Translations under genes and position numbers: made by a program
Notes under the pieces: model-generated
The model's input: only the letters and a program-made list of their open reading frames with translations
What the model was told of the DNA's origin: nothing
Database searches by the model: none
From: Sphingomonas sp. IW22
Lineage (GTDB): Bacteria; Pseudomonadota; Alphaproteobacteria; Sphingomonadales; Sphingomonadaceae
Reading direction: 5' to 3'
NCBI RefSeq assembly: GCF_041321155.1
Contig: NZ_JBGGWB010000004.1
Coordinates: 127,264 to 191,263 of the forward strand
Length of the DNA: 64,000 nt
Shown: positions 1 through 64,000 of the stretch, piece by piece
Numbering within the stretch: position 1 is the stretch's first letter
How the letters are laid out: each line of letters opens with the position of its first letter

Positions 1-30
1 CTCAATCGGCATGACGGGCTCCTTGGGCAT
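1..30 (-). CDS. possible 5' end of a gene running off the left edge
   Basis: An ATG at position 30 on the minus strand opens a frame reading MPKEPVMPIE that leaves the window after ten codons. The upstream ribosome site is weak. It is divergent from the gene at 88. Too little is visible to assign a product, and it may be spurious. Confidence 0.25.
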   Translation of the reverse strand, partial: MPKEPVMPIE

Positions 31-87
31 GGTGATATTGACGGCTCGGCCCGTTCACGATACGTTCCTTGGCGCAGGAGATTTGCC

Positions 88-576
88 ATGACGACGACAC
101 CGTTCCGCGAGCGCTTCGACCTCGACATCACGCTGCGAGATGCGGCGCTGGATTCCGAGAACCGGCCGACGCGCCGGATGATCGCGAACGCGTCGATCGG
201 GATGCACGTCGAGGACGCCTATTATTCGGTTCGTGAACTGCGCGAGGCGGTGAGCTGGGTTCATGAGGGCATCCCCGCCGGCAAGGGGAAGCTGTCCGAG
301 ATCCTCGCCAACGACGGCGCCGACGACTTCCAGCGTTGCGTCTATTTCTGCCTGGCCGGGCGCGGCGTGGTGGCGATGCTCGACGATCTGGAATGGCTCG
401 AGGATCTGCTCGAACGCCGCGGCCGGGTGGCTGGAGAGCAGAAGCGGCTGAAGGCGACGGCTATGCCGCTCACGAATCCCTATGTCGCCGATGCCCCGGA
501 CGGTCCGATGGTCAGGCTGGACGCCGCCTTCGAGCAGGGCCCCTCCTGGTGGGCCGATCCCACTTTGTCCGTCTAG
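88..576 (+). CDS. conserved plasmid hypothetical protein, 162 aa
   Basis: The ATG is preceded by a good ribosome site (AGGAG, about 6 nt upstream). The product is acidic and soluble, with no signal peptide or membrane segment. It has alternating charged helices in the middle (around residues 75-125, including LDDLEWLEDLLERR) and a Trp-rich end. I do not recognise a domain. It is the only plus-strand gene in the first 15 kb, convergent with the thermonuclease-like gene and separated from it by only 6 nt. Codon use and GC content look like those of its neighbours, so it is probably a genuine backbone gene of unknown function. Confidence 0.7.
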   Translation: MTTTPFRERFDLDITLRDAALDSENRPTRRMIANASIGMHVEDAYYSVRELREAVSWVHEGIPAGKGKLSEILANDGADDFQRCVYFCLAGRGVVAMLDDLEWLEDLLERRGRVAGEQKRLKATAMPLTNPYVADAPDGPMVRLDAAFEQGPSWWADPTLSV

Positions 577-582
577 CCGGAG

Positions 583-1047
583 TCAACGCTCACACGTCAG
601 GCGCTGACCATGCCGCCAGCGCGAAGGCTCCAGCCAGGAGCCGGCGAAGGCCCCTGCCCGCGCCGCTTTGGCTCGCGCGAAGGCCGTTGCGTAGCGTCGC
701 GCGCGGGTGAGATCGTCGCGGAGATATTGCAGTTCGGGAACGGCAAGGCCGGCCCGGATCATGCGTTCACCGAGGTCCTGCCCGTCGACGATGACTGTCG
801 CGACGGGCCGCCCATAAGAGCTGCCCGACCTGAGGCTGATCCTTGCGGCTTTGGAGCGCAGGGCATTCGCGGCGAAATCCTGCGCAGCCTTGCCACATTT
901 CCAGCAGCCAGAAACATTCTGACAGAGCTGGTGGCGCTCGAACGCATCGACGCCGAGCAGGCGGAAGTCCACGGCCACTGTATCGCCGTCGAGAGCGCGG
1001 GCCTTGGCGTCGAAGGATTGTGAGGCGCCCCGTCCGGACACGGTCAA
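583..1047 (-). CDS. thermonuclease (SNase)-like protein, possibly frameshifted at its N-terminus
   Basis: The frame contains the staphylococcal-nuclease fold pattern: an early ALDGDTVAVDFRLLGVDAFE strand and turn, a middle YGRPVATVIVDGQDLGERMIRAGLA segment, and a final ARAAKAG-type helix followed by a Trp-rich tail. Such proteins are secreted or periplasmic Ca2+-dependent nucleases, common on conjugative plasmids. The frame opens only with TTG at 1047 or GTG at 1041 and has no signal peptide. A signal-peptide-like sequence (LKRSLALVAAAAPVV) starts at a TTG at 1090 in another frame, and that TTG overlaps the stop of the upstream gene as TTGA. One net base change would join the two. The gene may therefore be broken, or the reading may contain an error. 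Confidence 0.7.
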   Translation of the reverse strand: MTVSGRGASQSFDAKARALDGDTVAVDFRLLGVDAFERHQLCQNVSGCWKCGKAAQDFAANALRSKAARISLRSGSSYGRPVATVIVDGQDLGERMIRAGLAVPELQYLRDDLTRARRYATAFARAKAARAGAFAGSWLEPSRWRHGQRLTCER

Positions 1048-1086
1048 CGACAGGTGCGGCCGCGGCGACGAGGGCCAGACTGCGCT

Positions 1087-1287
1087 TCAAGACACCATCT
1101 CGACTTCGACGCGCTCGCCGCAAGTCGGCAAGGTGCAGACACGAAAGGGCTGCATCGGATTGGTGGTTCGCACGATGCTGATGCGGCCCTGGCTCTCGTC
1201 GAAGAGCCTGGACGCGACGCGGTTCGCGTTCTCGCGGCTGCAAAGGAGCAGCCGCTTGGGTGACAGAGCGGGGCTCAAGGCTGGCAT
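1087..1287 (-). CDS. small hypothetical protein, 66 aa
   Basis: An in-frame ATG at 1287 has a clear ribosome site (AGAGGA, 6 nt upstream), so it is preferred over the longer frame starting at 1377. The product begins MPALSPALSP, and a two-cysteine segment near the end (RVCTLPTCGERVEVEMV) could form a small zinc or disulfide site. It lies between the DUF6927-like gene and the thermonuclease-like gene on the same strand. Its TGA overlaps a TTG that opens a signal-peptide-like frame, which suggests translational coupling with the nuclease. Function unknown. Confidence 0.6.
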   Translation of the reverse strand: MPALSPALSPKRLLLCSRENANRVASRLFDESQGRISIVRTTNPMQPFRVCTLPTCGERVEVEMVS

Positions 1288-1328
1288 GGCGGATCCTCTT
1301 TCGGCAAGCATGATACCGGCTGAGCGGC

Positions 1329-1669
1329 TCAGGCAAAGATCGTCTTGTGAACCTTGGTGGTGGGCACGAGCTGCCACTGCCGTTCCATGAAGCGGCTAAT
1401 CCGGTAGCGGCCGTGATTATCCGGGTCGCGGAACATCAATCTGCGGCCCCGCTTCTCGACGATGAATTCCTGGCCGACATGGCCATCCAAGAAGGTGAGA
1501 GGCTCGTGGAGACGGATCCGATCGCCATCCGCGACCTTGCGGGAGCGACGTTTCAGATTCTCCGCGCAACGGCGGCGCCAGTCGAGGGCGTGCTCCCTGT
1601 CGGTCGGCGTCAGGAGGTCGAGGATGTGCCGTGGGCAGTTGTCCTCACAGGGGCCCATCGATTCCGTCA
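1329..1669 (-). CDS. 3' exon of the intron-split DUF6927-like gene
   Basis: This stretch encodes the C-terminal half of a conserved plasmid protein: MGPCEDNCPRHILDLL, then a helix with EHALDWRRRC, then an RIRLHEPLTF...EFIVEKRGRR beta segment and an RYRISRFMERQW end. It has no ribosome site of its own at the junction. Joined to 4225-4492 after removal of the intron, the frame reads FGYKDMTESMGPCEDN without a break and gives a 202-residue protein. From memory, intact homologues on alphaproteobacterial plasmids run continuously through this point as DUF6927-type proteins. Their function is not known to me. Confidence 0.8.
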
Positions 1670-1690
1670 GTCGGGTAGGATTGGTGCTGC

Positions 1691-3613
1691 TCATGGAGTC
1701 AGCCCTGATCCCCCCGCCGAACCGCACGTGCAGCTTTCACCGCATGCGGCTCTCCACTGTGACGAACCATCACTTTGCCGTAGATCGGGCAGGCGGCCTC
1801 TGTGAGTATCCCAGTGGCATTGCTCGCACAGGACCACCGTCCTGCGGGCGCGTGCCACCTTCATTCTCACGACAAAACCGCGGTGCGAAACATCGGCCAT
1901 CCCCCGGATATGGTGCACCTGACACGGAACATCGGATCGACCGCAAGCCTCGCATTGCTTGGCATTCTGACGATCAACCCAGTCCGTACGTGAGTGGGTG
2001 AACACCTGCGTCCAAGGCTGGATATCAATCCTGGACGAGGTGGCCGGATCACGTTTCAGATGAGCCAGTTTCCAGACTTTGACCGATCGGGGCTGGCCAT
2101 CGACGTCGTAGCCGATGGTGAATTCCTGCCCCGTCCTCATGCGGGCCACGACCGCTCGCACATTGGTTTTGTGCTTGCTGGCCAAGGTCTTGAACAAGCT
2201 CCACCGCTGGAGAAACTCAAGCCTGTTCAGCTTGAAGCTCACATCCTTGGCGAGAGCATAGTAGTTCGCAAAACCCCGCAATTCGGCGTTGTAAGCTAGG
2301 ACGATCTCAACGTCGCTGCAGCTGAGCAGCAGGCTACGATGACGCGGCTTCAACACCGACAGATCACCATAACCTTTTGCAGAAGCGAACGCGTGGACCT
2401 TCTCCCAAGGGACATGCAGCTGCATCACTTCCGACGGCGGCCTACGAAGGAAGCTGACGGAACCTTGTCGGCTCCGGACAACCCGTTGGCGTGTCGTATA
2501 TGTGCGGACCTCATATCCAAGGAAGGCGGCTCCATCGCTCGCCTTGCGGATACCGCTTTTCTCCTCGGACACCGTGAGCGCCAGCGCCTCGGTCAGGAAT
2601 GCCCTGACTTCGGCGAACACGCTTCGTGCATCCTCCTTGCTACCGATAACCCCAATCATGAAGTCGTCCGCGTAGCGACAGTAACGAAGTCGGCGATAAC
2701 CGGGGTCCATCGCGTCTCTCGACGGGATGGACCGCTTTTGCGGCAGTAAGGTTTGGATTTTGGCCAAGGAGGCCGCAACCTTCACCTCGTCGACATTGTC
2801 TTTGGCCCGCAGCATGGTGACGCGCTTCCGTTGTTTCTGGATGCGCCCAGCCAGTCGCCCATATTCCGGGTTCGTGGCACGGACCTTCCCCCTCTCGAAA
2901 GCCGCGATCCGTTCCGCCATGAACATATCGAGTTCATGGAGGTAGATGTTGGCCAAGATTGGAGAGACGATACCGCCCTGCGGAGTGCCGCTGTAGGTCC
3001 GGGTGTGAACCCGGTCTTCCATAACACCCGCCTTAAGCATGCTGCCGATCAAGCCGATGAATTTCTCGTCATCGATCCTTTTCCGCAACAGCCGCAGGAG
3101 GATGTCGTGGTCGATGTTCTCGAAGAACCCCGCGACATCCACATCTACGAGCCATTTCACCCCCGTCCATACGGCTTTGACGTGTTCAAGCGCCGTATGA
3201 CACGACCGGCCCGGCCGGAATCCATGGGAGGCGTTCGAGAACACCGGTTCATAGATCCGTTCGAGCAGTTGCCGCGCCACTTCCTGAACGAGGCGGTCGT
3301 CGCGCGTGGGAATGCCCAGCGGACGCCGTTTGCCCTTGCCTTTCGGGATAAACACCCGACGCACTGGTTTGGGATCATAGGTCCCTGCCGTCACGCTGGC
3401 GATAATCGGGTCGAGGTCTTCCGGTCCGAAGTCCGCGAAGGTCTCGCCGTCAATACCCGGCGTCATCGCACCCTTGTTGGATCCGATCTTCTGGAGCCCC
3501 TCCTCCCAAAGGAGGCGAGACCCCATCAGACGATAGAGTCCATTCACCCTTTTGCCCGACGCAACGAGCGCCGGAATGGCCTCCAACCGGCCTTTCACAG
3601 TTTCTGGCAGCAT
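1691..3613 (-). CDS. ltrA: group II intron-encoded reverse transcriptase/maturase with HNH endonuclease
   Basis: The order is classical. An N-terminal RT0 region is followed by RT blocks with KGKGKRRPLGIPTRDDRLVQ, SHGFRPGRSCHTAL and DVDVAGFFENIDHD, then GTPQGGIVSPILANIYL, the catalytic YADD (in RYCRYADDFMIGV), a maturase domain X around FANYYALA, and a C-terminal HNH module (CEACGRSDVPCQVHHIRGM...CEQCHWDTH). The protein promotes intron RNA splicing and target-primed reverse transcription during retrohoming. ATG 3613 is chosen; a GTG at 3619 is also possible. The frame does not stop before domain V: it reads through domain V and ends inside domain VI, so the last 20 or so residues overlap the ribozyme core. 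No frameshift is seen. Confidence 0.95.
   Translation of the reverse strand: MLPETVKGRLEAIPALVASGKRVNGLYRLMGSRLLWEEGLQKIGSNKGAMTPGIDGETFADFGPEDLDPIIASVTAGTYDPKPVRRVFIPKGKGKRRPLGIPTRDDRLVQEVARQLLERIYEPVFSNASHGFRPGRSCHTALEHVKAVWTGVKWLVDVDVAGFFENIDHDILLRLLRKRIDDEKFIGLIGSMLKAGVMEDRVHTRTYSGTPQGGIVSPILANIYLHELDMFMAERIAAFERGKVRATNPEYGRLAGRIQKQRKRVTMLRAKDNVDEVKVAASLAKIQTLLPQKRSIPSRDAMDPGYRRLRYCRYADDFMIGVIGSKEDARSVFAEVRAFLTEALALTVSEEKSGIRKASDGAAFLGYEVRTYTTRQRVVRSRQGSVSFLRRPPSEVMQLHVPWEKVHAFASAKGYGDLSVLKPRHRSLLLSCSDVEIVLAYNAELRGFANYYALAKDVSFKLNRLEFLQRWSLFKTLASKHKTNVRAVVARMRTGQEFTIGYDVDGQPRSVKVWKLAHLKRDPATSSRIDIQPWTQVFTHSRTDWVDRQNAKQCEACGRSDVPCQVHHIRGMADVSHRGFVVRMKVARARRTVVLCEQCHWDTHRGRLPDLRQSDGSSQWRAACGESCTCGSAGGSGLTP
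1719..1752 (-). ncRNA. group II intron domain V (catalytic hairpin)
   Basis: The minus strand reads GAGCCGCATGCGG, GTGAAA-type loop, then GCACGTGCGGTTC. This is a 34-nt hairpin that matches the conserved domain V form, including the AGC-type catalytic triad near its base and a GAAA tetraloop. It is followed by domain VI with a bulged A at 1676. Confidence 0.88.
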
Positions 3614-4224
3614 CAGCACACCCCATGATCGGTGGTTGAAGAATCACAGCTGCCGCCCTTCCCCCGGTCTTCCCCGCTTTCGGCCCGATCGCTCGAGACC
3701 TTATACAGTTGCACCGCCGCCTCCGAAGAGGTCGATGTCCCGGGCATTACCCCGGGCATTTGAGTAATATGGCGGCTCCGTACCCATGCAGGCCGGCAGA
3801 AGCCGCCTGTTTAGGGCATCCCGTAGTTACGCTGAATGGAGATGCGGCGCGGTTAGGTGTCCCGTTCGTCCACTAAACCCCTCGACGAGAGGCGCACCGG
3901 ATGGGCTGAGAAACAGGCGGCCAAGACATGAGACCGCTGTCATCATCCGGACCTGGCGTGACAGTCGCTTTCGCCAGTATCGCTATATAGATTGCTGCAG
4001 ACTGGGATTTAAGCAGTGTAGCCTTCACCATACGCACCTTGCCCTGACCGTCATCGCCTCCATTTGCGACTAAGACGCATCTGGCCTTTTCCGAACATGC
4101 TATTGTTCCCCGTCCCTTTCGGGATTTCAGACCTTGTGAGGCCCGAGGTTAGTCCGGCGAGCAGAGGCATTCTCAACTTACCTCATCATCACTGATACTC
4201 CATTTCAGCGCCGCAACGGCGCAC

Positions 4225-4492
4225 TGTCCTTGTAGCCGAATTGCTCGCCGGTCTTGCTGCGAGGATTCCAGATAACCTTGCAGATGATCGCGAACACCTC
4301 GCCGCCGGCCCCATTCGTCATCAGCTGCGCGGCCGCATAGTAGGTGCGGTTCTGCGCGCAGGACGAGGCGAGCACCCTGAGGCCGGATGTCCCGCCATCC
4401 ACGGTGCGGGTATAGGTGAACTGGTCGTCGAGATAGGCCTTCGCCGAGGCGTGACCGCCCATCGACGTGAACGGCATGGTGAGCCATCCCAT
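4225..4492 (-). CDS. 5' exon of the intron-split DUF6927-like gene
   Basis: ATG 4492 has a strong ribosome site (AAGGAG, 6-7 nt upstream). The exon encodes MGWLTMPFTSMGGHASAKAY, a QFTYTRT strand, a GLRVLASSCAQNRTYYAAAQ segment and an AIICKVIWNPR...FGYKD strand, the N-terminal half of a DUF6927-type plasmid protein. In the unspliced RNA the frame runs six codons into the intron (SAPLRR) and stops. This would give a truncated 95-residue product unless the intron is spliced. It lies 30 nt downstream of the ArdC-like gene and is probably co-transcribed with it. Function unknown. Confidence 0.8.
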
Positions 4493-4522
4493 GAGGAACT
4501 CCTTTCGAAATCGGGAGAAGGG

Positions 4523-5470
4523 TCACGCCGCCGCAGGCAGTGCGGCGACAGGACCGGACGCCGAGGCGCCCCGCGCCTGGTGATCGGAGCCGAAAGCGAG
4601 CAGATAATTGAACGCCTGCTCCGCCTTGGCCGCCGCGTGGATGATCGCGGTCTTGTCGGCGCGCAGAATGCCGAGCCAGTGAGCGACATAACTCGCGTGA
4701 TTATCGTGCAGCGTGTTGGGAAGGCCGAGCTGCGCGCAGACGAGGCCGCTCCCGATCTCCGCGACCAGTTCCTCGAATGCGTAGGCTTGATCACCGAACC
4801 GCTTGCCGAACGTACGCGCGAGGCGGGTGGTGCCGCCCGACCAGTGCGTCGTCTCGTGCGCGCGCACTGACGCATAGTGATCCATCGTCTTGAAGGATCG
4901 CTGATGCGGCATCTGGATATAATCGAAGGTCGGGTGGAAGAATGCGCGATCGCCGCCGTGGCGTACATCCGCAGGGATGGCGCCGAAGAATGCGTCGATC
5001 GCGCTCTGCCGAGCCGACGGGTCGACCGGATCGGCAGTCTCCGCGCCGGGATAGAAATAAGCCGGCAAGCCGTCGATCTGATCGGCATTGAAGACGACAT
5101 AGTGGCGCAGGAACCGAATGTTCTTCTCGGTCTCGGCGCCCGTGACGGGGTTAGACTCGGTTTTCTTGAAGCTGGAATAATAGACCGACAGCGAGCCGCT
5201 TTCACCGCGGCGGACATTTGCGCCCAGGGCCTCGGCCTGTCGGTAGGTCATCCAGTAGCGCGATCGATAGCCATTCGCATCGGCGATCGCCCAGAGGTAG
5301 ACAGTGTTGATGCCGGTGTAAGGCGTGCCGCAGTGACGGAGCGGTCGGCCCCCGGCGCCACTCACGCGCCACGGCCGGCTCCACGGGGGCACACCTTCCT
5401 CCAGTTTGCGGATGATCAGGTTGGTGATCTCGGCGGCGACGTCCCGGCTCGGTTTCTGGTTGGCGCGCAT
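4523..5470 (-). CDS. ardC: ArdC-like antirestriction / zincin-type polyvalent protein
   Basis: The ORF has two recognisable parts. The N-terminal ArdC-type ssDNA-binding domain (residues 5-130) includes RKLEEGVPPWSRPW, GTPYTGINTVYLW and YWMTYRQAEALGA. The C-terminal zincin-like metallopeptidase domain carries the HETTHWSG helix, with FEELVAEIGS downstream as a likely third metal ligand. Plasmid ArdC proteins protect incoming single-stranded DNA from host restriction. ATG 5470 is chosen because it begins the conserved core; the frame is open upstream to 5512. Length (315 aa) is normal. It belongs to a minus-strand cluster that follows the large ParB-like gene. Confidence 0.9.
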   Translation of the reverse strand: MRANQKPSRDVAAEITNLIIRKLEEGVPPWSRPWRVSGAGGRPLRHCGTPYTGINTVYLWAIADANGYRSRYWMTYRQAEALGANVRRGESGSLSVYYSSFKKTESNPVTGAETEKNIRFLRHYVVFNADQIDGLPAYFYPGAETADPVDPSARQSAIDAFFGAIPADVRHGGDRAFFHPTFDYIQMPHQRSFKTMDHYASVRAHETTHWSGGTTRLARTFGKRFGDQAYAFEELVAEIGSGLVCAQLGLPNTLHDNHASYVAHWLGILRADKTAIIHAAAKAEQAFNYLLAFGSDHQARGASASGPVAALPAAA

Positions 5471-5565
5471 GGCGATGGGCTCCGGTCGCGCGAGAGCTAG
5501 CCGCCGACGCAAGGGCGACGGCGACTAGATCCCTCGATGTTGGTCAGGATGATATGGCGGGCGGG

Positions 5566-7680
5566 TCAGGCCTCGACGGCGTCAAGGACGTCTTCGTCCT
5601 CGGCCGTGGGCAGAGCTCCGCCATCGTCGGAAAGGCCATTGGGCTCGGCCTCGTTGAAGGGATCGACGATGGCGCCGTCCGGGACGTCGAGGAAGCGCAT
5701 CGCATTGGGCACCCAGGCGAGCGCGGCCTCTTTGACCTCGGACTCGACGATCAACTCGCCGGCGAACAGCTTCTGGCAGCTCTCGGAGATTTCGGTCTTC
5801 TTGAGCGATGCGTGCCGTGCTGTTAGGGACGGCCCGCCGATTTCGTGCAGAAGGCTGAGAATGGTGCCCTTGTTCACGCGGTCGAAGAAATTCTCCGAGG
5901 TAGGCCGCCACCAACCCGCGACATCGACCTCGAGAATTGTAGCGAGCCGGTTGTGCAGAGGTATCTGCACATTGGAGAGACCAGGCTTCGCCTCAAGCGA
6001 CAGCGCGACGATATAGGCGAGCCAGTTGGCCTTGCGTTCGTCATCGAGGGCGCGGAATGCCTCGAAGCGCTCGATCTCGCTGTCATGCTCGGTCCAGGCA
6101 GCATCGAGACCGTCATGAGCCTCAGCCAGATAGGCGCGCGCGCGGGAGCTCGGCATGTCGCCGACGAACGGGTCCTGCGGGCCCATCGCCTGGATCGTCG
6201 TGCCATATCTGGCCGCACTGTCGGAGGCGCCGCCGGCCGAGCACATGCGCGCGTCGATCATTACGAAGAGGGCAAAGTCGAGCGCCAGAGCGGGCTGCGC
6301 CAGTAGGCACGATGCAAGGATGTCGCGCCGCTGGATGGCAAGTTCGTCGTACAGCCGCCCGCTGAGCGGCTTCCCACCGGGTGCCACGGCCTCGGGCCGA
6401 TGGGCCGTCGGAGAGGAGCCACGCTCGGCAACGCGGATTCTCCCCGCACCCGGTTCCTCGTCGCGACGCGTGCTGTCGCGAGCAGGATCGTCTTCGCCCG
6501 TGACTGGCCCGGCCGGCTTCTCGATAACGATCGGCTGCTCGCTGTAGAACTGGGAGTCGAGCCGCATTTCCCCCTGGGGTGTCAGGACGAGAAACGCGCC
6601 CACATGCGCCTTCAGCTCATCCGGCAACGCCGGAGGACGGTTCTCGATCGCCTCGGCCTCGGCGATGAGCCGATCGTCTTCCTGATCGAGCGCCTTGAAC
6701 TCGTCCTCCGGGAGGCCCGGCTCCTGCATCTCGAGCTCGAGCACGTTGCGGCGCTCGGCAATCTCGGCGAGCCGCGCAATCTGAACCTCGGTCAACTCGG
6801 GCGACTGGAGAATGACCCGATAGAGGCCGTGGGCCGCGTTGTGCGTGTAGTTGCTGGCGATTGGTCGGATCCACGCGAGCCCCGTCTCCTCGCCGATCCG
6901 CCGGGCTTCGTTCTCCATGATCTCGCCGGCGAGCCGGTGGGCGATCTCGGGATTGACCCAACGATCGTTGCCGTCAGTGAAAAGGTCGCCGTCGATCTTT
7001 CCGCCGGCCGCCCGATAGCGCGGCTCGCCGACCAAGATGGCGATGGGGTCGCTGGCCTTCAGCGTCTCGTTCTCGATGACGCGGCGGATCGTGTCGGCGG
7101 TCACCTCGCTCTGCTTGTAGGTGTTCCAAACGAGCAGCTGCTTTTCCCGATTCTCCGTGGACGCATATGCCTTCGCGATATCGAGCGTGATCTCGCCCTT
7201 GCTCAGCGCCTCGAAGATCGGCTCTGCGAGCGCGGCGAGCCGGAGGCGACCCTCGACGAAGCGGCGGGTGACGCCGAACCGCTTGGCCACCGCGTCTATG
7301 TCGCCGCTCTTGCCGATGAAGTGCTGAAACGCGCGGCACTCCTCCGCTGGCGTCATCTTGAGCTGGTGGAAGTTGGTGGCGGTCGACGTTTCGGAGAGCT
7401 CGGCGTCCTCCCCGGTCAGCACCATGACCGGAACATCGTAGTCGGTCTCGGAGATCGTGCCGCGGTCCGCCAGGAGACGAAGCGCGCGCCAGCGGCGGCC
7501 CCCGTCGAACACCTCGAAGGTGCCGCGCGGCTTCTTCGCCGGCGTGACGAGAAGGTTCTGCAAAACGCCCTTGGCCTCGATGCTCGCGGCCATGGGTCCG
7601 ATCTGTAGCTGTTCGTCCGGCGCCGTGCGCACGTTGATCGGCGAGAGACGCAGCTTGCTGAGTTTGACGGTCTGGATCAC
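5566..7680 (-). CDS. large ParB/Spo0J-domain plasmid protein, 704 aa
   Basis: The first 110 residues form a ParB N-terminal nuclease-like domain (LRLSPINVRTAP, IEAKGVLQNLLVTP, GGRRWRALRLL). A helix-turn-helix follows (KSGDIDAVAKRFGVTRRFVEGRLRLAAL, about 130-155), then a long Glu-rich region and an unassigned C-terminal half. It is twice the size of the true partition ParB at 16660, so it is probably not the segregation protein. Similar large ParB-like proteins accompany methylase/helicase genes on alphaproteobacterial plasmids; their role is unclear. The start is GTG 7680, with GAGGAG 9 nt upstream. A terminator and a 24-codon ORF lie in its leader region. Confidence 0.88.
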   Translation of the reverse strand: MIQTVKLSKLRLSPINVRTAPDEQLQIGPMAASIEAKGVLQNLLVTPAKKPRGTFEVFDGGRRWRALRLLADRGTISETDYDVPVMVLTGEDAELSETSTATNFHQLKMTPAEECRAFQHFIGKSGDIDAVAKRFGVTRRFVEGRLRLAALAEPIFEALSKGEITLDIAKAYASTENREKQLLVWNTYKQSEVTADTIRRVIENETLKASDPIAILVGEPRYRAAGGKIDGDLFTDGNDRWVNPEIAHRLAGEIMENEARRIGEETGLAWIRPIASNYTHNAAHGLYRVILQSPELTEVQIARLAEIAERRNVLELEMQEPGLPEDEFKALDQEDDRLIAEAEAIENRPPALPDELKAHVGAFLVLTPQGEMRLDSQFYSEQPIVIEKPAGPVTGEDDPARDSTRRDEEPGAGRIRVAERGSSPTAHRPEAVAPGGKPLSGRLYDELAIQRRDILASCLLAQPALALDFALFVMIDARMCSAGGASDSAARYGTTIQAMGPQDPFVGDMPSSRARAYLAEAHDGLDAAWTEHDSEIERFEAFRALDDERKANWLAYIVALSLEAKPGLSNVQIPLHNRLATILEVDVAGWWRPTSENFFDRVNKGTILSLLHEIGGPSLTARHASLKKTEISESCQKLFAGELIVESEVKEAALAWVPNAMRFLDVPDGAIVDPFNEAEPNGLSDDGGALPTAEDEDVLDAVEA

Positions 7681-7821
7681 GGGGGATACTCCTCATGGCG
7701 CCCGGCAAGTTCCGGACACCATCTCCGACCCCCCTTCCCTCTCTCTGCTTCAGGACGTTCTGGTCCTCGCGCGTCCGCGCCCCTGTTGTCGCATGCATGC
7801 GCCCGATGTCGGACCGCGCGC

Positions 7822-7854
7822 AAAAACGAAGGGCCGCCCTTTCGGACGACCCTT
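7822..7854 (-). terminator. rho-independent terminator in the leader of the parB-like gene
   Basis: The minus strand forms an 11-bp stem (AAGGGTCGTCC, loop GAAA, GGGCGGCCCTT) followed by CGTTTTT. It lies 26 nt after the stop of the 24-codon ORF and about 140 nt before the GTG of the parB-like gene. It could be an attenuator or simply the end of the upstream transcript. Confidence 0.85.
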
Positions 7855-7879
7855 CCATTGTCCTGTCTTAACGAGCAGC

Positions 7880-7954
7880 TCAGCCGAGCCGGACCCCCGA
7901 GGCGGAGGTCTTGCTCATGAGAACCGCCGCACGCGGCATGTGACAATGAGACAT
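7880..7954 (-). CDS. 24-aa small ORF / possible leader peptide
   Basis: ATG 7954 is preceded by AAGGAGGTGG, a near-perfect anti-16S match, with about 7 nt spacing. The peptide begins MSHCHMPRAAVL and ends SASGVRLG, then TGA. Its translation signal is better than that of most genes around it, so translation is likely. A strong terminator follows within 30 nt and the big parB-like gene starts downstream. It may be a regulatory leader peptide or a small protein that ends the helicase operon. No known family is recognised. Confidence 0.6.
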   Translation of the reverse strand: MSHCHMPRAAVLMSKTSASGVRLG

Positions 7955-8021
7955 CTGACCACCTCCTTTCCGTTGTTGAACGATGGCTAAGATGTGGGCG
8001 CCCTACGCGAATTTCAATCCG

Positions 8022-8033
8022 GCGAATATTCGC
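8022..8033. promoter_or_regulatory. 12-bp palindrome between the helicase gene and the small ORF
   Basis: GCGAATATTCGC is a perfect palindrome in the 111-bp gap downstream of the helicase stop and upstream of the small ORF. A related half-site (ACGCGAATTTC) lies 15 bp away. It could be an operator for the leader transcript, but such a short palindrome could occur by chance. Confidence 0.25.
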
Positions 8034-8065
8034 GTTCGCTTATCGCCCAATGTCGAAAGGCGAGT

Positions 8066-11000
8066 TCACGATGTGCCGGCAAGGATCCGATCCAGGGTCT
8101 CATCGGCCGTGGCCATAGGAAGGAAGACCCGCGTCCGGTACTGGATCACCTCGGTGAAACAACCGAGGGACTTGAGCCATGCGAGTTGCTGCGGCGGTGC
8201 ACCGACCAGTTCGATCCGCTGGGAGCCGTTCACCAGGGAGCGTTTGATCGTCATCGGGAAGGGCCGGGTCAGATCGACGCTGCGTCCCGACGAGGCAGAC
8301 TTGACGATATCCGTGGGTGGCATGTTCTCGGCACGGTCGATGCCGAGCCTCGTGAAGAGTTGCACGACATGCTCGTCGAAGACGAGGCGTCCGAGCCAGC
8401 TGTTGCCAGCCTTGTCCGCGATCCGGTTGACCACAAGATGATCGCTCGGCAGCGCGGACCAGATCGGGAGTAGCAAGCCGGTCGCGAGCCGAATGGTTTC
8501 GGTGTCGACCTTGTTCGCTGCTACTTCTGCCTCTTCGAGCCACTTTCGACAAAAGGCGTCGCGGTCGATCGGCGTCCAGGCGCTCTCGAACAGCTCCTGC
8601 TCCCGCATGTATTCACGCCGTGTCGGCCGCATAAGCTCGAAGCGCGGAATGGGCGTTCCCTCTTTCTCCTCCATGAGGGCGCGGGCACGGGTCTGCAACG
8701 CGACCATGCCGGACTTCCCGTTGATCAGGAACTCGGCTGTAGCATCGCTGTCCGCGATATGGAGGGTGCGGTCCAGCGCGACCGGCGTCCTGCGATGAGC
8801 GATCTCGATCGTGAGCAGATGTGATGTCGCCCCACTGACCGGATCGGTTCGCAACAATGTGTCATCGACCAGCGTCGCGGTATCGACGAGGATCGTCTCG
8901 ACTCCGACGTCGAGACGCCCGGCGTCGCGCGCGGCCGAGACACGGGTTTCGACCAAGGAAAGGAACTCATCGAATATCTTGTTCTGAAGGGCGATCGGGA
9001 GCGCCAGGATCCGGTTGAGCCAGCGCTGGATTGGCGGAAGCTCATCCTTCATGACTCCGTCCTTGTCGCAGAGCTCTAGCCCGGTTCGGCGTTCAAACTC
9101 GCCATGCGACACGCTGGTCAGCTTGCCGCCGACGAGCAGATGAAACCAGGTGACAAGCGCCGCGCAGGCATATTCGCTCTCGAGATTATCGGCGGGGTCG
9201 AAGAGGTTTTGCCCGCCGGTCTGGCGCTGGCCGCGGGTAAGAGCGCCCAGGCTGTCGAGGCGGCGCGCGATCGTGCTCGTGAAGCGTAGCTCGCCCTTGC
9301 AATCGGTTGTGACTGGCCGGAACAGCGGGGTGCTCGCCTGATGCGTGCGGTGCGTGCGGCCCAGGCCCTGGATGGCTCGGTCGGCGCGCCAGCCGGGCTC
9401 CAGCAACAGGTGAACGCGCTGCTCCTGGTTCGGCACATCGCGCGATGCATGGTATGACCGACCCGTCCCGCCGGCATCGGAGAAGATGAGGATCCGCTTG
9501 CGGCCCTGCATGAACGCGGCCGCCTCGGCCTGGCTGGTCCGGGTCGAGCGGGTTTCCAGCTTCTGGCGGCCGTCGGCCATTGAGACAAGCCGCTTGGTCC
9601 GCCCCGTCACCTCGGCGACCGTATCGTGCCCGAACTGCTCGAGCAGGCCGTCGAGTGCGGACGTGATTGGCGGCAAGGCACACAGGTCTTCAATGAGCTG
9701 TGAACGCGCGGCCTCGGCCTCCGGGTTGTAAACGGGATTTCCCGCCTCGTCTTCCATGGGCACTGAACGCTGCGTGCCGGTGTCGTCGGTAAAGACCCGC
9801 ATCTGCCGGGTCGGAAAGGCGCGCTCGAGATAGTCGATCACATATTCGCGCGGAGAGAGATCGATCTCGAGCTCGGCTCGTTCGTCGGGACTCAGTGCGT
9901 CGAGACGACGATCCAGGATCGATTCTGCGGTGGTAACTAGCTGCAGCACGACCGATTGGCCGTTTGCGAGATGCTGGCGGACGGCAGCGATCACGGTCGG
10001 AAGCTTCATGGACAGCAGCACCTGTCCGAAGAACCGCTGCTTGGTGGATTCGAAGCGCGAGCGAGCCGACGCCTTGGCACCGCTGTTCAGCGTGGCGTTT
10101 TCCAGCCCGTCGACGACGCCGGTGAGTTCGAGAGCCCGCTCCATGTTCTGGTGGATGATCGACCAGGCGTCGGCATATGTGTCGTAGATTTCGATCTGGG
10201 CCGGGGTCAGCTCGTGCCGCAGAATTTCGTACTCGACGCCCGCGAAACTCAACGCTCGGGCCATGTAGAGACCGGTCGCCTTGAGATCGCGAGCCACTAG
10301 CTCCATCGCCGCGATGCCGCCTTTGCGGATGCCGCTGATGAATTGCTCGCGATCGGCAAAGGCGGTCTCCGGTCCCCAGAGACCGAGTCGCACCGCATAT
10401 GCGAGATTGTTGACGTCAGACGCGCCGGTCGCCGAGGCATAGAGCACGCGCGCACCGGGAAGCTGGTTCTGGAGAAGCACGCCGCAGATACCCTGCTGCG
10501 ATCCTTCCTTGGCCCCAAGGGCGCCCTCCCCGCCCGCGACGCCGCCCATTTCATGGGCTTCATCGAACGCCAGCACGCCTTGGAAGTCGGCCCCCGCCCA
10601 ATCGACGATCTGCTTCAGCCGGCTGTGATCGCCGCGCATCGAGCGGAGCGTCGGGTAGGTGACGAGAAGAACTCCTTGCTCGAGCCTGATCGGCTCGTCG
10701 ATCTTCCAGTTGGAGATCGGCTGGATGTCGCCGCTGAGGCCACCAAGCGCAGTCCAATCCCGACGCGCATCTTCGAGCAGCGGCGCATTCTTGGTGACCC
10801 ATATGTTGCGACGGCGGCCCTGGAGCCAGTTGTCGAGGATGCAGGCGGCAATCTGCCGTCCCTTGCCTGCACCCGTCCCGTCCCCGAGGAAGAAGCCCTT
10901 GCGATAGGCTTCGCCGTCCTCGGCAAGGGTCAAGCCGACGCCTTCCTTGTTCGGCTTGAAGCGGCCGGGGATCGTCTGCGCCCAGGCATGCCCCGCATAG

Positions 11001-12289
11001 ACGACCGTTTCGAGCTGGGAGGCGGAAAGCAGGCGCTCGGCCACGGTGCGCTCGGGGAGCGAGGGGACATAGTCGGGGACCGGCGCCGGGATCGATCCCA
11101 TCGCCACGGATTCGACCAGCGCGGTCGGATGTTCGCCGGCGGTGGCGAAGCTGATGCGGCTTGGCCGGTAGGGAAGATAGACGCCGGTCTGCTCGAGGAG
11201 CGGTGCGGGCGTCGCGAGCTTCTCATATTCGACGGGGAGCACATCGTTACGAACCGGCGCGTGAAAGGTCCGCGGTTCTGGCCGGCTGCTCTTGACCGCG
11301 CGAAAAAGCGAGATGCCGCCCGACCGCTTTGGCGCAGGCACGCACTCGTCTCGACGGGCCCTCGATCTTTCGGGAACGCGCAGCGCATCGAGAAGCTCGG
11401 CCACGGAGGAACGCTGGATCACGGAAGGCGGCGCCTTGCCGGGGACCTTGTCGATCACGAACAGTCGGACGGCGATCGACGTCCCGTGCTTCAAATAGCA
11501 CTTTTCGAGCCGCACCGAGGTCTGGACGGTGACGTTGCGCAGCACCGTTTCGTACTGGTCGCGCATTCTGGCGCTGGGTCCAAACCAATCAGGCATGATC
11601 GCAACCAGACGTCCCCCCGACTGCAGCCGGCGAAGCGCAGCCTGTAGATGGCGGACCGCCGCATAGTCGTCGGCGCCGCGCCCGAGGGAGCGCGAGAACG
11701 GCGGGTTCATGAGGATGAGCGAGGGTCGCTCGGCAGCAGCCAAGGTCGAATTGATCGTTGCGCCGTCCTCGCCGGAGATCGTAGCCTCCGGGAAGACGTG
11801 GTGCAGCCGCCCGCGGCGGAGGGGATCGAGCTCGTTGAGGTGGAGGGCTTTGTGTTGCCCGATTTGAGCGACAAGCAGTCCGTTGCCGGCGCTCGGCTCG
11901 AGGATGACGTCATCGGGCTGGACGTCCGCAAGCAGGACGGCGACGGCGGCGATGTCGACTGGCGTTGAAAATTGCTGCCAGTCGAGTTGCTCCTCGCTCC
12001 GCACCGTCTGGGTCGGGAGCCTCTCCGAAAGTGCGATCAGGCCGCTGACTTCGGCAAAAGAATTCAAGCCCTGGCCGCTTGAGCGGAGGTGTACGGCGAG
12101 CGCATGTTCGAGGACCTCGAAGCTCGTGCGCTGAGTCCAGCGGCCGTCGGCGTCGGACCCGCCGAAAGCGGTGACCATGATATCGTTGATCAGGCGCCGG
12201 CTGATGACGCTGTCCGCTGCGAGGTGCGGAAGGAGCAGACGCGCGGCATGATGGTCGGCGCGATCGGCCGCGTGGAAGAGGTCGGTCAT
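8066..12289 (-). CDS. giant DNA methylase-like / strawberry-notch helicase fusion, 1407 aa
   Basis: The N-terminal part (residues 100-300) is a methyltransferase-type fold with the AdoMet motif EPSAGNGLL and the catalytic-type NPPFSRS. A strawberry-notch-family ATPase core follows: a Walker A-like GDGTGAGKGRQIA near residue 470, a DEAH-box FDEAHEMGG near 575, and a C-terminal helicase lobe with FSDAGGTGRSYHA, LEPGWRADRAIQGLGRTHR and an arginine finger. The AGKGR replaces the usual GKT, as is typical of this family. It probably modifies or remodels plasmid DNA on entry or during replication, but its exact role is unknown. Start ATG 12289 follows a GGAG ribosome site. No breaks are seen. Confidence 0.9.
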   Translation of the reverse strand: MTDLFHAADRADHHAARLLLPHLAADSVISRRLINDIMVTAFGGSDADGRWTQRTSFEVLEHALAVHLRSSGQGLNSFAEVSGLIALSERLPTQTVRSEEQLDWQQFSTPVDIAAVAVLLADVQPDDVILEPSAGNGLLVAQIGQHKALHLNELDPLRRGRLHHVFPEATISGEDGATINSTLAAAERPSLILMNPPFSRSLGRGADDYAAVRHLQAALRRLQSGGRLVAIMPDWFGPSARMRDQYETVLRNVTVQTSVRLEKCYLKHGTSIAVRLFVIDKVPGKAPPSVIQRSSVAELLDALRVPERSRARRDECVPAPKRSGGISLFRAVKSSRPEPRTFHAPVRNDVLPVEYEKLATPAPLLEQTGVYLPYRPSRISFATAGEHPTALVESVAMGSIPAPVPDYVPSLPERTVAERLLSASQLETVVYAGHAWAQTIPGRFKPNKEGVGLTLAEDGEAYRKGFFLGDGTGAGKGRQIAACILDNWLQGRRRNIWVTKNAPLLEDARRDWTALGGLSGDIQPISNWKIDEPIRLEQGVLLVTYPTLRSMRGDHSRLKQIVDWAGADFQGVLAFDEAHEMGGVAGGEGALGAKEGSQQGICGVLLQNQLPGARVLYASATGASDVNNLAYAVRLGLWGPETAFADREQFISGIRKGGIAAMELVARDLKATGLYMARALSFAGVEYEILRHELTPAQIEIYDTYADAWSIIHQNMERALELTGVVDGLENATLNSGAKASARSRFESTKQRFFGQVLLSMKLPTVIAAVRQHLANGQSVVLQLVTTAESILDRRLDALSPDERAELEIDLSPREYVIDYLERAFPTRQMRVFTDDTGTQRSVPMEDEAGNPVYNPEAEAARSQLIEDLCALPPITSALDGLLEQFGHDTVAEVTGRTKRLVSMADGRQKLETRSTRTSQAEAAAFMQGRKRILIFSDAGGTGRSYHASRDVPNQEQRVHLLLEPGWRADRAIQGLGRTHRTHQASTPLFRPVTTDCKGELRFTSTIARRLDSLGALTRGQRQTGGQNLFDPADNLESEYACAALVTWFHLLVGGKLTSVSHGEFERRTGLELCDKDGVMKDELPPIQRWLNRILALPIALQNKIFDEFLSLVETRVSAARDAGRLDVGVETILVDTATLVDDTLLRTDPVSGATSHLLTIEIAHRRTPVALDRTLHIADSDATAEFLINGKSGMVALQTRARALMEEKEGTPIPRFELMRPTRREYMREQELFESAWTPIDRDAFCRKWLEEAEVAANKVDTETIRLATGLLLPIWSALPSDHLVVNRIADKAGNSWLGRLVFDEHVVQLFTRLGIDRAENMPPTDIVKSASSGRSVDLTRPFPMTIKRSLVNGSQRIELVGAPPQQLAWLKSLGCFTEVIQYRTRVFLPMATADETLDRILAGTS

Positions 12290-12366
12290 CTCGGGATCTC
12301 CTGCGTGGCTGCACCCTCAGCAGCATCACGCTCTCGATCCCCCTCCCCTCTTCCGGCGCCGAGCGC

Positions 12367-13221
12367 CTAGGCGCCGATGCGCTGGACGGTGGCGTCGAGG
12401 GCTTTCGCCCAATCCTTGAACTTTGCCGGGGGTGGTGCCCGGCGGATGATCAGACCCGGCCGTCGATAATGGTTCTCGGCCTTGTCGGCCGCGCGCCGGC
12501 CTTCGGCGTCATTGTCCTGGGCGATGAGCAGCGTATCGATCGCGGACGGGATGATCAGTTGATCGAGACGCCGTGCGCCGAGAGAAGCCCAGCAGGGGAT
12601 GGCGTTGAGGCGAGCGAACGCATCAGCGGTTTCGAAGCCCTCGGCAATCGCAAGGATCGTGCCCCCCTCCCCGCCCCGCCACGAGCCGTTCCCAGGCGTG
12701 CCGAGCATTACCTTGCGCGTATAGTGGGCGGTCGCTGGGTCGAGAAAAATCCGCTGAATGGCGACCAGTTGACGGGTCTCGCGCACCGCGATCAGCAAGG
12801 CCGGCTCGAATACCGTCTTCGGCTTCGGCATGTACGGGCACCGCGGATGGAAGCGCACCTCGCGTGGCGGCGGAAGGAGGTTGCGGCGAGCGAGATAGCG
12901 CTCGGCCAGGGTGCCTCGAACATCGCCAGCCTGATCCCAGAGCCGCTCGACATTGGCCGGGCGCTGCGGATCCGTCGCGTCGGGTGCCGCATAATGGCGA
13001 CCTGGTCGGATCCGGCGGAGTTCCCTCAAGACGTCCTCTCGCGAGCATCCGGCAAAGCAGGTGACGAGGATCCCGCGATCACCTTGGCGGATCGACAGGC
13101 TCGGATCGCTGTCGCTATGAGCTGGGCAGCGGCACATCGCGATATAGCCGCTCCAGGTACCGCCGAGTGCCCCGACGATGTCGACTAGTTCCTGCGTCGG
13201 TCTCTTGGCTGTAAGCGGCAT
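12367..13221 (-). CDS. Toprim-domain (primase-like) plasmid protein
   Basis: The N-terminus carries a CHC2-like zinc-finger pattern (CRCPAHSDSDPSLSI, then VTCFAGCSREDVL, residues about 30-62). The C-terminal half is a Toprim domain with the catalytic Glu in AIAEGFETADAF and the acidic pair in LLIAQDNDAEG. Proteins of this shape act as plasmid primases or primase-helicase partners. At 284 aa it lacks a full primase catalytic core, so it may assist another enzyme. ATG 13221 has a perfect AGGAGGT ribosome site. It is followed closely by the giant helicase gene, suggesting one operon. Confidence 0.88.
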   Translation of the reverse strand: MPLTAKRPTQELVDIVGALGGTWSGYIAMCRCPAHSDSDPSLSIRQGDRGILVTCFAGCSREDVLRELRRIRPGRHYAAPDATDPQRPANVERLWDQAGDVRGTLAERYLARRNLLPPPREVRFHPRCPYMPKPKTVFEPALLIAVRETRQLVAIQRIFLDPATAHYTRKVMLGTPGNGSWRGGEGGTILAIAEGFETADAFARLNAIPCWASLGARRLDQLIIPSAIDTLLIAQDNDAEGRRAADKAENHYRRPGLIIRRAPPPAKFKDWAKALDATVQRIGA

Positions 13222-13336
13222 AATTCTACCTCCTGCTTACACGCTCGGCCCTCCTTTCCTCTCTGCCGTCGACGTGCGACTTGGAGACAGATTCAGCCTG
13301 CGCTCGCCTCAACGCGAACGGCTCGGAGATCATCGG

Positions 13337-14641
13337 TCAGTCGTCGCTTCGATTCGCGCGGCGATCAGCATAGGCGACGACGAATTTCTCCCAGATCCGC
13401 AGCCACTCTGTATCGGTGCGCGGCCGGTTGAAATCGGGGCATCCTTTGCGGAATGCAGCCGCCATGTCATCCACCGACCACGGATGGCCCTTGTTCAGCG
13501 CGATCTGGCGGAAGACTGCCTCACGCGTGCCGTAGGAGAGAGACCCGGCAGGGAACGGGAGAGTCGGTGCATCGTCCTTCGCAAGCGTGGGCTTCGCTGG
13601 ATGGCGTGGTTTGACCGATGATCTCGGTGCCGTTTCCGGAGCCTCGCCCCCGACGAGCCGAAGGTGCGGGCCGACGAGCTTGCGCTCCAGCGGTGCCGGT
13701 GACGGATGCAGGATGACCTTTCGCCCGGAGAGATCGACATTAGCGTTGGGATAGACCGCTGACACGATCTGCATGGTTTCGCGTACGGTCTGTCGGAAGC
13801 GCTTGCTGTCCGCTTCGTTGCCCAGGTGCTTGGCGAGTTGGTCCCACGAGATGACCTGACCCTTGTCCGATCCTATCCGCGGGAGCCGGTAGGCAAGGTA
13901 GGTGTAGAGATCGAGCGCCGTTGGCGTACCCTTGAGCTCGCGGATGGCGATCTCATTGAGTGGCACGGCATGGTCGATAAGGTGCGTGTAGAACGCCTCC
14001 GACATACGTATTTCGCGCGCGAATGAGCCGTTCTTGTCGAGCGAACCCGCATATTCGTTGGAGATCTTCACGTCCCGGACGGCGAAGGCGTTGTCCTCCG
14101 TGTCAGTTCCGTCCCAGCGGATTTGCCACTCGCACGCCAGCAGCCGATCCACCTGCTCCCGCATCAGGTTGGCCGTGCCGCGCGGTCCATAGGAAACCGT
14201 CTGGTAGCCAAGGCGGCGCATCCATTCGGTGAAGTTGCGGCCCAGATAAACGTCCCGCGACTGCTTCATGACCGCCTGGGAAAGGAGGTAGATCAGGGCA
14301 ACGCGCGGATAGGCGCCATAAGGCACACCAAGGCTTCGCATGACGGACTTGCCGTCAACATTCTGAAGCACCGGCCTGGGATTGATGGCCAGCGCATATT
14401 TCCCGTCTTCACGGACGATGGGCTGAGTGTCGTCCTTGGGTCGCTTGGTCGGCAGCGACATCGCACAAAGCGCGGAATGGAGGAAGGCAGGGACCGGTTC
14501 TTCGTCCTGCACGCGCAGGAACGCGTCCAAGGTGAGCTGGGTGCCGGCAGTGGTGGCGAGCCTGCGGACGCTCTCCTCCCCACCGTTGAGCATGGCTAGT
14601 GCGTACTGATGCCCCAGCGGCTTATGCTGATCCCCATTCAT
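13337..14641 (-). CDS. repA: RepA-like plasmid replication initiator
   Basis: The protein resembles RepA initiators of alphaproteobacterial plasmids. A winged-helix core contains YPRVALIYLLSQAVMKQSRDVYLG, EWMRRLGYQTVSYGPRGTANLMREQ and LDLYTYLAYRLPR, followed by a C-terminal DNA-binding extension rich in basic residues. It should bind the GAGATCATCGGT repeats upstream (14884-15103) and open the origin. ATG 14641 is chosen because it starts the conserved part and follows a G-rich ribosome site; the frame is open to 14692. Origin-type repeats also lie inside the gene (13614) and over its stop (13326), which may mediate autoregulation or incompatibility. Divergent from parA across the origin. Confidence 0.92.
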   Translation of the reverse strand: MNGDQHKPLGHQYALAMLNGGEESVRRLATTAGTQLTLDAFLRVQDEEPVPAFLHSALCAMSLPTKRPKDDTQPIVREDGKYALAINPRPVLQNVDGKSVMRSLGVPYGAYPRVALIYLLSQAVMKQSRDVYLGRNFTEWMRRLGYQTVSYGPRGTANLMREQVDRLLACEWQIRWDGTDTEDNAFAVRDVKISNEYAGSLDKNGSFAREIRMSEAFYTHLIDHAVPLNEIAIRELKGTPTALDLYTYLAYRLPRIGSDKGQVISWDQLAKHLGNEADSKRFRQTVRETMQIVSAVYPNANVDLSGRKVILHPSPAPLERKLVGPHLRLVGGEAPETAPRSSVKPRHPAKPTLAKDDAPTLPFPAGSLSYGTREAVFRQIALNKGHPWSVDDMAAAFRKGCPDFNRPRTDTEWLRIWEKFVVAYADRRANRSDD

Positions 14642-14762
14642 GGTCTGCCCTTCCCCCCGAATCTGCCGGGGGCTCTGATGAGCATGTCTCAACAGGTTTG
14701 AGGCTTGAAATCAACCCCGTTGGCAGTTTGGGAGGGGAAACGTCCGTCAGAGTTGCAGAAAC

Positions 14763-14774
14763 ACCGATGATGTC
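14763..14774 (-). repeat. iteron-like repeat, inverted, one mismatch
   Basis: ACCGATGATGTC on the plus strand is the inverse of the origin repeat with one changed base. It sits in the repA leader 120 bp downstream of the main array, a place where RepA binding could repress repA. Confidence 0.5.
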
Positions 14775-14829
14775 GGTGCCGTTTTGCGCCCTGCCCTGCC
14801 CTCCTTCACCCAAAAATGGAAAAATCAAG

Positions 14830-14850
14830 CCGATTCGCGAATCGGTTTTT
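14830..14850 (+). terminator. palindrome plus T-run between repA and the iterons
   Basis: CCGATTCGCGAATCGG is a perfect 16-bp palindrome followed by TTTTT on the plus strand, with an A-rich stretch on the other side. It could be a bidirectional terminator or, being AT-rich and beside the iterons, part of the origin unwinding region. Confidence 0.5.
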
Positions 14851-14883
14851 TATAGGGTGATTCTAGTAATAGGTATGCGCTCT

Positions 14884-15103
14884 GAGATCATCGGTCGTTC
14901 CGCACCGAGATCATCGTTGGTAGGCACCGAGATCATCGCAAGGTACTGAGATCATCGGTGGTTATCCACAGCCAGCCCTTTGTCGGCGCGGTGACAGCGG
15001 CGTACTTTACACCATACCCAAAAGGAACGGAGATCATCGGTCGTAGCCGCCGCGCGTTGGCCAGAAAGCATGCTCAGGTGCAAAGGGCTCGGAGATCATC
15101 GGT
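14884..15103 (+). repeat. oriV: plasmid origin iterons (six direct repeats)
   Basis: GAGATCATCGGT or a close variant occurs at 14884, 14907, 14929, 14948, 15030 and 15092, all in direct orientation and mostly preceded by CACC or CTCG. The first four are spaced 19-23 bp apart, two helical turns, as expected for initiator-binding iterons. An AT-rich stretch lies just left (14848-14875) and TTATCCACA, a DnaA-box match, lies at 14962. The 500-bp gap between repA and parA contains no gene. Together these features make this the likely replication origin. Confidence 0.85.
14962..14970 (+). promoter_or_regulatory. DnaA box within the origin
   Basis: TTATCCACA is an exact DnaA-box consensus. It immediately follows the fourth iteron, consistent with host DnaA recruitment at the plasmid origin. 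Confidence 0.65.
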
Positions 15104-15189
15104 GAACTTGTAAGTCCGGTGGCCATTTTCTTGCCCGAAACTGCCAACACGGCTATCGTGGCGTATCAAACCCACAGAAGCGGACTGCG

Positions 15190-16392
15190 ATGGCTAACGA
15201 CCACACCCTAGCACAGCCGGACGACCTCATCGAAGGTGGTCTGGACGTGCTCCACAGAAAGTCGCTGACGATCCTTAAGCGCATCCGTGACAGCGCGGTG
15301 GATCCTGAAACGGGTCAGAAGACGGGCCCGACCTTCCCGATCTCGAAAGCTGCTGCACTGGTCGGGCGGACGGCATCTGCCGTACGGGAAGCGGAGCGCG
15401 ACGGCCGCCTCCCCGCTCGGGGCCGAACGGGCTCCGGGCATCGGCTGCAGTACACGCTCGAAGAGCTTGATCATATGCGCGAGGTGTTTGGAACGCGTCC
15501 TTGGCGCGAGCCGACCGACACCCCGGCGATCATCTCGGTCTGCAACTTCAAGGGCGGCGTGGGCAAGTCGACGATCGCGCTGCATCTTGCTCAGCATTTT
15601 GCAATCAATGGCTACCGGGTTCTGTTCATCGACTGCGACAGCCAAGCGTCGTCAACCATGATGTTCGGCTATCGCCCCGACGTGGACCTTGACGAGGAAG
15701 ACACGCTTTACGGGCATTTCCACAATCCGGAGCTGCTCGGCGTTCGCAAGATCATCCGCAAGACGCACTTTCACAACCTCCACCTGATCCCGTCGAACCT
15801 GCGGCTTTATAATCTCGAGTATGAGATCGCCGGTCATATGGCGCGAAATCAGAACATGGAGATCATCGACCTGATCGCGCAGGCGATCGATGAGGTGGTT
15901 GACGACTATGACGTCGTAATCATGGACCCACCGCCGGCGTTGGGCATGGTGTCGATGGCTGTGCTTCAGGCCGCCAATTGCATGGTCATACCGGTGCCGC
16001 CGAGCCTCGTCGATTTCGCCTCGACGGTCTCGTTCATCGACATGACGCGAACGACGATGAAGCAGCTCGAGCAACTCGCCGGGCGGGGGCGGCCGGCCTA
16101 TAATTTCATCCGGCTGGTCGGCAGCCGTGTGGATGAGAGCAAGTCGATGCACCGGGAAGTACTGTCGATGATGCGGCAGGTTTTTGGTGGCTCAATGACG
16201 CAGTCGGTGATGGTCACAAGCGCGGAAATCGACAACGCAAGCTCACGGATGAAAACCGTTTTCGAGCTCGAGAGGCCCGTAACGTCGCACGAGGTCCACA
16301 ACCGCTGCATGAAGCATCTTAACGACGTCTGCCAGGATATCGAGCAGGACGTTTTGCGCACCTGGGCGAGCAGGGCGGGGGGGCAAATCTAG
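15190..16392 (+). CDS. parA: ParA partition ATPase
   Basis: A MerR-like N-terminal helix-turn-helix (FPISKAAALVGRTASAVREAERDGRLP, residues 50-80) precedes the deviant Walker A box KGGVGKST (about residue 118). Walker B-type VVIMDPPPALG lies near residue 240. The architecture (400 aa, DNA-binding N-terminus) is that of type Ia plasmid ParA proteins, which position plasmids on the nucleoid and repress their own promoter. It forms a unit with the downstream parS cluster and parB. The ribosome site at ATG 15190 is weak (AGAAGCGGAC). Confidence 0.95.
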   Translation: MANDHTLAQPDDLIEGGLDVLHRKSLTILKRIRDSAVDPETGQKTGPTFPISKAAALVGRTASAVREAERDGRLPARGRTGSGHRLQYTLEELDHMREVFGTRPWREPTDTPAIISVCNFKGGVGKSTIALHLAQHFAINGYRVLFIDCDSQASSTMMFGYRPDVDLDEEDTLYGHFHNPELLGVRKIIRKTHFHNLHLIPSNLRLYNLEYEIAGHMARNQNMEIIDLIAQAIDEVVDDYDVVIMDPPPALGMVSMAVLQAANCMVIPVPPSLVDFASTVSFIDMTRTTMKQLEQLAGRGRPAYNFIRLVGSRVDESKSMHREVLSMMRQVFGGSMTQSVMVTSAEIDNASSRMKTVFELERPVTSHEVHNRCMKHLNDVCQDIEQDVLRTWASRAGGQI

Positions 16393-16397
16393 GGGCA

Positions 16398-16413
16398 GTT
16401 GCTACGTGGCAAC
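16398..16413. promoter_or_regulatory. parS: parS-like site 1
   Basis: GTTGCTACGTGGCAAC is one base away from the perfect 16-bp palindrome GTTGCCACGTGGCAAC found twice more before parB. It lies six nt after the parA stop. The CACGTG core resembles that of chromosomal parS. Confidence 0.7.
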
Positions 16414-16477
16414 TCCAACGTTTTTCTCACCAGCGAGCGCGGGCAATTTAGGAGCGAGACAAAGCAGGAATCACCAA

Positions 16478-16493
16478 GTTGCCACGTGGCAAC
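16478..16493. promoter_or_regulatory. parS: parS-like site 2
   Basis: Perfect palindrome GTTGCCACGTGGCAAC in the parA-parB gap, 80 bp after site 1. It is a likely ParB-binding centromere site. Confidence 0.78.
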
Positions 16494-16590
16494 AAAGTGG
16501 AAGAACGCAGTAAAAGCAACGGTTTAGGCCGGAAATGCATGTCAGATCGCACACGACAGAATGAAAGCGCGAGGGCCTGCGGGAGGAGCA

Positions 16591-16606
16591 GTTGCCACGT
16601 GGCAAC
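16591..16606. promoter_or_regulatory. parS: parS-like site 3
   Basis: Second perfect copy of GTTGCCACGTGGCAAC, 113 bp after site 2 and 54 bp before the parB start. Three sites in a 209-bp parA-parB gap make this the likely plasmid centromere. Confidence 0.78.
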
Positions 16607-16659
16607 TTTGGCCTGCTGGCGCCCGTCGGCGAGGGCACGAGAGAAGGAGAAAAGTGCCG

Positions 16660-17637
16660 ATGAGCAAGGGCAATAAGGGCTTCGGCTCGATGTTCACAGA
16701 GGGGCTAGACGACGAGGAGAACCTCGATAAGGTGACCCCTGCCGACGGCATCATGGCAAGCCGCAGCCAGACGCTCGCCCGCATCGCGACCGGGAAAACG
16801 GTCGCCGACCGGACAGAGTGGGTCGATCCGGAACGGTGCCGCCCATGGCGGATGCACAATCGCGACCTCGACCATCTGACCGAAGATAGCTGCCGCGATC
16901 TTATCGACTCCTTTCTCTCCGCCAAGAAGCAGCGAATCCCCGCTATCGTCCGGCGGCTGAAAGACGACCCGAACTTCGACTTCGAGATCATCGCCGGCGT
17001 CCGACGCTGGTGGACGGTGAAATGGCTCCGGGCGCATCACCACCCCGAGTTCGAATATCTCGTGACGATCCAGAGTGTCACCGACGAGGAGGCGTTCCGG
17101 GTTTCAGATGTCGAGAACCGCTCGCGCAAGGACATCTCGGATTGGGAGCGGGCCAAAGAATATACGGTCGCGCTCGCTGAGTTCTACGAAGGTTCGCAGT
17201 CGCAGATGGCCGAGCATTTGAACCTCTCCAAGTCATGGCTGAGCCGGCTGCTCGACGTGGCGCGCTTGCCCGAGGCAGTTGTCGCAGCGTTCTCCGATAC
17301 GCACGACATTACGGTACGTGTCGCGCGTGACATCAAGCCGCTTACGGGAGATTCGAAGGCCCTCGCCAAGATGCGCGACGAGGCCGAGCGCATCGAAGAG
17401 GAGCGGAACAAGACTGGCGTCAGGCTTAGTGGGCCCGAAGTGGCGAAACGCCTAGTGAAGGCAACCGCTGCGCCCAGTGTAAAGGGCGGCGCCGAGAAGG
17501 AGATTACCGGCAGGGGCGGCAAGGTCATCCTGCGCTACACCAAAGCGCGGGGAGGCGGGCTTACGATCAAGGTGCCGGCGAAAGCCGAGGCTTCACCGGC
17601 TGAGCTGCTCAAGGCGATCGAGGGACTGCTGGCGTAG
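16660..17637 (+). CDS. parB: ParB partition protein
   Basis: The ParB/RepB pattern is clear: an N-terminal nuclease-like domain with DLIDSFLSAKKQRIPAIVR and IIAGVRRWWTVKWLRAH, then a helix-turn-helix (SQSQMAEHLNLSKSWLSRLLDVARLPEAV, residues about 190-220) and a basic C-terminus. It should bind the three GTTGCCACGTGGCAAC sites just upstream and pair with ParA. ATG 16660 (MSKGNKGFG) is chosen because AAGGAG lies 11 nt upstream; the longer frame from 16561 runs over a parS site and is unlikely. 325 aa is a usual length for plasmid ParB. Confidence 0.93.
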   Translation: MSKGNKGFGSMFTEGLDDEENLDKVTPADGIMASRSQTLARIATGKTVADRTEWVDPERCRPWRMHNRDLDHLTEDSCRDLIDSFLSAKKQRIPAIVRRLKDDPNFDFEIIAGVRRWWTVKWLRAHHHPEFEYLVTIQSVTDEEAFRVSDVENRSRKDISDWERAKEYTVALAEFYEGSQSQMAEHLNLSKSWLSRLLDVARLPEAVVAAFSDTHDITVRVARDIKPLTGDSKALAKMRDEAERIEEERNKTGVRLSGPEVAKRLVKATAAPSVKGGAEKEITGRGGKVILRYTKARGGGLTIKVPAKAEASPAELLKAIEGLLA

Positions 17638-17704
17638 CGCGGACGATGTAGGCACCGAGATCTCGTAACCGGCTTACATTGTCCATTAGATTGACGGTGT
17701 TATA

Positions 17705-17726
17705 CGAATTGCACGCGTGCAATTCG
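17705..17726. promoter_or_regulatory. 22-bp perfect palindrome downstream of parB
   Basis: Arms CGAATTGCACG and CGTGCAATTCG meet without a spacer. A possible plus-strand promoter (TTGTCC, 16-17 bp, TATACG) overlaps its left side. A half-site (AATTGCAC) recurs at 18848 just before the recombinase gene. No gene in the 186-bp gap is convincing. It may be an operator or a recombination or resolution site. Confidence 0.45.
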
Positions 17727-17823
17727 GCAGACGGTCGCTCGGAAGGCACCGACTTTGCACCCGATCTCGCGGCGGAGCTTACCGGCGGGTCGCGCCACAA
17801 CAGGAGAAGCAATCCGCGCTGTG

Positions 17824-18765
17824 CTAGACCAGCGCTGGGTGTGAGGTCTGCGGCAGCGAAGCGAGCAACTTACGGGCGCCTTGCGGGGTCACACCCAGCA
17901 GACGCGAGACCGCGCTTGGGTGAAGGCCCGGATAGGCAAGCTGCAGGCGGGCGAGGAGAGGGGCCTTGCTCCGCTTCGTGACGGCCAGATCGGTCTGGAT
18001 GCGCGACGCCGCACGCTCGATCGCGTCGAGGTCGCGCAAGCCAGCCTGCGCGGTTCGGCTGATCGCCTGCGCCAAGGTGCCCGCCAGCTCGGCGGGGGAG
18101 GGGGGCAGAAACTTCGGCATCAGGATGAACGAGGGGATCACCCGGGTCGTGAAGCCGACGCGGCACAGCATTAGCGGTACGGCGGCGGAGATCAGCCAGT
18201 TTCGGTTGCGTCCGCGGGGTGGCAGGTCGAGAGCGCGACCATCGACGCTGACGACATCCCAGCTGCTTGGTGTTGCCGGTTCGGTCAGCGCGAACAGCTC
18301 GAAGATGCGGTTTGCGACAGCAAGGAGGTCGCCGGAAGGGAAGGGGGCGTCCGCCGCGGTCCGCAGCTGTCGCCACATCGGCCCGAAATGCGCCAGGTCC
18401 TCAGCCGCATAAACCTCCGCCTCGGTGCGGTCATCGAGTACCCTACGAAGCACATTGAGTGTAGCGCGGGCGAGCGGATCCTTGAGATCCTCGTCGCGGC
18501 TGAGCGCAAGGTGGAAGACGGCGGCAACCGAGATCGGATCATTGAGACCTTCGGACGCGCGGGGCGGGGGCGTGCGGCCGGCGATCCAGTCCTGCAGGTC
18601 GCGTACCGCGATCGGCACGCCGGCGAGACCGGCGAGTGCGGCGGCGCCCTCCAGGCGCGCGCGCGCGAGGAAGATGTCGGCGCAGGGGCTACCGTGCAAT
18701 CGGCCATCGAGGCGCCCGAGCAGGAGCAGGCTGTCGTCGGCGCGCAGGGCTTCAGTCCGCGTCAT
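17824..18765 (-). CDS. RHE_PE00001 / DUF1612-type HTH protein
   Basis: The protein resembles the DUF1612 family found on rhizobial and sphingomonad plasmids: an N-terminal RADDSLLLLGRLDGRLHGSP block, an IAVRDLQDWIAGRTPPPR block, an FGPMWRQL region, and a C-terminal helix-turn-helix (LHPSAVSRLLGVTPQGARKLLASL). It is probably DNA-binding, but the family role is not known to me. ATG 18765 is preferred over a TTG at 18822 in the same frame. A 12-bp inverted repeat with a 9-bp spacer lies right upstream (18786-18818). It is convergent with parB and divergent from the recombinase. Confidence 0.8.
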   Translation of the reverse strand: MTRTEALRADDSLLLLGRLDGRLHGSPCADIFLARARLEGAAALAGLAGVPIAVRDLQDWIAGRTPPPRASEGLNDPISVAAVFHLALSRDEDLKDPLARATLNVLRRVLDDRTEAEVYAAEDLAHFGPMWRQLRTAADAPFPSGDLLAVANRIFELFALTEPATPSSWDVVSVDGRALDLPPRGRNRNWLISAAVPLMLCRVGFTTRVIPSFILMPKFLPPSPAELAGTLAQAISRTAQAGLRDLDAIERAASRIQTDLAVTKRSKAPLLARLQLAYPGLHPSAVSRLLGVTPQGARKLLASLPQTSHPALV

Positions 18766-18785
18766 AGGGTGGCAACGATGCCAGA

Positions 18786-18818
18786 GAGCGAAACCAAAGT
18801 CAGCAGTTGGTTTCGCTC
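18786..18818. promoter_or_regulatory. inverted-repeat operator candidate upstream of the DUF1612-type gene
   Basis: GAGCGAAACCAA and TTGGTTTCGCTC are perfect 12-bp arms separated by 9 bp. The site is 21 bp upstream of ATG 18765, where it could repress that gene, perhaps by autoregulation through its own helix-turn-helix. Confidence 0.5.
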
Positions 18819-18856
18819 CCAATTAGTGTTCAGTCGTGTACCTGCGATAATTGCAC

Positions 18857-18893
18857 TTATCATATAAGCCGAATTGACGCCTGTCTATAAGGT
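18857..18893 (+). repeat. 37-bp box upstream of recombinase copy 1
   Basis: The segment from TTATCATATAAG to CTATAAGGT matches 34617-34653 at 34 of 37 positions and lies upstream of both recombinase genes. It contains CTTAT-cat-ATAAG, two TATAAG direct repeats 23 bp apart and a TTGACG. It could be the shared promoter/operator or a recombinase-binding site. Confidence 0.65.
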
Positions 18894-18910
18894 CCGCTAC
18901 AGTGGCCGCC

Positions 18911-20164
18911 ATGGAGGCCATAGCATCAGAGGGGCAGGAAAGCCCTGAAACCGGCGATTTCGACGCCTCTGGCGCTGTCGCGGCCGCCCTGACGCCGGCG
19001 ACGATGCCCGAGCTTGCCTGGACTGCTACCCAGATGCGGGCCGAGACCCGTATCGTCATCAACGCTGAACTGATCGCGGCCTATCAGGCCGCCAGCTCGC
19101 CGCACTCGATCCGCGCGCTCAAATCCGATCTTGAGGCATTCGACTTCTGGTGCCGACGCATGAAGAGGATTGCGCTACCGGCGACGCCGGAGATCGTCGC
19201 CGACTACCTCGATGCGCGGGCAGCGAAGGGGGCTAAGCCGGCCTCGCTCGGGCGCTACAAAGCATCGATCGCCAAAATCCATCAGCTGCTCGACCTCAAG
19301 GATCCCACCCAGGCTGATCTTGTGAAGTTGCGGCTGCGCGCGATCCGGCGCGAGAAGGGCACCGCGCAGGCTCAGGCGCGTCCGTTGCGCTTCAAGGGGC
19401 CGGTGCGAGACGTGGAGCGCGACAGTCCGCGCGGGCTGAATGTGCGGGCATTGCTGGAAGCTTGCGCGGACGATGTGCCGGGCCTGCGGGATCGAGCGCT
19501 GTTGTCGGTGGCCTATGACACGGGGCTGCGCGCATCCGAGCTTGTAGCGATCAAGGTGGATGACATCCTCGAGGCGCTTGATCCAGAGGCGCGCCTTCTT
19601 GCCATCGCGCGCAGCAAGGGAGATCAGGAAGGCGAGGGGGCCACAGCTTATCTGTCACCACGTTCAGTGCGGGCAATCGCAGCATGGAAAGAGGCGGCAG
19701 GGATCGACGCGGGGCCATTGTTCAGGCGGGTGCAGGTCAGGCGCTACAAGGCGCGGGCAGCCGTAAAGGGCCGTTCGATCGACAGCATCTCGGGCCGGGA
19801 GACCTGGGATTTGCGCAAAACGCTTTCAAAGCCCGCGGTCAAGGCGCGGATCGAATATGACATCGGTGCCTCGGCGCTCCATCCGGGATCGATCGGACCG
19901 ATCTGGCGGGCAATAATCCAGCGCGCATTCGACTGCGGCGCATTGGGAGACCTGACCGCTGATGATCTGTCGCGGCTTCTAAAAGGGATCAGCGCGCATT
20001 CGACGCGTGTGGGCCTCAATCAAGACCTGTTCGTTGCGGGCGAAGATCTGGCTGGGATCATGGATGCGCTGCGCTGGAAAAGTCCGCGCATGCCGCTCGC
20101 CTATAATCGCAACCTGGCTGCTGAAGCTGGAGCGGTTGGTCGTCTTGCGCGCAAGCTGGAATGA
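18911..20164 (+). CDS. tyrosine recombinase/integrase, copy 1
   Basis: An N-terminal SAM-like core-binding domain (residues about 45-150, SPHSIRALKSDLEAFDFWCRR) precedes a catalytic domain with Arg in AYDTGLRASEL, HxxR in AHSTRVGLNQ, a Trp-containing RWKSPRMP and the nucleophile Tyr in LAYNRN. Such enzymes cut and rejoin DNA at specific sites, for multimer resolution or element integration. ATG 18911 is chosen; a GTG at 18902 is in frame. About four fifths of its residues match the copy at 34805 by eye, and the two lie in the same orientation around the metal island. Confidence 0.92.
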   Translation: MEAIASEGQESPETGDFDASGAVAAALTPATMPELAWTATQMRAETRIVINAELIAAYQAASSPHSIRALKSDLEAFDFWCRRMKRIALPATPEIVADYLDARAAKGAKPASLGRYKASIAKIHQLLDLKDPTQADLVKLRLRAIRREKGTAQAQARPLRFKGPVRDVERDSPRGLNVRALLEACADDVPGLRDRALLSVAYDTGLRASELVAIKVDDILEALDPEARLLAIARSKGDQEGEGATAYLSPRSVRAIAAWKEAAGIDAGPLFRRVQVRRYKARAAVKGRSIDSISGRETWDLRKTLSKPAVKARIEYDIGASALHPGSIGPIWRAIIQRAFDCGALGDLTADDLSRLLKGISAHSTRVGLNQDLFVAGEDLAGIMDALRWKSPRMPLAYNRNLAAEAGAVGRLARKLE

Positions 20165-20442
20165 GTGAGCTTGGGACAAAGCTGCCGTGCCCTAAACGGC
20201 ATCTGGAACGGCAGCTCTTGCCACGTTCAGACGTCCCTGGAGGGACACCTTGTATCACGGGTTTGACCAAGAGCTGCACGGCGGGTTCCAGACAGAACGA
20301 GGATCGGTGACAGCAGCGACCGTCCCAAGAACGATATGCCGCTCGCGCAGCAAGTCCATTCAACGCCCGGCATGATGCCGGAGACGGGGGTTGTTTCGTA
20401 TCAACCTTTTGTTGCAGCGGCGCTGCTGCTGATTTGGATGAG

Positions 20443-20712
20443 TTACCAATACTTCGAAATCGCCCGGAACTCTTGAATCGCCTGCTGCGGACCTTCGCCT
20501 TCCTCTGCATGGACGAGGCAATGGTCGATATGGTCGTTGATGAGCGCGCGCTTGGCGCTGGCTATGGCGCTTTCGACGGCCTGGAGCTGTTGCGCAATGT
20601 CGACGCAGGGTCGCTCCTCCTCGATCATGCCGACAATGCTGCGCAGATGACCGGCAGCGCGGTTGAGCCGCTTGATGATCGCCGGGTGGCTGGTGTGTGC
20701 GTGATGGGCCAT
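20443..20712 (-). CDS. nreA: RcnR/CsoR-family metal-sensing repressor (NreA-like)
   Basis: At 89 aa it is an all-helical DUF156 repressor: IIKRLNRAAGHLRSIVGMIEEERPC, then QLQAVESAIASAKRALINDHIDHCL. Cys36, His61 and Cys65 match the C-H-C set of CsoR-type sensors, and the His-rich N-terminus (MAHHAHTSH) resembles that of RcnR/NreA nickel-cobalt sensors. It is divergent from the NreB-like exporter, with two G-tract palindromes between them, so it probably represses nreB and itself until Ni or Co binds. Copper sensing cannot be excluded from residues alone; the gene context favours nickel. Confidence 0.88.
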   Translation of the reverse strand: MAHHAHTSHPAIIKRLNRAAGHLRSIVGMIEEERPCVDIAQQLQAVESAIASAKRALINDHIDHCLVHAEEGEGPQQAIQEFRAISKYW

Positions 20713-20748
20713 GCCCCCATGTAGTGCGCTCCACCGGGCGCTGTCGAG

Positions 20749-20766
20749 TATCCCTCCGGGGGGATA
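20749..20766. promoter_or_regulatory. metal-repressor operator 1
   Basis: TATCCCTCCGGGGGGATA is an 18-bp palindrome with one mismatch, in the nreA-nreB gap. G-tract inverted repeats are the known binding pattern of RcnR/CsoR repressors. Confidence 0.7.
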
Positions 20767-20770
20767 GACA

Positions 20771-20790
20771 ATATCCCCCCGGGGGGATAT
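20771..20790. promoter_or_regulatory. metal-repressor operator 2
   Basis: ATATCCCCCCGGGGGGATAT is a perfect 20-bp palindrome ending 9 bp before the nreB ATG. Its centre is 23 bp from operator 1, about two helical turns. The GGGGGG half may double as the ribosome site of nreB. Confidence 0.75.
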
Positions 20791-20799
20791 GTGGCGAAC

Positions 20800-22125
20800 A
20801 TGCTCAGCGTTCTCGCCAACCGCACCTATCGGCACCTGTTCCTCGCGCAGATCATCGCGCTGATCGGAACCGGCCTCGCGACGGTCGCGCTTGGCCTGCT
20901 CGCCTACGACATAGCGGGCGGCAGCGCCGGGGCGGTGCTGGGGACGGCGCTCGCCATCAAGATGATCGCCTATATCGGCGTTGCGCCGATCGCCGGCGCC
21001 TTCGCCAACAGGGTGCCGCGTCGCGCGCTGCTGGTCAGCATGGACGTCATCCGCGCCGGGGTCGCCGTCTGCCTGCCGTTCGTGAACCAGGTGTGGCAGG
21101 TCTATGTCCTGATCTTCGTCCTGCAATCGGCATCGGCCGCGTTCACCCCGACCTTTCAGGCCACGATCCCCGACGTGCTGCCGGAGGAGCGCGACTACAC
21201 CCGAGCGCTGTCCCTATCCCGTCTCGCCTACGACATGGAGAGCCTGACGAGCCCGATCCTCGCGGCCGGGCTGCTGACGGTGATGAGCTACCACTGGCTG
21301 TTCTCGGGCACCGCGATCGGCTTCGTCGCGTCGGCGCTGCTGGTCGTGTCGACCGTCCTGCCCCGACCGGCGCCGGTCGAGGCGGAGGGCGGCATCTACG
21401 ACAAGACGACGCGCGGCACGCGCATCTATCTCGCGACGCCGCGTCTGCGCGGCCTCCTAGCGCTGACCCTGACCGCCGCTGCGGCGAGCGCAATGGTCAT
21501 CGTCAACACCGTGGTCATCGTGAAGGGCATGGGCCTCGGGCAGCGGGACGTCGCGCTGACCCTCGCCGCCTTCGGGGGCGGCTCGATCACCGCCGCTCTG
21601 ACCCTGCCCCGCATCCTCGACCGGATCGCGGATCGGACCGTCATGCTGGTCGCTGCGGCCGTGCTGACGCTGGCGCTGGCGGCGCTCGCCGCGATCACCG
21701 CCACCATGCAGCCAGGCCCCGCCTATTGGCACGTCCTGCTCGGCGGATGGCTGGTGCTTGGCGTCGCCTATTCGGCGAGCGTCACACCGTCCGGACGGCT
21801 GCTGCGCCGATCGGCCAACGCCGACGATCGCCCCGCCCTGTTCGCGGCGCAATTCGCGCTGAGCCACGTCTGCTGGCTCGTCTGCTATCCGCTCGTCGGT
21901 CAGCTCGGCGCCCGCGTCGGGATGGAAGCGGCGTTCGGCGCAATGGCGATCCTTGCCGCGATCGGCACCCTGGTCGCTGTCCGTCTATGGCCGGCGAACG
22001 ACCCAGACGTGATCGCGCATGAGCATGGTGACCTCGCCGCCGACGATCCGCATCTGACCGTCCACAGCCACGGCGACCACCCTTATGTGATCGACCGCCG
22101 GCATCCGAAATGGCCGGGCAAGTGA
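20800..22125 (+). CDS. nreB: NreB-like MFS nickel exporter
   Basis: The protein is an MFS transporter with 12 predicted membrane helices (from NRTYRHLFLAQIIALIGTGLATVALGLLAYD onward) and an MFS loop motif in GAFANRVPRRALL. A His-rich cytoplasmic tail (HEHGDLAADDP, HSHGDHP) is the hallmark of NreB proteins that pump Ni2+ out of the cytoplasm. ATG 20800 begins the conserved part; GTG 20791 is an in-frame alternative immediately after the operator. It is divergent from the NreA-like repressor and heads a plus-strand run into the Cnr-type pump. Confidence 0.88.
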   Translation: MLSVLANRTYRHLFLAQIIALIGTGLATVALGLLAYDIAGGSAGAVLGTALAIKMIAYIGVAPIAGAFANRVPRRALLVSMDVIRAGVAVCLPFVNQVWQVYVLIFVLQSASAAFTPTFQATIPDVLPEERDYTRALSLSRLAYDMESLTSPILAAGLLTVMSYHWLFSGTAIGFVASALLVVSTVLPRPAPVEAEGGIYDKTTRGTRIYLATPRLRGLLALTLTAAAASAMVIVNTVVIVKGMGLGQRDVALTLAAFGGGSITAALTLPRILDRIADRTVMLVAAAVLTLALAALAAITATMQPGPAYWHVLLGGWLVLGVAYSASVTPSGRLLRRSANADDRPALFAAQFALSHVCWLVCYPLVGQLGARVGMEAAFGAMAILAAIGTLVAVRLWPANDPDVIAHEHGDLAADDPHLTVHSHGDHPYVIDRRHPKWPGK

Positions 22126-22166
22126 TTTCCTTGCCCGATAACCGACGTCCGCCTACGCTGCGCGCG

Positions 22167-22559
22167 ATGGCGATGCGTCGTTCCTCTTCCGCGATCCTCG
22201 GAGTCGTGCTGGCGCTTGTCGCCATGCTCGGCCTCGTGGTCGTGTCGGGGTGGCACAGCGCGATGATCCACGACCACAGCGTCGTTCAGGTTGCCGCGGT
22301 CGATCACCATCACGACCACGACCAGGCCGATGACCATGCGGTTGCGGCGGAGCAAGACGATCATGCGCCCGCCAAGCAGGGCGGTGGCGACGGGCCGGTG
22401 CATCTTCTCGCCCATGCAGCCGGTCATTGGGTCGCCTTCGACGGCCCGGCGACCGCGCCGGTGCCGGCGCTTGTGGCCGCTCGCGCGTGGTCGATCCTAA
22501 CGGCATCGCTCATCGGCGGCATCGATCCGTCCAAGCTCCTGCGCCCTCCGCGCGGCTGA
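22167..22559 (+). CDS. His-rich exported metal-binding protein (CzcI/CnrY-like position)
   Basis: An N-terminal hydrophobic segment (SSSAILGVVLALVAMLGLVVVSGW) is followed by a very His/Asp-rich stretch (MIHDHS, DHHHDHDQADDH, DDHAP) and a mostly hydrophobic end. It probably sits in the periplasm or inner membrane and binds metal. It occupies the place before cnrC where small CzcI-like proteins occur, but I see no clear homology to them. The start is uncertain: ATG 22167 or 22173, or 22110, which overlaps nreB. Likely co-transcribed with cnrC. Confidence 0.65.
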   Translation: MAMRRSSSAILGVVLALVAMLGLVVVSGWHSAMIHDHSVVQVAAVDHHHDHDQADDHAVAAEQDDHAPAKQGGGDGPVHLLAHAAGHWVAFDGPATAPVPALVAARAWSILTASLIGGIDPSKLLRPPRG

Positions 22560-22612
22560 GTCTCGCCGGCGCGCGACGCGCTGACTGACTTACCCCCGGA
22601 GGATCATGGACT

Positions 22613-23872
22613 ATGAACGGCAGTTATCGCCGGCAGCGCGTGCTTGCGCTGGCCGGCACGCTCGCGGCGCTATGCCCCGCAGGCGCAGCGTGGTCGCAGA
22701 CCGCGCCCCCATTCGCACAGCTCTTGAGCCAGACGCGCGACGTGCCGCGCGTCACGGCGCTAGAGGCCGACGTCGCGCGAGCGCGGGGCCTTGCCGAGCA
22801 GGCACGCGCGCGTCCCAACCCGTCGATCAACGTCTATGCCGAGAACTTCGCCGGCGACCTTGATCGCAACGCCCGCAATCAGCAGCAGACGACCTTCCAG
22901 ATCGACCAGCCTATCGAGCTGGGCGGGAAGCGATCGGCCCGGATCGCCGCCGGCGAAGCCGGCATCGTCGCTGCGCAGGCGCGGAACCGCGACGGACGCC
23001 TCGTCTATGCGACCGAGCTGGCGCGCGCCTATGTCGGCGCCGAGATCGCCGATCGCCGCATCGCGCTCGCCGAGGACGAGGTTGAGGAGGCAATCGCCGA
23101 CCTGAAGGTGGCCCGTGCCCTCGTCGGGGCGGGCAAGGAAGCCCGGCTGCGCCAGGTGCAGGCGGAAACCGAACTCAACACGCTCCAGGCTGATCTTGAG
23201 AACGCCCGCGCGCTCAAGACGGTCGCGCTGGCACGGCTGTCCGCCCTCGCCGGCTCGCCCACGCCGTTCACCGGCGTTTCGGAATCGCTGCTCGATCGCC
23301 TCGACGCCAGGCCGACCATCGGGCCGATCGACCCGATGCAGGCGACGACGGTGCGCGTCGCGGAAGCCGAGCGCGATGCGGCCGCCCGGGCGGTGACGGT
23401 CCAGCAGCGTCTCGCCATCCCGAACGTCACCGCCCAGCTCGGGGTCCGCCAGCTCCGCGTGGCAAGCGGTCCGGCAGTCGTTGCCGGCGTATCGGTGCCC
23501 CTGCCCTTCTTCGATCGCAACCGGGGCAACATCGCCGCCGCGCGCGCCGATCTGCAAGGGGCCGAGGCGCGGGCCGCAGCGGCACGGCTCGAAGCGGAGG
23601 CCGGCACCCGCGCCGGGCTCGCGCTGGTCGAGGCGGCCGATGCCCGTGCCGCTGCCGCACAGCGCACGATGGCGACGGCCGAGGAAGGCTATCGCCTCGC
23701 CCGCATCGCCTATGAGGCGGGCAAGTCGCCGCTGATCGAACTGCTCGCCGCCCGCCACAATCTCGGGGTCGCTCGCGGCGTCATTCTCGATGCCGCTGCC
23801 GCCCGTCTCGACGCTCGCGCCAATCTCGCCCGTCTTCAGGGCCTCACCATCACGGGGGAAGCGGTCCAATGA
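22613..23872 (+). CDS. cnrC: CnrC/CzcC-type outer membrane efflux factor (TolC family)
   Basis: The signal peptide (RRQRVLALAGTLAALCPAGAAWSQ) is followed by two TolC-type OEP repeats rich in coiled coil: ARPNPSINVYAENFAGDLD, then EQPIELGGKR-type DQPIELGGKRSARIAAGEAG, and near the end GYRLARIAYEAGKSPLIELLAARHNL. It forms the outer-membrane channel of the CBA metal pump. 419 aa is typical. GGAGG lies 10 nt upstream of ATG 22613. The stop overlaps the start of cnrB (ATGA), showing tight coupling. Confidence 0.92.
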   Translation: MNGSYRRQRVLALAGTLAALCPAGAAWSQTAPPFAQLLSQTRDVPRVTALEADVARARGLAEQARARPNPSINVYAENFAGDLDRNARNQQQTTFQIDQPIELGGKRSARIAAGEAGIVAAQARNRDGRLVYATELARAYVGAEIADRRIALAEDEVEEAIADLKVARALVGAGKEARLRQVQAETELNTLQADLENARALKTVALARLSALAGSPTPFTGVSESLLDRLDARPTIGPIDPMQATTVRVAEAERDAAARAVTVQQRLAIPNVTAQLGVRQLRVASGPAVVAGVSVPLPFFDRNRGNIAAARADLQGAEARAAAARLEAEAGTRAGLALVEAADARAAAAQRTMATAEEGYRLARIAYEAGKSPLIELLAARHNLGVARGVILDAAAARLDARANLARLQGLTITGEAVQ

Positions 23873-25026
23873 CCGACAGGAATCGTCTTTACACCGGCGC
23901 CGCCATCGGCCTGGTCGCCGCCGCGGGGCTCGGGTTCGGTGCCGCGCGCCTTACCCAATCGCCCGTCCCTGCACCCGCTGCCATGGAGGCGACGGCAGCG
24001 CCGGCCAAGCCGTCGAACACGGTCGCGATGACATCCCAGGCGCTCGCCGCCTCGCAGATCGCCGTCGCCCCCGCAGCCGCCGGCGAGCTGGACGCCGCAA
24101 TCCTAGCCTCCGCCACGGTCGAGGCCACCCCCGATGCCGAAGCGGTGCTGACCGCCCGCGCGCCGGGCGCGGTCAGCCGGATCATGGTCCGCATCGGCGA
24201 TCCCGTTCGTGCCGGTCAGACCCTCGCGCTGGTCGAGAGCCGTGACGCCTCGCAGATCGCGGCCGATCGCTCGGCCGCATCGGCGCGCGTGACCCTTGCC
24301 GCTCGCCAGCTCGCGCGAGAGCGCAGCTTGCTCAATCAGGGTGTCAGCCCCCGTGCCGACTTCGAGTCCGCACAGGCCAACCTCGCCGTCGCCGAGGCCG
24401 ATGCCCGGCGCGCCAGCGCCGCAGCCGGCGCCGCGCGCGTGTCGGGAGACGGGCGCTCCGTCGCCGTCGTGAGTCCGGTGGCGGGCCGCGTCACCAATGC
24501 CGCCGCCAATCTCGGCCAATTCGTCGCGGCCGAGACCGAGCTGTTCCGCGTCGCCGACCCGCGCCGTCTCCAGATCACCGCCAGCGTGCCCCCCGCCGAT
24601 GCGGGCCGCGTGCGTGAAGGCGACCGCGTGGAGCTGACCACCAACGACGGTCGCACGATCGAGGGACGCGTGCGCTCGTCCACCGGCGTCGTCGATCCGC
24701 AGTCGCGGACCGCCACCGTGATCGTGACGCCGACCGCAGGCGGCAGCACGCTCGCCCCCGGCCAGCTCGTCCAGGCGCGCATCCTCGCCAGCGGCGGTGC
24801 CGCCAAGAGCGGCGTGATGGTGCCGCAGGACGCGGTGCAGACGCTTGGGACCGAGAGCGTGGTGTTCGTGCGGACCGCCCAGGGCTTCCGCGCGCAGCCG
24901 GTCCGGATCGGCAGCCGATCGGGCGGCATGGTGGCGATCACCGGCGGCCTTTCCGCCGGCACGCCGATCGCCACCACCAATGCCTTCCTGCTCAAGGCCG
25001 AGATCGAGAAGGAGTCGGCGGAATGA
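23869..25026 (+). CDS. cnrB: CnrB/CzcB-type periplasmic adaptor (HlyD family)
   Basis: A single N-terminal membrane anchor (YTGAAIGLVAAAGLGFGAARL) precedes a biotinyl-lipoyl-like segment (LTARAPGAVSRIMVRIGDPVRAGQTLALVES), a helical hairpin, and a beta-barrel domain (VVSPVAGRVTNAAANLGQFVAAETELFRVADP). It links the RND pump to the outer-membrane factor in the periplasm. The frame overlaps the stop of cnrC and the start of cnrA by four bases each, so the three subunits form one operon. No His-rich metal-chaperone domain is seen at the N-terminus, unlike some CzcB proteins. Confidence 0.92.
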   Translation: MTDRNRLYTGAAIGLVAAAGLGFGAARLTQSPVPAPAAMEATAAPAKPSNTVAMTSQALAASQIAVAPAAAGELDAAILASATVEATPDAEAVLTARAPGAVSRIMVRIGDPVRAGQTLALVESRDASQIAADRSAASARVTLAARQLARERSLLNQGVSPRADFESAQANLAVAEADARRASAAAGAARVSGDGRSVAVVSPVAGRVTNAAANLGQFVAAETELFRVADPRRLQITASVPPADAGRVREGDRVELTTNDGRTIEGRVRSSTGVVDPQSRTATVIVTPTAGGSTLAPGQLVQARILASGGAAKSGVMVPQDAVQTLGTESVVFVRTAQGFRAQPVRIGSRSGGMVAITGGLSAGTPIATTNAFLLKAEIEKESAE

Positions 25027-28000
25027 TTGGCCGCATCCTCTCCCTCTCGGTCCGGATGCGATGGCTCGTCGCCTTCCTGACCCTCGTCGTCATCGGCTTC
25101 GGCCTGTGGCAGATCACCAAGCTCCCGATCGACGCGGTGCCCGACGTCACCAACCGTCAGGTGCAGATCAGCACCTTCGCCCCGACGCTCGGGCCGGTCG
25201 ATATCGAGAAGCAGGTCACGTTCCCCGTCGAAACCGCGCTTGCGGGCATCCCCGGCTTGGAGATGACGCGCTCCATCTCGCGCAACGGCTTCAGCCAGGT
25301 AACGGCGGTTTTCGCCGATTCCACCGATATTTACTTCGCGCGCCAGCAGGTCACGGAACGGCTCGCGCAGTCGCGCGACAGCCTGCCCGCCAACGCGCAG
25401 CCGATCCTCGCACCGCTCAGCACCGGCCTGGGCGAGATCTTCTTCTACTCGGTCGCCTTCCGTCACCCCGACGGCAAGGGCATCAAGACGGTCGACGGGA
25501 AGCCGGGCTGGCAGTCGGACGGCAGCTATCTCACCCCGGAAGGTGAGCGGCTGACCACCGAGCTGGCGAAGGCCGCCTATCTTCGCACGGTCCAGGACTG
25601 GATCATCCGCCCGCAAATGCGCGCTGTGCGCGGCGTCGCCGGCGTCGATTCCAACGGCGGCTATGTGAAGCAATATCTGATCGAGCCGAACCTGAACGCG
25701 CTCGCCAGCTACGGCCTGTCGGTGACGGAGCTGGCGGACGCGATGGAGCGCGCGAACCTCTCCGCCGGGTCCAACTATGTGCGCCGGGCCGGCGAGAGCT
25801 TCCTAGTCCGCGCCGATGCCCGGCTGAAGTCGATCGAGGACATTCAGGAGGCGGTCGTCGCCACCCGCAACGGCGTCCCGGTCCGCGTCAAGGACGTGGG
25901 CCAGGTCGTGATCGGCGGTGCAGTCCGCACCGGCTCGGGTAGCCGCATGGGATCGGAAGCGGTCATTTCGACCGTGCTGATGCTGGTCGGCGACAACAGT
26001 CGCATCGTCGCAACCGATGCCGCCGAGAAATTGACGCAGATCAACAAGGTGCTGCCGCCCGACGTGTTCGCCGAGCCGGTCTATAATCGATCCAAGCTCG
26101 TCAATGCCACGATCGCGACCGTCGAGAAGAACCTGACCGAAGGCGCGCTGCTCGTCATCGTCGTCCTGTTCCTGCTGCTCGGCAATATCCGCGCCGCGCT
26201 CATCACCGCCGCGGTCATCCCGATCACGATGCTGATGACGGCGGCCGGCATGAACGGGCTTGGCGTGTCCGGCAACCTGATGAGCTTGGGCGCGCTCGAC
26301 TTCGGCCTGATCGTCGACGGCGCGGTCATCATCGTCGAGAACGCGCTACGCCGCCTCGCCGAGCGTCAGGAGCATGAGGGTCGCCTTCTCACCCGCGAGG
26401 AGCGGATGGAGGAAACCACCCTCGCCGCGAAGGAGATGGTGCGGCCGACCGTCTATGGTCAGCTCATCATCTTCCTCGTCTTCGTGCCATTGCTCACCTT
26501 CCAAGGCGTCGAGGGCAAGACGTTCGCGCCGATGGCGATCACGTTGATGGTGGCGCTCGCCTCCGCCTTCGTCCTGTCGCTGACCTTCGTGCCGGCGATG
26601 ATCGCGATCGTGGTGACGGGCAAGGTCAGCGAGACCGAGGTGAAGCCGATCCGCTGGTTCAAGGAACGCTACGCCCCCGTGCTGGGGCGGGCCGTTGCCC
26701 GGCCGATGCCCTTTATCCTGGGCGGCGTCGGTGTGTTCGCAGCGGCGGTGCTGAGCTTCGGCCTGCTCGGCGAGGAGTTCATGCCGCAGCTCGACGAGAA
26801 GGACATCACCGTCACCAACTTCCGCGTGCCATCGGCCTCGATCGACCAATCGACACAGATGCAGCTTCAGATCGAGAACGCCCTGAAAACGCTTCCCGAG
26901 GTGGCGCTGGTCTTCTCCAAGAACGGCAACGCCGACCTTGGCACCGATCCGATGCCGCCCAATGCGTCGGACACTTACGTCATCCCCAAGCCGGAAGATG
27001 AATGGCCGGCAGAGGTGAAGAGCAAGGAGGACATTCTTCGCCGCATCGAGGAGCGGATGAAGCCGCTCATCGGCAACCGCACCGAGATCCAGCAACCGAT
27101 CCAGATGCGGTTCAACGAGCTGATCGCCGGCGTCCGGTCGGACGTCGCGATCAAGCTCTACGGCGACGACCTCGACGCGATGAGCGAACAGGCGAAGCGC
27201 ATTGCCGTGGCAATGCGCACCATCCCCGGCGCGGCCGATGTGAGTGCCGAGCAGACGTCGGGTGCCCCGACGTTTGACGTGCAGATCGATCGGCAAGCGG
27301 CAGGTCGCTACGGCCTGTCGGTAGAGGAGGTGGCGAACACCGTCTCGGCCGCGCTCGGCGGTCGCGAGGCCGGGCTGCTGTTCGAGGGCGACCGCCGCTT
27401 TGACGTGGTGGTCCGCCTCCCCGACGCGCAGCGCGACGACGTGGAGACGCTGGGCTCGATCCCGGTGATGCTGCCCGCGGCCGAGGGTCAGGTCGCGCGC
27501 TCGATCCCGCTCAGCCAGGTCGCGCGGTTCAGCTACACCCAGGGGTTGAACCAGATCAGCCGCGAGAACGGCAAGCGCATGGTGGTCGTCCAGATCAACG
27601 TGCGCGGGCGCGATCTAGGCGGCTTCGTCCAAGAGGCGCAGGCCAAGATCGGCCAGATGCAGCTTCCCGCCGGCATGTATACGGCGTGGGGCGGCACCTT
27701 CGAGAGCCTGCAATCCGCGCGGTTGCGGCTCCTGATCGTCGTGCCGATCTGTTTCCTCGCCATCTACGCGCTGCTCTACATGGCGCTGGGGGGCTTCATC
27801 CCTGCGGCGATCGTGTTCTCGGCCGTGCCGATGGCGCTGGCGGGCGGCGTGTTCGCGCTGTTGCTGCGCGGCATCCCCTTCTCGATCACCGCCGCTGTCG
27901 GCTTCATCGCCCTATCGGGCGTCGCGGTCCTCAACGGGCTCGTGATGATGAGCGCGATCGGGAAGCGGCGCGAGGAAGGGCAGAGCGACGACGAGGCGAT

Positions 28001-28256
28001 CGTGGGTGGCGCGATGGAGCGCGTCCGCCCAGTGCTGATGACGGCATTGGTCGCGTCGCTCGGCTTCGTGCCGATGGCGCTCGCCACCGGCACCGGCGCC
28101 GAGGTGCAACGGCCGCTCGCGACCGTCGTCATCGGCGGCCTCATCACCTCGACCGCCCTCACGCTGCTGGTGCTGCCAGCGATCACCGCGCTCGCAAGCC
28201 GTTGGTCGCATCGGCGCCGCACCGACCCTGCCACTCCTACCCACGCCATCGCGTGA
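25023..28256 (+). CDS. cnrA: CnrA/NccA-type heavy-metal RND efflux pump
   Basis: This is a full-length HME-RND pump (1077 aa). TM1 follows a RILSLSVRMRWLVAFLTLVV start, and the second periplasmic half begins after TM6. The TM4 signature DFGLIVDGAVIIVENALRRL (residues about 425) carries the proton-relay acids. The following ERQEHEGRLLTREERMEE and RPTVYGQLIIFLVFVPLLTFQGVEGK stretches resemble CnrA/NccA more than CzcA. With an NreB-like exporter upstream, nickel and cobalt are the likely substrates; the exact specificity is inferred. The pump takes metal from the periplasm or cytoplasm and expels it with CnrB and CnrC, driven by protons. Confidence 0.92.
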   Translation: MIGRILSLSVRMRWLVAFLTLVVIGFGLWQITKLPIDAVPDVTNRQVQISTFAPTLGPVDIEKQVTFPVETALAGIPGLEMTRSISRNGFSQVTAVFADSTDIYFARQQVTERLAQSRDSLPANAQPILAPLSTGLGEIFFYSVAFRHPDGKGIKTVDGKPGWQSDGSYLTPEGERLTTELAKAAYLRTVQDWIIRPQMRAVRGVAGVDSNGGYVKQYLIEPNLNALASYGLSVTELADAMERANLSAGSNYVRRAGESFLVRADARLKSIEDIQEAVVATRNGVPVRVKDVGQVVIGGAVRTGSGSRMGSEAVISTVLMLVGDNSRIVATDAAEKLTQINKVLPPDVFAEPVYNRSKLVNATIATVEKNLTEGALLVIVVLFLLLGNIRAALITAAVIPITMLMTAAGMNGLGVSGNLMSLGALDFGLIVDGAVIIVENALRRLAERQEHEGRLLTREERMEETTLAAKEMVRPTVYGQLIIFLVFVPLLTFQGVEGKTFAPMAITLMVALASAFVLSLTFVPAMIAIVVTGKVSETEVKPIRWFKERYAPVLGRAVARPMPFILGGVGVFAAAVLSFGLLGEEFMPQLDEKDITVTNFRVPSASIDQSTQMQLQIENALKTLPEVALVFSKNGNADLGTDPMPPNASDTYVIPKPEDEWPAEVKSKEDILRRIEERMKPLIGNRTEIQQPIQMRFNELIAGVRSDVAIKLYGDDLDAMSEQAKRIAVAMRTIPGAADVSAEQTSGAPTFDVQIDRQAAGRYGLSVEEVANTVSAALGGREAGLLFEGDRRFDVVVRLPDAQRDDVETLGSIPVMLPAAEGQVARSIPLSQVARFSYTQGLNQISRENGKRMVVVQINVRGRDLGGFVQEAQAKIGQMQLPAGMYTAWGGTFESLQSARLRLLIVVPICFLAIYALLYMALGGFIPAAIVFSAVPMALAGGVFALLLRGIPFSITAAVGFIALSGVAVLNGLVMMSAIGKRREEGQSDDEAIVGGAMERVRPVLMTALVASLGFVPMALATGTGAEVQRPLATVVIGGLITSTALTLLVLPAITALASRWSHRRRTDPATPTHAIA

Positions 28257-28276
28257 CGAACCGGAGACGAGACACC

Positions 28277-29011
28277 GTGGACATATCCATCACCCGCCCG
28301 TGGCGGCTCCCGCCGCCTTTTCGCGCCGCGTCAATGTTCATCGCGGTCGCCGCGGCGACATTCATGGCGAGCGCCGCCTACGCACACGGCGTCGCCGAGG
28401 GCGATCAGGCGTTCATTGAAACGATCAACGGACCGGCCCCGGGCGCCTTCCTCTACCTTGGCGCCAAGCACATGGTCACGGGCTACGACCATCTGCTGTT
28501 CCTGTTCGGGGTGATCTTCTTCCTCTACCGGATGAAGCAGGTCGCCGCCTACGTGACGCTCTTCGCGATCGGCCACAGCACGACGCTGATCGCCGGCGTC
28601 CTGCTCGGCACCCACGTCAACCCCTACGCGATCGACGCCATCATCGGCCTGTCCGTCGTCTATAAAGCGCTCGACAATCTAGGCGCCTATCAACGCTGGT
28701 TCGGCGTCCAGCCCAATACCAAGGTCGCGGTGCTGGTCTTCGGCCTGTTCCACGGCTTCGGCCTAGCCACCAAGCTCCAGGACTTCGCGCTGCCGTCGAA
28801 CGGGCTGTTGGTGAACCTGCTGTCGTTCAACGTCGGCGTCGAGATCGGCCAGTTGCTCGCCCTGTCCGCGATCTTGATCGGGATGGGCTATTGGCGTCGC
28901 ACCCCCAGCTTCCGCCGACACGCCATCGCCGCGAACGTGGTCCTGATGACCGCCGGCTTCGTCCTTACCGGCTACCAGCTCGCCGGCCTCATTCTCGAAG
29001 GGAACGCCTGA
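28277..29011 (+). CDS. HupE/UreJ-family membrane protein
   Basis: GTG 28277 has a GGAGAC ribosome site. A signal-like segment ends ASAAYAHG, then a metal-permease-type core follows: YLGAKHMVTGYDHLLFLFGVIFFL with a conserved HxxxGxDHLLFL motif, GHSTTLIAGVL, and FGLFHGFGLATKL. Six or seven membrane helices are predicted. HupE/UreJ proteins are linked to nickel uptake or metal handling. Here the gene sits directly behind the efflux pump, so it may take part in Ni/Co homeostasis. Its stop overlaps the next start by one base (TGATG). Confidence 0.85.
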   Translation: MDISITRPWRLPPPFRAASMFIAVAAATFMASAAYAHGVAEGDQAFIETINGPAPGAFLYLGAKHMVTGYDHLLFLFGVIFFLYRMKQVAAYVTLFAIGHSTTLIAGVLLGTHVNPYAIDAIIGLSVVYKALDNLGAYQRWFGVQPNTKVAVLVFGLFHGFGLATKLQDFALPSNGLLVNLLSFNVGVEIGQLLALSAILIGMGYWRRTPSFRRHAIAANVVLMTAGFVLTGYQLAGLILEGNA

Positions 29012-29607
29012 TGACCAGCTCGAACCTCCCGAATGCCGGCGATCTGCCGACGCTACACCAACTCAATCGGGCGACCCTCACCGCGTTCGGCGTCGCCGTC
29101 GTGCTGCTCGTCACCACCATCCTTCCCGCGGAATATGGCGTCGATCCGATCGGCACGGGCCGTCTGTTCGGCCTCACCCGCATGGGCGAGGTCAAGCAGG
29201 CCGAACATGCGGCCGAGGCCGCGACGGCACCCGCAGTCACAGCGCCGTCGCCGGCAGCATCGGGCGCGCCGGCTACCGCACAGACCGCCGAGGTCAAGAT
29301 CACGCTCGCGCCCGACGAGGGCCGCGAGGTGAAGGCCGACATGCGCGCCGGGGATCGAATGACATACGCATGGTCGACCGGGGGACCGGAGGTCCGCTTC
29401 GAGCTGCATGGTGAGGAACACGGCGCGCCCGCCGACCAATATTCCAGTTACGAGAAAGGCTCATCCGCCGGCGAGAAGGGCGAGTTCCAGGCGCCGTTCG
29501 ACGGGATGCACGGGTGGTATTGGCGCAACCGCACCGCTGCGCCCGTCACTATCACCGTGACGGCCACCGGCACGTTCCGCAGCTTCGCCGCCAAGCCGAA
29601 ATCCTGA
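29011..29607 (+). CDS. membrane-anchored periplasmic protein in the metal operon
   Basis: One membrane helix near residues 20-42 (RATLTAFGVAVVLLVTTILPAEYGVD) is followed by an Ala/Pro-rich linker and a periplasmic beta domain (VKITLAPDEGREVKADMRAGDRM, then VRFELHGEEHGAP, GMHGWYWRNRTAAPVTITVTATG). It resembles proteins annotated simply as transmembrane anchor proteins in sphingomonad metal islands. The HGEEHG and GMHGWYWRN segments could bind metal. Translation is coupled to the HupE-like gene. Molecular role unknown. Confidence 0.75.
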   Translation: MTSSNLPNAGDLPTLHQLNRATLTAFGVAVVLLVTTILPAEYGVDPIGTGRLFGLTRMGEVKQAEHAAEAATAPAVTAPSPAASGAPATAQTAEVKITLAPDEGREVKADMRAGDRMTYAWSTGGPEVRFELHGEEHGAPADQYSSYEKGSSAGEKGEFQAPFDGMHGWYWRNRTAAPVTITVTATGTFRSFAAKPKS

Positions 29608-29651
29608 TCGCAGCACCCCCGTTCCACCGCTTTCACCACGAGGAGAAGACC

Positions 29652-29969
29652 ATGAAATACGCTGTTCTGGCATTCGCGGCCCTGATCGCTGCCCCCGCTG
29701 CCGCCCACCCCGACCATGACGACGAGGCGCACAACCAGGCGCCGGCCGACGTCGCCCGTCAGCATGTCGTGCGCATGGTGGCGCAATCGAAGCTCGCTCC
29801 GAGTTGGTCCAAGGCGACTGTGCAAGGCACCGAGAAGCGCACCGCCAACGGCGTTCAGCAGACCGTCGTGACGTTCACCAACCCCGCCGAGCCCGCCGCC
29901 AAGCGCACGCTCCACGTCGTCATGGGCGCCGATGGCAAGGTCGTGTCCGCCACCCCATCGGCTCGATAA
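29652..29969 (+). CDS. small exported DUF6488-type protein
   Basis: The 105-aa product has a clear signal peptide (MKYAVLAFAALIAAPAAA) followed at once by HPDHDDEAHNQAP, a His/Asp cluster suited to metal binding, then a PepSY-like alpha/beta fold (VVTFTNPAEPAAKRTLHVVMGADGKVVS). AGGAGAAGACC precedes ATG 29652. It is the last gene of the plus-strand metal operon. It is probably a periplasmic metal-binding accessory protein, by context only. Confidence 0.75.
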   Translation: MKYAVLAFAALIAAPAAAHPDHDDEAHNQAPADVARQHVVRMVAQSKLAPSWSKATVQGTEKRTANGVQQTVVTFTNPAEPAAKRTLHVVMGADGKVVSATPSAR

Positions 29970-30206
29970 CACACCGCTGGATGGCTTAGTCCGCCGCCGC
30001 GCCGCTACCGAGCGGCGCGGCGCACCAGACATCACCCGACGACGGGGACACAAGGCCAAGAATGTTTGCGGGCCGAGCGCTTCGCCTAACGGATATTCAT
30101 TGAGAATCAGGGCGGATCGATTAGACCGGTTTTCGGAGGCTTTGTCCGCGGCGACGCGAGCATTGCCTTCTTCCGTTTCAGGGCAATGGCTTCGGACGGG
30201 TCCACC

Positions 30207-31106
30207 TTAGCCTCGCTGATTGTTCATCTTGTCGAGCGCTGTTCGCAGGCTTCGTGCCAGCTTGCCGGCATCATCGTTCGCCCAGAAGTGCATGAAGAAT
30301 AGCCGCGGTTCGTCGTTCAGCATGTGATTGTGAAGCGCGGTGACTTCGATTCCGCCGGCTCGCAGGGCGCGAAGCACCAGGTCCACCTCACTCGCAATCA
30401 TCACGAAGTCGCCTGTGATCGCGGCCTTGCCGTTGCCGGTGGGCTGGAAATTGATCGCCGTTGAGGTGCCCATCGATGCCGGCGTGACCATGCCTCCGTC
30501 CATCAGCCGTTCGGCGCGGGGGAAGCTGTATTGCAGCACGCCGCCGTTGGGTTTGCCCTTGGCGCCGAGCGCCTGATCGAGTGCGGCGGCATTTAGGTCG
30601 ATCGGAGACGACGCGCCCGCTCCCGAAGGTTGCGAGTCCCGCGAGGGCGAGACGAGCGGGGTCGCGCTGGCCGCGAGTGCCTGATGCAACGCCGTCGCGA
30701 GCTTCACGGGATCGCCGTGCCCCGCGACGTGCATATACATGGTCGCCGGCGCCGACCGTAGCAGGTGGTTGTGGAGCGCCGTGATCGTGAAGCCTGATGC
30801 GAGCAGCCGGCTCATCACCGGGTTCACTTCCTCATGCGTCAGCACCAGGTCGCCCATGACCATCGCTTCGTCGCCCATCGGCTGAAACGCCGCCCAGGAA
30901 CCAAGCGCAAGCGCCGGCTTGATCGCCACGCCGTCAAGCGTCACCTTCAGGTCCGAGCGCGGAAAGCCATAACGATGGACGCCGCCCGCCTGTTCGGTGC
31001 CGGGCCGCCCCAGCGCGCGATCGACCGCAGGCCAGTCGGGTGCGGCCGAGGCTGGAGCCGTGATGCCGAGGGTCAGAACCCCGGCTAGCAAAATCGCTTT
31101 CAACAT
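30207..31106 (-). CDS. DUF1259 (LppY/LpqO-type) exported protein
   Basis: A signal peptide (LKAILLAGVLTLGITAPASAA) is followed by two similar DUF1259 repeats. Both have an ALG(R/A)xGxxxGGVxxYxFPR start (residues 31-55 and 175-200), a VMGDLVLTHEEV or ITGDFVMIASEV middle, and an ITALHNHLL...MYMHVAGHGDP or VTALHNHML...FFMHFWANDD end. The paired HNH and MHxxxxG elements could bind metal, but function is unknown. ATG 31106 follows a GGAG site. It ends the minus-strand chromate operon. DUF1259 genes often accompany chrA in my recollection, which supports a linked role. Confidence 0.82.
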   Translation of the reverse strand: MLKAILLAGVLTLGITAPASAAPDWPAVDRALGRPGTEQAGGVHRYGFPRSDLKVTLDGVAIKPALALGSWAAFQPMGDEAMVMGDLVLTHEEVNPVMSRLLASGFTITALHNHLLRSAPATMYMHVAGHGDPVKLATALHQALAASATPLVSPSRDSQPSGAGASSPIDLNAAALDQALGAKGKPNGGVLQYSFPRAERLMDGGMVTPASMGTSTAINFQPTGNGKAAITGDFVMIASEVDLVLRALRAGGIEVTALHNHMLNDEPRLFFMHFWANDDAGKLARSLRTALDKMNNQRG

Positions 31107-31132
31107 GCGCACCACTCCGTCCTGAGTAACCG

Positions 31133-31813
31133 TCACAAGCCGACGAACAGGGTCGCGCTCAACACATGGTTGGTCCGATCCTCGCCACGGCGGAAAACAC
31201 GCTGATTGAGATAGCCGGGCTCCAGTCGCATCCGCTTGGCTACGGGCAAGCCGACACCGACGAAGGTGCGCCACTGATCCACCCCGTCCCGGGCGCCCCA
31301 TTGTGTCGAGTTCAGATTGAAGAACCCTTCGGTGAAGGCAACCGCCTGAACCGCGCCCTTGCGCGCGATCGGCACCTGCAACCGGACGAACTGGCGCAGC
31401 CGCCATCCCGTGTCATCGCGGCCCTCGATCATGCGCTGTTCGAGCCTGGTGCGGCTAATGACCAGAGGAGCGCCCGCTTTCGTTCGCAGGGCCGCGAACT
31501 GAAGCTGCTGCCAGATGCGATGTTCTTTGGTGGTCCGGCCTGTCTCCGGATCGGTGCGAACATAGGCGTAGCCGACCACGGCATGAGCGTCGCGACCGAT
31601 CCGCGCGCCGATGGCCGGGCGCAAGACTAGCTGACTGCCGCCGCCAACATCGTCGATCGCGCGCGCCTGACCTTCAAGCCAGAGGAACAGGTCGCCGCGA
31701 ACCGTTCCCGAGGCGATAACGGCCGCCCATGCCTGCGTATCGTCCTCGGCGACGGCGGGCTGGGCGGCTCCGAGCAGCAATGCGCCAATGAGCCATTGCA
31801 AGACCCACCTCAT
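31133..31813 (-). CDS. DUF2490 outer-membrane-like protein
   Basis: A signal peptide (MRWVLQWLIGALLLGAAQPAVA) precedes an antiparallel beta pattern typical of DUF2490: GDLFLWLEGQARAID, VLRPAIGARIGRDAHAVVGYAYV, EHRIWQQLQ, RTRLEQRMIEGRDDTGWRLRQFVRLQ and a final YLNQRVFRRGEDRTNHVLSATLFVGL. It is probably an outer-membrane barrel. ATG 31813 overlaps the chrA stop as ATGA, so it is translated with chrA. Its role in chromate resistance is not known. Confidence 0.8.
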   Translation of the reverse strand: MRWVLQWLIGALLLGAAQPAVAEDDTQAWAAVIASGTVRGDLFLWLEGQARAIDDVGGGSQLVLRPAIGARIGRDAHAVVGYAYVRTDPETGRTTKEHRIWQQLQFAALRTKAGAPLVISRTRLEQRMIEGRDDTGWRLRQFVRLQVPIARKGAVQAVAFTEGFFNLNSTQWGARDGVDQWRTFVGVGLPVAKRMRLEPGYLNQRVFRRGEDRTNHVLSATLFVGL

Positions 31814-33207
31814 CGTATCGCTCCTAACGCGTATAGCGCCAGTCCGGCGGCCGACGTCGCCAGCAGCGTCGTGATGACTCCTGCCCGCGTCATGAAGATC
31901 GCGTAAGCAGCCCCCAATGACAGCACGAGGGCGGCCGGATCGATGCTGGTCAACACCGGCGCGTCGAACCGAATAGGGCCTGCCGACACCGCGATCGTCG
32001 TGCGGAAGAGTGTGTGCAGCGCGAACCAGATCGCGAGGTTGAGGACAACGCCGACGACCGCGGCCGTGATGGCGGATAGCGCGCCCGCGACCGCAGCATT
32101 GCCGCGCAGCCGCTCGATGAACGGCGCGCCGAGGAAGATCCACAGGAAGCACGGCACGAACGTCACCCAGGTCGCCAGCAACCCGCCGAGGGTTCCGGCG
32201 ACCAGCGGTGACAGCGTTCCGGGATCACGATAGGCACCAAGGAAGCCGACGAATTGCAGGACCATGATGAGCGGTCCCGGCGTCGTCTCCGCCATGCCTA
32301 ACCCGTCGAGCATCTCCTTCGGACCCAGCCAGCCATAAGTGCCGACCGCCTGCTGCGCGACATAGGCGAGAACGGCATAGGCACCCCCGAACGTCACCAT
32401 CGCCATCGTCGAGAAAAACGTCGCTATCCGGCTGAACACGTCGTCGGGGCCAAACGCGACCAGAAGCGCCGCTACCGGCACCAGCCACAGCGCGAGCCAG
32501 ACGATCGCCGTGCGCACCGTCTCCCGCCAGGTCGGGCGGGCGTGGTCGGGCAGTTCCTCGCCGAGCAGCGTATCGGCATCGGCAACGGTTGCGCCTTTCG
32601 AAGCGCCATGACCGCCACCGCGGAATGCGGTGCTCCCCTGCCGCGCCGACCACCACCCGATGATCCCGGCGCCCAGCACGATGAGCGGGAATGGCGCACC
32701 GGCGAAGAAGATCAGGACGAAGGCGACCGCAGCGAGGATTCGCGCCGGTGCGCTTTTGAGGGCGCGGCTGCCGATCCGCACGACCGCCTGGAGGACGACG
32801 GCCAACACCGCGGCCTTGAGGCCGAAGAACAGTGCCGAGACGAGACCTACACGGCCATAAAGGACATAAATCCAGCTCAGCGCCATGATCGCGACCGCGC
32901 CGGGGATGACGAACAGCACGCCGGCGACGATGCCGCCCTTCGTGCGATGCATCAGCCATCCGATATAGGTGGCGAGCTGCTGTGCCTCCGGGCCAGGCAG
33001 CAACATGCAGTAGTTGAGCGCGTGGAGGAAACGCTGCTCGCCGATCCACCGCTTTTCGTCGACGAGAATGCGGTGCATCACCGCGATCTGCCCGGCGGGT
33101 CCACCGAAGGATAGCATGGCGATCCTCAGCCAAACCCAGAAGGCTTCGCCGAGTGTGACCGGCTCCGGCCGGGCGCTTGTTCGCGCATCGATCGTCGCCA
33201 CCGTCAT
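31810..33207 (-). CDS. chrA: chromate transporter ChrA (long-chain type)
   Basis: Two homologous CHR domains are present. The first has FWVWLRIAMLSFGGPAGQIAVMHR and LNYCMLLPGPEAQQLATYIGW. The second has FFSTMAMVTFGGAYAVLAYVAQQ and GLGMAETTPGPLIMVLQFVGFLGAY. Around 11-13 membrane helices are expected. At 465 aa it is a usual two-domain ChrA, which expels chromate from the cytoplasm. ATG 33207 overlaps the chrB stop by four bases. Part of the operon chrB-chrA-DUF2490-DUF1259. Confidence 0.95.
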   Translation of the reverse strand: MTVATIDARTSARPEPVTLGEAFWVWLRIAMLSFGGPAGQIAVMHRILVDEKRWIGEQRFLHALNYCMLLPGPEAQQLATYIGWLMHRTKGGIVAGVLFVIPGAVAIMALSWIYVLYGRVGLVSALFFGLKAAVLAVVLQAVVRIGSRALKSAPARILAAVAFVLIFFAGAPFPLIVLGAGIIGWWSARQGSTAFRGGGHGASKGATVADADTLLGEELPDHARPTWRETVRTAIVWLALWLVPVAALLVAFGPDDVFSRIATFFSTMAMVTFGGAYAVLAYVAQQAVGTYGWLGPKEMLDGLGMAETTPGPLIMVLQFVGFLGAYRDPGTLSPLVAGTLGGLLATWVTFVPCFLWIFLGAPFIERLRGNAAVAGALSAITAAVVGVVLNLAIWFALHTLFRTTIAVSAGPIRFDAPVLTSIDPAALVLSLGAAYAIFMTRAGVITTLLATSAAGLALYALGAIR

Positions 33208-34028
33208 GCCGAAATCTTCCCGCGTGCGGGTTGGTGCGAGGTCCAGTTGTGCTTTTCGCCCTGCGCGTCGCGGCTCCATCGATAGAGCGCATCATACACC
33301 GCCATACCGGCCTCAAGCTGGGCATGATCGTCATCGTGGATGCGTGAAAGACCAAGCGAGATGGCCAGCAACCCCGCGGCTTCGGGAGCGATGTCCAGAC
33401 GATCCGTGTCCGCGCCGCGCACAATCGACGCGACCCGAACAAGAGCATCGTTGGCGCTCAGACCAAACGCTTCGAGCATCACGTCAAAGGTGCAGCGTTC
33501 GCCCCGATGGCTCCACAGCACACCTTGATCGGAAACGTCGAACGGCTCCGCCTGCTGCTGCGTGGCTATGGTCACCACTTCGCTGGGCGCGACGAAGAGA
33601 AAGCGGGCTTCCGGATCGATAAACCGGCGAATCAGCCAAGGGCAGGCAATGCGGTCGACCTTGGGTCGCGCCCGCGTCACCCACCATGTTCGTCCGTCAC
33701 TGTGTCGCGGCGGCAAATGGTCCAGCGATACCGTGGAAAACCCCGCAGCGAGCCATGAAGCGAAACCGCCTTCCAGCGCGTCGGCTGCTACGCCCTCGCT
33801 GCGTAGAATAGAAGCCGCAGCAACCGCCCTTCCGTCACCGGCCTCATCGATCACGACGACGCTTGCAGCCTTGATCGCAGACCAGTCGTCCGGCTTGTCG
33901 AAACTGCGAAAGATCGATCCAGGAACAGCTTGTTTCGGTGCGAGACGAATATCTACGAGTGTTGGCGACCCCGGCAGGGCAACCAGACGAGCGAGTTTAT
34001 CGGAACTGATCGTATTGAGCGAAGGCAT
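33204..34028 (-). CDS. chrB: chromate resistance protein with rhodanese and ChrB C-terminal domains
   Basis: The N-terminal third is a rhodanese-like fold (LARLVALPGSPTLVDIRL, VVVIDEAGDGRAVAAASILRSEGVAADALEGGFASW). The usual active-site Cys position reads DEAGDGR, so it is probably inactive as a sulfurtransferase. The C-terminal domain is ChrB-type (WWVTRARPKVDRIACPWLIRRFIDPEARFLFV, then HRGERCTFDVMLEAFGL). ChrB proteins support or regulate chromate export. It is the first gene of the operon. Confidence 0.9.
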   Translation of the reverse strand: MPSLNTISSDKLARLVALPGSPTLVDIRLAPKQAVPGSIFRSFDKPDDWSAIKAASVVVIDEAGDGRAVAAASILRSEGVAADALEGGFASWLAAGFSTVSLDHLPPRHSDGRTWWVTRARPKVDRIACPWLIRRFIDPEARFLFVAPSEVVTIATQQQAEPFDVSDQGVLWSHRGERCTFDVMLEAFGLSANDALVRVASIVRGADTDRLDIAPEAAGLLAISLGLSRIHDDDHAQLEAGMAVYDALYRWSRDAQGEKHNWTSHQPARGKISA

Positions 34029-34685
34029 GGCGCGTCTCTAGCAAAATGGAGCTGGACGCGATTCTTTGGCTAACGCCTCATGGGGAGATCGCAATCCCCA
34101 TCGCTCTGTATCAAACACGAGAACCATCCAAAGTCAATTGCGCCGCGAGTTGTAGCCGATGGTGTCAAACTGTTCGGTTGTGATGCCACCTCCACCTGCC
34201 CGTTTTGCGTGGGGTTGCCGGTCTCAGAACCCCGGATCATAATGTCGGCGGGGTGAGTGGGCGTGAAGGCGTCAAGCCCAGTTGTGCCAGCAACGAACCC
34301 CCAGCGGGACGGGCGAGCGCGGTCGACACTACCTCCCGATGCGAAGCAATTTTCTCGTAACCTGTTGCCGATTGCTTCCTTCCGCAACTGTCATCGAGAG
34401 ATTGAGAAAAGGAACTCCGCAGGGCGCCTCGAGCAGGCAATATCGGAAACGACGAGCACGCGGCGGATCGCCTTAAATCTGAACGCTGCTGGTGGTTTGG
34501 TCGAGAGCCGGCGACTGACCGCTTTCATCCGGAGCAGCCATTCGGTGCTCGCTTCCCGAACGACATGGATTGTCGGAAACAACCTGAGCATCGAGGCGCA
34601 CATTGAGATAATACAGTTATCATATAAGCGGATTTGACGCCTTTCTATAAGGTGGGTATGTGCATCCCGGCGGAGGGCAGGGCAT
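34029..34685. other. 657-bp stretch without a convincing gene
   Basis: Several open frames cross this region on both strands, but none has a good ribosome site or a recognisable domain. The best is a minus-strand frame ending in the segment AIDFGWFSC, which looks like a decayed insertion-sequence edge. The right end contains the recombinase-associated 37-bp box at 34617. It is probably promoter DNA for chrB plus mobile-element debris. Confidence 0.5.
34617..34653 (+). repeat. 37-bp box upstream of recombinase copy 2
   Basis: Second copy of the TTATCATATAAG...CTATAAGGT box (three mismatches to 18857-18893). Here it lies 152 bp before the recombinase start, whereas at copy 1 the distance is only 18 bp. 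The extra DNA holds the short ORF at 34686. Confidence 0.65.
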
Positions 34686-34808
34686 TTGGACACTGAAAAG
34701 ACGATATTCTGGTCATGGCAGAGCGATTTTGATGGGCGCGTGACGCGTGAGGCTATCTATGGGGTCGAACCGCACAGCTTCGACCAGATTGTCGCGCTGT
34801 CCAGATGA
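34686..34808 (+). pseudogene. 40-codon remnant beginning with a SWQSDF motif
   Basis: From TTG 34686 the frame reads LDTEKTIFWSWQSDFDGRVT and then diverges to a short tail, with its TGA overlapping the recombinase ATG (ATGA). KTIFWSWQSD is a recognisable start of a family of nucleotide-binding, defence-associated proteins that are normally several hundred residues long. Only its first dozen residues are left, so this looks like a truncated gene spliced to other DNA. A functional small ORF coupled to the recombinase is possible. Confidence 0.45.
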
Positions 34809-36007
34809 GCCTCCCAGCGCCCATCAGCAGCCGGCGAGGCCGACAGGCCGTCGACCTCGCCTGGGAGGTGACCAAGCTGAACTGTCGATCGCCAATCACG
34901 ATCAACGCCGAGCTGATCGCCGCCTATCAGGCGGCATCCTCGCCGCATTCCCTGCGCGCGCTTGCCAGCGACATCGAGGCGTTCGACCATTGGTGCCGCC
35001 GAAACGGGCGCGTGACCTCGCCGGCGACTCCCGAGACGGTCGCCGACTATCTCGATGCCCGGGCAGGGCAGGGGGCGAAACCCGCCTCGCTCGGTCGCTA
35101 CAAGGCGTCGATCGCCAAGATCCACCAGCTGCTCGACATCAAGGATCCCACCCAGGCCGAGCTGGTCAAGCTGCGGCTCCGCGCGATCCGCCGGGAGAAG
35201 GGCAGCACGCAAGCCCAGGCGCGGCCGCTGCGGTTCAAGGGGCCGGTGCGCAATGTCGAGCGGGACGCACCCCGGGGGCTTAATGTGCGGGGGCTGCTTG
35301 AGGCCTGCGCGGATGATTTGCCGGGGCTCAGGAATCGGGCTTTGCTGTCGGTCGCCTACGACACGGGCTTGCGCGCCTCCGAGCTGGTCGCGGTCGAGGT
35401 CGAGCACATTGTGGACGCCATCGATCCCGAGGCGCGGCTGCTGACGATTTCGCGCAGCAAGGGCGATCAGGAGGGAAAGGGCGCGACCGCGTTCCTCAGC
35501 CCGCGCTCGGTGCGGGCGATCGCCGCCTGGACTGCGGCTGCCGACATCGAGGAGGGACCGCTGTTTCGCCGGGTGCAGGTGCGCCGCTACAAGGCGCGGG
35601 CCGCGGTCAAGGGGCGGCGGATCGAGACGATTTCTGGCCGCGAAAGCTGGGATCTGCGCAAGACATTGCCGAAGTCGGCGGTGCCGGCGCGCACCGAATA
35701 TGATGTGGGAGAGGGGGCGTTGCACCCGGGTTCGATCGGGCCGATCTGGCGGGCAATGATCCGGCGCGCCTTCGACAAGGGCGCGCTGAGCGACCTCACC
35801 GCCGATGATCTGGCGCAGTTGCTCAAGGGCGTGAGCGCGCATTCGACGCGGGTGGGCTTGAACCAGGATCTGTTTGCGAGCGGCGAGGATCTGGCGGGGA
35901 TCATGGATGCGCTACGCTGGAAGAGTCCCCGGATGCCGCTCGCCTATAATCGCAATCTGGCGGCAGAGCAGGGTGCCGCCGGCCGCTTGATCGCGAAAAT
36001 CGGGTGA
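34805..36007 (+). CDS. tyrosine recombinase/integrase, copy 2
   Basis: The paralogue of the gene at 18911 is nearly collinear from NAELIAAYQAASSPHS to the end. Catalytic residues are intact: Arg in AYDTGLRASEL, HxxR in AHSTRVGLNQ, and Tyr in LAYNRN. The first 35 residues differ completely (MSLPAPISSRRGRQAV here). Both are in the same orientation and flank 14.6 kb of metal-resistance genes. The high similarity but not identity suggests an old duplication or two related element arrivals, not a recent direct-repeat event. ATG 34805 overlaps the stop of the remnant ORF. Confidence 0.92.
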   Translation: MSLPAPISSRRGRQAVDLAWEVTKLNCRSPITINAELIAAYQAASSPHSLRALASDIEAFDHWCRRNGRVTSPATPETVADYLDARAGQGAKPASLGRYKASIAKIHQLLDIKDPTQAELVKLRLRAIRREKGSTQAQARPLRFKGPVRNVERDAPRGLNVRGLLEACADDLPGLRNRALLSVAYDTGLRASELVAVEVEHIVDAIDPEARLLTISRSKGDQEGKGATAFLSPRSVRAIAAWTAAADIEEGPLFRRVQVRRYKARAAVKGRRIETISGRESWDLRKTLPKSAVPARTEYDVGEGALHPGSIGPIWRAMIRRAFDKGALSDLTADDLAQLLKGVSAHSTRVGLNQDLFASGEDLAGIMDALRWKSPRMPLAYNRNLAAEQGAAGRLIAKIG

Positions 36008-36111
36008 TTAGATCTTGAGCTGCGCACAATTAGGTATTTGTGACGGTGTTTGAAAATTCCGAGTGCGCCAGATCACGCGGATTAGCGTTCCAGCGAATGT
36101 CCTACGGAATC

Positions 36112-36146
36112 GGAAAAGAAAACCCGCCCGTCTTTTGACGGGCGGG
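36112..36146 (-). terminator. rho-independent terminator, minus strand
   Basis: The minus strand forms a perfect 10-bp stem (CCCGCCCGTC, loop AAAA, GACGGGCGGG) followed by TTTTCTTTTCC. No conventional gene ends here on the minus strand, so it probably ends a short RNA starting in 36230-36330. On the plus strand the stem lacks a T-run. Confidence 0.8.
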
Positions 36147-36166
36147 CAAGGAAAGGTGTCTACGTC

Positions 36167-36223
36167 TCACCGAGACTCCTTCGGGTCGCTGGCTGATGCT
36201 ATGCCTTCGTGTTTCGGATTCAA
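36167..36223 (-). CDS. 18-codon ORF inside a possible small RNA
   Basis: From TTG 36223 the frame reads LNPKHEGIASASDPKESR and stops 21 nt before a strong terminator. There is no clear ribosome site. The sequence lies in the 350-bp gap between recombinase copy 2 and the globin operon. The arrangement (short ORF, then terminator) is like that at 7880, but the peptides are unrelated. It may instead be a non-coding small RNA. Confidence 0.3.
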   Translation of the reverse strand: MNPKHEGIASASDPKESR

Positions 36224-36326
36224 GGCTAAACTAGCGGGGCTGAGCAGTTTCTCAGGCTGTGTACATCGCCGCGACCGACGACCTGGAAATATGCGCTAGC
36301 CTTGCGTTTATGCGCAATCATGATCG

Positions 36327-36343
36327 ATGTATTATATATACAT
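36327..36343. promoter_or_regulatory. NsrR-like operator upstream of the NO-detoxification operon
   Basis: ATGTATTATATATACAT has perfect ATGTAT/ATACAT arms, close to the ATGYATTT...AAATRCAT pattern of the NO-sensing repressor NsrR. It contains a TATATA that could act as the -10 box, and it lies 17 bp before GTG 36360. An RNA-polymerase/repressor clash is the plausible mode. Confidence 0.5.
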
Positions 36344-36359
36344 GATTGGAGCGCGAGTC

Positions 36360-36806
36360 GTGGACGGTGTCTCGAAAATCAGAGAAGAAGAGCTGACTCC
36401 TTTGGTGGAGGAATTTTACGCGCGGGTCCGCGCCGATCCCGCGCTTGGGCCGATTTTCAACGATGCGATCGATGACTGGCCGGAGCATCTTGGGAAGCTG
36501 ACTGCGTTCTGGTCCTCCGTCATGCTCACCAGTGGCCGATACAAGGGGCAACCGGTGCCGGCCCATTTGAAGCATAAGGCCAGGATAACGCCCGCGCTGT
36601 TCGAGCGCTGGCTCGCACTCTGGGTTCAAACGACCAATGACAGGATGACGCCCGAAGCGGCAGCGGCGCTACAAGCGAAGGCGCGGCGCATCGCCGAGAG
36701 CCTGCAACTGGCGATGTTCTTCCAACTGGAGGAACGGAGTGCTGCATCGGTCGCCAACGCGGAACGTAAGGATGCCATCGAGCGACCAGGGCAAACCCAT
36801 GGCTGA
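36360..36806 (+). CDS. truncated haemoglobin, group III
   Basis: The fold and motifs match group III truncated globins: LTPLVEEFYARVRADPALGPIFNDAI (B-helix with Phe-Tyr), WPEHLGKLTAFWSSVMLTSGRYKGQPVPAHLKH (with F8-like His in PAHLKHKARI) and FERWLALWVQTTND. GTG 36360 is chosen because GGAG lies 8 nt upstream and the operator covers the ATG at 36342. These globins bind O2 and NO; here the protein is first in an operon with flavohaemoglobin, so NO or nitrosative stress defence is likely. The C-terminal 25 residues extend beyond the usual globin end. Confidence 0.88.
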   Translation: MDGVSKIREEELTPLVEEFYARVRADPALGPIFNDAIDDWPEHLGKLTAFWSSVMLTSGRYKGQPVPAHLKHKARITPALFERWLALWVQTTNDRMTPEAAAALQAKARRIAESLQLAMFFQLEERSAASVANAERKDAIERPGQTHG

Positions 36807-37074
36807 AATCTTGCCTTACCGTTCCACGCCGGTGTTCAACCAGGACACTCTGCCGGCTGCCTTGCGCGCGCGACATGACACGAAGGCTGGTGTTTGGGGC
36901 GTGATCCGGGTTTTGGAGGGCGAACTCCGGCTAACCTACCTCGAGCCACCTTCGGAGATCGTCCTGACGCCTGACCAGCCTGGCTTGATTCTCCCTCAGC
37001 AACCGCATTTCGTAACGCCGACAGGGCCGATGAAGATGCAGGTGGATTTTTACGATCACATTCCCAAGCTCTGA
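36799..37074 (+). CDS. DUF1971 (TehB N-terminal-like) cupin protein
   Basis: This 91-aa single-domain cupin-like protein starts ILPYRSTPVFNQDTLPAALRARHDTKAGVWGVIRVLEGELRLTY and ends LILPQQPHFVTPTGPMKMQVDFYD. The HDTK and PQQPHFV segments are the usual ligand positions of DUF1971. Genes of this type commonly accompany flavohaemoglobins and tellurite or NO defence operons. ATG 36799 overlaps the globin stop by 8 nt. Precise role unknown. Confidence 0.85.
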   Translation: MAEILPYRSTPVFNQDTLPAALRARHDTKAGVWGVIRVLEGELRLTYLEPPSEIVLTPDQPGLILPQQPHFVTPTGPMKMQVDFYDHIPKL

Positions 37075-37113
37075 CATTCCGGGATTTTCAACGCATTCAA
37101 AAAGGAGAAGTTG

Positions 37114-38325
37114 ATGACGCAGCCCCTCAGCGATCAGACCATTGCGCTCGTCAAGGCGACCGTCCCCGCGCTCGAAGCGCATGGCCTCGACATCGTGAAC
37201 GAGATGTATTCCCGGATGTTCCAGAACCCGAACATTCGCGACCTTTTCAACCAATCGCACCATGGTGATGCCGGTTCGCAGCCGCGGGCGCTGACCGGCG
37301 CCATTCTCGCCTATGCGAGCAACATCGAAAATCTCGGTGCGCTTGCCCCGGCGGTCGAGCGGATCGCGCAGAAGCATGTCGGCCTGCAAATTCTGCCCGA
37401 ACATTATCCGCACGTTGCCGAGGCGCTCCTGGGGGCGATCAAGGCGGTGCTGGGGGATGCGGCCACCGATGAGATTCTCGCTGCCTGGGGCGAAGCCTAC
37501 TGGTTCCTGGCCAACATCCTGATCGCCCGCGAGCAGCGAGTCTACTCAGAACAGAAGGATGCGACCGGCGGATGGAATGGCTGGCGCGATTTTCGCGTCG
37601 AGGACGTCGTGCGTGAGAGCAGCGTCATCAATTCCTTCGTTCTGCGCCCCGTTGATGGCGGGGCCGTCATGCGGCACAAGCCCGGGCAATATCTGACCTT
37701 CTGGCTTGAAATTCCGGGACATCCGCCAGTCAAGCGCAACTATTCGATTTCAGCAGCCCCCAACGGCGAAACCTATCGCATTTCGGTCAAGCGTGAGCCG
37801 CTTGGTCTTGCGTCAGGCTGGCTTCATGATGAAGCCAAGCCGGGCACGGTGCTCAAAGTTGCCGCGCCTGCAGGCGAATTCTTCCTGGCAGCGCATGTCG
37901 AACGCCCGGTGATCCTCCTGTCGGGCGGCGTGGGGCTGACCCCGATGGTGGCCATGCTCGAAACGCTTGCTGAGGGCGAGGCGGGAGTCCCCGTGCACTA
38001 TGTCCACGGAACTCATGACCGCGATACCCACGCAATGCGTGATCATGTTCGCGCTGTCGCTGGGCGGGGCAAGTCAATCACCGTCACCGATTTTCATCAG
38101 ACCCCGCTCGAAGATGAAGTCGCAGGACGGGATTATGACGTCGCCGGCATCATTACCGACGAATGGCTGGTCGCCAACACGCCTGTAGGTGAGGCCGATT
38201 ACTATATCTGCGGACCACGCCCGTTTCTGCGGCACGCCGTCTCGACCTTGTCGCTGGCTGGCGTCCCATCCGACCGCATTCATTACGAATTCTTCGGTCC
38301 GGCGGACGAATTGCTCGCCGCCTGA
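37114..38325 (+). CDS. hmp: flavohaemoglobin, nitric oxide dioxygenase
   Basis: The globin domain (residues 1-145) has the expected F8 His in RIAQKHVGLQI and a GEAYWFLANILI H-helix. It is followed by a ferredoxin-reductase-type FAD domain with PVKRNYSISAAP (RxYS) and an NAD domain with LLSGGVGLTPMVAMLETL and a final YYICGPRPFL. The enzyme converts NO, O2 and NAD(P)H to nitrate in the cytoplasm. ATG 37114 follows AAAGGAGAAG. At 403 aa it is full length. It ends the operon with a strong hairpin just downstream. Confidence 0.95.
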   Translation: MTQPLSDQTIALVKATVPALEAHGLDIVNEMYSRMFQNPNIRDLFNQSHHGDAGSQPRALTGAILAYASNIENLGALAPAVERIAQKHVGLQILPEHYPHVAEALLGAIKAVLGDAATDEILAAWGEAYWFLANILIAREQRVYSEQKDATGGWNGWRDFRVEDVVRESSVINSFVLRPVDGGAVMRHKPGQYLTFWLEIPGHPPVKRNYSISAAPNGETYRISVKREPLGLASGWLHDEAKPGTVLKVAAPAGEFFLAAHVERPVILLSGGVGLTPMVAMLETLAEGEAGVPVHYVHGTHDRDTHAMRDHVRAVAGRGKSITVTDFHQTPLEDEVAGRDYDVAGIITDEWLVANTPVGEADYYICGPRPFLRHAVSTLSLAGVPSDRIHYEFFGPADELLAA

Positions 38326-38330
38326 CTGAG

Positions 38331-38362
38331 CGCGGAGAAGGGCGACATCGCCCTTCTCCGCG
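38331..38362 (+). terminator. hairpin terminator after hmp
   Basis: CGCGGAGAAGGGCGA and TCGCCCTTCTCCGCG form a perfect 15-bp stem with a minimal loop, six bases after the hmp stop. No strong T-run follows, so termination may be partial or mainly protective. Confidence 0.65.
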
Positions 38363-38411
38363 TCTACTCAAACCGCCATGTCGGGGGCGTCACATAAAAC
38401 GGGCACAGATA

Positions 38412-38501
38412 TACGCTCTCATGACTGCCATCCGAGACGCTGGCCGAGTTTACTCCTTCGCTGGCCTCGAGACCAGCGGTCGCATTGACCTTGGCGGGTG
38501 T
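38412..38501 (-). repeat. IS end repeat, copy A
   Basis: A 90-bp segment starting TACGCTCTCATGACTGCC matches 63911-64000 at 83 of 90 positions. It is followed on the right by about 230 bp of non-coding DNA and then the C-terminal codons of an IS110-like transposase on the minus strand, so it is probably the 3' end of that element. The element boundary at 38411 is inferred from where the two copies stop matching. Confidence 0.65.
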
Positions 38502-38729
38502 GCCGCGGGCGCCTGATCGACGACGATTGATCATGCTCTCATCCGCGGGTTGATTACCGCACTACCCGTATCCGTCGCTGGGCCTATCCTCCGTATAAGT
38601 TCGGGCGTCGGACGAACCTGCCCCACCGTACACCGTGGATTGCCCATCACAGTCGGGTGCCCGCGGCACGTCGGCCAAGGCTATGCAGTTGGTGCGCTGG
38701 CGCCTCCTCTCGTTAATGTCGTGGGTGGA

Positions 38730-38858
38730 TCAGCCGGCTATCGCCGGCGACACCCGACGGGCGATGTCCCAGGCATAGCCGAACAGTTCACGCGCGATCG
38801 CGGTGGTCACCTTGGGCTGAGGCTTGCCCGTGGCCGCCAGGCGACGGTAGCGCTGGCA
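38730..38858 (-). pseudogene. IS110-family transposase, C-terminal remnant
   Basis: The minus-strand frame reads QRYRRLAATGKPQPKV, then TTAIARELFGYAWDIARR and stops after AIAG. The RYxRLxxxGKxxKVxxxAIAREL pattern resembles the C-terminus of IS110-type DEDD transposases. Only some 40 residues remain; the 5' part is replaced at about 38858 by a fragment of another gene. It would belong to the same element as the end repeat at 38412. Confidence 0.55.
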
Positions 38859-38948
38859 ATGGTTCCGTTCAGCGAGCCCGAGCTGATCGCCCAGGAGATC
38901 ATGCGTCTCGTCGATCGATCCCGCGCCGAAGCAAGGACAAGCCTATGA
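38859..38948 (+). pseudogene. C-terminal fragment of a regulator-like gene
   Basis: The frame MVPFSEPELIAQEIMRLVDR through to a short basic tail looks like the last helix of a TetR-type regulator. Its stop overlaps the next gene by ATGA, the mark of an original operon. The upstream part was lost at the IS junction near 38858. Family assignment is weak because only 29 codons remain. Confidence 0.4.
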
Positions 38949-39697
38949 CGGATATCCAGCGGCTCCCGCTTCTTCGTCTCTGCGGTATCGCGGGCGTGAT
39001 CGGCGCGATCCTCTGGACGCTCGGCGACGCGCTGATCATCGGGGCTAGGGCAAGTCCCGACGACTATCCGCTGATCCTGAAGACCTATGCCGATCGCATC
39101 CAGTTCGACGGTGTCGCGCTGATGCTTCCATCCTCCGAGGCGCGGCTCGCCGCGGGCGCGCTGGTGGCCGATGCCGGCATCGTCTTCTATCTCGCGGGCT
39201 GCTGGCATCTGCTCGAAGGGCTGCGTCCGGCGATGGGCTGGTGGCGCTGGCTGACCTTCGTCCTGCTGGTCGCCGGCAACGCCTGGTCTCCGCTCGGCCA
39301 TGCGGGCTTCTACTATGTCGGCATGGCCTACAAGACGATCCTCGAAACGCCGGCCGCGGCCCATGGCGCGCTGCTCGATCTCGGCCAGCACTTCTACCAT
39401 GTCCTGCTCATCGCCTGGTTGATGCCGATCGTGACGCTGGGCCTGGCGCTGCTGCTCCTCGGGATCGTCATCGCGCTGGGCCGCACCGCCTGGCCACGCT
39501 GGTTCGCAGCGCTGGCCAATCCCGTCTCGCTGGTCGCGATCGGCATGCTGATCGCGCGCATCCTGCCCGAGCCGGCGCACACCTGGCTTGACGGCGCCGC
39601 GTTCAACCTCGGCTGGCTCGTTGTCTATGCCGTCTCGACGGCGCTGCTCTGGAATGGTGGCCGTTCGCCGGTCGCATCACGGGACGAAGCAGCATGA
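38945..39697 (+). CDS. multi-pass membrane protein, 250 aa (DUF6796-like)
   Basis: Six to seven hydrophobic helices are evident (LLRLCGIAGVIGAILWTLGDAL, GALVADAGIVFYLAGCWHLLEG, WLTFVLLVAGNAWSPLGHAGFYY, LLIAWLMPIVTLGLALLLLGIVIAL, FAALANPVSLVAIGMLIARIL, LGWLVVYAVSTALLW). It resembles DUF6796-type proteins but I know no function for them. It is intact, and overlaps a regulator fragment upstream and a truncated MFS gene downstream, both by ATGA. It is therefore the surviving middle gene of a broken operon. Confidence 0.75.
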   Translation: MTDIQRLPLLRLCGIAGVIGAILWTLGDALIIGARASPDDYPLILKTYADRIQFDGVALMLPSSEARLAAGALVADAGIVFYLAGCWHLLEGLRPAMGWWRWLTFVLLVAGNAWSPLGHAGFYYVGMAYKTILETPAAAHGALLDLGQHFYHVLLIAWLMPIVTLGLALLLLGIVIALGRTAWPRWFAALANPVSLVAIGMLIARILPEPAHTWLDGAAFNLGWLVVYAVSTALLWNGGRSPVASRDEAA

Positions 39698-39966
39698 CCG
39701 AAGCTGCGACAGCGACAGGCGACGAACAAGTGGGGGAGGAAGCATCAGGCGCTTTCAGCATGAAGCCACTGATGTTCGAGACCTTCGTCTGCTCGATGGC
39801 GATGATGTCGTTCGTGGCGCTCGCGGGCCCCATCGCGCGCGTGCTTGGCCTCGAGCCATGGCAGGTCGGCGGGGCGATGACCGCGTCGGGCATCGCCTGG
39901 ATGATCATGGCGCGGTTCTGGGGCGGCCTTAGCGATCGGCGCGGCGCTCGTCGCTTGACGGCTTGA
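39694..39966 (+). pseudogene. MFS transporter, 5' fragment
   Basis: The N-terminal 90 residues of an MFS transporter are present: a 25-residue polar start, TM1 (ETFVCSMAMMSFVALAGPIARVLGL), TM2 (GGAMTASGIAWMIMARFWGGL) and the diagnostic loop SDRRGARRL. The frame then stops at once (TA-stop), where about 300 more residues are expected. The break at about 39963 adjoins the MerR gene region, so this is the right edge of a rearranged segment. Confidence 0.7.
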
Positions 39967-40025
39967 TTGGATCGGGGGCGCCGCGATCAAGCGTTACCGC
40001 TCGGTTAGAGAATGGGATGACCAAA

Positions 40026-40496
40026 TTATCGCTGCAACTTTGCCATCGCTTCCACTTCGATGGTTGTAAGCTCGTCGATTGTCAGGTCGAGCGCAGAGCG
40101 CTGCGTCTTCAAGTCGACCAACCTTTCCCGGATGCGGGCAATCAATCGCTCCATTTGCTCCTTATGCTCGGGATCGGCATCGTAGAGATCGAGAAACTCC
40201 TTGATTTCCTTGATGGAGAAGCCAAGGCGTTTGCCGCGCAAAATCAGCTGTATGCGTCCGATCTCACGCCTGGAATATGCCCGGGTACTGCCTACCCGTT
40301 GAGGGGCGATAAGCCCCTCCTTTTCGTAGAAGCGTAGCGTGCGAAGTGTCAGTCCGAGTTCCTGAGCGACATCCTGGATGCCGTACACTTGTAAATCCGC
40401 ATCCTTTGCGCGGGTTCTCCCCTTGTGCGTGGGGTTGTCGCGATCCGCGTCCTTAAGCGTTTCATCGTCCTCGGCGAGGTGGAGCGAGTTCCCCAT
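40026..40496 (-). CDS. MerR-family regulator (LiuR-like) of lipid catabolism
   Basis: The winged helix-turn-helix starts YGIQDVAQELGLTLRTLRFYEKEGLIAPQRVGSTRAYSRREIGRI, followed by a RGKRLGFSIKEIKEFLDLYD hinge and a C-terminal coiled coil (HKEQMERLIARIRERLVDLKTQRSALDLTIDEL). No metal-binding Cys set is present, which fits the LiuR group that controls acyl-CoA degradation. ATG 40496 is chosen; the preceding 17 codons lack conservation. It is last in the DUF2147-fadL-fadD operon. TGAC/GTCA dyads before both lipid operons are candidate targets. Confidence 0.85.
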   Translation of the reverse strand: MGNSLHLAEDDETLKDADRDNPTHKGRTRAKDADLQVYGIQDVAQELGLTLRTLRFYEKEGLIAPQRVGSTRAYSRREIGRIQLILRGKRLGFSIKEIKEFLDLYDADPEHKEQMERLIARIRERLVDLKTQRSALDLTIDELTTIEVEAMAKLQR

Positions 40497-40577
40497 GCCA
40501 TCCACTCCCTGTCCTCCAATCACGGCTACCCTACCACTCAAGCGCATAAGCCTCGTAGCTTGACAGGGGATAGAGGC

Positions 40578-42254
40578 TCAGGCGAGCTTTTTGTTCTCCT
40601 CCTCGATCAAATCCTTCTTCGAAAGTTTGCCGATCAACGTCTTGGGCAGGCTGTCCCGGAATGCGAAGGCCTTGGGCATCTCGATCTTGCTGAGGCGATC
40701 CTGCAAAAAGACCTTGAGTTCATCGACGGTCAGGTTCGATCCCTCGTGCAGCGCGATGAACAACTTGGGAGATTGACCTCTGTAGGCGTCAGGAATCGCG
40801 ATTGCGATCGCCTCCTTTACCGCCGGGTGCTGATAGGCCGCATCCTCGATGATCCGGGGATATACATTATATCCGCCACAGAAGATGATGTCCTTGATGC
40901 GGTCGACGAGGAAGAGATAGCCATCCTCATCAAAATAGCCGATATCGCCGGTTCGTAGCGCGCCATCGACGAAGACAGCACTGGTTTCTGCAGGGCGCTG
41001 CCAATAGCCCTTCATCACCTGAGGGCCGCGGGCGCACACTTCTCCGCGTTCTCCCTGGGGAAGAACCCGCGAGGGATTCTCCGGATCTCGGATCTCGATG
41101 ATGGTGCCGGGGAAACTTGGGCCGCAGCTATTGTCCTTCACCGTCCCAAACAACGGGTTGCAGGCGATGATCGGGGCGGTTTCGGAGAGCCCATATCCTT
41201 CCACGACCCTGGCACGCGTGCGTGCCTCGAACTCCTCGCGTACCTCGAGCGGGAGCGGTGCGCCGCCGGATATACAGGCGCGCACGGCCGAGAGATCGGG
41301 TATCTCGTCGTCCGGAAGCGCGTTCAGGGCAACATAGATCGTAGGCACGCCGAAGAACTGTGTCGGCGGCTTGCGCTTCATCGTGTTGAGAACCTGCTTC
41401 ATCTCAAACCGTGGCAGCAGGACGATTTCGGCGCCGATTTCGACTGAGAAGTTGAGCACCGTCGTGAGTGCGAAGACGTGAAACATGGGCAGGACGCCGA
41501 GAGTTCTCTCCTGCTGCGGGCGAAGTCCTCCCACATGCACCACCATCTGGGCGCTGTTCGCCGTGAGGTTGGCGTGGGTCAGCATTGCGCCCTTGGGCAC
41601 GCCGGTTGTGCCTCCGGTATATTGAAGGACCGCGACATCATCAGGGTGACGTTCTACCGCGTCAGGTTCGGCATCATGGGCGAGAAGCGCCTTGAGCCGG
41701 ACATGAAGGCCTTCGTCGAGTATCCGCGCGTGGTCTTTTCGCTTGAATAGCGCAAAGCCCAGGCCTTGCAGCCAGGGCAGCATATCCCTCATGCCGCACA
41801 ACACGATCTTGTCCAGCCCGGCACGTGGCGCGACGGCTTGCACTTTCTCGTGGATTATCCGGACGTCCGGTACCGCCATCATGCGCGTTCCCGAGTCCCG
41901 GATCTGATGCTCCAGTTCGCGCTCCGTGTAGAGCGGGTTGAAGTTGACCACGATCGCACCCACGCGCAGCGCCGCGAAGTACAATATCGCGAAATAGGGG
42001 CAGTTCGGCAGGCACAGGCCGAATCGATCGCCCTTGCGCAGCCCCTGATCCTGCAATCCACGTGCTGCACGGCGAACGAGTTGCCCCACCTGCGCATAAG
42101 TCCAGGTTCGCCCGAGAAAGTCGATGGCGACGCGTTCGGGATAAAGGTTCAACGCATTGTCGAGGAGGTCGGTCAGGAGCCGTGGCGGAATTGCCGGTTC
42201 CGGTATCGACGGGAAGGCGCTGATGGCGGGCTGGGGCATGGCGATCTCCAGCAT
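40578..42254 (-). CDS. fadD: long-chain acyl-CoA synthetase (FadD-like)
   Basis: An ANL-superfamily ligase of 558 aa, with the ATP-binding P-loop LQYTGGTTGVPKGAMLTH, the A5 motif VEGYGLSETAPI, A7 TGDIGYFDEDGYLFLVDRIKDII and the C-terminal catalytic Lys in KTLIGKLSKKDL. It activates fatty acids with ATP and CoA at the inner membrane. ATG 42254 overlaps the stop of fadL (TGATG), so uptake and activation are coupled. The downstream MerR gene starts 81 bp later. Confidence 0.93.
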   Translation of the reverse strand: MLEIAMPQPAISAFPSIPEPAIPPRLLTDLLDNALNLYPERVAIDFLGRTWTYAQVGQLVRRAARGLQDQGLRKGDRFGLCLPNCPYFAILYFAALRVGAIVVNFNPLYTERELEHQIRDSGTRMMAVPDVRIIHEKVQAVAPRAGLDKIVLCGMRDMLPWLQGLGFALFKRKDHARILDEGLHVRLKALLAHDAEPDAVERHPDDVAVLQYTGGTTGVPKGAMLTHANLTANSAQMVVHVGGLRPQQERTLGVLPMFHVFALTTVLNFSVEIGAEIVLLPRFEMKQVLNTMKRKPPTQFFGVPTIYVALNALPDDEIPDLSAVRACISGGAPLPLEVREEFEARTRARVVEGYGLSETAPIIACNPLFGTVKDNSCGPSFPGTIIEIRDPENPSRVLPQGERGEVCARGPQVMKGYWQRPAETSAVFVDGALRTGDIGYFDEDGYLFLVDRIKDIIFCGGYNVYPRIIEDAAYQHPAVKEAIAIAIPDAYRGQSPKLFIALHEGSNLTVDELKVFLQDRLSKIEMPKAFAFRDSLPKTLIGKLSKKDLIEEENKKLA

Positions 42255-43561
42255 CAGAAGTGGAAACGTCCGCCGAGCGACAGCACGACGGCGTGCGCGT
42301 CCTCGAGCTTGCCGTCCATCAGGATCGGCGTCTGCACGGCCGTGCCGGCATAGGCCGCTGTCGTGCGATCAATAGTCGTATCCTTGAACGTAATATACGC
42401 TGCGCCCGCATCGAGCGTGAACCGGGAAGACACGGCATAGCTTGTGCCGGCAGCGAAATTCCAACGGTTGCTGTCAGGCACTCGAGCGTCCCGATTGCCG
42501 TTGCGCGTCGGGGTCTGGGCATGTTGAACGCCGGCACGAACGGTCCAGGCTGGTGTGACCGCGTAATCGATGCCGCCTGCGAAGCTCCAAGTGTCCCGGT
42601 AATTTTCCGGGATTGAAACGTTGAGCGGCGCGCCGAGCCGGATAGCGTCGAATTTCGACCAACCCATGCGGGTCACCTGACCGTTGAGGGTGACCTTGGG
42701 CGACACCGCCACGCGCGCTCCGAAGATCGCCTGCCAGGGGGTCTCGAACGTAGCGTTTGCATTCACTACGCTGTTTTGCCCGGCGAGCGGACCAAGAAGA
42801 CCGGTCGTCGTCACCGAACCGTCGAGATTATGCTTCACGCTCGACTTGTAGCTGGCGCCCAGTTGCATGGGGCCGGCGCGATATTGCAGCCCGGCCGACC
42901 AGCCAAGATCCCAACCATTGCCTTTCAGCTCCTGGTGGCCGTCGGCGAGAAGAGGCGATAGGTTCGGCAGATAGTTGGACAATGATGCGTCGGCATATTC
43001 GATATTAAGCGCGGCGCCGATGCTGAGATTTGGCGTAACGAGGTAGGCGATCGATGGCTGGATGTCGTATGTTCGCAGCTTGGTCTTGTCGGCGCTATAC
43101 CGTGCCCAGCTGTCGGCATCATAATTGGTTGTGAAGCTATAAGGGGAGGCGACGGTCAGCCCCAAAGCGAGCCGTGATGTCAGGCCGACGGCTATCGCGC
43201 CGGAGGGTAGTACGCCATTATTGATCGGATCACGAGAGCGTTGGCTCCCGCCTACAGCCGCAGCCGACTGCCCGGGACGGACAATGAGCGTGTTGACATT
43301 GTCAACCGACCCTTTGGGAAGGATTACGCTTACGGCCTGGTGGGCATCGACTCCTTCCATGCCTGCGATCGCAGCCGGATTCCACCAGAGGGACTGTACG
43401 CCCTGGTCGGCGACCTCGCCCGAAAAGGCTCGTCCGGCACCTCTGGACGATTGTTCCTGAAGGTAAAAGGCCTGCGCGCTCGCGGCTTGCGGCGCGAGCA
43501 ATCCAGCCGCCACGGCCGATGTTGCGATCCCAACTTTCCAATTTTTGCCTGCCACGCCCAT
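42254..43561 (-). CDS. fadL: FadL/OmpP1-family outer-membrane fatty-acid channel
   Basis: A signal peptide (AGKNWKVGIATSAVAAGLLAPQAASA) is followed by the FadL N-terminal hatch AFYLQEQSSRGAGRAFSGEVAD, NPAAIAGMEG and a 14-strand barrel pattern (SYDIQPSIAYLVTPNLSIGAALN, SFAGGIDYAVTPAWTVRAGVQH, and a terminal aromatic HF). It imports long-chain fatty acids or other hydrophobic compounds. The start is ATG 43561 or GTG 43555; the AGGGGAG site is too close to the ATG, so the GTG is plausible. Directly coupled to fadD. Confidence 0.92.
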   Translation of the reverse strand: MGVAGKNWKVGIATSAVAAGLLAPQAASAQAFYLQEQSSRGAGRAFSGEVADQGVQSLWWNPAAIAGMEGVDAHQAVSVILPKGSVDNVNTLIVRPGQSAAAVGGSQRSRDPINNGVLPSGAIAVGLTSRLALGLTVASPYSFTTNYDADSWARYSADKTKLRTYDIQPSIAYLVTPNLSIGAALNIEYADASLSNYLPNLSPLLADGHQELKGNGWDLGWSAGLQYRAGPMQLGASYKSSVKHNLDGSVTTTGLLGPLAGQNSVVNANATFETPWQAIFGARVAVSPKVTLNGQVTRMGWSKFDAIRLGAPLNVSIPENYRDTWSFAGGIDYAVTPAWTVRAGVQHAQTPTRNGNRDARVPDSNRWNFAAGTSYAVSSRFTLDAGAAYITFKDTTIDRTTAAYAGTAVQTPILMDGKLEDAHAVVLSLGGRFHF

Positions 43562-43593
43562 CTCCCCTTTCGTGATTGTCAAATTCCTCGTGC

Positions 43594-43998
43594 TTATCGG
43601 AGGCGCGTCCATGTCTGCGTCTTGCACAGGGGCCAGACGATGCAGCCCTTGAGGCGCAAATGATCCCGATCGGCTAACGTGACCGTCGCGCTGTATGTAC
43701 CGCCATCCTCAGCGTTGTAGATGGAACCACCCGACCAACTGCCCGACTTCCACGTAAAACCCTGCAGAATCTGCAATCCACGAAGCGGACGACCGCGCAA
43801 CGCAGCGGTCTTGTTCTTTTCGTCACGTAGTTCGGGGTTGGCTTTGATCCCGTCGGAACTGATCAAGGCACCGCAGATCGATTGCCCGCAGCGGGTGATT
43901 TCCACGACGCCATGACGGCTCTCGGTTTGCCAGCGACCGACAACGGTGTCGGCGGGCAATGCAGTGCTCGAAGCCAGTAGTGTCAGAATGATCGACAT
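43594..43998 (-). CDS. DUF2147 exported protein
   Basis: The signal peptide (MSIILTLLASSTALPA) precedes a DUF2147 domain: VVGRWQTESRHGVVEITRCGQSICGALISSDG, GLQILQGFTWKSGSWSGGSIYNAEDGGTYSATVTL, RLKGCIVWPLCKTQTWTR. The four Cys could form two disulfides. A small periplasmic beta-sandwich is likely. It is first of the minus-strand lipid operon, 33 bp before fadL, under a dyad at 44084. Function in lipid uptake is not known to me. Confidence 0.88.
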   Translation of the reverse strand: MSIILTLLASSTALPADTVVGRWQTESRHGVVEITRCGQSICGALISSDGIKANPELRDEKNKTAALRGRPLRGLQILQGFTWKSGSWSGGSIYNAEDGGTYSATVTLADRDHLRLKGCIVWPLCKTQTWTRLR

Positions 43999-44083
43999 TG
44001 TTCCTCTCCGCGCGCCTTCAGGCGACCGTCTGTTTCACGTCTGGAGCCAATATGCGGCAAATCAGCGTCCCATAACCATCTCG

Positions 44084-44103
44084 ATGACGTATAGGTAAGT
44101 CAA
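44084..44103. promoter_or_regulatory. MerR-type operator candidate upstream of the DUF2147-fadL-fadD operon
   Basis: ATGACGTATAGGTAAGTCAA has TGAC and GTCA arms in an 18-bp dyad; on the minus strand TTGACT is a good -35 box. It is related to the TGACGTAAACGTCA site before the thiolase gene. It lies 86 bp before ATG 43998. Confidence 0.45.
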
Positions 44104-44209
44104 TAGCTCAATGCGTCATCAAAATGCCTATTAGGTTGTGTGCGAATTGGAGGGGTCAGGCGCTGCTGGCCCCGTCGTCAGGGTTCGGGCGTGTTCGTGT
44201 GTGACGCCG

Positions 44210-44854
44210 TCAAGCTATTGATCTGTGCGTGCCTTCAAGCAAGGAAAGATTGCGATAATTGCCCAGTTCCTGAATGCGCTGGATGGAACGCGACACTTCG
44301 CCGTCAGCCGCCCCGTTCGCGGCAACGACCAGGCGCCCGTAGCCGCCGGCGTGAATGCGAAAGTCGCTCCAGATCCGGACGCTATCCCCGATGATGCAGG
44401 AGACGAGATGGCCCGGATGGAAGTCGGCCCGATCGACAACCGGCTCGGCGTAGCTATCGTTCGCCACAACGACGATGTGGGTTGCGCGGATGACCAGGCC
44501 CGGCAGCGTTTCCATCCACTGCAAGGTATCACTGAAGGGGCCGACGTCGGGAGCAGACCAGAACTGCGCGTCCGCGCTGACCGAGGTTGACGTTAGCGTC
44601 GTGGTGACCGCTTCACTGTGCCTTTCCCAGGCCAGCCGCCCGTTGGCGGACCACTCCGTTTCCAGGTGGCGCAGGTTGCGATCGAGTCCAGAGGCACATC
44701 GCTGCTCCAGGATCAGCCATTCCTTCTCCCGGTCATTCTCATCGACCAGGCGAACCGTCTGAAATGCCATGGCGGGCAATTCGAGTGCAGGAAAACGGCG
44801 CAGATGCATTTCGCCGACGATCTGACGCCGGAGGGGATGCTCAGAAAATCGCAT
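44210..44854 (-). pseudogene. DUF3422-family protein, truncated after about 214 aa
   Basis: The N-terminal half of a DUF3422 protein is clear: MRFSEHPLRRQIVGEMHLRRFPAL, LAWERHSEAVTTTL, DFHPGHLVSCIIGDSVRIWSDFRIHAGGYGRL and IQRIQELGNYRNLSLLE. Family members run to about 420 residues with a membrane-anchored C-terminus. Here the frame leaves the family pattern after SLLE and stops eight codons later. The 3' half is absent from the next 200 bp, so the gene has been truncated. ATG 44854 follows GAAGG. Confidence 0.65.
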
Positions 44855-45136
44855 GTGTGCGCCTTCGAAAACAGGTGCAGTGGCGCTTGGGGAGAGGCGC
44901 AGCCGTCGATAAGACGGGCGCGAGCATCATCGCCGGGATGAGAGTGCGCGGTTTTTCACTGGCGAGCATCCGTACGTTCCTCGGCCAAGACCTCCGATAT
45001 CAAGCCTCCCGGGAACCGGTGCATGACGATTCCCTCGACGGCGTGAGAAGAGTGCCAAAGATTTTAGTTGACGTAAACGTCATTTCACGCACCATTAGGT
45101 AATCAGATGTGCGATTCCCTGGAGAGGCTATCATCG
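44855..45136. other. 282-bp gap between the DUF3422 fragment and the thiolase
   Basis: No gene is convincing in this gap. It contains the divergent promoters and, near its right end, the 14-bp dyad at 45069-45082. Confidence 0.4.
45069..45082. promoter_or_regulatory. MerR/LiuR-type operator upstream of the beta-oxidation operon
   Basis: TGACGTAAACGTCA has perfect TGACGT/ACGTCA arms. The overlapping TTGACG is a plausible -35 box, and MerR-type promoters carry the operator between -35 and -10. It is 55 bp before the thiolase ATG at 45137. Confidence 0.6.
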
Positions 45137-46273
45137 ATGCGTAATGTGGTTGTTGCGGGCTATGCCCGGTCCCCCTTTCACCTGGCAGGCAAGGGCGCGC
45201 TGGCGCGCGTCCGCCCTGACGATCTGGCCGCTCAGGTCATTCGCGGACTGATTCAGCAGACCGGCGTGAAGGCCGAAGATATCGAGGATATCGTGCTGGG
45301 CTGCGCTTTTCCTGAAGGCGAGCAGGGCTTCAACATCGCGCGCCTTATCGGTCTTCTCGCCGACCTGCCGCTCTCTGTCGGCGGCATGACCGTTAATCGC
45401 TTCTGCGGATCGTCGATGAGCTCGGTCCACATCGCTGCGGGCCAGATTCAGCTTGGCGCCGGCGAGGCCTTCATCTGCGCGGGCGTGGAGTCGATGAGCC
45501 GCGTGCCGATGATGGGGTTCAATCCGCTGCCGAACCCCGAGCTCGCGAAGAAGAGCGCCGCCTATATGGGCATGGGCGACACGGCGGAGAATGTCGCGAC
45601 CAAATATCAGATCACCCGTGCCCAGCAGGAAGCCTTTGCGGTCGCCAGTCAGGACAAGGCGGCCGCGGCAATCGCGGCCGGCAAGCTCGAGGCCGAGATC
45701 GTGCCGATCACGACCAAGGCGGGCGTGGTCGACAAGGATGGCACGCCGCGTGCCGGCACGACGACGGAAACCCTCGCCGGGCTGAAGCCGGCCTTCAGCC
45801 AAGACGGCACGGTAACGGCGGGAACGTCCTCGCCGCTGACCGATGGCGCAAGCGCAATCCTGGTCACGAGCGAGGATTATGCGCGCGCGCATGGACTGCC
45901 GATCCTTGCCCGCATCAAGTCGGTTGCTGTCTCTGGCTGCCAGCCGGAGATCATGGGCATCGGACCGGTCGAGGCCTCGCGCAAGGCGCTGCAGCGGGCG
46001 GGGCTCAGTGTGGACCAGCTTGACGTTGTCGAGCTCAACGAAGCCTTTGCGAGCCAGTCACTGGCCTGCATCAGCGACCTGGGGCTTGACCAGTCGAAGG
46101 TCAATCTGGACGGCGGCGCCATCGCGATAGGCCACCCTCTGGGGGCGACCGGTGCGCGGATCGTGGGCAAGGCCGCGGCTCTGCTGAAGCGCGAAGGCGG
46201 CAGCTATGCGCTTGCCACCCAGTGCATCGGCGGCGGTCAGGGCATCGCCACCGTGCTGGAGGCGGCGGAATGA
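45137..46273 (+). CDS. fadA: acetyl-CoA C-acyltransferase (thiolase)
   Basis: Full-length thiolase (378 aa). It has the nucleophile Cys in NRFCGSSMSS, then NEAFASQSLA, the His in GGAIAIGHPLGATGARI and the second Cys in QCIGGGQGIA. It cleaves 3-ketoacyl-CoA to acetyl-CoA and a shortened acyl-CoA, the last step of beta-oxidation. ATG 45137 begins the conserved MRNVVVAGYARSP; an earlier ATG at 45107 would add 10 residues. Its stop overlaps the next gene by ATGA, a normal arrangement for the two subunits of the trifunctional complex. Confidence 0.93.
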   Translation: MRNVVVAGYARSPFHLAGKGALARVRPDDLAAQVIRGLIQQTGVKAEDIEDIVLGCAFPEGEQGFNIARLIGLLADLPLSVGGMTVNRFCGSSMSSVHIAAGQIQLGAGEAFICAGVESMSRVPMMGFNPLPNPELAKKSAAYMGMGDTAENVATKYQITRAQQEAFAVASQDKAAAAIAAGKLEAEIVPITTKAGVVDKDGTPRAGTTTETLAGLKPAFSQDGTVTAGTSSPLTDGASAILVTSEDYARAHGLPILARIKSVAVSGCQPEIMGIGPVEASRKALQRAGLSVDQLDVVELNEAFASQSLACISDLGLDQSKVNLDGGAIAIGHPLGATGARIVGKAAALLKREGGSYALATQCIGGGQGIATVLEAAE

Positions 46274-48621
46274 GCGAGCAGGCCATCAAGCCAGTCGGCG
46301 CCCCGCCGGAAACCATCAAAAAGGTCTGCGTGATCGGCGCAGGCGTCATGGGCGCCGGCATCGCAGCGCAGGTCGCCAATGCCGGCGTGCCGGTGCTGCT
46401 GCTCGATATCGTGCCCAAGGAGGGCGGCGATCGTGACGCCGTGGCGAAGGGTGCGGTCGCGAAGATGCTGAAGACCGATCCGGCGCCCTTCATGTCGAAG
46501 GCTGCGGCGAAGCTAGTTGAAACGGGCAATATCGACGACCATCTCGAGCGGGTGGCCGAATGCGACTGGATCGTCGAGGCGATCGTCGAACGGCTCGACA
46601 TCAAGCAGGCGCTCTACGCCAAGCTTGAGCAGCTCAAGCGTCCGGGCACGGCGGTATCGTCCAATACCTCGACGATTCCGCTTGGCCATCTGGTCGAGGG
46701 GCGGGACGATCAGTTCAAACAGGACTTCCTGATCACCCATTTCTTCAATCCGCCGCGCTACATGCGGCTCATCGAAATCGTGACCGGCCCCGACACTGAT
46801 ACGGCTGTGGCGAGGCGCGTCTCGGATTTCGTCGATCGAAAGCTCGGCAAGCGCATCGTGCCGGCGCGGGACACGCCGGGCTTCATCGCCAATCGCATCG
46901 GTACCTACTGGCTGGCCGTCGCGATCAATGCCGCGATGGACCAGGGGCTGACGGTGGAGGAAGCCGACCAGATCGGCGGAAAGCCGATGGGCGTGCCCAA
47001 GACCGGCATTTTCGGCCTTGTCGATCTCGTTGGCGTCGACCTCATGCCGCTGCTCACGAAGAGCCTGTCCTCGACGCTGCCGGCAGGTGACGCCTATTTC
47101 GACACGGTGAGGCCGATGCCGCTCGTCGACAGGATGATCGCGGAAGGCTTTACCGGGCGGAAGGGCAAGGGCGGTTTCTACGCGTTCGACAAGGCGACGA
47201 AGACCAAGAAAGCGCTCGATCTCGCGACCGGCGAATATCGCGTATCGGTGAAGCCGGCTTCCTTGCCGGGCCGGGCCGAGAAGGACCTGGCAGCATTGGT
47301 TGCTGCGCCCGGCAAGGTCGGCGCCTATGCCTGGGAAATTCTCGGCAAGGTTCTTTCCTATGCCGCGAGTCTGGTCGGTGAAGCTGCGGACAACATCGTC
47401 GGCATCGATGACGCGATGAAGCTCGGCTACAACTGGAAGTTCGGGCCGTTCGAACTGATCGATCGCCTCGGGCCGGGCAAGCTCGCCGAACGGCTGGCCG
47501 CCGAGGGGCGGGATGTTCCCGCGATCCTCAAGGTAGCCGGAGATCGGCCTTTCTACCGGGTGCAGGACGGCCGTCGGCAATATCTCGATGCCGCCGGCGA
47601 CTATCATGATGTCGTGCGGCCCGAGGGCGTGCTGCTGCTGGAAGACATCAAGCTCCATAGCCAGCCGATCCTCAAAAATGGTTCGGCGGCACTCTGGGAT
47701 GTCGGCGACGGCGTTGCCTGCCTTGAGTTCACCGGCAAGATGAACGCGCTCGACGGCGATGTGATGAAGCTGATCGGTCAGGCGATCCCGGTCGTGCAGG
47801 ACAAGTTCAAGGCGCTCGTCGTCTATAATGAGGGCAGCAATTTCTCCGCCGGCGCCAATCTCGGTCTTGCTCTGTTCGCACTGAACATCGCGGCATGGGG
47901 CGAGATCGAAAAGCTCGTCGCGGGCGGGCAGCAGGCCTACAAGGCGCTCAAATATGCGCTGTTCCCGGTCGTGAGCGCTCCGGCCGGCATGGCATTGGGC
48001 GGCGGTTGCGAGATCCTGCTCAACAGTGATGCCGTGCAGGCCCATGCCGAAAGCTATGTGGGTCTGGTCGAGTGCGGCGTGGGTCTGATCCCTGGCTGGG
48101 GCGGATGCGGTGAAATGATCGATCGCTGGCGCTCCAGTCCCGGCATGCCCAAGGGGCCGATGCCGGCCGTAGCCAAGGTCTTCGAGACGGTATCGACAGC
48201 CACTGTGGCAAAGTCGGCCGCCGAGGCGAAGGAGCATGGCTTCCTGCGTCCCTCGGACGGCATTACGATGAACCGGGACCGTCTGCTGGCGGACGCCAAG
48301 GCGAAGGCACTGGAACTGGCCGACGGTTACAAACCGCCTGTGGCTCCGGAATTCCGCTTGCCTGGCGCGGGAGGCAAGTCCGCTCTTTCGATGGCTGTCG
48401 AAGGCTTCCAGGCCCGTGGCCTCGCCACATCTTACGATGGTGTCGTATCCGGCGCGCTCGCCGACGTCCTGACGGGCGGCGAGAAGGATCTCATCGACAT
48501 CGTGACCGAAGAGGATCTGCTGGCGCTCGAGCGCAAGGCCTTCATGCAACTGGTGCGCGACCCGCGGACCCAGGCGCGCGTCGAGCAGATGCTCGTCACC
48601 GGCAAGCCGCTGCGTAACTGA
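46270..48621 (+). CDS. fadN: 3-hydroxyacyl-CoA dehydrogenase / enoyl-CoA hydratase (FadN-type)
   Basis: The dehydrogenase comes first (NAD motif VCVIGAGVMGAGIAAQVANAG, residues 18-38; a VPARDTPGFIANRI segment; and the EGFTGRKGKGGFYAF end). The crotonase-type hydratase comes second (FTGKMNALDGDVMKLIG, NFSAGANLGLAL, MALGGGCEILLNSD, EGVGLIPGWGG-type VECGVGLIPGWGG). The order is reversed relative to E. coli FadB and matches FadN-type proteins. It performs steps two and three of beta-oxidation with the thiolase partner. 783 aa, no breaks. Confidence 0.93.
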   Translation: MSEQAIKPVGAPPETIKKVCVIGAGVMGAGIAAQVANAGVPVLLLDIVPKEGGDRDAVAKGAVAKMLKTDPAPFMSKAAAKLVETGNIDDHLERVAECDWIVEAIVERLDIKQALYAKLEQLKRPGTAVSSNTSTIPLGHLVEGRDDQFKQDFLITHFFNPPRYMRLIEIVTGPDTDTAVARRVSDFVDRKLGKRIVPARDTPGFIANRIGTYWLAVAINAAMDQGLTVEEADQIGGKPMGVPKTGIFGLVDLVGVDLMPLLTKSLSSTLPAGDAYFDTVRPMPLVDRMIAEGFTGRKGKGGFYAFDKATKTKKALDLATGEYRVSVKPASLPGRAEKDLAALVAAPGKVGAYAWEILGKVLSYAASLVGEAADNIVGIDDAMKLGYNWKFGPFELIDRLGPGKLAERLAAEGRDVPAILKVAGDRPFYRVQDGRRQYLDAAGDYHDVVRPEGVLLLEDIKLHSQPILKNGSAALWDVGDGVACLEFTGKMNALDGDVMKLIGQAIPVVQDKFKALVVYNEGSNFSAGANLGLALFALNIAAWGEIEKLVAGGQQAYKALKYALFPVVSAPAGMALGGGCEILLNSDAVQAHAESYVGLVECGVGLIPGWGGCGEMIDRWRSSPGMPKGPMPAVAKVFETVSTATVAKSAAEAKEHGFLRPSDGITMNRDRLLADAKAKALELADGYKPPVAPEFRLPGAGGKSALSMAVEGFQARGLATSYDGVVSGALADVLTGGEKDLIDIVTEEDLLALERKAFMQLVRDPRTQARVEQMLVTGKPLRN

Positions 48622-48666
48622 TTGGCGGCCGGCGGCCGGATGGCCGACCGGTCAGGAGATATAAAT

Positions 48667-50457
48667 ATGCAAGTCTATGACGCCCCGTTGCGCGACATGC
48701 GCTTCGTGCTCAACGAACTCCATGCCGATGACGGCTTCGGGGATATTCCCGCGCTGTCGGAGTTCACACCGGATCTGACCGATGCCATCCTCGAGGAGGC
48801 GGCGCGCTTCTGTCGCGACGTCCTGTTGCCGATCAACCGGTCGGGCGACGAGGAGGGGTGTCATCTGGAAAACGGCGTTGTGCGGACGCCGGCGGGGTTC
48901 GCGCAAGCCTATAAGCAGTTCGCCGAAGGTGGCTGGACCGCGCTCGCATCCGATCCGGAATGGGGTGGGCAGGGGCTGCCGGAAGCGGTCAACAAGCTGG
49001 TCGAGGAGATGATCTGCTCGTCCAACCTCTCCTTCGGCCTCTACCCGGGCCTCACCCATGGTGCCACCACTGCGATCGAGGGCCATGGCAGTGACGCGCT
49101 CAAGCAGGCCTACCTGCCCAAGATGGTGAGCGGCCAGTGGTCCGGCACGATGTGCCTGACCGAGCCTCATTGCGGTACCGATCTCGGGCTCCTGCGCAGC
49201 CGCGCGGTCCCGCAGGGCGATGGCAGCTACAAGGTCACCGGCTCCAAGATCTTCATCTCCGCCGGTGAGCATGACCTGACCGAGAATATCATCCATCTCG
49301 TGCTCGCCCGCCTGCCCGACGCCCCCAAGGGCGTGAAAGGCATCAGCTTGTTTCTCGTCCCCAAATATCTGCCCAGGGAGGACGGTACTCCCGGTCAATC
49401 GAACGGCGTCGCCTGCGCCGCGATCGAGCACAAGATGGGTCTCAAGGCGTCGGCGACGTGCCAGATGAACTTCGATGATTCGATCGGCTGGATCGTCGGT
49501 GAGCCTGGCAAGGGCATGGCCGCCATGTTCACGATGATGAACACGGAGCGTGTCTCCGTCGGCATCCAGGGCCTGGGTGTGGGCGAGGCGGCGTATCAGG
49601 CGGCGGCCTGGTATGCGAAAGATCGTATTCAGGGTCGGGCGCTCTCGGGACCCAAATATCCCGATCAGGCAGCCGATCCGATCATCGTTCACCCCGATGT
49701 TCGCCGCATGTTGATGACGATGCGGGCTTATAATGAGGGATGCCGGGCGCTCTCGGCCTGGGTCTCGCGCGCCCTGGACGCGGAAAAACATTCTCCCGAA
49801 CCCGAAGTGCGCCAGCGTGCGAGTGACTTCATTGCGCTCATGACCCCCGTCGTCAAAGCGCTCTTCACCGACCTTGCGTTCGACAGCGCGAACCTTGCGG
49901 TCCAATGCTATGGTGGCCACGGCTACATCCGCGAAAGCGGCGTCGAGCAATATGCCCGCGATGCCCGGATCACCATGATCTATGAGGGGACGAACGGCGT
50001 TCAGGCGCTCGATCTCGTCGGCCGCAAGCTCGGCGCCCATATGGGCCGCTATCTGCGCAGCTTCTTCCATCCGGTGTCGGCTTTCATCGAGGAAAACAAC
50101 GTCGACGGACCGATGAAGCCGATGATCGAGGCGCTCGCCAAGGCGTTCGGGGCGCTGCAGCTTTCGACGGCCACGGTCGCGCAGCGGGCGCTCAAGGATC
50201 CCGAAGAGGCGGGCGCGGCGTCGGCGGACTATCTGCGTCTGATGGGCCTGGTGGCCATGGGCTATTGCTTTGCCAAGGCGACCAAGATCGCAGGCTTGCA
50301 GCTCTTCTTCGGCAGCGAGGACAAGCGCTTCTACGATGCCAAGATCAAGACGGCGACGTTCTTCTTCGAGCGTATCCTGCCTCAGGCGACCGCCAGCTTC
50401 CTGGCGATCAAGGCGGGCAAGAAGTCGCTGATGGCGCTGGAAGACGACGTGTTTTGA
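48667..50457 (+). CDS. acyl-CoA dehydrogenase, long C-terminal-domain type
   Basis: At 596 aa it is the large acyl-CoA dehydrogenase form with an extra C-terminal helical domain. FAD and substrate motifs are MCLTEPHCGTDLGLLRSRA, VTGSKIFISAGEHDLTENI and AVQCYGGHGYIRESGVEQYARDARITMIYEGTNGVQALDL; the catalytic Glu is the one in IYEGTN. It carries out the first step of beta-oxidation and passes electrons to the EtfAB encoded downstream. ATG 48667 follows AGGAGATATAA. Confidence 0.93.
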   Translation: MQVYDAPLRDMRFVLNELHADDGFGDIPALSEFTPDLTDAILEEAARFCRDVLLPINRSGDEEGCHLENGVVRTPAGFAQAYKQFAEGGWTALASDPEWGGQGLPEAVNKLVEEMICSSNLSFGLYPGLTHGATTAIEGHGSDALKQAYLPKMVSGQWSGTMCLTEPHCGTDLGLLRSRAVPQGDGSYKVTGSKIFISAGEHDLTENIIHLVLARLPDAPKGVKGISLFLVPKYLPREDGTPGQSNGVACAAIEHKMGLKASATCQMNFDDSIGWIVGEPGKGMAAMFTMMNTERVSVGIQGLGVGEAAYQAAAWYAKDRIQGRALSGPKYPDQAADPIIVHPDVRRMLMTMRAYNEGCRALSAWVSRALDAEKHSPEPEVRQRASDFIALMTPVVKALFTDLAFDSANLAVQCYGGHGYIRESGVEQYARDARITMIYEGTNGVQALDLVGRKLGAHMGRYLRSFFHPVSAFIEENNVDGPMKPMIEALAKAFGALQLSTATVAQRALKDPEEAGAASADYLRLMGLVAMGYCFAKATKIAGLQLFFGSEDKRFYDAKIKTATFFFERILPQATASFLAIKAGKKSLMALEDDVF

Positions 50458-51362
50458 CGCTTCCGGCAAGCCTCGAAAAGCGGCTGGCCATTCCAGCCAT
50501 CGTTGCGCCGATGTTCCTTGTGTCGGGACCGGACCTTGTCGTCAGTTGCTGCGAGGCGGGACTGCTTGGTACTTTCCCGGCGCTCAACCAGCGCACCAGT
50601 CAAGGTTTCGGTGAATGGCTGGATGAAATCGAGGAGCGGCTGGCTCCCATGCCGGGAGCGGCGCCCTTCGGCGTCAACCTCATCGTCCATAAGAGCAATC
50701 CGAGGCTCGACGCCGATCTGGAACTGATCGTTCGGCACCATGTGCCATTGGTCATCACCTCGCTCGGCGCCATCGCGGATCTTGTCCAGGTGGTTCAGGG
50801 CTATGGCGGGCTGGTCTTTCACGACGTGACGAACGTGCGTCATGCGGAAAAGGCGCTCGAAGCTGGCGTCGACGGTCTGATCGCGGTCGCTGCCGGCGCG
50901 GGGGGACATGCCGGCACGATGAGCCCGTTCGCACTGGTTGACGAGATACGGCGCTTCTTCCAGGGGCCGCTGGCGCTTTCCGGCGCCATCACGCGCGGCC
51001 ACCAGATCGCGGCCGCGCAGATGATGGGGGCCGATCTTGCCTATATCGGATCCCACTTCATCGCGTCGGAAGAGAGTCTCGCCTCGCCGGCACAGAAAGA
51101 CATGGTGATCGGGGCCGGACCAGCGGATATCGTCTATACGGACCGGGTCACCGGCGTCGGGGCCAATTTTCTCCGGCCCTCGCTGGAAGCCGCGACTCTC
51201 CCTGAGCCACATGGCGCGCTTTCGGTTTCGGAGGAGGCCAAGGCCTGGAAGACGATCTGGTCGGCAGGCCACGGTGTCGGCGCTACCACTGCCGTCCAAC
51301 CGGCCCGATCCATCTGTGAGAGACTCATTGCCGAATATCAGGCGGCATTACAATCAGAGTAG
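50454..51362 (+). CDS. nitronate monooxygenase/NPD-type flavoprotein
   Basis: A TIM-barrel FMN protein of the NMO/2-nitropropane-dioxygenase group: RLAIPAIVAPMFLVSGPDLVVSCCEAGLLGTFPALN, FGVNLIVHKSNPR, VDGLIAVAAGAGGHAGTMSPFALVDEIR and LSGAITRGHQIAAAQMMGADLAYIGSHFIAS (the H-G-G and FMN-phosphate segments). It overlaps the preceding dehydrogenase stop and appears to start at TTG 50454 (TTTTGA junction). Its substrate is unknown; the position inside a beta-oxidation operon suggests an enoyl- or flavin-linked reaction. Only 9 nt separate it from etfB. Confidence 0.88.
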   Translation: MTLPASLEKRLAIPAIVAPMFLVSGPDLVVSCCEAGLLGTFPALNQRTSQGFGEWLDEIEERLAPMPGAAPFGVNLIVHKSNPRLDADLELIVRHHVPLVITSLGAIADLVQVVQGYGGLVFHDVTNVRHAEKALEAGVDGLIAVAAGAGGHAGTMSPFALVDEIRRFFQGPLALSGAITRGHQIAAAQMMGADLAYIGSHFIASEESLASPAQKDMVIGAGPADIVYTDRVTGVGANFLRPSLEAATLPEPHGALSVSEEAKAWKTIWSAGHGVGATTAVQPARSICERLIAEYQAALQSE

Positions 51363-51371
51363 GATTGATCC

Positions 51372-52115
51372 ATGAAGGTGCTTGTGCCCGTCAAGCGGGT
51401 TATCGATTATAATGTGAAACCGCGCGTGAAGGCGGATGGGACGGGCGTCGATTTGGCGAACGTGAAGATGTCGATGAACCCGTTCGACGAGATCGCCGTC
51501 GAAGAGGCTATCCGCCTCAAGGAAAAGGGAGTCGCGACCGAAATCGTGGTGGTGTCGATCGGCGTCGCCAAGGCGCAGGAAACGCTGCGCACCGCGCTCG
51601 CCATGGGGGCCGACCGCGCGATCCTCGTCCAGACTGACGATGAGGTCGAGCCGCTCGCCGTCGCCAAGATCCTGAAGGCCATCGCCACCGAGGAGGCTCC
51701 GGGCCTGGTGATCCTCGGCAAGCAGGCCATCGACGATGATGCCAATCAGACCGGCCAGATGCTGGCAGCCCTTCTCGGTTGGGGGCAGGGCACATTCGCC
51801 AGCAAGGTCGAAGTATCGGGCGAGACTGTCGCGGTGACCCGTGAGGTGGATGGCGGTCTGGAGACCGTAAGCCTCAAACTGCCGGCGATCGTGACGACCG
51901 ATCTGCGTCTCAACGAACCGCGCTATGCGAGCCTGCCCAATATCATGAAGGCCAAATCCAAGCCGCTGGCGACGAAGACGCCGGCCGATCTCGGTGTTGA
52001 GATCGCCTCGCGCCTCAAGACGCTCAAGGTGACCGAACCCCCCAAGCGCTCGGCGGGCATCAAGGTGGCCGACGTCGATGAATTGGTCGCCAGGCTCAAG
52101 GAAATGGCGATTTGA
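51372..52115 (+). CDS. etfB: electron transfer flavoprotein beta subunit
   Basis: Typical EtfB (247 aa): [86 protein letters not shown] and [28 protein letters not shown], the recognition loop. It binds AMP and, with EtfA, shuttles electrons from acyl-CoA dehydrogenases to the quinone pool. The operon then has a 115-bp spacer with a strong stem-loop before etfA. Confidence 0.95.
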
Positions 52116-52170
52116 TAAACTTTCAAACGCGCCGAACTTGCCGAACCTCTCCCATGCAAGTGACGGCGCA

Positions 52171-52207
52171 CCCCGCTTCATCCTGTGCGCACAGAGATGA
52201 AGCGGGG
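52171..52207 (+). other. intercistronic stem-loop between etfB and etfA
   Basis: CCCCGCTTCATC and GATGAAGCGGGG pair perfectly over 12 bp around a 13-nt loop that itself holds TGTGCGCACA. There is no T-run, so it is more likely an RNA-stability or processing element than a terminator. It lies 24 bp before the etfA start. Confidence 0.6.
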
Positions 52208-52230
52208 GCGGATTTCTCGGAGAATAAGTT

Positions 52231-53157
52231 ATGAATACGCTCGTCTGGGTTGAACATGACAATGCGTCGGTCAAGGATGCGACGCTATCGGCCGTCACCG
52301 CCGCTGCCAAACTTGGTGAGGTCCATCTGCTGGTTGCCGGTGCGGGCATCGGCGGCGTGGCCGAGGCTGCTGCGAAGGTCGCGGGTGTCGCCAAAGTCGT
52401 AACGTTCGACGATGCGGCGTTCAAACACGCTTTGCCCGAGAATGTCGCGCCGGCCGTCGCGGACCTGATGCGCGGCTATGACGCGTTCGTGGCGCCTTCC
52501 ACTTCGAATGGCAAGAACATCGCGCCGCGCGTGGCGGCCTTGCTTGATGTGATGCAGGTCAGCGACATCCTGTCGGTGGAAAGCGCTGACACGTTCACGC
52601 GTCCCATCTACGCGGGAAATGCGATCGCGACGGTCCAGTCGTCTGATGCAAAGAAGGTTATCACGGTGCGTGGCACAGCCTTCGAGAAGGCGGCCCGCGA
52701 GGGTGGCTCGGCCAGTATCGAGGCTGCGACGGGCACGGATGCGGGACTTTCCAGCTTCGTGGGTGCCGAGATCGCCCAGTCCGAGCGCCCGGAACTCACC
52801 TCGGCCAAAATCATCGTCTCGGGCGGGCGAGCGCTGGGCTCGGCCGGGCAGTTTCATGGCGTGATCGATCCGCTGGCCGACAAGCTGGGCGCGGGTGTGG
52901 GCGCAAGCCGCGCGGCGGTCGATGCTGGCTATGCGCCCAACGATTTTCAGGTCGGCCAGACCGGCAAGATCGTGGCGCCGGAAGTCTATGTCGCCGTCGG
53001 CATATCGGGTGCGATTCAGCACCTTGCTGGCATGAAGGATAGCAAGACCATCATCGCGATCAACAAGGATGAGGACGCGCCCATCTTCCAGGTCGCCGAT
53101 ATCGGCCTGGTCGGCGACCTCTTCAAGATCGTTCCTGAACTGACCGAAAAGCTTTGA
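52231..53157 (+). CDS. etfA: electron transfer flavoprotein alpha subunit
   Basis: Typical EtfA (308 aa), with an N-terminal nucleotide-binding-like domain and the C-terminal FAD domain: IIVSGGRALGSAGQFHGVIDPLADKLGAGVGASRAAVDAGY, QVGQTGKIVAPEVYVAVGISGAIQHLAGM and IIAINKDEDAPIFQVADIGLVGDLFKIVPEL. It works with EtfB. AAT-type leader with GGAGAATAAGTT before ATG 52231. Confidence 0.95.
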   Translation: MNTLVWVEHDNASVKDATLSAVTAAAKLGEVHLLVAGAGIGGVAEAAAKVAGVAKVVTFDDAAFKHALPENVAPAVADLMRGYDAFVAPSTSNGKNIAPRVAALLDVMQVSDILSVESADTFTRPIYAGNAIATVQSSDAKKVITVRGTAFEKAAREGGSASIEAATGTDAGLSSFVGAEIAQSERPELTSAKIIVSGGRALGSAGQFHGVIDPLADKLGAGVGASRAAVDAGYAPNDFQVGQTGKIVAPEVYVAVGISGAIQHLAGMKDSKTIIAINKDEDAPIFQVADIGLVGDLFKIVPELTEKL

Positions 53158-53165
53158 GGTAAGCG

Positions 53166-53591
53166 ATGACCGGTCTGGAAGAGATCGAACAGTTCATGGC
53201 GGCCGGCACCCGGCCGCCCATGATGGACCTGTTCGACATCGATCTGCTTGAGGCGGAGGAGGGGAAGGTCGTCTTTGTCGCGACGCCCACCTCGCAGACC
53301 TACAATTTCATGGGCATCGCCCATGGTGGCTATGCCGCGACGCTGCTGGATTCGGCCTGCGGCATCGCGGCGAACTCCGCGGCCCAAGTGCCCATCAACT
53401 GCGTCACGCTCGAACTCAAGGTCGCCTATCATGCGCCCTTGACCGACAGGGTCGGGATGGTCCGTGCAATCGGCCAGGTGGTGTCGATGGGCAAGAGGGT
53501 GGCGCATACCGAGGCGCGTCTGATCGACATGGCCGGCAAACTCTATGCCTCCGCGACATCGACCTTGCTGCTCGTCGATCGGGCGGCCTGA
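53166..53591 (+). CDS. PaaI-type hotdog thioesterase
   Basis: Single hotdog domain of 141 aa, with the conserved TYNFMGIAHGGYAATLLDSACGIAA helix (HGG and the Asp catalytic pair) and NCVTLELKVAYHAPLTDRVGMVRAIGQVVSMGKRVAHTEARLID. Such enzymes hydrolyse acyl- or aryl-CoA thioesters and may relieve CoA sequestration during fatty-acid degradation. Starts 8 nt after etfA, so it belongs to the same operon. Confidence 0.9.
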   Translation: MTGLEEIEQFMAAGTRPPMMDLFDIDLLEAEEGKVVFVATPTSQTYNFMGIAHGGYAATLLDSACGIAANSAAQVPINCVTLELKVAYHAPLTDRVGMVRAIGQVVSMGKRVAHTEARLIDMAGKLYASATSTLLLVDRAA

Positions 53592-53605
53592 ACAGGAAAG
53601 AAGAT

Positions 53606-53905
53606 ATGGAAGTCGTTATCCCGCACAGCCTTGGTAAAATCGAAGCGAAGAGCAGGATCGAGGCCGGCCTGCCCAAGCTGGCAGCGCATATCCCGGGAGG
53701 CGGTTCGCTCAGTTCCGAGTGGGTATCGGACTACGCACTACACTTGGTCATCGGGGCGATGGGGCAGAATATCCCGGTGCAACTCGACATTGAGGATAGC
53801 GAGATTCGCGGCGACGTCAGCGTACCGCTGTTCCTCAAAATGATGTCAGGACAGATTTCGGATTTTGTGAAAACGAGCGCCGAGAAAATGCTCAGCAAGG
53901 CATGA
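53606..53905 (+). CDS. polyhydroxyalkanoic acid system family protein
   Basis: 99 aa, matching the PHA-system (PHA_gran_rgn-type) family: MEVVIPHSLGKIEAKSRIEAGLPKLAAHIPGG, YALHLVIGAMGQNIPVQLDIEDSEIRGDVSVPLFLKMMSG. Family members are small START-like or granule-associated proteins. The link with beta-oxidation suggests channelling of 3-hydroxyacyl-CoA to storage polymers, by inference. AGGAAAGAAGAT precedes ATG 53606. No PHA synthase or phasin is in the window. Confidence 0.85.
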   Translation: MEVVIPHSLGKIEAKSRIEAGLPKLAAHIPGGGSLSSEWVSDYALHLVIGAMGQNIPVQLDIEDSEIRGDVSVPLFLKMMSGQISDFVKTSAEKMLSKA

Positions 53906-54007
53906 TGAATTTACTGGCCGCAGGACAATATCGTTGCTCTGCGATGATTGAGTTTACGAGAATCTGCCCTGTTTCCTAGCCGATAGTGTCCGCGCGAGGG
54001 CTTTGTG

Positions 54008-54247
54008 ATGGAAGAAATCGCTCCCCGAGTTTTCAGGATCATTAGCCGTCAGCTCGGCGTCTATCCGGATCAGATTGCCCTTGCTTCGTCTTTCTACGAT
54101 GACATCGGCGTGGATAGTCTCGATGTGCTGGAAGTTGTGATGGCGCTTGAAGACGAATTCGGACTCACTATCCCGGATGAAGCCGCCGGTGAGGTCAAAA
54201 CAGTAGAGGATGCGGTCAAGCTGGTCGAAGCATGGATAGCCAAGTGA
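54008..54247 (+). CDS. acyl carrier protein
   Basis: 79-aa ACP with the phosphopantetheine site Ser37 in DDIGVDSLDVLEVVMALEDEFGLTIPDE, and the usual helix pattern. It carries acyl chains as thioesters and needs 4'-phosphopantetheinyl transfer. It is 103 bp after the PHA-family gene and may have its own promoter. It is an accessory ACP, not the housekeeping one, because no fab genes adjoin. Confidence 0.9.
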   Translation: MEEIAPRVFRIISRQLGVYPDQIALASSFYDDIGVDSLDVLEVVMALEDEFGLTIPDEAAGEVKTVEDAVKLVEAWIAK

Positions 54248-54542
54248 GATAAAACCCACGATCCTCTGAAACCGCAATTCACGACGACAATGAAATCTAG
54301 ATAGCTCTTTGGTCGCCTGACGTATCACTTCCATGATCAAGGCTACCGTGATCGCGCATAGCCGCCATATGCTTTGCGCCAGAAACGGGATTTCATCTAT
54401 CGCTTTGCCCACTCGATGACGGAATGGTGTTTCCGAAAAGAATATAGCGAACCATGTTATCTAATGACGAATCGCTGTCTTCTCACATTTGACGAACTGG
54501 CTGGTAACGTCGGAGCGGGAAGATGCATGAAAGAGGTAGATC

Positions 54543-55454
54543 ATGCGATACCGTTCATTAGGCCTGGCTACAGTCTTGATTGTCACGAGCACCGCTTGGG
54601 CGCAGACGCCGTCGGATAACCAACATGCGCTGATCGGACCGCCCCAACTCCACGCCCTTCCCGTCACCGCTCCGACGCTCGTCGAGGCCTATGGTCCTGA
54701 TCCTCTGCAGATCGGTGAACTGCGCTTGCCTGCAGGTCCTGGCCCGTTTCCCGTCGTCATGGTCATTCACGGTGGCTGCTGGACCAAAGGCTATGAGACA
54801 CTGGCAGGCACGGCGCCGTTGGCGAGCGCCTTGACGGACATGGGCGTGGCGACATGGAATATAGAGTATCGACAGGTTGGTGACACCCGCGGCGGGTGGC
54901 CTGGGACCTTCCAGGATTGGGGAGCGGCGCTCGATCACTTGAGGGTGCTGGCACGAACCCAGCCTCTGGACCTGAAGCATGTGGTGACGGTGGGACATTC
55001 TGCCGGCGCCCACGCTGCCCTGTGGCTGGCGGCCCGTCCCCGATTGCCTGCCGACAGCGAGGTCCGCGGCGCTGATCCACTGAAGGTTTCCGCCGCGGTC
55101 GCCATCGACGGCCCAGGCGACCTGCGAACCCTGTACGGGTTCGACAAGGATATTTGCGGCCGCCCGATCTTCGTCAACCTGTTCGGGGGCGCTCCTGACG
55201 CACAGGCGGGCCGCTACCGTCAGGCAAATCCGATCGAATGGCTGCCTCTGGCCGTGCCTCAATTCATGGTCGCTTCCGTCGTGCTGGAGCCTTCAGCCGC
55301 GCAAGCCTATGCAGCAGCCGCACAGTCGGCCGGCGATAAGGCGACGGTGATCACCCTGGAGAATGCGGGCGACTTCAACATGCTTTCGCCTGCGGACCCC
55401 ACCTGGGCGCCGGTAGAGGCCGCGATCCTCGCGGCGGCGAAAGCAGAGCAATAG
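54543..55454 (+). CDS. exported alpha/beta hydrolase
   Basis: A signal peptide (MRYRSLGLATVLIVTSTAWA) precedes an alpha/beta-hydrolase fold with the oxyanion HGGCW (VIHGGCWTKGYETLAG), the nucleophile GHSAG (VVTVGHSAGAHAALWLA, Ser at about 154), and a late acidic/His end (TLENAGDFNMLSPADPTW; the expected catalytic His reads N or D here). HGGxW plus GHSAG places it near the esterase/kynurenine-formamidase group. The substrate is unknown and the third catalytic residue needs care. Confidence 0.8.
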   Translation: MRYRSLGLATVLIVTSTAWAQTPSDNQHALIGPPQLHALPVTAPTLVEAYGPDPLQIGELRLPAGPGPFPVVMVIHGGCWTKGYETLAGTAPLASALTDMGVATWNIEYRQVGDTRGGWPGTFQDWGAALDHLRVLARTQPLDLKHVVTVGHSAGAHAALWLAARPRLPADSEVRGADPLKVSAAVAIDGPGDLRTLYGFDKDICGRPIFVNLFGGAPDAQAGRYRQANPIEWLPLAVPQFMVASVVLEPSAAQAYAAAAQSAGDKATVITLENAGDFNMLSPADPTWAPVEAAILAAAKAEQ

Positions 55455-55617
55455 TCGAGGCAGCCTCCGGTTTATCCCCATCTCGGTGATCTCTATCTGA
55501 TGAAGCCCTGCAGAGGTCCGCTTCGAACACCTCCCCCTGGGTTGCGCCAAGGTCGCGTCGGCCGGGGCGAGAGGGTTGCACTTGGGGTGCCCCTGACGAT
55601 CTCGTTCCATTGAGGCG

Positions 55618-56748
55618 TCAGTCAGGCTTGAGAGGCTGAAGGTCCGGCGCGGAAATCTTCGTGAAGCGCCACCAGGCCAGGCCTCCGTAGACCAGAATGA
55701 GGATGGCGAGGTTGAGCACCTCCCGCGTCTGCTCGGCAAGGCTCGCGCCCATCTGATTGAGCCCGACCATGAGATGAATGCCCGCGGTGGTTGGCAGGAG
55801 GCGCGCGAGGAGCGCCAGCCAGGCCGGCGTCGCCTCCGCCGGCCAGGAGAGACCCGCGAGGAAGAAGATGGCGAGCGACGTGCCCATCCACAGTTGCAGG
55901 GGTCGTTCCCGTGTCCGGAAGAGGCTGGCCAGCGCAAGCGCCGCCGCCACAGTCGCGCCCACGAACAAACTGCCGCCCACGATCAAGGCGCCAGGAGAGC
56001 CGGCGGCGCGGGGATAGTCCTGAAACCAGAACACAAAACCCGCATAATAGGCCACGTCGGCCCAGCCGATCACGAAGAAGGCCAGGGCAATTCCGATAAG
56101 GGTGCGCGAGGGCAGACGAAAGCGTCCCAGTGTCTCGCGCAGGGTGGCGGCGAGCATCGTCAGGCCCATCAGCAGGGTCTGGTGAATGATGAGGAAGCCG
56201 ACCCCGGGGAACACCGTGCTGCCATAGCCTTCGCGCGTGTTGAACAGCGGGCGCTGAACGAGCGACAGGGCAGGGCGGGCGGGTGCGCCCTGCGCCATGG
56301 CCTGATCGCTCGCCGCCTCGCCGGCGATCGTGGTGACCGCCAGGCCGATGCCTGACAGCGCCGTGCTGCTGCGCAGCAGATAGGCGCCGTTGCCGTAGAG
56401 CGCGACCGTGCCCTGGGCGCCGTTCAGAATATGTCGCTCGAACCCCTCGGGGATGATGACCACGGCCCCTGCGCCGGTCGTCTCGAGCCAGAGCCGGGCG
56501 GCTCCTGGAGAGGCCGGGCGCGCGGCAAGATCGGCCTGCTGGAGCGCTGCGATCCGGCGCACGAGACTGCGGCTTGCGCCGCTGTCGTCGAGATCGACGA
56601 CGGCCACCGGAATGCGGACCGCGACCTCCCCGGAATAGGCTGAAGGGTAGAAGAAGGAATAGAGGATCGTCGACACGACGATCAGCATGAAGGCGGAGCG
56701 GTCGGAGAGAACGGCGCGGAAGGTAGCGAGGAAGGCGCGGCCGATCAT
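55618..56748 (-). CDS. ABC-2-type permease B of an export operon
   Basis: 376 aa with an N-terminal helix (RSAFMLIVVSTILYSFFYPSAYS), a periplasmic domain, and five or six C-terminal helices (VFPGVGFLIIHQTLLMGLTMLAATLRE, LIGIALAFFVIGWADVAYYAGF, LIVGGSLFVGATVAAALALASLF, WMGTSLAIFFLAGLSWPAEATP, LNLAILILVYGGLAWW). It is an ABC2_membrane_3 protein like YbhS/YhhJ. It pairs with the permease upstream by ATGA overlap. No ATP-binding subunit is encoded nearby. Likely an inner-membrane drug or solute exporter part. Confidence 0.88.
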   Translation of the reverse strand: MIGRAFLATFRAVLSDRSAFMLIVVSTILYSFFYPSAYSGEVAVRIPVAVVDLDDSGASRSLVRRIAALQQADLAARPASPGAARLWLETTGAGAVVIIPEGFERHILNGAQGTVALYGNGAYLLRSSTALSGIGLAVTTIAGEAASDQAMAQGAPARPALSLVQRPLFNTREGYGSTVFPGVGFLIIHQTLLMGLTMLAATLRETLGRFRLPSRTLIGIALAFFVIGWADVAYYAGFVFWFQDYPRAAGSPGALIVGGSLFVGATVAAALALASLFRTRERPLQLWMGTSLAIFFLAGLSWPAEATPAWLALLARLLPTTAGIHLMVGLNQMGASLAEQTREVLNLAILILVYGGLAWWRFTKISAPDLQPLKPD

Positions 56749-57908
56749 CGTCGTCCCCAGACCTCCGGGCTCATCCGCGCCGAGACATAGCGCGGCAGCC
56801 CGGCGCCCGAGCCGACGACGAGAAAGGCAAACAGCGCCAGGATCGATCCAAGAGATGCGAGCACGGGTGCGCCGATCATCCATTGCTCCGCGACCAGCCG
56901 CGCGAAGCGGGTAAAAGGCAGCAGCGCGCTCCATAGCCGGGCGAAGGCGGAGGCCGACTCGATCGGGAAGATCGCCCCGGCGAAGGCGAAGGAAGCGCCC
57001 GCATAGAGGGCGGTCATCGACAGCGCCTGCCCCATGGAAAGGGTGGCCCCGACGATGAACAAGGCCATGCCCGCATAGGCGAGATAGAGGGCGAGATAGC
57101 CGCCCATCAGCATCGCCACGCTCCCTTGCACGGGCCAGCCCCGGTAGACCGCGAGATAGCCGGTCGCAAGCGCCCCCCAGAGCAGGAAGATGAGGATATA
57201 GGGCGCGATCTTGCCGGCGACGGCGGCGACCGCCTCGCCTCGAGGCCCTGCAAGCCATGCTCCGATGGTCCCGTCCCGCAGCTCGCGACCGAGTGCGCTC
57301 ACGACCGCGATCATGAACAGCAGGTGCAGGAGTGCGGGGTGGATCAGGGCGACGAGTTGCAGCTCGTAACTGGCCTGCGGGTTGTAGAGGATCCGGCTCT
57401 GCACGCTCACCGGCTGCGGCCGCACACGCGCGGGACCGGCGATCGCGGCGCTTTGCTCCCCGGCCAAGGCCTTTGCGTGGGCCTGGACCACGGTGCCGAC
57501 TTCACGCAACACCGAACCCGAGGGCGTGGAATAGCTCGCATTGTAGAAGAGGAGGATCTTGCCGGTCTCGCCGCGCAGCACGGTGCGCTCGAGATCACGC
57601 GGGATCAGGACCACGGCATAGGCGGCGTTGGAGCGGACCAGATGCTCGGCCTGTGCCATGTCCGGTGGCCGCGCCGCGACCTTGAGCCCGGGTGACGCCT
57701 CCAGCTTGCGGGTGAGGTCGCGCGCGACGCCGCCGCCGTCCTCGTCGACCACGACGATCGGCAGGTTCCGCATGACGCCTGCCGACAACTGGACCGCGAC
57801 GATCGCCAGCAGCAGCAGAGGCAGCCAGGTGACCAGCGCCAGATCCCAGACGCTGCCGCGCAGGAAGGCGGTTTCGCGCCGGGCGCTATCGACGAAGGCC
57901 CGGATCAT
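56745..57908 (-). CDS. ABC-2-type permease A of an export operon
   Basis: 387 aa, same architecture as its neighbour: an N-terminal helix (WDLALVTWLPLLLLAIVAVQLSAGVMR), a large periplasmic domain (LPIVVVDEDGGGVARDLTRKLEASPG), then helices such as ALIHPALLHLLFMIAVVSALGRELRDGTIGAWL and IAPYILIFLLWGALATGYL. Homologous to permease B but diverged. Overlaps both flanking genes by four bases. Confidence 0.88.
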   Translation of the reverse strand: MIRAFVDSARRETAFLRGSVWDLALVTWLPLLLLAIVAVQLSAGVMRNLPIVVVDEDGGGVARDLTRKLEASPGLKVAARPPDMAQAEHLVRSNAAYAVVLIPRDLERTVLRGETGKILLFYNASYSTPSGSVLREVGTVVQAHAKALAGEQSAAIAGPARVRPQPVSVQSRILYNPQASYELQLVALIHPALLHLLFMIAVVSALGRELRDGTIGAWLAGPRGEAVAAVAGKIAPYILIFLLWGALATGYLAVYRGWPVQGSVAMLMGGYLALYLAYAGMALFIVGATLSMGQALSMTALYAGASFAFAGAIFPIESASAFARLWSALLPFTRFARLVAEQWMIGAPVLASLGSILALFAFLVVGSGAGLPRYVSARMSPEVWGRR

Positions 57909-58942
57909 TGCGGCCAGTCGAACAGGACCGTCATGCCGGGGCGCAGCCCATCGACCCGCGACACGGGCGACAGGCGCACGTCAAAGCTCTTCACGTCAAA
58001 GCCGCTCGACTGGCGGGTCGCGCGCCATGTCGCGAAGTCGCCGGCGGGCGCGATGTAGAAGACCCGAAACTGGGCGCAACGATCGCCGAGCGCAGGTATG
58101 CGGCCGGTCAGGACCCGTCCCCGGCGGATCGCACTGAACTGATCTTCTCTCAGGGTGAGCGTCACCCAGGGATGATCGATGTCGGTCAGGACGAAGACGG
58201 GAAATCCCTGCGGCACGAGTTCGCCCGACTGCGCCAGCCTGCGTCCGATCTCACCGTCCGACGGCGCGAACACCCGGGTTTCCTTCTCGGCCGCCTCGAC
58301 TTCGGCCAGGGCGCCGCGCGCCTGGCGCACCTGTCCGCTCGCGGCCTGCCGATCCTGTCGCCGCGCCCCGGCCAGCGCCAGATCATATTGCGCGCGCGCC
58401 GCTCGGGCCGCTTCATTGGAGGCCAGGGCGTTTGCGCGGCTCTCGTCGCGTTTCTGCCCCGCCAGCACACCCTGTTCAAAGAGGCGCTCGGTGCGCTGAT
58501 AGGTGGTCTGGGCGAGGTCCGCCACCGCCTGCGCGCGTCGCCACTGGGCCTCGGCAGCCCGGATATCCTCCGGCCGTGCGCCTTCATCGGCCTTGTCCGC
58601 ATTCGCCTGCGCGGCGGCGAGCGCGCCGCCGGCCTGTTCGGAGCGGGCTTCGACCTCGGGACTGTCGAGCGTATAGAGCAGCTGTCCCGTCTTCACCGGC
58701 TGGCCTTCCTCGACATGAAAGGCCGTGATCCGAGCCGAGACCTTGCTCGTGATCCGCAGTTCGCGGGCCTCGACCATGCCCTGGAGCTGATCGGGAACCG
58801 GGCGATAGGCCAGCCAGAGACCGAGGCCGAGAATGACCACGACGAGGAAAGCAATGAGCGGCAGCAACTTGCGCTTCCGCCCGGTCGGAACCGGCGGAGC
58901 CGTCTCGTCCGGGGTGACCAGGGTTTCCGATGTGGCGGTCAT
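57905..58942 (-). CDS. HlyD-family membrane fusion protein
   Basis: A single N-terminal helix (KLLPLIAFLVVVILGLGLWLAY, residues 25-48) precedes a lipoyl half (GMVEARELRITSKVSARITAFHVEEGQPVKTGQLLYTLDSPEV), a long coiled coil (residues 95-195) and a beta-barrel region (VFAPSDGEIGRRLAQSGELVPQGFPVFVLTDIDHPWVTLTLRE). It bridges the two permeases and the TolC-like channel. ATG 58942 overlaps the stop of the TolC-like gene. Confidence 0.92.
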   Translation of the reverse strand: MTATSETLVTPDETAPPVPTGRKRKLLPLIAFLVVVILGLGLWLAYRPVPDQLQGMVEARELRITSKVSARITAFHVEEGQPVKTGQLLYTLDSPEVEARSEQAGGALAAAQANADKADEGARPEDIRAAEAQWRRAQAVADLAQTTYQRTERLFEQGVLAGQKRDESRANALASNEAARAARAQYDLALAGARRQDRQAASGQVRQARGALAEVEAAEKETRVFAPSDGEIGRRLAQSGELVPQGFPVFVLTDIDHPWVTLTLREDQFSAIRRGRVLTGRIPALGDRCAQFRVFYIAPAGDFATWRATRQSSGFDVKSFDVRLSPVSRVDGLRPGMTVLFDWPQ

Positions 58943-60309
58943 GGCGTGACCCTTTCACCCTGGTCGATATAGTCCGGCAATGTGGCGATCTGACCGCTGA
59001 CGTGGAGAAGCTGGGCGAGCGCGACAACGAAATCATATCCGGCCTGGGCGCGCTGGATCCGGGAGCGGGCAAGACCGAGCTGCGCATCGATCACGTCGAG
59101 CGAGGTTGTCTGCTGCTCCTGATAGCCGAGGGTCTGGACCCGCAGATTCTCCTGCGCCGCAGTGATGGCCGTGTCGGTCAGCTCAAACCGCCGTCGCGCG
59201 GCTTCCGCATCGTTCCAGGACCGCGTGACGCCGATTTCGATCTGGGTGCGGGCTTCGCGCAGGCCCGCATTGGCTTGCGTCACCGTTTCCCGCGCGGCCT
59301 GCACCGCTTGCGAGCGGCCCACACCGGAGAAGAGCGTGTAGCGCAGCCCCACGCCCATCGACCAGTCGGGATCCGTCAACAGCGTGTCGCGCCGATCGAA
59401 ATTATACTGGGCGAAGCCATAGATCGTAGGCCGGAGCTTGGCGCGCTGGAGGGCCACCCCCGCTTCGGCCTGGTCTTCCAGCGCGCCGAGCCGGTCCAGT
59501 TGGGGATGGGCGCGCAGCGCCGTGTCCACATAGGTGTCGAGCGAGCGGAGGGGCTGGCGGATCACGAAGATGGGGGAGACGGGATCGACGCCGGACGGCG
59601 CCCGCAATGCGCCGGCAAGCGCTACCTGCGCACTCGCGAGATCGGCCTGCGCCTTCTCGAGTTCACGCGCGGCGTCGTCGCGAGCCACCTGCGCCTGGAG
59701 GCGTTGGGCCCGGCTTATGAACCCTTCCTGTTCGAGTTTGAGGGCGTCCGCGACATGCCGGTCCAATCCCGCGAGCGCATCACGGCGAACATCGCGCACG
59801 CGCTCGAGCAGCTGCTGGCCGAAATAGAACTGGGTCATCTGCAACAGACCGTTGTCGATGACGATCTGGCGTTCGGCGCGCGACTGCCCCAGTTGCGCCG
59901 CCGCGCCCGCCTGAGCGGCGGGAATCTGGCCACCGGAATAGAGCGGCAGCGTCGCCGTCACGATCGGCCGGGTGCTGGTGCGCTCGATCTCGAAGCGGAG
60001 GGGATCATAGATGGCATAATCCTGGGCCACGTCCGCCAGCGGGCCGAGCGGCAGATAGAGGGTTTTCTGATAGCGGATCATCTGGCCTTCGAACTCGACA
60101 GTCGGACGCCGCAGCGTGCTCGTGGAGCCCTTCTGGGCCTCCTTGCTGCGCACATCGGCGTCGGCGCCCTGGATCGCGTCCGACCGCTCGAGCAGCCTCG
60201 CCTGGGCGCTTCGATAATCGAGATCCAGCCTGTCGATCGTTTGCGCCTGCGCGCCCTGACAAACCGCAGTCGCCAGCGCAGCAACCAGCATCGAACATCG
60301 CAAGGTCAT
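58939..60309 (-). CDS. TolC-family outer-membrane protein
   Basis: A signal peptide (RCSMLVAALATAVCQGAQA) and two OEP repeats rich in coiled coil (MTQFYFGQQLLERVRDVRRDALAGLDRHVADALKLEQEGFISRAQRLQAQVARDDAARELEKA; the end ENLRVQTLGYQEQQTTSLDVIDAQLGLARSRIQRAQAGYDFVVALAQLL) are clear. ATG 60309 is the first conserved start, with GGAGACG upstream. It is first of the four-gene export operon and is divergent from the TetR gene. Confidence 0.92.
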   Translation of the reverse strand: MTLRCSMLVAALATAVCQGAQAQTIDRLDLDYRSAQARLLERSDAIQGADADVRSKEAQKGSTSTLRRPTVEFEGQMIRYQKTLYLPLGPLADVAQDYAIYDPLRFEIERTSTRPIVTATLPLYSGGQIPAAQAGAAAQLGQSRAERQIVIDNGLLQMTQFYFGQQLLERVRDVRRDALAGLDRHVADALKLEQEGFISRAQRLQAQVARDDAARELEKAQADLASAQVALAGALRAPSGVDPVSPIFVIRQPLRSLDTYVDTALRAHPQLDRLGALEDQAEAGVALQRAKLRPTIYGFAQYNFDRRDTLLTDPDWSMGVGLRYTLFSGVGRSQAVQAARETVTQANAGLREARTQIEIGVTRSWNDAEAARRRFELTDTAITAAQENLRVQTLGYQEQQTTSLDVIDAQLGLARSRIQRAQAGYDFVVALAQLLHVSGQIATLPDYIDQGERVTP

Positions 60310-60340
60310 GAAGAACGTCTCCTGCTCCCGCACGGTAACG

Positions 60341-60373
60341 TTGACATCCAACCAACTCAATACATATTTGTAT
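60341..60373 (+). promoter_or_regulatory. promoter and operator of the TetR gene
   Basis: TTGACA (60341-60346), a 16-bp spacer and CATATT (60363-60368) make a good plus-strand sigma-70 promoter. The dyad ATACATATTTGTAT (60360-60373) overlaps the -10 and is a likely TetR operator controlling both divergent units. Confidence 0.65.
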
Positions 60374-60397
60374 CGAAATGCTCCTGCCCGTGATCCC

Positions 60398-61021
60398 GTG
60401 AGCCGCCGCCCGGCACGAACGCGCCCGACCCGGGCGCAGACCCGGGAGCGCATCCTGGATGGCGCTCTCGAGGCCTTCGCTGAACGTGGCTTCCATGGCG
60501 CAACCCAGGAAGATATTTGCGAGCGCGTCGGTCTGAGCCGGGGCGCCTATAATTCTAGCTTCCGGTCCAAGGACGAATTGTTCTTCGCCCTCTATGACCG
60601 GGTGATCGAGCGATTGCAGTCGAGGCTGGAGGAGGCGACCGCCTCAGCGCTGTCCATGCCCGGCTCGACGGCCGACAATTTCCTCAAGGCCTTTATCGCC
60701 AGCTATCCGTTCGATCGGGACTGGTATCTGCTCCAGGCCGAGTTCGGCCTCTATGCCTTGCGCCATCCTGCCATGGCGAGCCACTATGCCGAACGGCAGG
60801 GGCGGATCCTCGTCATCATCGAGGGCGCGCTCGCCGACATCCTTCGCGAGGACTCCCGCATCGTTGCCCGGGACCTCCCGCGCATCGCGCGACTGATCCT
60901 GGCTGTCCACGAGGGAAGCATGTTCCAGGGCCTGCTCGAACCGCACGAGGTCACAAGCGGAGAGCTTCTGGACTTTCTCGTGGATCTCATGCTGGCGGGG
61001 GCGGCAACGAGCGTCGACTAA
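60398..61021 (+). CDS. TetR/AcrR-family regulator
   Basis: The N-terminal helix-turn-helix is standard: RERILDGALEAFAERGFHGATQEDICERVGLSRGAYNSSFRSKDELFFALYDRVIE. The C-terminal ligand domain is alpha-helical and has a FDRDWYLLQAEFGLYALRHP segment. GTG 60398 is the best start, because the operator covers DNA upstream. Divergent from the TolC-HlyD-permease operon, which it probably represses; the inducer is unknown. Confidence 0.9.
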   Translation: MSRRPARTRPTRAQTRERILDGALEAFAERGFHGATQEDICERVGLSRGAYNSSFRSKDELFFALYDRVIERLQSRLEEATASALSMPGSTADNFLKAFIASYPFDRDWYLLQAEFGLYALRHPAMASHYAERQGRILVIIEGALADILREDSRIVARDLPRIARLILAVHEGSMFQGLLEPHEVTSGELLDFLVDLMLAGAATSVD

Positions 61022-61097
61022 GAATGGATTGCTGATCTTGCCTTGCGGGAGGCCGCGCAACAGCATGCCTGCCTCTATTTGTGATGTGGGAGACCGT

Positions 61098-63515
61098 TTA
61101 GTGAAGGAGACCGCGCTGTATTGCCGTGGCGACGGCCTGGGTGCGCCTGTTGACGGCGAGACACTTGAAGATCGCGCGAAAATGCCATTTTACGCCATCT
61201 TCGCCGATACCCAATATGTTGGCGATCTCCGCGCTTGTAAGACCATCTCGCGCCAGGCTGAGGATATGGAGTTGGCGGCGAGACAGGTCGGATCCTTCGG
61301 TATGTTGTGAACTCGGCAAGTGATGTTGTGCTGCGGACCGATCAAACCTCGCCTTTAGGGCCCATCCCGCGTGAATATGCTCCAGGATATTCCGGAACTC
61401 CCGCGCTGTTTCCTTCAGTCCTGTGCTGTCGCGAATTTCCGAGGCCTCTTCCGCCGACCGTATGGCCAGTTGCAGCGCATCTTTACGTAGATGCAGCACC
61501 GAACGCAGCATGAGGGTTTTGAGTATGATATGTTGCCATCCTGCCCTGCGGGTGCGGGCCAGGATACGGTCCGTCAATTGGCGCGCGAGGTGATCCTTCC
61601 CGTCGGCAAGCGCCCGCGTCGCAGACAGAAGCATGCACTCGACGTCCGCAATGGCGAGGTGAGCCGAAGTGATGGCGTCGTTCCTGGGAATATTGGGGAT
61701 GGTGACCGATCGACCCGACGCCATTTCATGTTCGGCAGTCAGGATATCGGCCATGAGTTGCAGTCGCGGCATGTGGTCGCGTACGGCTTTCACGTTCAGT
61801 TCGGTCAGGATTTTTCCGCAGAGGTCCGCATCTCCGGCCAGACGAGCGGCTCGTAATATGGCCCGTGCCGTATGAATCTGGACGTCGACGATCTGGTCGC
61901 AGAAAAGCAACGGCCATTCCAGTTCTGCCAGAGGCACGCCGCTTTCGGCCAGCACAGCGAGGCGCAATGTTTTCAGCGTCTCCTCGGCAACCGGGGAGAC
62001 CATATCCGTCAGATGCGCGTCGATCCTATTTCGTGCGGGAATGATCTGCCCCTGCGTCAGCAGGAGCAGCACTTCGGCAATCTTTGCCCAGTCGCGGGCA
62101 AAGCCCTGATCGGCCAGGGCACAAGCTTGATCCAGTAGGGGACGCAGTGCCGCGAACTCGGCCTCGTTCGACTGACTCGCCACGATGCTCGCGAGACAGG
62201 CCAGGGCGGAGGCCTTCATCATTGGGTTTTCCCGGGCGTGCAGTTGGAGCCATTGCCGGCAGAGCCTTTCCGCCCGCACGACATCGTCCCTCAGCGCCGC
62301 TGTCGTAGCACCGAGCAGCGTCAGCAATTCCTCATGCGTGTCCGTGCGTGACAGCAACTTCAGAAGGTGCGTCGCCCCTGCATGCTGCTGCTGGAAGGAA
62401 AGGACCCATATCTTTCCCAGACCAGCCATGGGATTCGTCAGCAACGCTGTGTCGGGCACGCCCTCGAGCCAATGGGCCAACTCGTTGATACGGCCTTGTC
62501 GCAAAGCGACATCCATGACGATCTCACCGCCCAGTCCCCGCGCCCAGGCCGGATCGCCGGCGCGCAGCGAAAGTGCTATTGTTTGCGCTGGCCGGCCGGC
62601 GCGCCAGTGATGAAAAGCAGCCCGTTTTAAAAGATGGCTTGGCGAGAAACGAAGCTGCGACTGTCCGCTCAATGCAAGATGGTGTCGCAGCGCCGGATTG
62701 AGCGCAAACATTCCGTGCTTGTCCGGCCTCAATAGGAGACATTCGCGTTGCGCACGTGCGATCCATTGCGCGCCGTCGTGGATGCGCAGGGCAAAATCGT
62801 GGCTTTCGGCATCGAGGGGAGCGATCAATGCCGCCTTTTTCAACCATGTGCGCAGAGCGGGCGATAAGGGCGCCAACACGATCTGATCGAGATAACAGAT
62901 GATCTCGGGCCATACATGCAGTGGCTGCTTCCGGTCGGATACACGACACGCGATGCGGCACAATGCGGGCCAACCCTGTGTGTCCGACATGATCCGGTCG
63001 AGGGCTGAAGGGACCCGGGTCAGTTGCTTCAGATCCTGGGCGCTGCAGGCCAGGCCATCGGGGCCGACTTCCTGCCAGTCGGCGTTGAGGACGCCAAATC
63101 CCCAAGGGGCGGAGGTTGCAAGGACCGCCCGCCAATCATCGGGAAGAGCATCCACCAGGTCTCTGGTCAGCGTTTCGAGATGTGGCGCTTCCTGAACATC
63201 ATCGAGGCAAATGATCCCGGGCCTGTCCTGATGCCATATCCATTGCAGAATGGAGTCGATGTCCGCGGCGGTTCCGGCCTGAAGAGCGAGGCGATGCAGG
63301 GTGCTCTTCGCCGTGTCGTCGCTTGCAAGCTTTGTCCAAAGCGCCGGGCGACCAGTGTCCGCCGCCTCCTTCCAACCGGCCGCAAGTGTCGCCGATTTGC
63401 CGTAGCCGCAAGGCGCACGCAGCAGGCTGACGCGCGCGGTCAATTTAACAGGGCGAAGTGCCGTTTCCGCCAGTCGCGAAAGCAGAGTTGGAGTCCATTC
63501 CCTTTCGTGATCCAT
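61098..63515 (-). CDS. LuxR-type large ATP-binding (LAL/MalT-like) regulator, 805 aa
   Basis: The N-terminal STAND ATPase has a Walker A-like RAPCGYGKSATLAAGW (residues about 32-47) and Walker B-type GIICLDDVQEAP (about 100). A long helical-repeat sensor fills the middle. The C-terminal LuxR helix-turn-helix is SRRQLHILSLARDGLTSAEIANILGIGEDGVKWHFRAIFKCLAVNRRTQAV. Such proteins are ligand-triggered activators. The gene is divergent from an aldehyde dehydrogenase gene with a dyad between them, so that gene may be its target. Confidence 0.92.
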   Translation of the reverse strand: MDHEREWTPTLLSRLAETALRPVKLTARVSLLRAPCGYGKSATLAAGWKEAADTGRPALWTKLASDDTAKSTLHRLALQAGTAADIDSILQWIWHQDRPGIICLDDVQEAPHLETLTRDLVDALPDDWRAVLATSAPWGFGVLNADWQEVGPDGLACSAQDLKQLTRVPSALDRIMSDTQGWPALCRIACRVSDRKQPLHVWPEIICYLDQIVLAPLSPALRTWLKKAALIAPLDAESHDFALRIHDGAQWIARAQRECLLLRPDKHGMFALNPALRHHLALSGQSQLRFSPSHLLKRAAFHHWRAGRPAQTIALSLRAGDPAWARGLGGEIVMDVALRQGRINELAHWLEGVPDTALLTNPMAGLGKIWVLSFQQQHAGATHLLKLLSRTDTHEELLTLLGATTAALRDDVVRAERLCRQWLQLHARENPMMKASALACLASIVASQSNEAEFAALRPLLDQACALADQGFARDWAKIAEVLLLLTQGQIIPARNRIDAHLTDMVSPVAEETLKTLRLAVLAESGVPLAELEWPLLFCDQIVDVQIHTARAILRAARLAGDADLCGKILTELNVKAVRDHMPRLQLMADILTAEHEMASGRSVTIPNIPRNDAITSAHLAIADVECMLLSATRALADGKDHLARQLTDRILARTRRAGWQHIILKTLMLRSVLHLRKDALQLAIRSAEEASEIRDSTGLKETAREFRNILEHIHAGWALKARFDRSAAQHHLPSSQHTEGSDLSRRQLHILSLARDGLTSAEIANILGIGEDGVKWHFRAIFKCLAVNRRTQAVATAIQRGLLH

Positions 63516-63526
63516 GACAGGTCGAT

Positions 63527-63544
63527 ACTACATGTTCGTGTAGT
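63527..63544. promoter_or_regulatory. dyad between the LAL regulator and the aldehyde dehydrogenase
   Basis: ACTACATGTTCGTGTAGT has perfect ACTACA/TGTAGT arms around 6 bp. It lies 12 bp before the regulator ATG and 61 bp before the dehydrogenase ATG. It is a candidate operator for either gene. Confidence 0.45.
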
Positions 63545-63604
63545 TCCCTATTGCTATTGTGCTCGTAAGACTCGCGCGAAGCTCATGTTTCGGACGTGAA
63601 TGAG

Positions 63605-63910
63605 ATGATTGAAGAGAGACAGTCGATTTCGCAGGAACCCTGTGATGGCCGCCCGGTGGAAATGCTCTTCACCGCGCAAAAGGCAATGTCGGACGAGCGC
63701 CGGATGCGATTTGGCCTTGCTGAGAGGCGCGCCGCGCTGGCGCGCCTCGCGCTTGCCATACGAAAGTTCGAAGCGGATATCGTTCAGGCCATGGCGACCG
63801 ACTTCGGCAAGCCGGAGGCCGAAGTGTTTCTGACGGAAATTCTTCCGGTCATGCAGGAAATCCGCCACAGCCGTCGTAATCGGGGACCGGTGAGAGGATG
63901 GTCGAAAACG
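63605..63910 (+). pseudogene. aldehyde dehydrogenase, N-terminal fragment
   Basis: From ATG 63605 the frame encodes an N-terminal ALDH part: MSDERRMRFGLAERRAALARLALAIRKFEADIVQAMATDFGKPEAEVFLTEILPVMQEIRHSRR is read in pieces and matches the coniferyl-aldehyde/ALDH class start. Family similarity ends near SRRN (about 63875), before the conserved tryptophan region, and the IS-type end repeat follows from 63911. The rest of the enzyme, including the catalytic Cys, is not in the window. The gene is apparently disrupted by an insertion. Confidence 0.7.
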
Positions 63911-64000
63911 TACGCTCTCATGACTGCCATCCGAGATACTGCCCGAGTTTACCCCTTCGCTGGCCGCAAGACCAGCGTTCGCATTGACCTTGGCGGGTGT
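63911..64000 (-). repeat. IS end repeat, copy B
   Basis: These 90 bases match 38412-38501 with seven differences, in the same orientation, and run to the window edge. By analogy with copy A they are the 3' end of an IS110-like element whose transposase would lie to the right, outside the window. They interrupt an aldehyde dehydrogenase frame. Confidence 0.65.

Follow-up and report, generated by a model that had tools for sequence, protein, structure and literature searches.

Several mobile group II introns are known to reside inside conserved plasmid genes, the closest described cases being Ll.LtrB of Lactococcus lactis and Ef.PcfG of Enterococcus faecalis, both of which encode a reverse transcriptase (RT)-maturase-endonuclease. 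Ll.LtrB is described as residing in the relaxase gene of a conjugative plasmid (PMC6003770), so a plasmid-gene location, which a preliminary description of the present intron had taken to be unusual, has a precedent. As in our data, near-identical introns are reported there in divergent host genes (99.7% identity in the intron against 61% in the gene; PMC5072309), and RNA-level chimeras arising from Ll.LtrB have been described by the Cousineau group (PMC6248898). Several Bacillus cereus group strains are reported to carry introns of the B.th.I6/B.c.I16 type, identical or ~90% identical to one another, in one and the same host gene (PMC3261151). The intron studied here adds one more member to this known kind, and its natural record is unusually clear. 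It differs from Ll.LtrB and Ef.PcfG in its host gene, which encodes a DUF6927 protein rather than a relaxase, in occurring in other bacteria, in its distribution over 17 exon alleles, and in the existence of a single allele in empty, intron A and intron B states. A 2021 paper from the Cousineau group reportedly covers chimeric relaxases made by exon shuffling at both the RNA and the DNA level; the sphingomonad record, in contrast, comes from plasmid genomes found in nature, in which the breakpoint sits at the intron and, in one case, an arm of ~22 kb is shared. Searches by title in the open-licence literature returned no title on this intron among work on sphingomonad group II introns, and no clear match for intron-mediated plasmid recombination or for EBS1 wobble in relation to codon position; no paper on DUF6927 was found in the same literature.

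In the window, the 64,000-nucleotide stretch analysed here, a complete 2,555-nt group II intron (minus strand, 4224..1670; 5′ GTGCGCC ... CCCGAC 3′) splits the DUF6927 gene of a sphingomonad plasmid. Exon 1 (4225..4492, minus strand) begins with an ATG at 4492 and contains 89 codons plus the first base of a Met codon at the junction, while exon 2 (1329..1669, minus strand) supplies the last two bases of that codon, 112 further codons and the stop. The DUF6927 domain lies in exon 2 (Pfam PF21992, E 1e-30, 105.8 bits against a gathering cutoff of 27), and exon 1 alone has no Pfam match. Upstream, on the same strand, is a gene for an ArdC-like antirestriction/zincin metallopeptidase (4526..5512). 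Read along the minus strand, the exon sequence ...TTCGGCTACAAGGACA meets the intron sequence GTGCGCCG at the 5′ junction (4225/4224), and intron sequence ...ATCCTACCCGAC meets TGACGG at the 3′ junction (1670/1669). Joining the exons gives a product of 202 aa (89 residues, the junction Met and 112 residues). Without splicing, the exon-1 open reading frame (ORF) runs from 4492 to 4205 and yields the 95-aa product proposed earlier, made of 89 exon residues and 6 intron-derived ones.

Alignment with intact homologues had been set beforehand as the test that could refute the continuous 202-aa frame, and the frame withstood it. Among 52 other loci tried, the junction was locatable in 46, the alignments of the remaining six not reaching beyond exon 1, and a single frame runs through the junction in all 46, one of which (L020) has a stop inside its exon-1 part. 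An uninterrupted 202-aa database protein, P0009, agrees with the window exons at 89/89 residues before the junction Met and at 111/112 after it. The proposed intron boundaries likewise recur at the same site in all relatives with a readable end. Splicing that joins the exons at this locus is very likely. The preliminary description further held that expression depends on splicing; this stands for the interrupted copy but not for the genome, which carries on another contig a second, uninterrupted DUF6927 gene (L024, G000:C7:30432-30704) that is 54% identical in the exon-1 part.

The intron-encoded protein (1691..3613, minus strand) comprises 640 aa from its ATG, or 642 from a GTG at 3619, and combines an RT with a YADD motif, a maturase and an HNH endonuclease. 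Its Pfam matches all lie above the cutoffs (RVT_1, 2e-31; Intron_maturas2, 2e-10; AI2M-like_HNH, 6e-8), the NCBIfam model group_II_RT_mat scores 294.5, slightly below its cutoff of 300, and LtrA is the best match among PDB structures (E 3e-109, residues 26-601). The 3′ end of the ORF reaches into domains V and VI. In the lineages in which the ORF was followed, its stop is 21, 29, 67 or 102 nt away from the end of the intron, and the C-terminal peptides are unrelated, so the overlap with domain V looks incidental, and a meaningful extension of the protein through this domain was rejected. The corresponding ORFs of L072 and L107 break off earlier.

The Rfam model Intron_gpII (RF00029) matches positions 1754-1670 (59.2 bits, E 1.9e-10, gathering threshold 40), which, together with the Pfam matches, bears out the domain V, domain VI branch-point A and intact maturase of the preliminary description. 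Both helices of domain V (1719..1752, minus strand) are fully paired in 11 distinct alignment rows. Domain VI (1673..1715, minus strand) has a bulged branch-point A at 1676, the seventh base from the 3′ end, and a stem that is 98.9% paired, with two-sided changes at 2 of its 8 pairs; taken together, 99.6% of cells in the two domains are paired. The intron ends, GTGCG...GAC, fit the 5′ GUGYG and 3′ AY consensus, and the readable ends of relatives are alike, with AAC or GAC at the 3′ side. Introns of the B.th.I6/B.c.I16 type are described as carrying a 3′ extension; a similar extension was rejected here, as only 3 nt separate the end of the domain VI stem from the splice site.

In domain I, a hairpin at 3913..3940 (minus strand, intron positions 285-312) has a 9-bp stem in which 98.1% of cells are paired and four pairs changed on both sides, a covariation score reached by 0 of 500 shuffles. 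It presents EBS1 (UGUCUU, 3923..3928, minus strand; intron 297-302), which pairs at 6/6 positions with IBS1 (AGGACA, 4225..4230, minus strand; exon -6 to -1), and this 6/6 pairing is retained in all 29 distinct occupied exon-1 alleles (30 alleles if one locus too short to key is counted). Three empty alleles (L009, L017 and L158) carry a change to C at exon position -1. Because a G and a U of EBS1 face exon positions -2 and -5, which are third codon positions, EBS1 can pair with every spelling of Lys-Asp. A candidate EBS2 (AGUCG, 4067..4071, minus strand; intron 154-158) occupies the loop of a covarying hairpin and is invariant in 13 of 13 aligned introns; its pairing with the candidate IBS2 (CGGCT, facing AGTCG in DNA; 4234..4238, minus strand; exon -14 to -10) is imperfect, with 3-5 of 5 pairs in occupied alleles. 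The A at 3929, the base 5′ of EBS1, can act as delta toward the U at exon 2 position +1, and this A-U pair is possible at all occupied loci with a readable 3′ end except L083, although the Met codon by itself dictates U(+1). A delta-delta′ contact of this kind marks subgroup IIA, in which it replaces EBS3-IBS3; here an EBS3 may still be present. Support for the predicted domain I comes from covariation and not from single-sequence folding, in which the 5′ 603 nt are barely above shuffled sequences (z -1.10).

To follow the intron across genomes, we used a working set of 46 loci, leaving out two distant RTs (L098 and L101) and duplicates (L031-L034, L102-L104 and L106). It contains 23 full-length copies that match the window intron at all but 0-3 of 2,555 nt, nine of them without any difference, the window's own included. 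All 23 occupy one site, the conserved Phe-Gly/Ala-Tyr-Lys-Asp-Met motif of DUF6927 genes. They are spread over 17 exon alleles, of which the 16 not found in the window are 67.7-87.7% identical to the window's allele in exon 1 and 63.9-83.2% in exon 2 (gaps not counted). A scan of genome contigs found 27 loci, 25 with this intron family, each with the DUF6927 target at its readable end or ends (25/25), and two with distant RTs. Comparison of related plasmids for an empty site, as proposed earlier, revealed four alleles that are known both empty and filled, with identical exons (268/268 and 340/340, 608/608 in total): L005=L075, L013/L025/L026=L035, L139/L140/L141=L064=L065 and L143=L067/L090/L091. 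One of these alleles occurs in three states, namely empty, with the window-type intron (A) and with a 20%-different intron (B), L064 and L065 having identical exons and introns that are 80% identical. An intron ~79% identical to this one occupies exactly the same position in each of the Novosphingobium plasmids pNL1 (L070) and pLA1 (L069). These two introns belong to a different lineage, whose intron protein, annotated in them as a "reverse transcriptase domain-containing protein", ends ahead of domain V. This older lineage behaves alike, since the introns of pNL1 and L093 are 1.000 identical at an exon dS of 0.70-0.84. Divergent flanks differ from 2-8 bases beyond the intron ends, and none of the pairs examined shows a trace of co-conversion.

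Selection on the interrupted gene was assessed mainly in one pair, L088/L089, the best suited for the test, which gave a dN/dS of 0.061 in exon 1 and 0.068 in exon 2. Its introns are 95.2% identical and its flanks 88-100% identical per 100 nt. The dS values of its exons (0.082 in exon 1 against 0.358 in exon 2) suggest that the exon 1 and exon 2 sides may have had different histories.

Near-identical copies in divergent exons, alleles known both empty and filled, and low dN/dS in both exons point to a recently active homing intron. What the sequences establish is the anatomy, the exact site, the empty and filled alleles, the near-identity of the intron across divergent exons, its site specificity in all copies found and the low dN/dS of one pair; site-specific mobility is supported by the comparison of occupied and empty homing sites. 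We therefore conclude with high confidence that this group II intron is intact and mobile, has been active recently and, with its LtrA-like RT-maturase-HNH protein, inserts by retrohoming into DUF6927 genes of sphingomonad plasmids. Its transcript would fold, the intron protein would assist splicing at 4225/1669, and the joined exons would encode the 202-aa protein; the lariat ribonucleoprotein would then locate new sites by EBS1-IBS1, EBS2-IBS2 and delta-delta′ pairing and insert by reverse splicing and target-primed reverse transcription. That the intron instead spreads passively with its host gene, through ordinary plasmid transfer and homologous recombination, would suit the typing of the 21 plasmid records that match the region (conjugative in 13, mobilizable in 5) and the recombination that does seem to happen at the intron, but is highly improbable given that exons beside near-identical introns are 12-36% different from those of the window, that this divergence reaches the boundary in those pairs whose flanks were traced, and that one allele is known empty, with intron A and with intron B. 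It is also unlikely, if somewhat less so, that the intron is mobile but has ceased to splice in its host, leaving a knocked-out DUF6927 gene that is tolerated through the paralogue. An uninterrupted paralogue does exist in the genome, and two of the 28 distinct filled alleles are damaged (L077 by an early stop in exon 2 and L083 by an extra C at the 3′ junction); Ll.LtrB, moreover, is reported to lower expression of its host gene (PMC6003770). Against this loss of splicing stand the low dN/dS in both exons of L088/L089 and the near-identity of the copies. Retrohoming requires a spliced lariat, so introns with 0-3 differences in 2,555 nt and intact domains V and VI and intron protein are unlikely to be dead. 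Both exon frames are also kept in 26 of the 28 filled alleles, a count of little weight as most insertions are too recent.

Identical copies in different plasmids would make the intron 2.5 kb of perfect homology for plasmid recombination, and in two cases it forms a sharp recombination boundary. In L061/L062 the switch falls between exon positions -5 and +1. For L094/L062, the sequences agree upstream over -1 to -482 and begin to differ downstream at +8, which confines the switch to the interval from -1 to +8. In one case, ~22 kb at 95.5-100% identity on one side adjoin 9 kb at 70-85% on the other. This pattern reads as natural exon shuffling. We somewhat favour a role for the intron as a natural recombination hub, in which plasmids would recombine within it, trading exon 1 and one arm for exon 2 and the other arm; such crossovers would give chimeric DUF6927 proteins and swapped plasmid arms, including the replication/partition side, with a wobble guide that recognises all Lys-Asp spellings. 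A more doubtful order of events is that plasmid recombination at this gene made the mosaic exon pairs ahead of any intron, each recombinant later acquiring one by a separate insertion. Frequent insertion of an intron that hardly varies between copies fits such an order, because finding it in both partners is then no proof on its own; however, the switch lies at or in the intron in both L061/L062 and L094/L062, and discordant exon pairs number 0/820 among 41 distinct empty alleles against 3/378 among the 28 filled ones, small numbers from pairs that are not independent. If the hub reading is true, a homing intron drives exon shuffling and replicon exchange in sphingomonad plasmids.

The locus thus combines several natural experiments, with one allele empty or holding intron A or intron B, near-identical introns in exons of down to 64% identity to those of the window, and crossovers at the intron. 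Direct tests of homing, of the lack of co-conversion, of what interruption costs and of exon shuffling driven by the intron thereby come within reach, partly in cultured strains. A drug-resistance context was considered and dropped, since the RND system at 22613-28253 is of the CusA/CzcA heavy-metal type, among the part of the window's genes that were identified. An AF2 model of the uninterrupted Sphingomonas morindae DUF6927 protein (pLDDT 89.8) gave no PDB match at E <= 0.001, and three uncharacterised phage proteins match it at this threshold, the best at 4.8e-11. A split DUF6927 gene is easily missed in annotation: exon 1 is unannotated in 9 of the 60 plasmid rows listed, an indication rather than a measurement given the incomplete PLSDB gene table, in which CM003352.1, one of the nine, has one feature in all. 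All nine of these plasmids hold this intron family or part of it.

Exon 1 of the DUF6927 gene is read on the minus strand from an ATG at 4492 and is cut after base 1 of codon 90, exon 2 continues from 1669 to a stop at 1329-1331, and a group II intron of 2,555 nt lies between them (4224..1670). Rfam recognises the 3' core of the intron at 1754-1670 (59.2 bits, E 1.9e-10), and the 640-aa intron-encoded protein (ATG at 3613) matches RVT_1, Intron_maturas2 and an AI2M-like HNH nuclease, with LtrA as its nearest solved relative (E 3e-109). The preliminary description of a complete group II intron splitting a conserved plasmid gene holds, in its observation as well as its interpretation; ORF reading likewise agrees with its 95-residue unspliced product, of which 6 residues are intron-derived. 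Plasmid-like genes in the window include RepA_C, ParA-type and ParB-type genes, and the IW22 assembly contains one copy of the intron. The intron-protein ORF crosses domain V into domain VI (1691-1752); in relatives, its stop lies 21, 29, 67 or 102 nt before the intron end. Elsewhere in the window, a chrB-a RNA (34026-34104) adjoins a chromate efflux transporter gene (31813-33279), and a heavy-metal RND operon of the CusA/CzcA type occupies 22613-28253.

The preliminary description had proposed that homologues should continue across the junction, and that empty sites should be sought. We sought the junction in 52 loci and were able to place it in 46, in all of which a single frame runs through it. 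Four alleles are known both empty and filled, with 608/608 compared exon bases identical, and one allele occurs in three states: empty (loci L139, L140 and L141), with the window-type intron (L065) and with an 80%-identical intron (L064). The uninterrupted database protein P0009, whose source contig may be DNA or cDNA, agrees with the window exon peptides at all but 1 of the 201 residues compared.

Beyond what had been claimed from the sequence, the intron is a recently spreading homing element and a probable recombination hub. Scanning GTDB contigs with the intron protein yielded 27 loci, 25 of them in the window intron's family, and the DUF6927 target was present at the readable end or ends of all 25. 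Of the 46 working-set loci, 23 contain a full-length intron that departs from the window's at no more than 3 positions (9 identical, window counted), and they belong to Sphingomonas, Sphingobium, Novosphingobium, Sphingopyxis and Rhizorhabdus; these copies represent 17 exon-allele combinations at 97% clustering, a set in which some records may share one strain. The 16 other combinations are 67.7-87.7% identical to the window in exon 1 and 63.9-83.2% in exon 2, gaps uncounted. Older intron lineages, with 78-80% identity to the window intron and including those of pNL1 and pLA1, are inserted at the same base. The intron is uncommon across sampled genomes: 15 of 150 relatives had any match (E <= 0.001) and 5 a full-length match of ~100%, compared with 24 and 4 of 397 family members, the window's genome being counted in each sample.

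The exon-1 end that pairs with the intron, IBS1, has three spellings in 29 distinct occupied alleles (AGGACA 14, AGGATA 11, AAGACA 4); all variation among them is at -2 and -5, where the Asp and Lys codons have their third bases. Since EBS1 has G and U opposite these positions, it can form Watson-Crick or wobble pairs with every spelling. EBS1 is readable in 38 of the 40 occupied loci having a 5' end, as UGUCUU in 36 and UGUCCU in 2 (L089, L092). In an alignment of 13 introns of the family, UGUCUU lies in a hairpin loop whose stem is paired in 98.1% of cells, with 4 of 9 pairs changed on both sides; 0/500 shuffles matched its covariation score, and 89/500 matched the count of both-side-changed pairs. 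A second covarying stem (columns 149-171) closes a hairpin that displays AGUCG, identical in 13/13 introns and complementary to exon positions -14..-10, making it a candidate EBS2, less firmly assigned than EBS1. Domain V and the domain VI stem show pairing in 99.6% of cells; both-side changes occur in 3 pairs, and the bulged A is at 1676.

Among 40 distinct empty alleles, 37 pair 6/6 with EBS1 and 3 carry C at -1, meaning that good targets are still vacant; we infer that exposure, more than sequence, limits occupation. The target motif spans F85-M90 in the 202-aa protein; its conservation among 64 homologues is at least 90%, with K88 invariant, and it falls within a β-strand of the predicted structure. 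An earlier survey did not find group II introns favouring conserved sites (PMC2814812), so the conserved DUF6927 site is not as that survey would predict. The window's genome also carries a second, uninterrupted DUF6927 gene (L024, G000:C7:30432-30704). At its target site 6/6 bases pair with EBS1, which makes it a potential homing site left vacant inside an intron-carrying genome.

Exon-1 types A, B and C and exon-2 types X and Y combine in a chain, B+X (L061, L078), A+X (L062, L063, L096), A+Y (L094) and C+Y (L095), the exons 2 of L095 and L094 being 97.4% identical. L061 and L062 show no difference downstream of the intron up to +898, and upstream they share 53-88% identity per 100 nt, with the first difference at -5. 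At longer range, the plasmids of S. paucimobilis and S. cloacae match at 95.5-100% per 500-nt bin over the intron and ~21.8 kb downstream, and at 70-85% for ~9 kb upstream, where the alignment stops; past this point the records have separate replication initiator genes, and their PLSDB replicon types differ. L094 and L096 are 99-100% identical per 100 nt over 3.3 kb upstream and diverge downstream from +8. Counting distinct alleles only, and calling a pair discordant when one exon is at least 95% identical and the other below 85%, we found 3 discordant and 1 concordant among 378 filled pairs, against 0 and 10 among 820 pairs of 41 empty alleles; the numbers are small, the pairs non-independent, and the 3 discordant pairs perhaps reflect two events. 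On the simplest reading, crossover within the shared intron would account for the mosaic exon pairs.

The best indirect test for splicing is the pair L088/L089, which seems to have kept its intron while diverging (introns 95.2% identical, flanks 88-100% per 100 nt) and has a dN/dS of 0.061 for exon 1 and of 0.068 for exon 2. Counting against this test, dS is 0.082 in exon 1 versus 0.358 in exon 2, so the histories of the two sides may partly differ. dN/dS values of 0.06-0.14 were obtained for L069/L070 (introns 90.9% identical) and L071/L072 (87.4%), whose introns are not safely datable. Of 28 distinct filled alleles, 26 have both exon frames intact, a weak count because most insertions are young. 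In L077, exon 2 has a premature stop; in L083 (Sphingomonas sp. TDK1), one additional C at the intron-exon 2 boundary, which could be an assembly error, would shift the frame if the 3' splice site did not move by one base. Given the uninterrupted paralogue L024, the IW22 cell may not depend on its intron-split copy.

Chimeric relaxases at the DNA level have reportedly been described in one paper. On the standard view, bacterial group II introns act chiefly as mobile DNA located outside housekeeping genes (PMC4424553). Chimeras are reported at the RNA level (PMC6248898). The window intron repeats the pattern of Ll.LtrB/Ef.PcfG, 99.7% identical in the intron versus 61% in the gene (PMC5072309), and that of Bacillus introns sharing one host gene (PMC3261151). 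These precedents make the kind already known; the member, its DUF6927 host gene and the range of its natural states were not found in the open-licence literature on sphingomonad group II introns and DUF6927. No PDB structure matches the predicted DUF6927 fold (model mf4443cd14d6a) at E <= 0.001, but a phage protein of uncharacterised role does (A0A6J5KV42, E 4.8e-11), which suggests a gene common to plasmids and phages.

Some loci have individual features. Novosphingobium olei TW-4 carries two intron lineages, window-type (L077) and pNL1-type (L093), on separate contigs and in separate DUF6927 alleles. A near-identical intron protein occurs on a metagenome-bin contig labelled Hyphomicrobium (L092), reflecting either spread outside sphingomonads or a mis-binned contig. 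The longest open stretches of three older-lineage introns (L072, L107 and L036) are only 594, 400 and 503 codons, so their intron proteins look broken. Damaged introns are found in Sphingopyxis FD7 (L060), ending beside an annotated IS6 family transposase, and in another genome, G166 (L105), with ~1.16 kb of extra DNA within. In Sphingobium sp. CAP-1 plasmid p3 (L066), a different, second group II-like intron of 2,589 nt (GTGCGC...CTACCCTAC), which includes an RT gene, lies 1,100 nt upstream of the first intron. This insert falls in the area of the adjacent ArdC-like gene, and L079 shares its flanks but lacks it.
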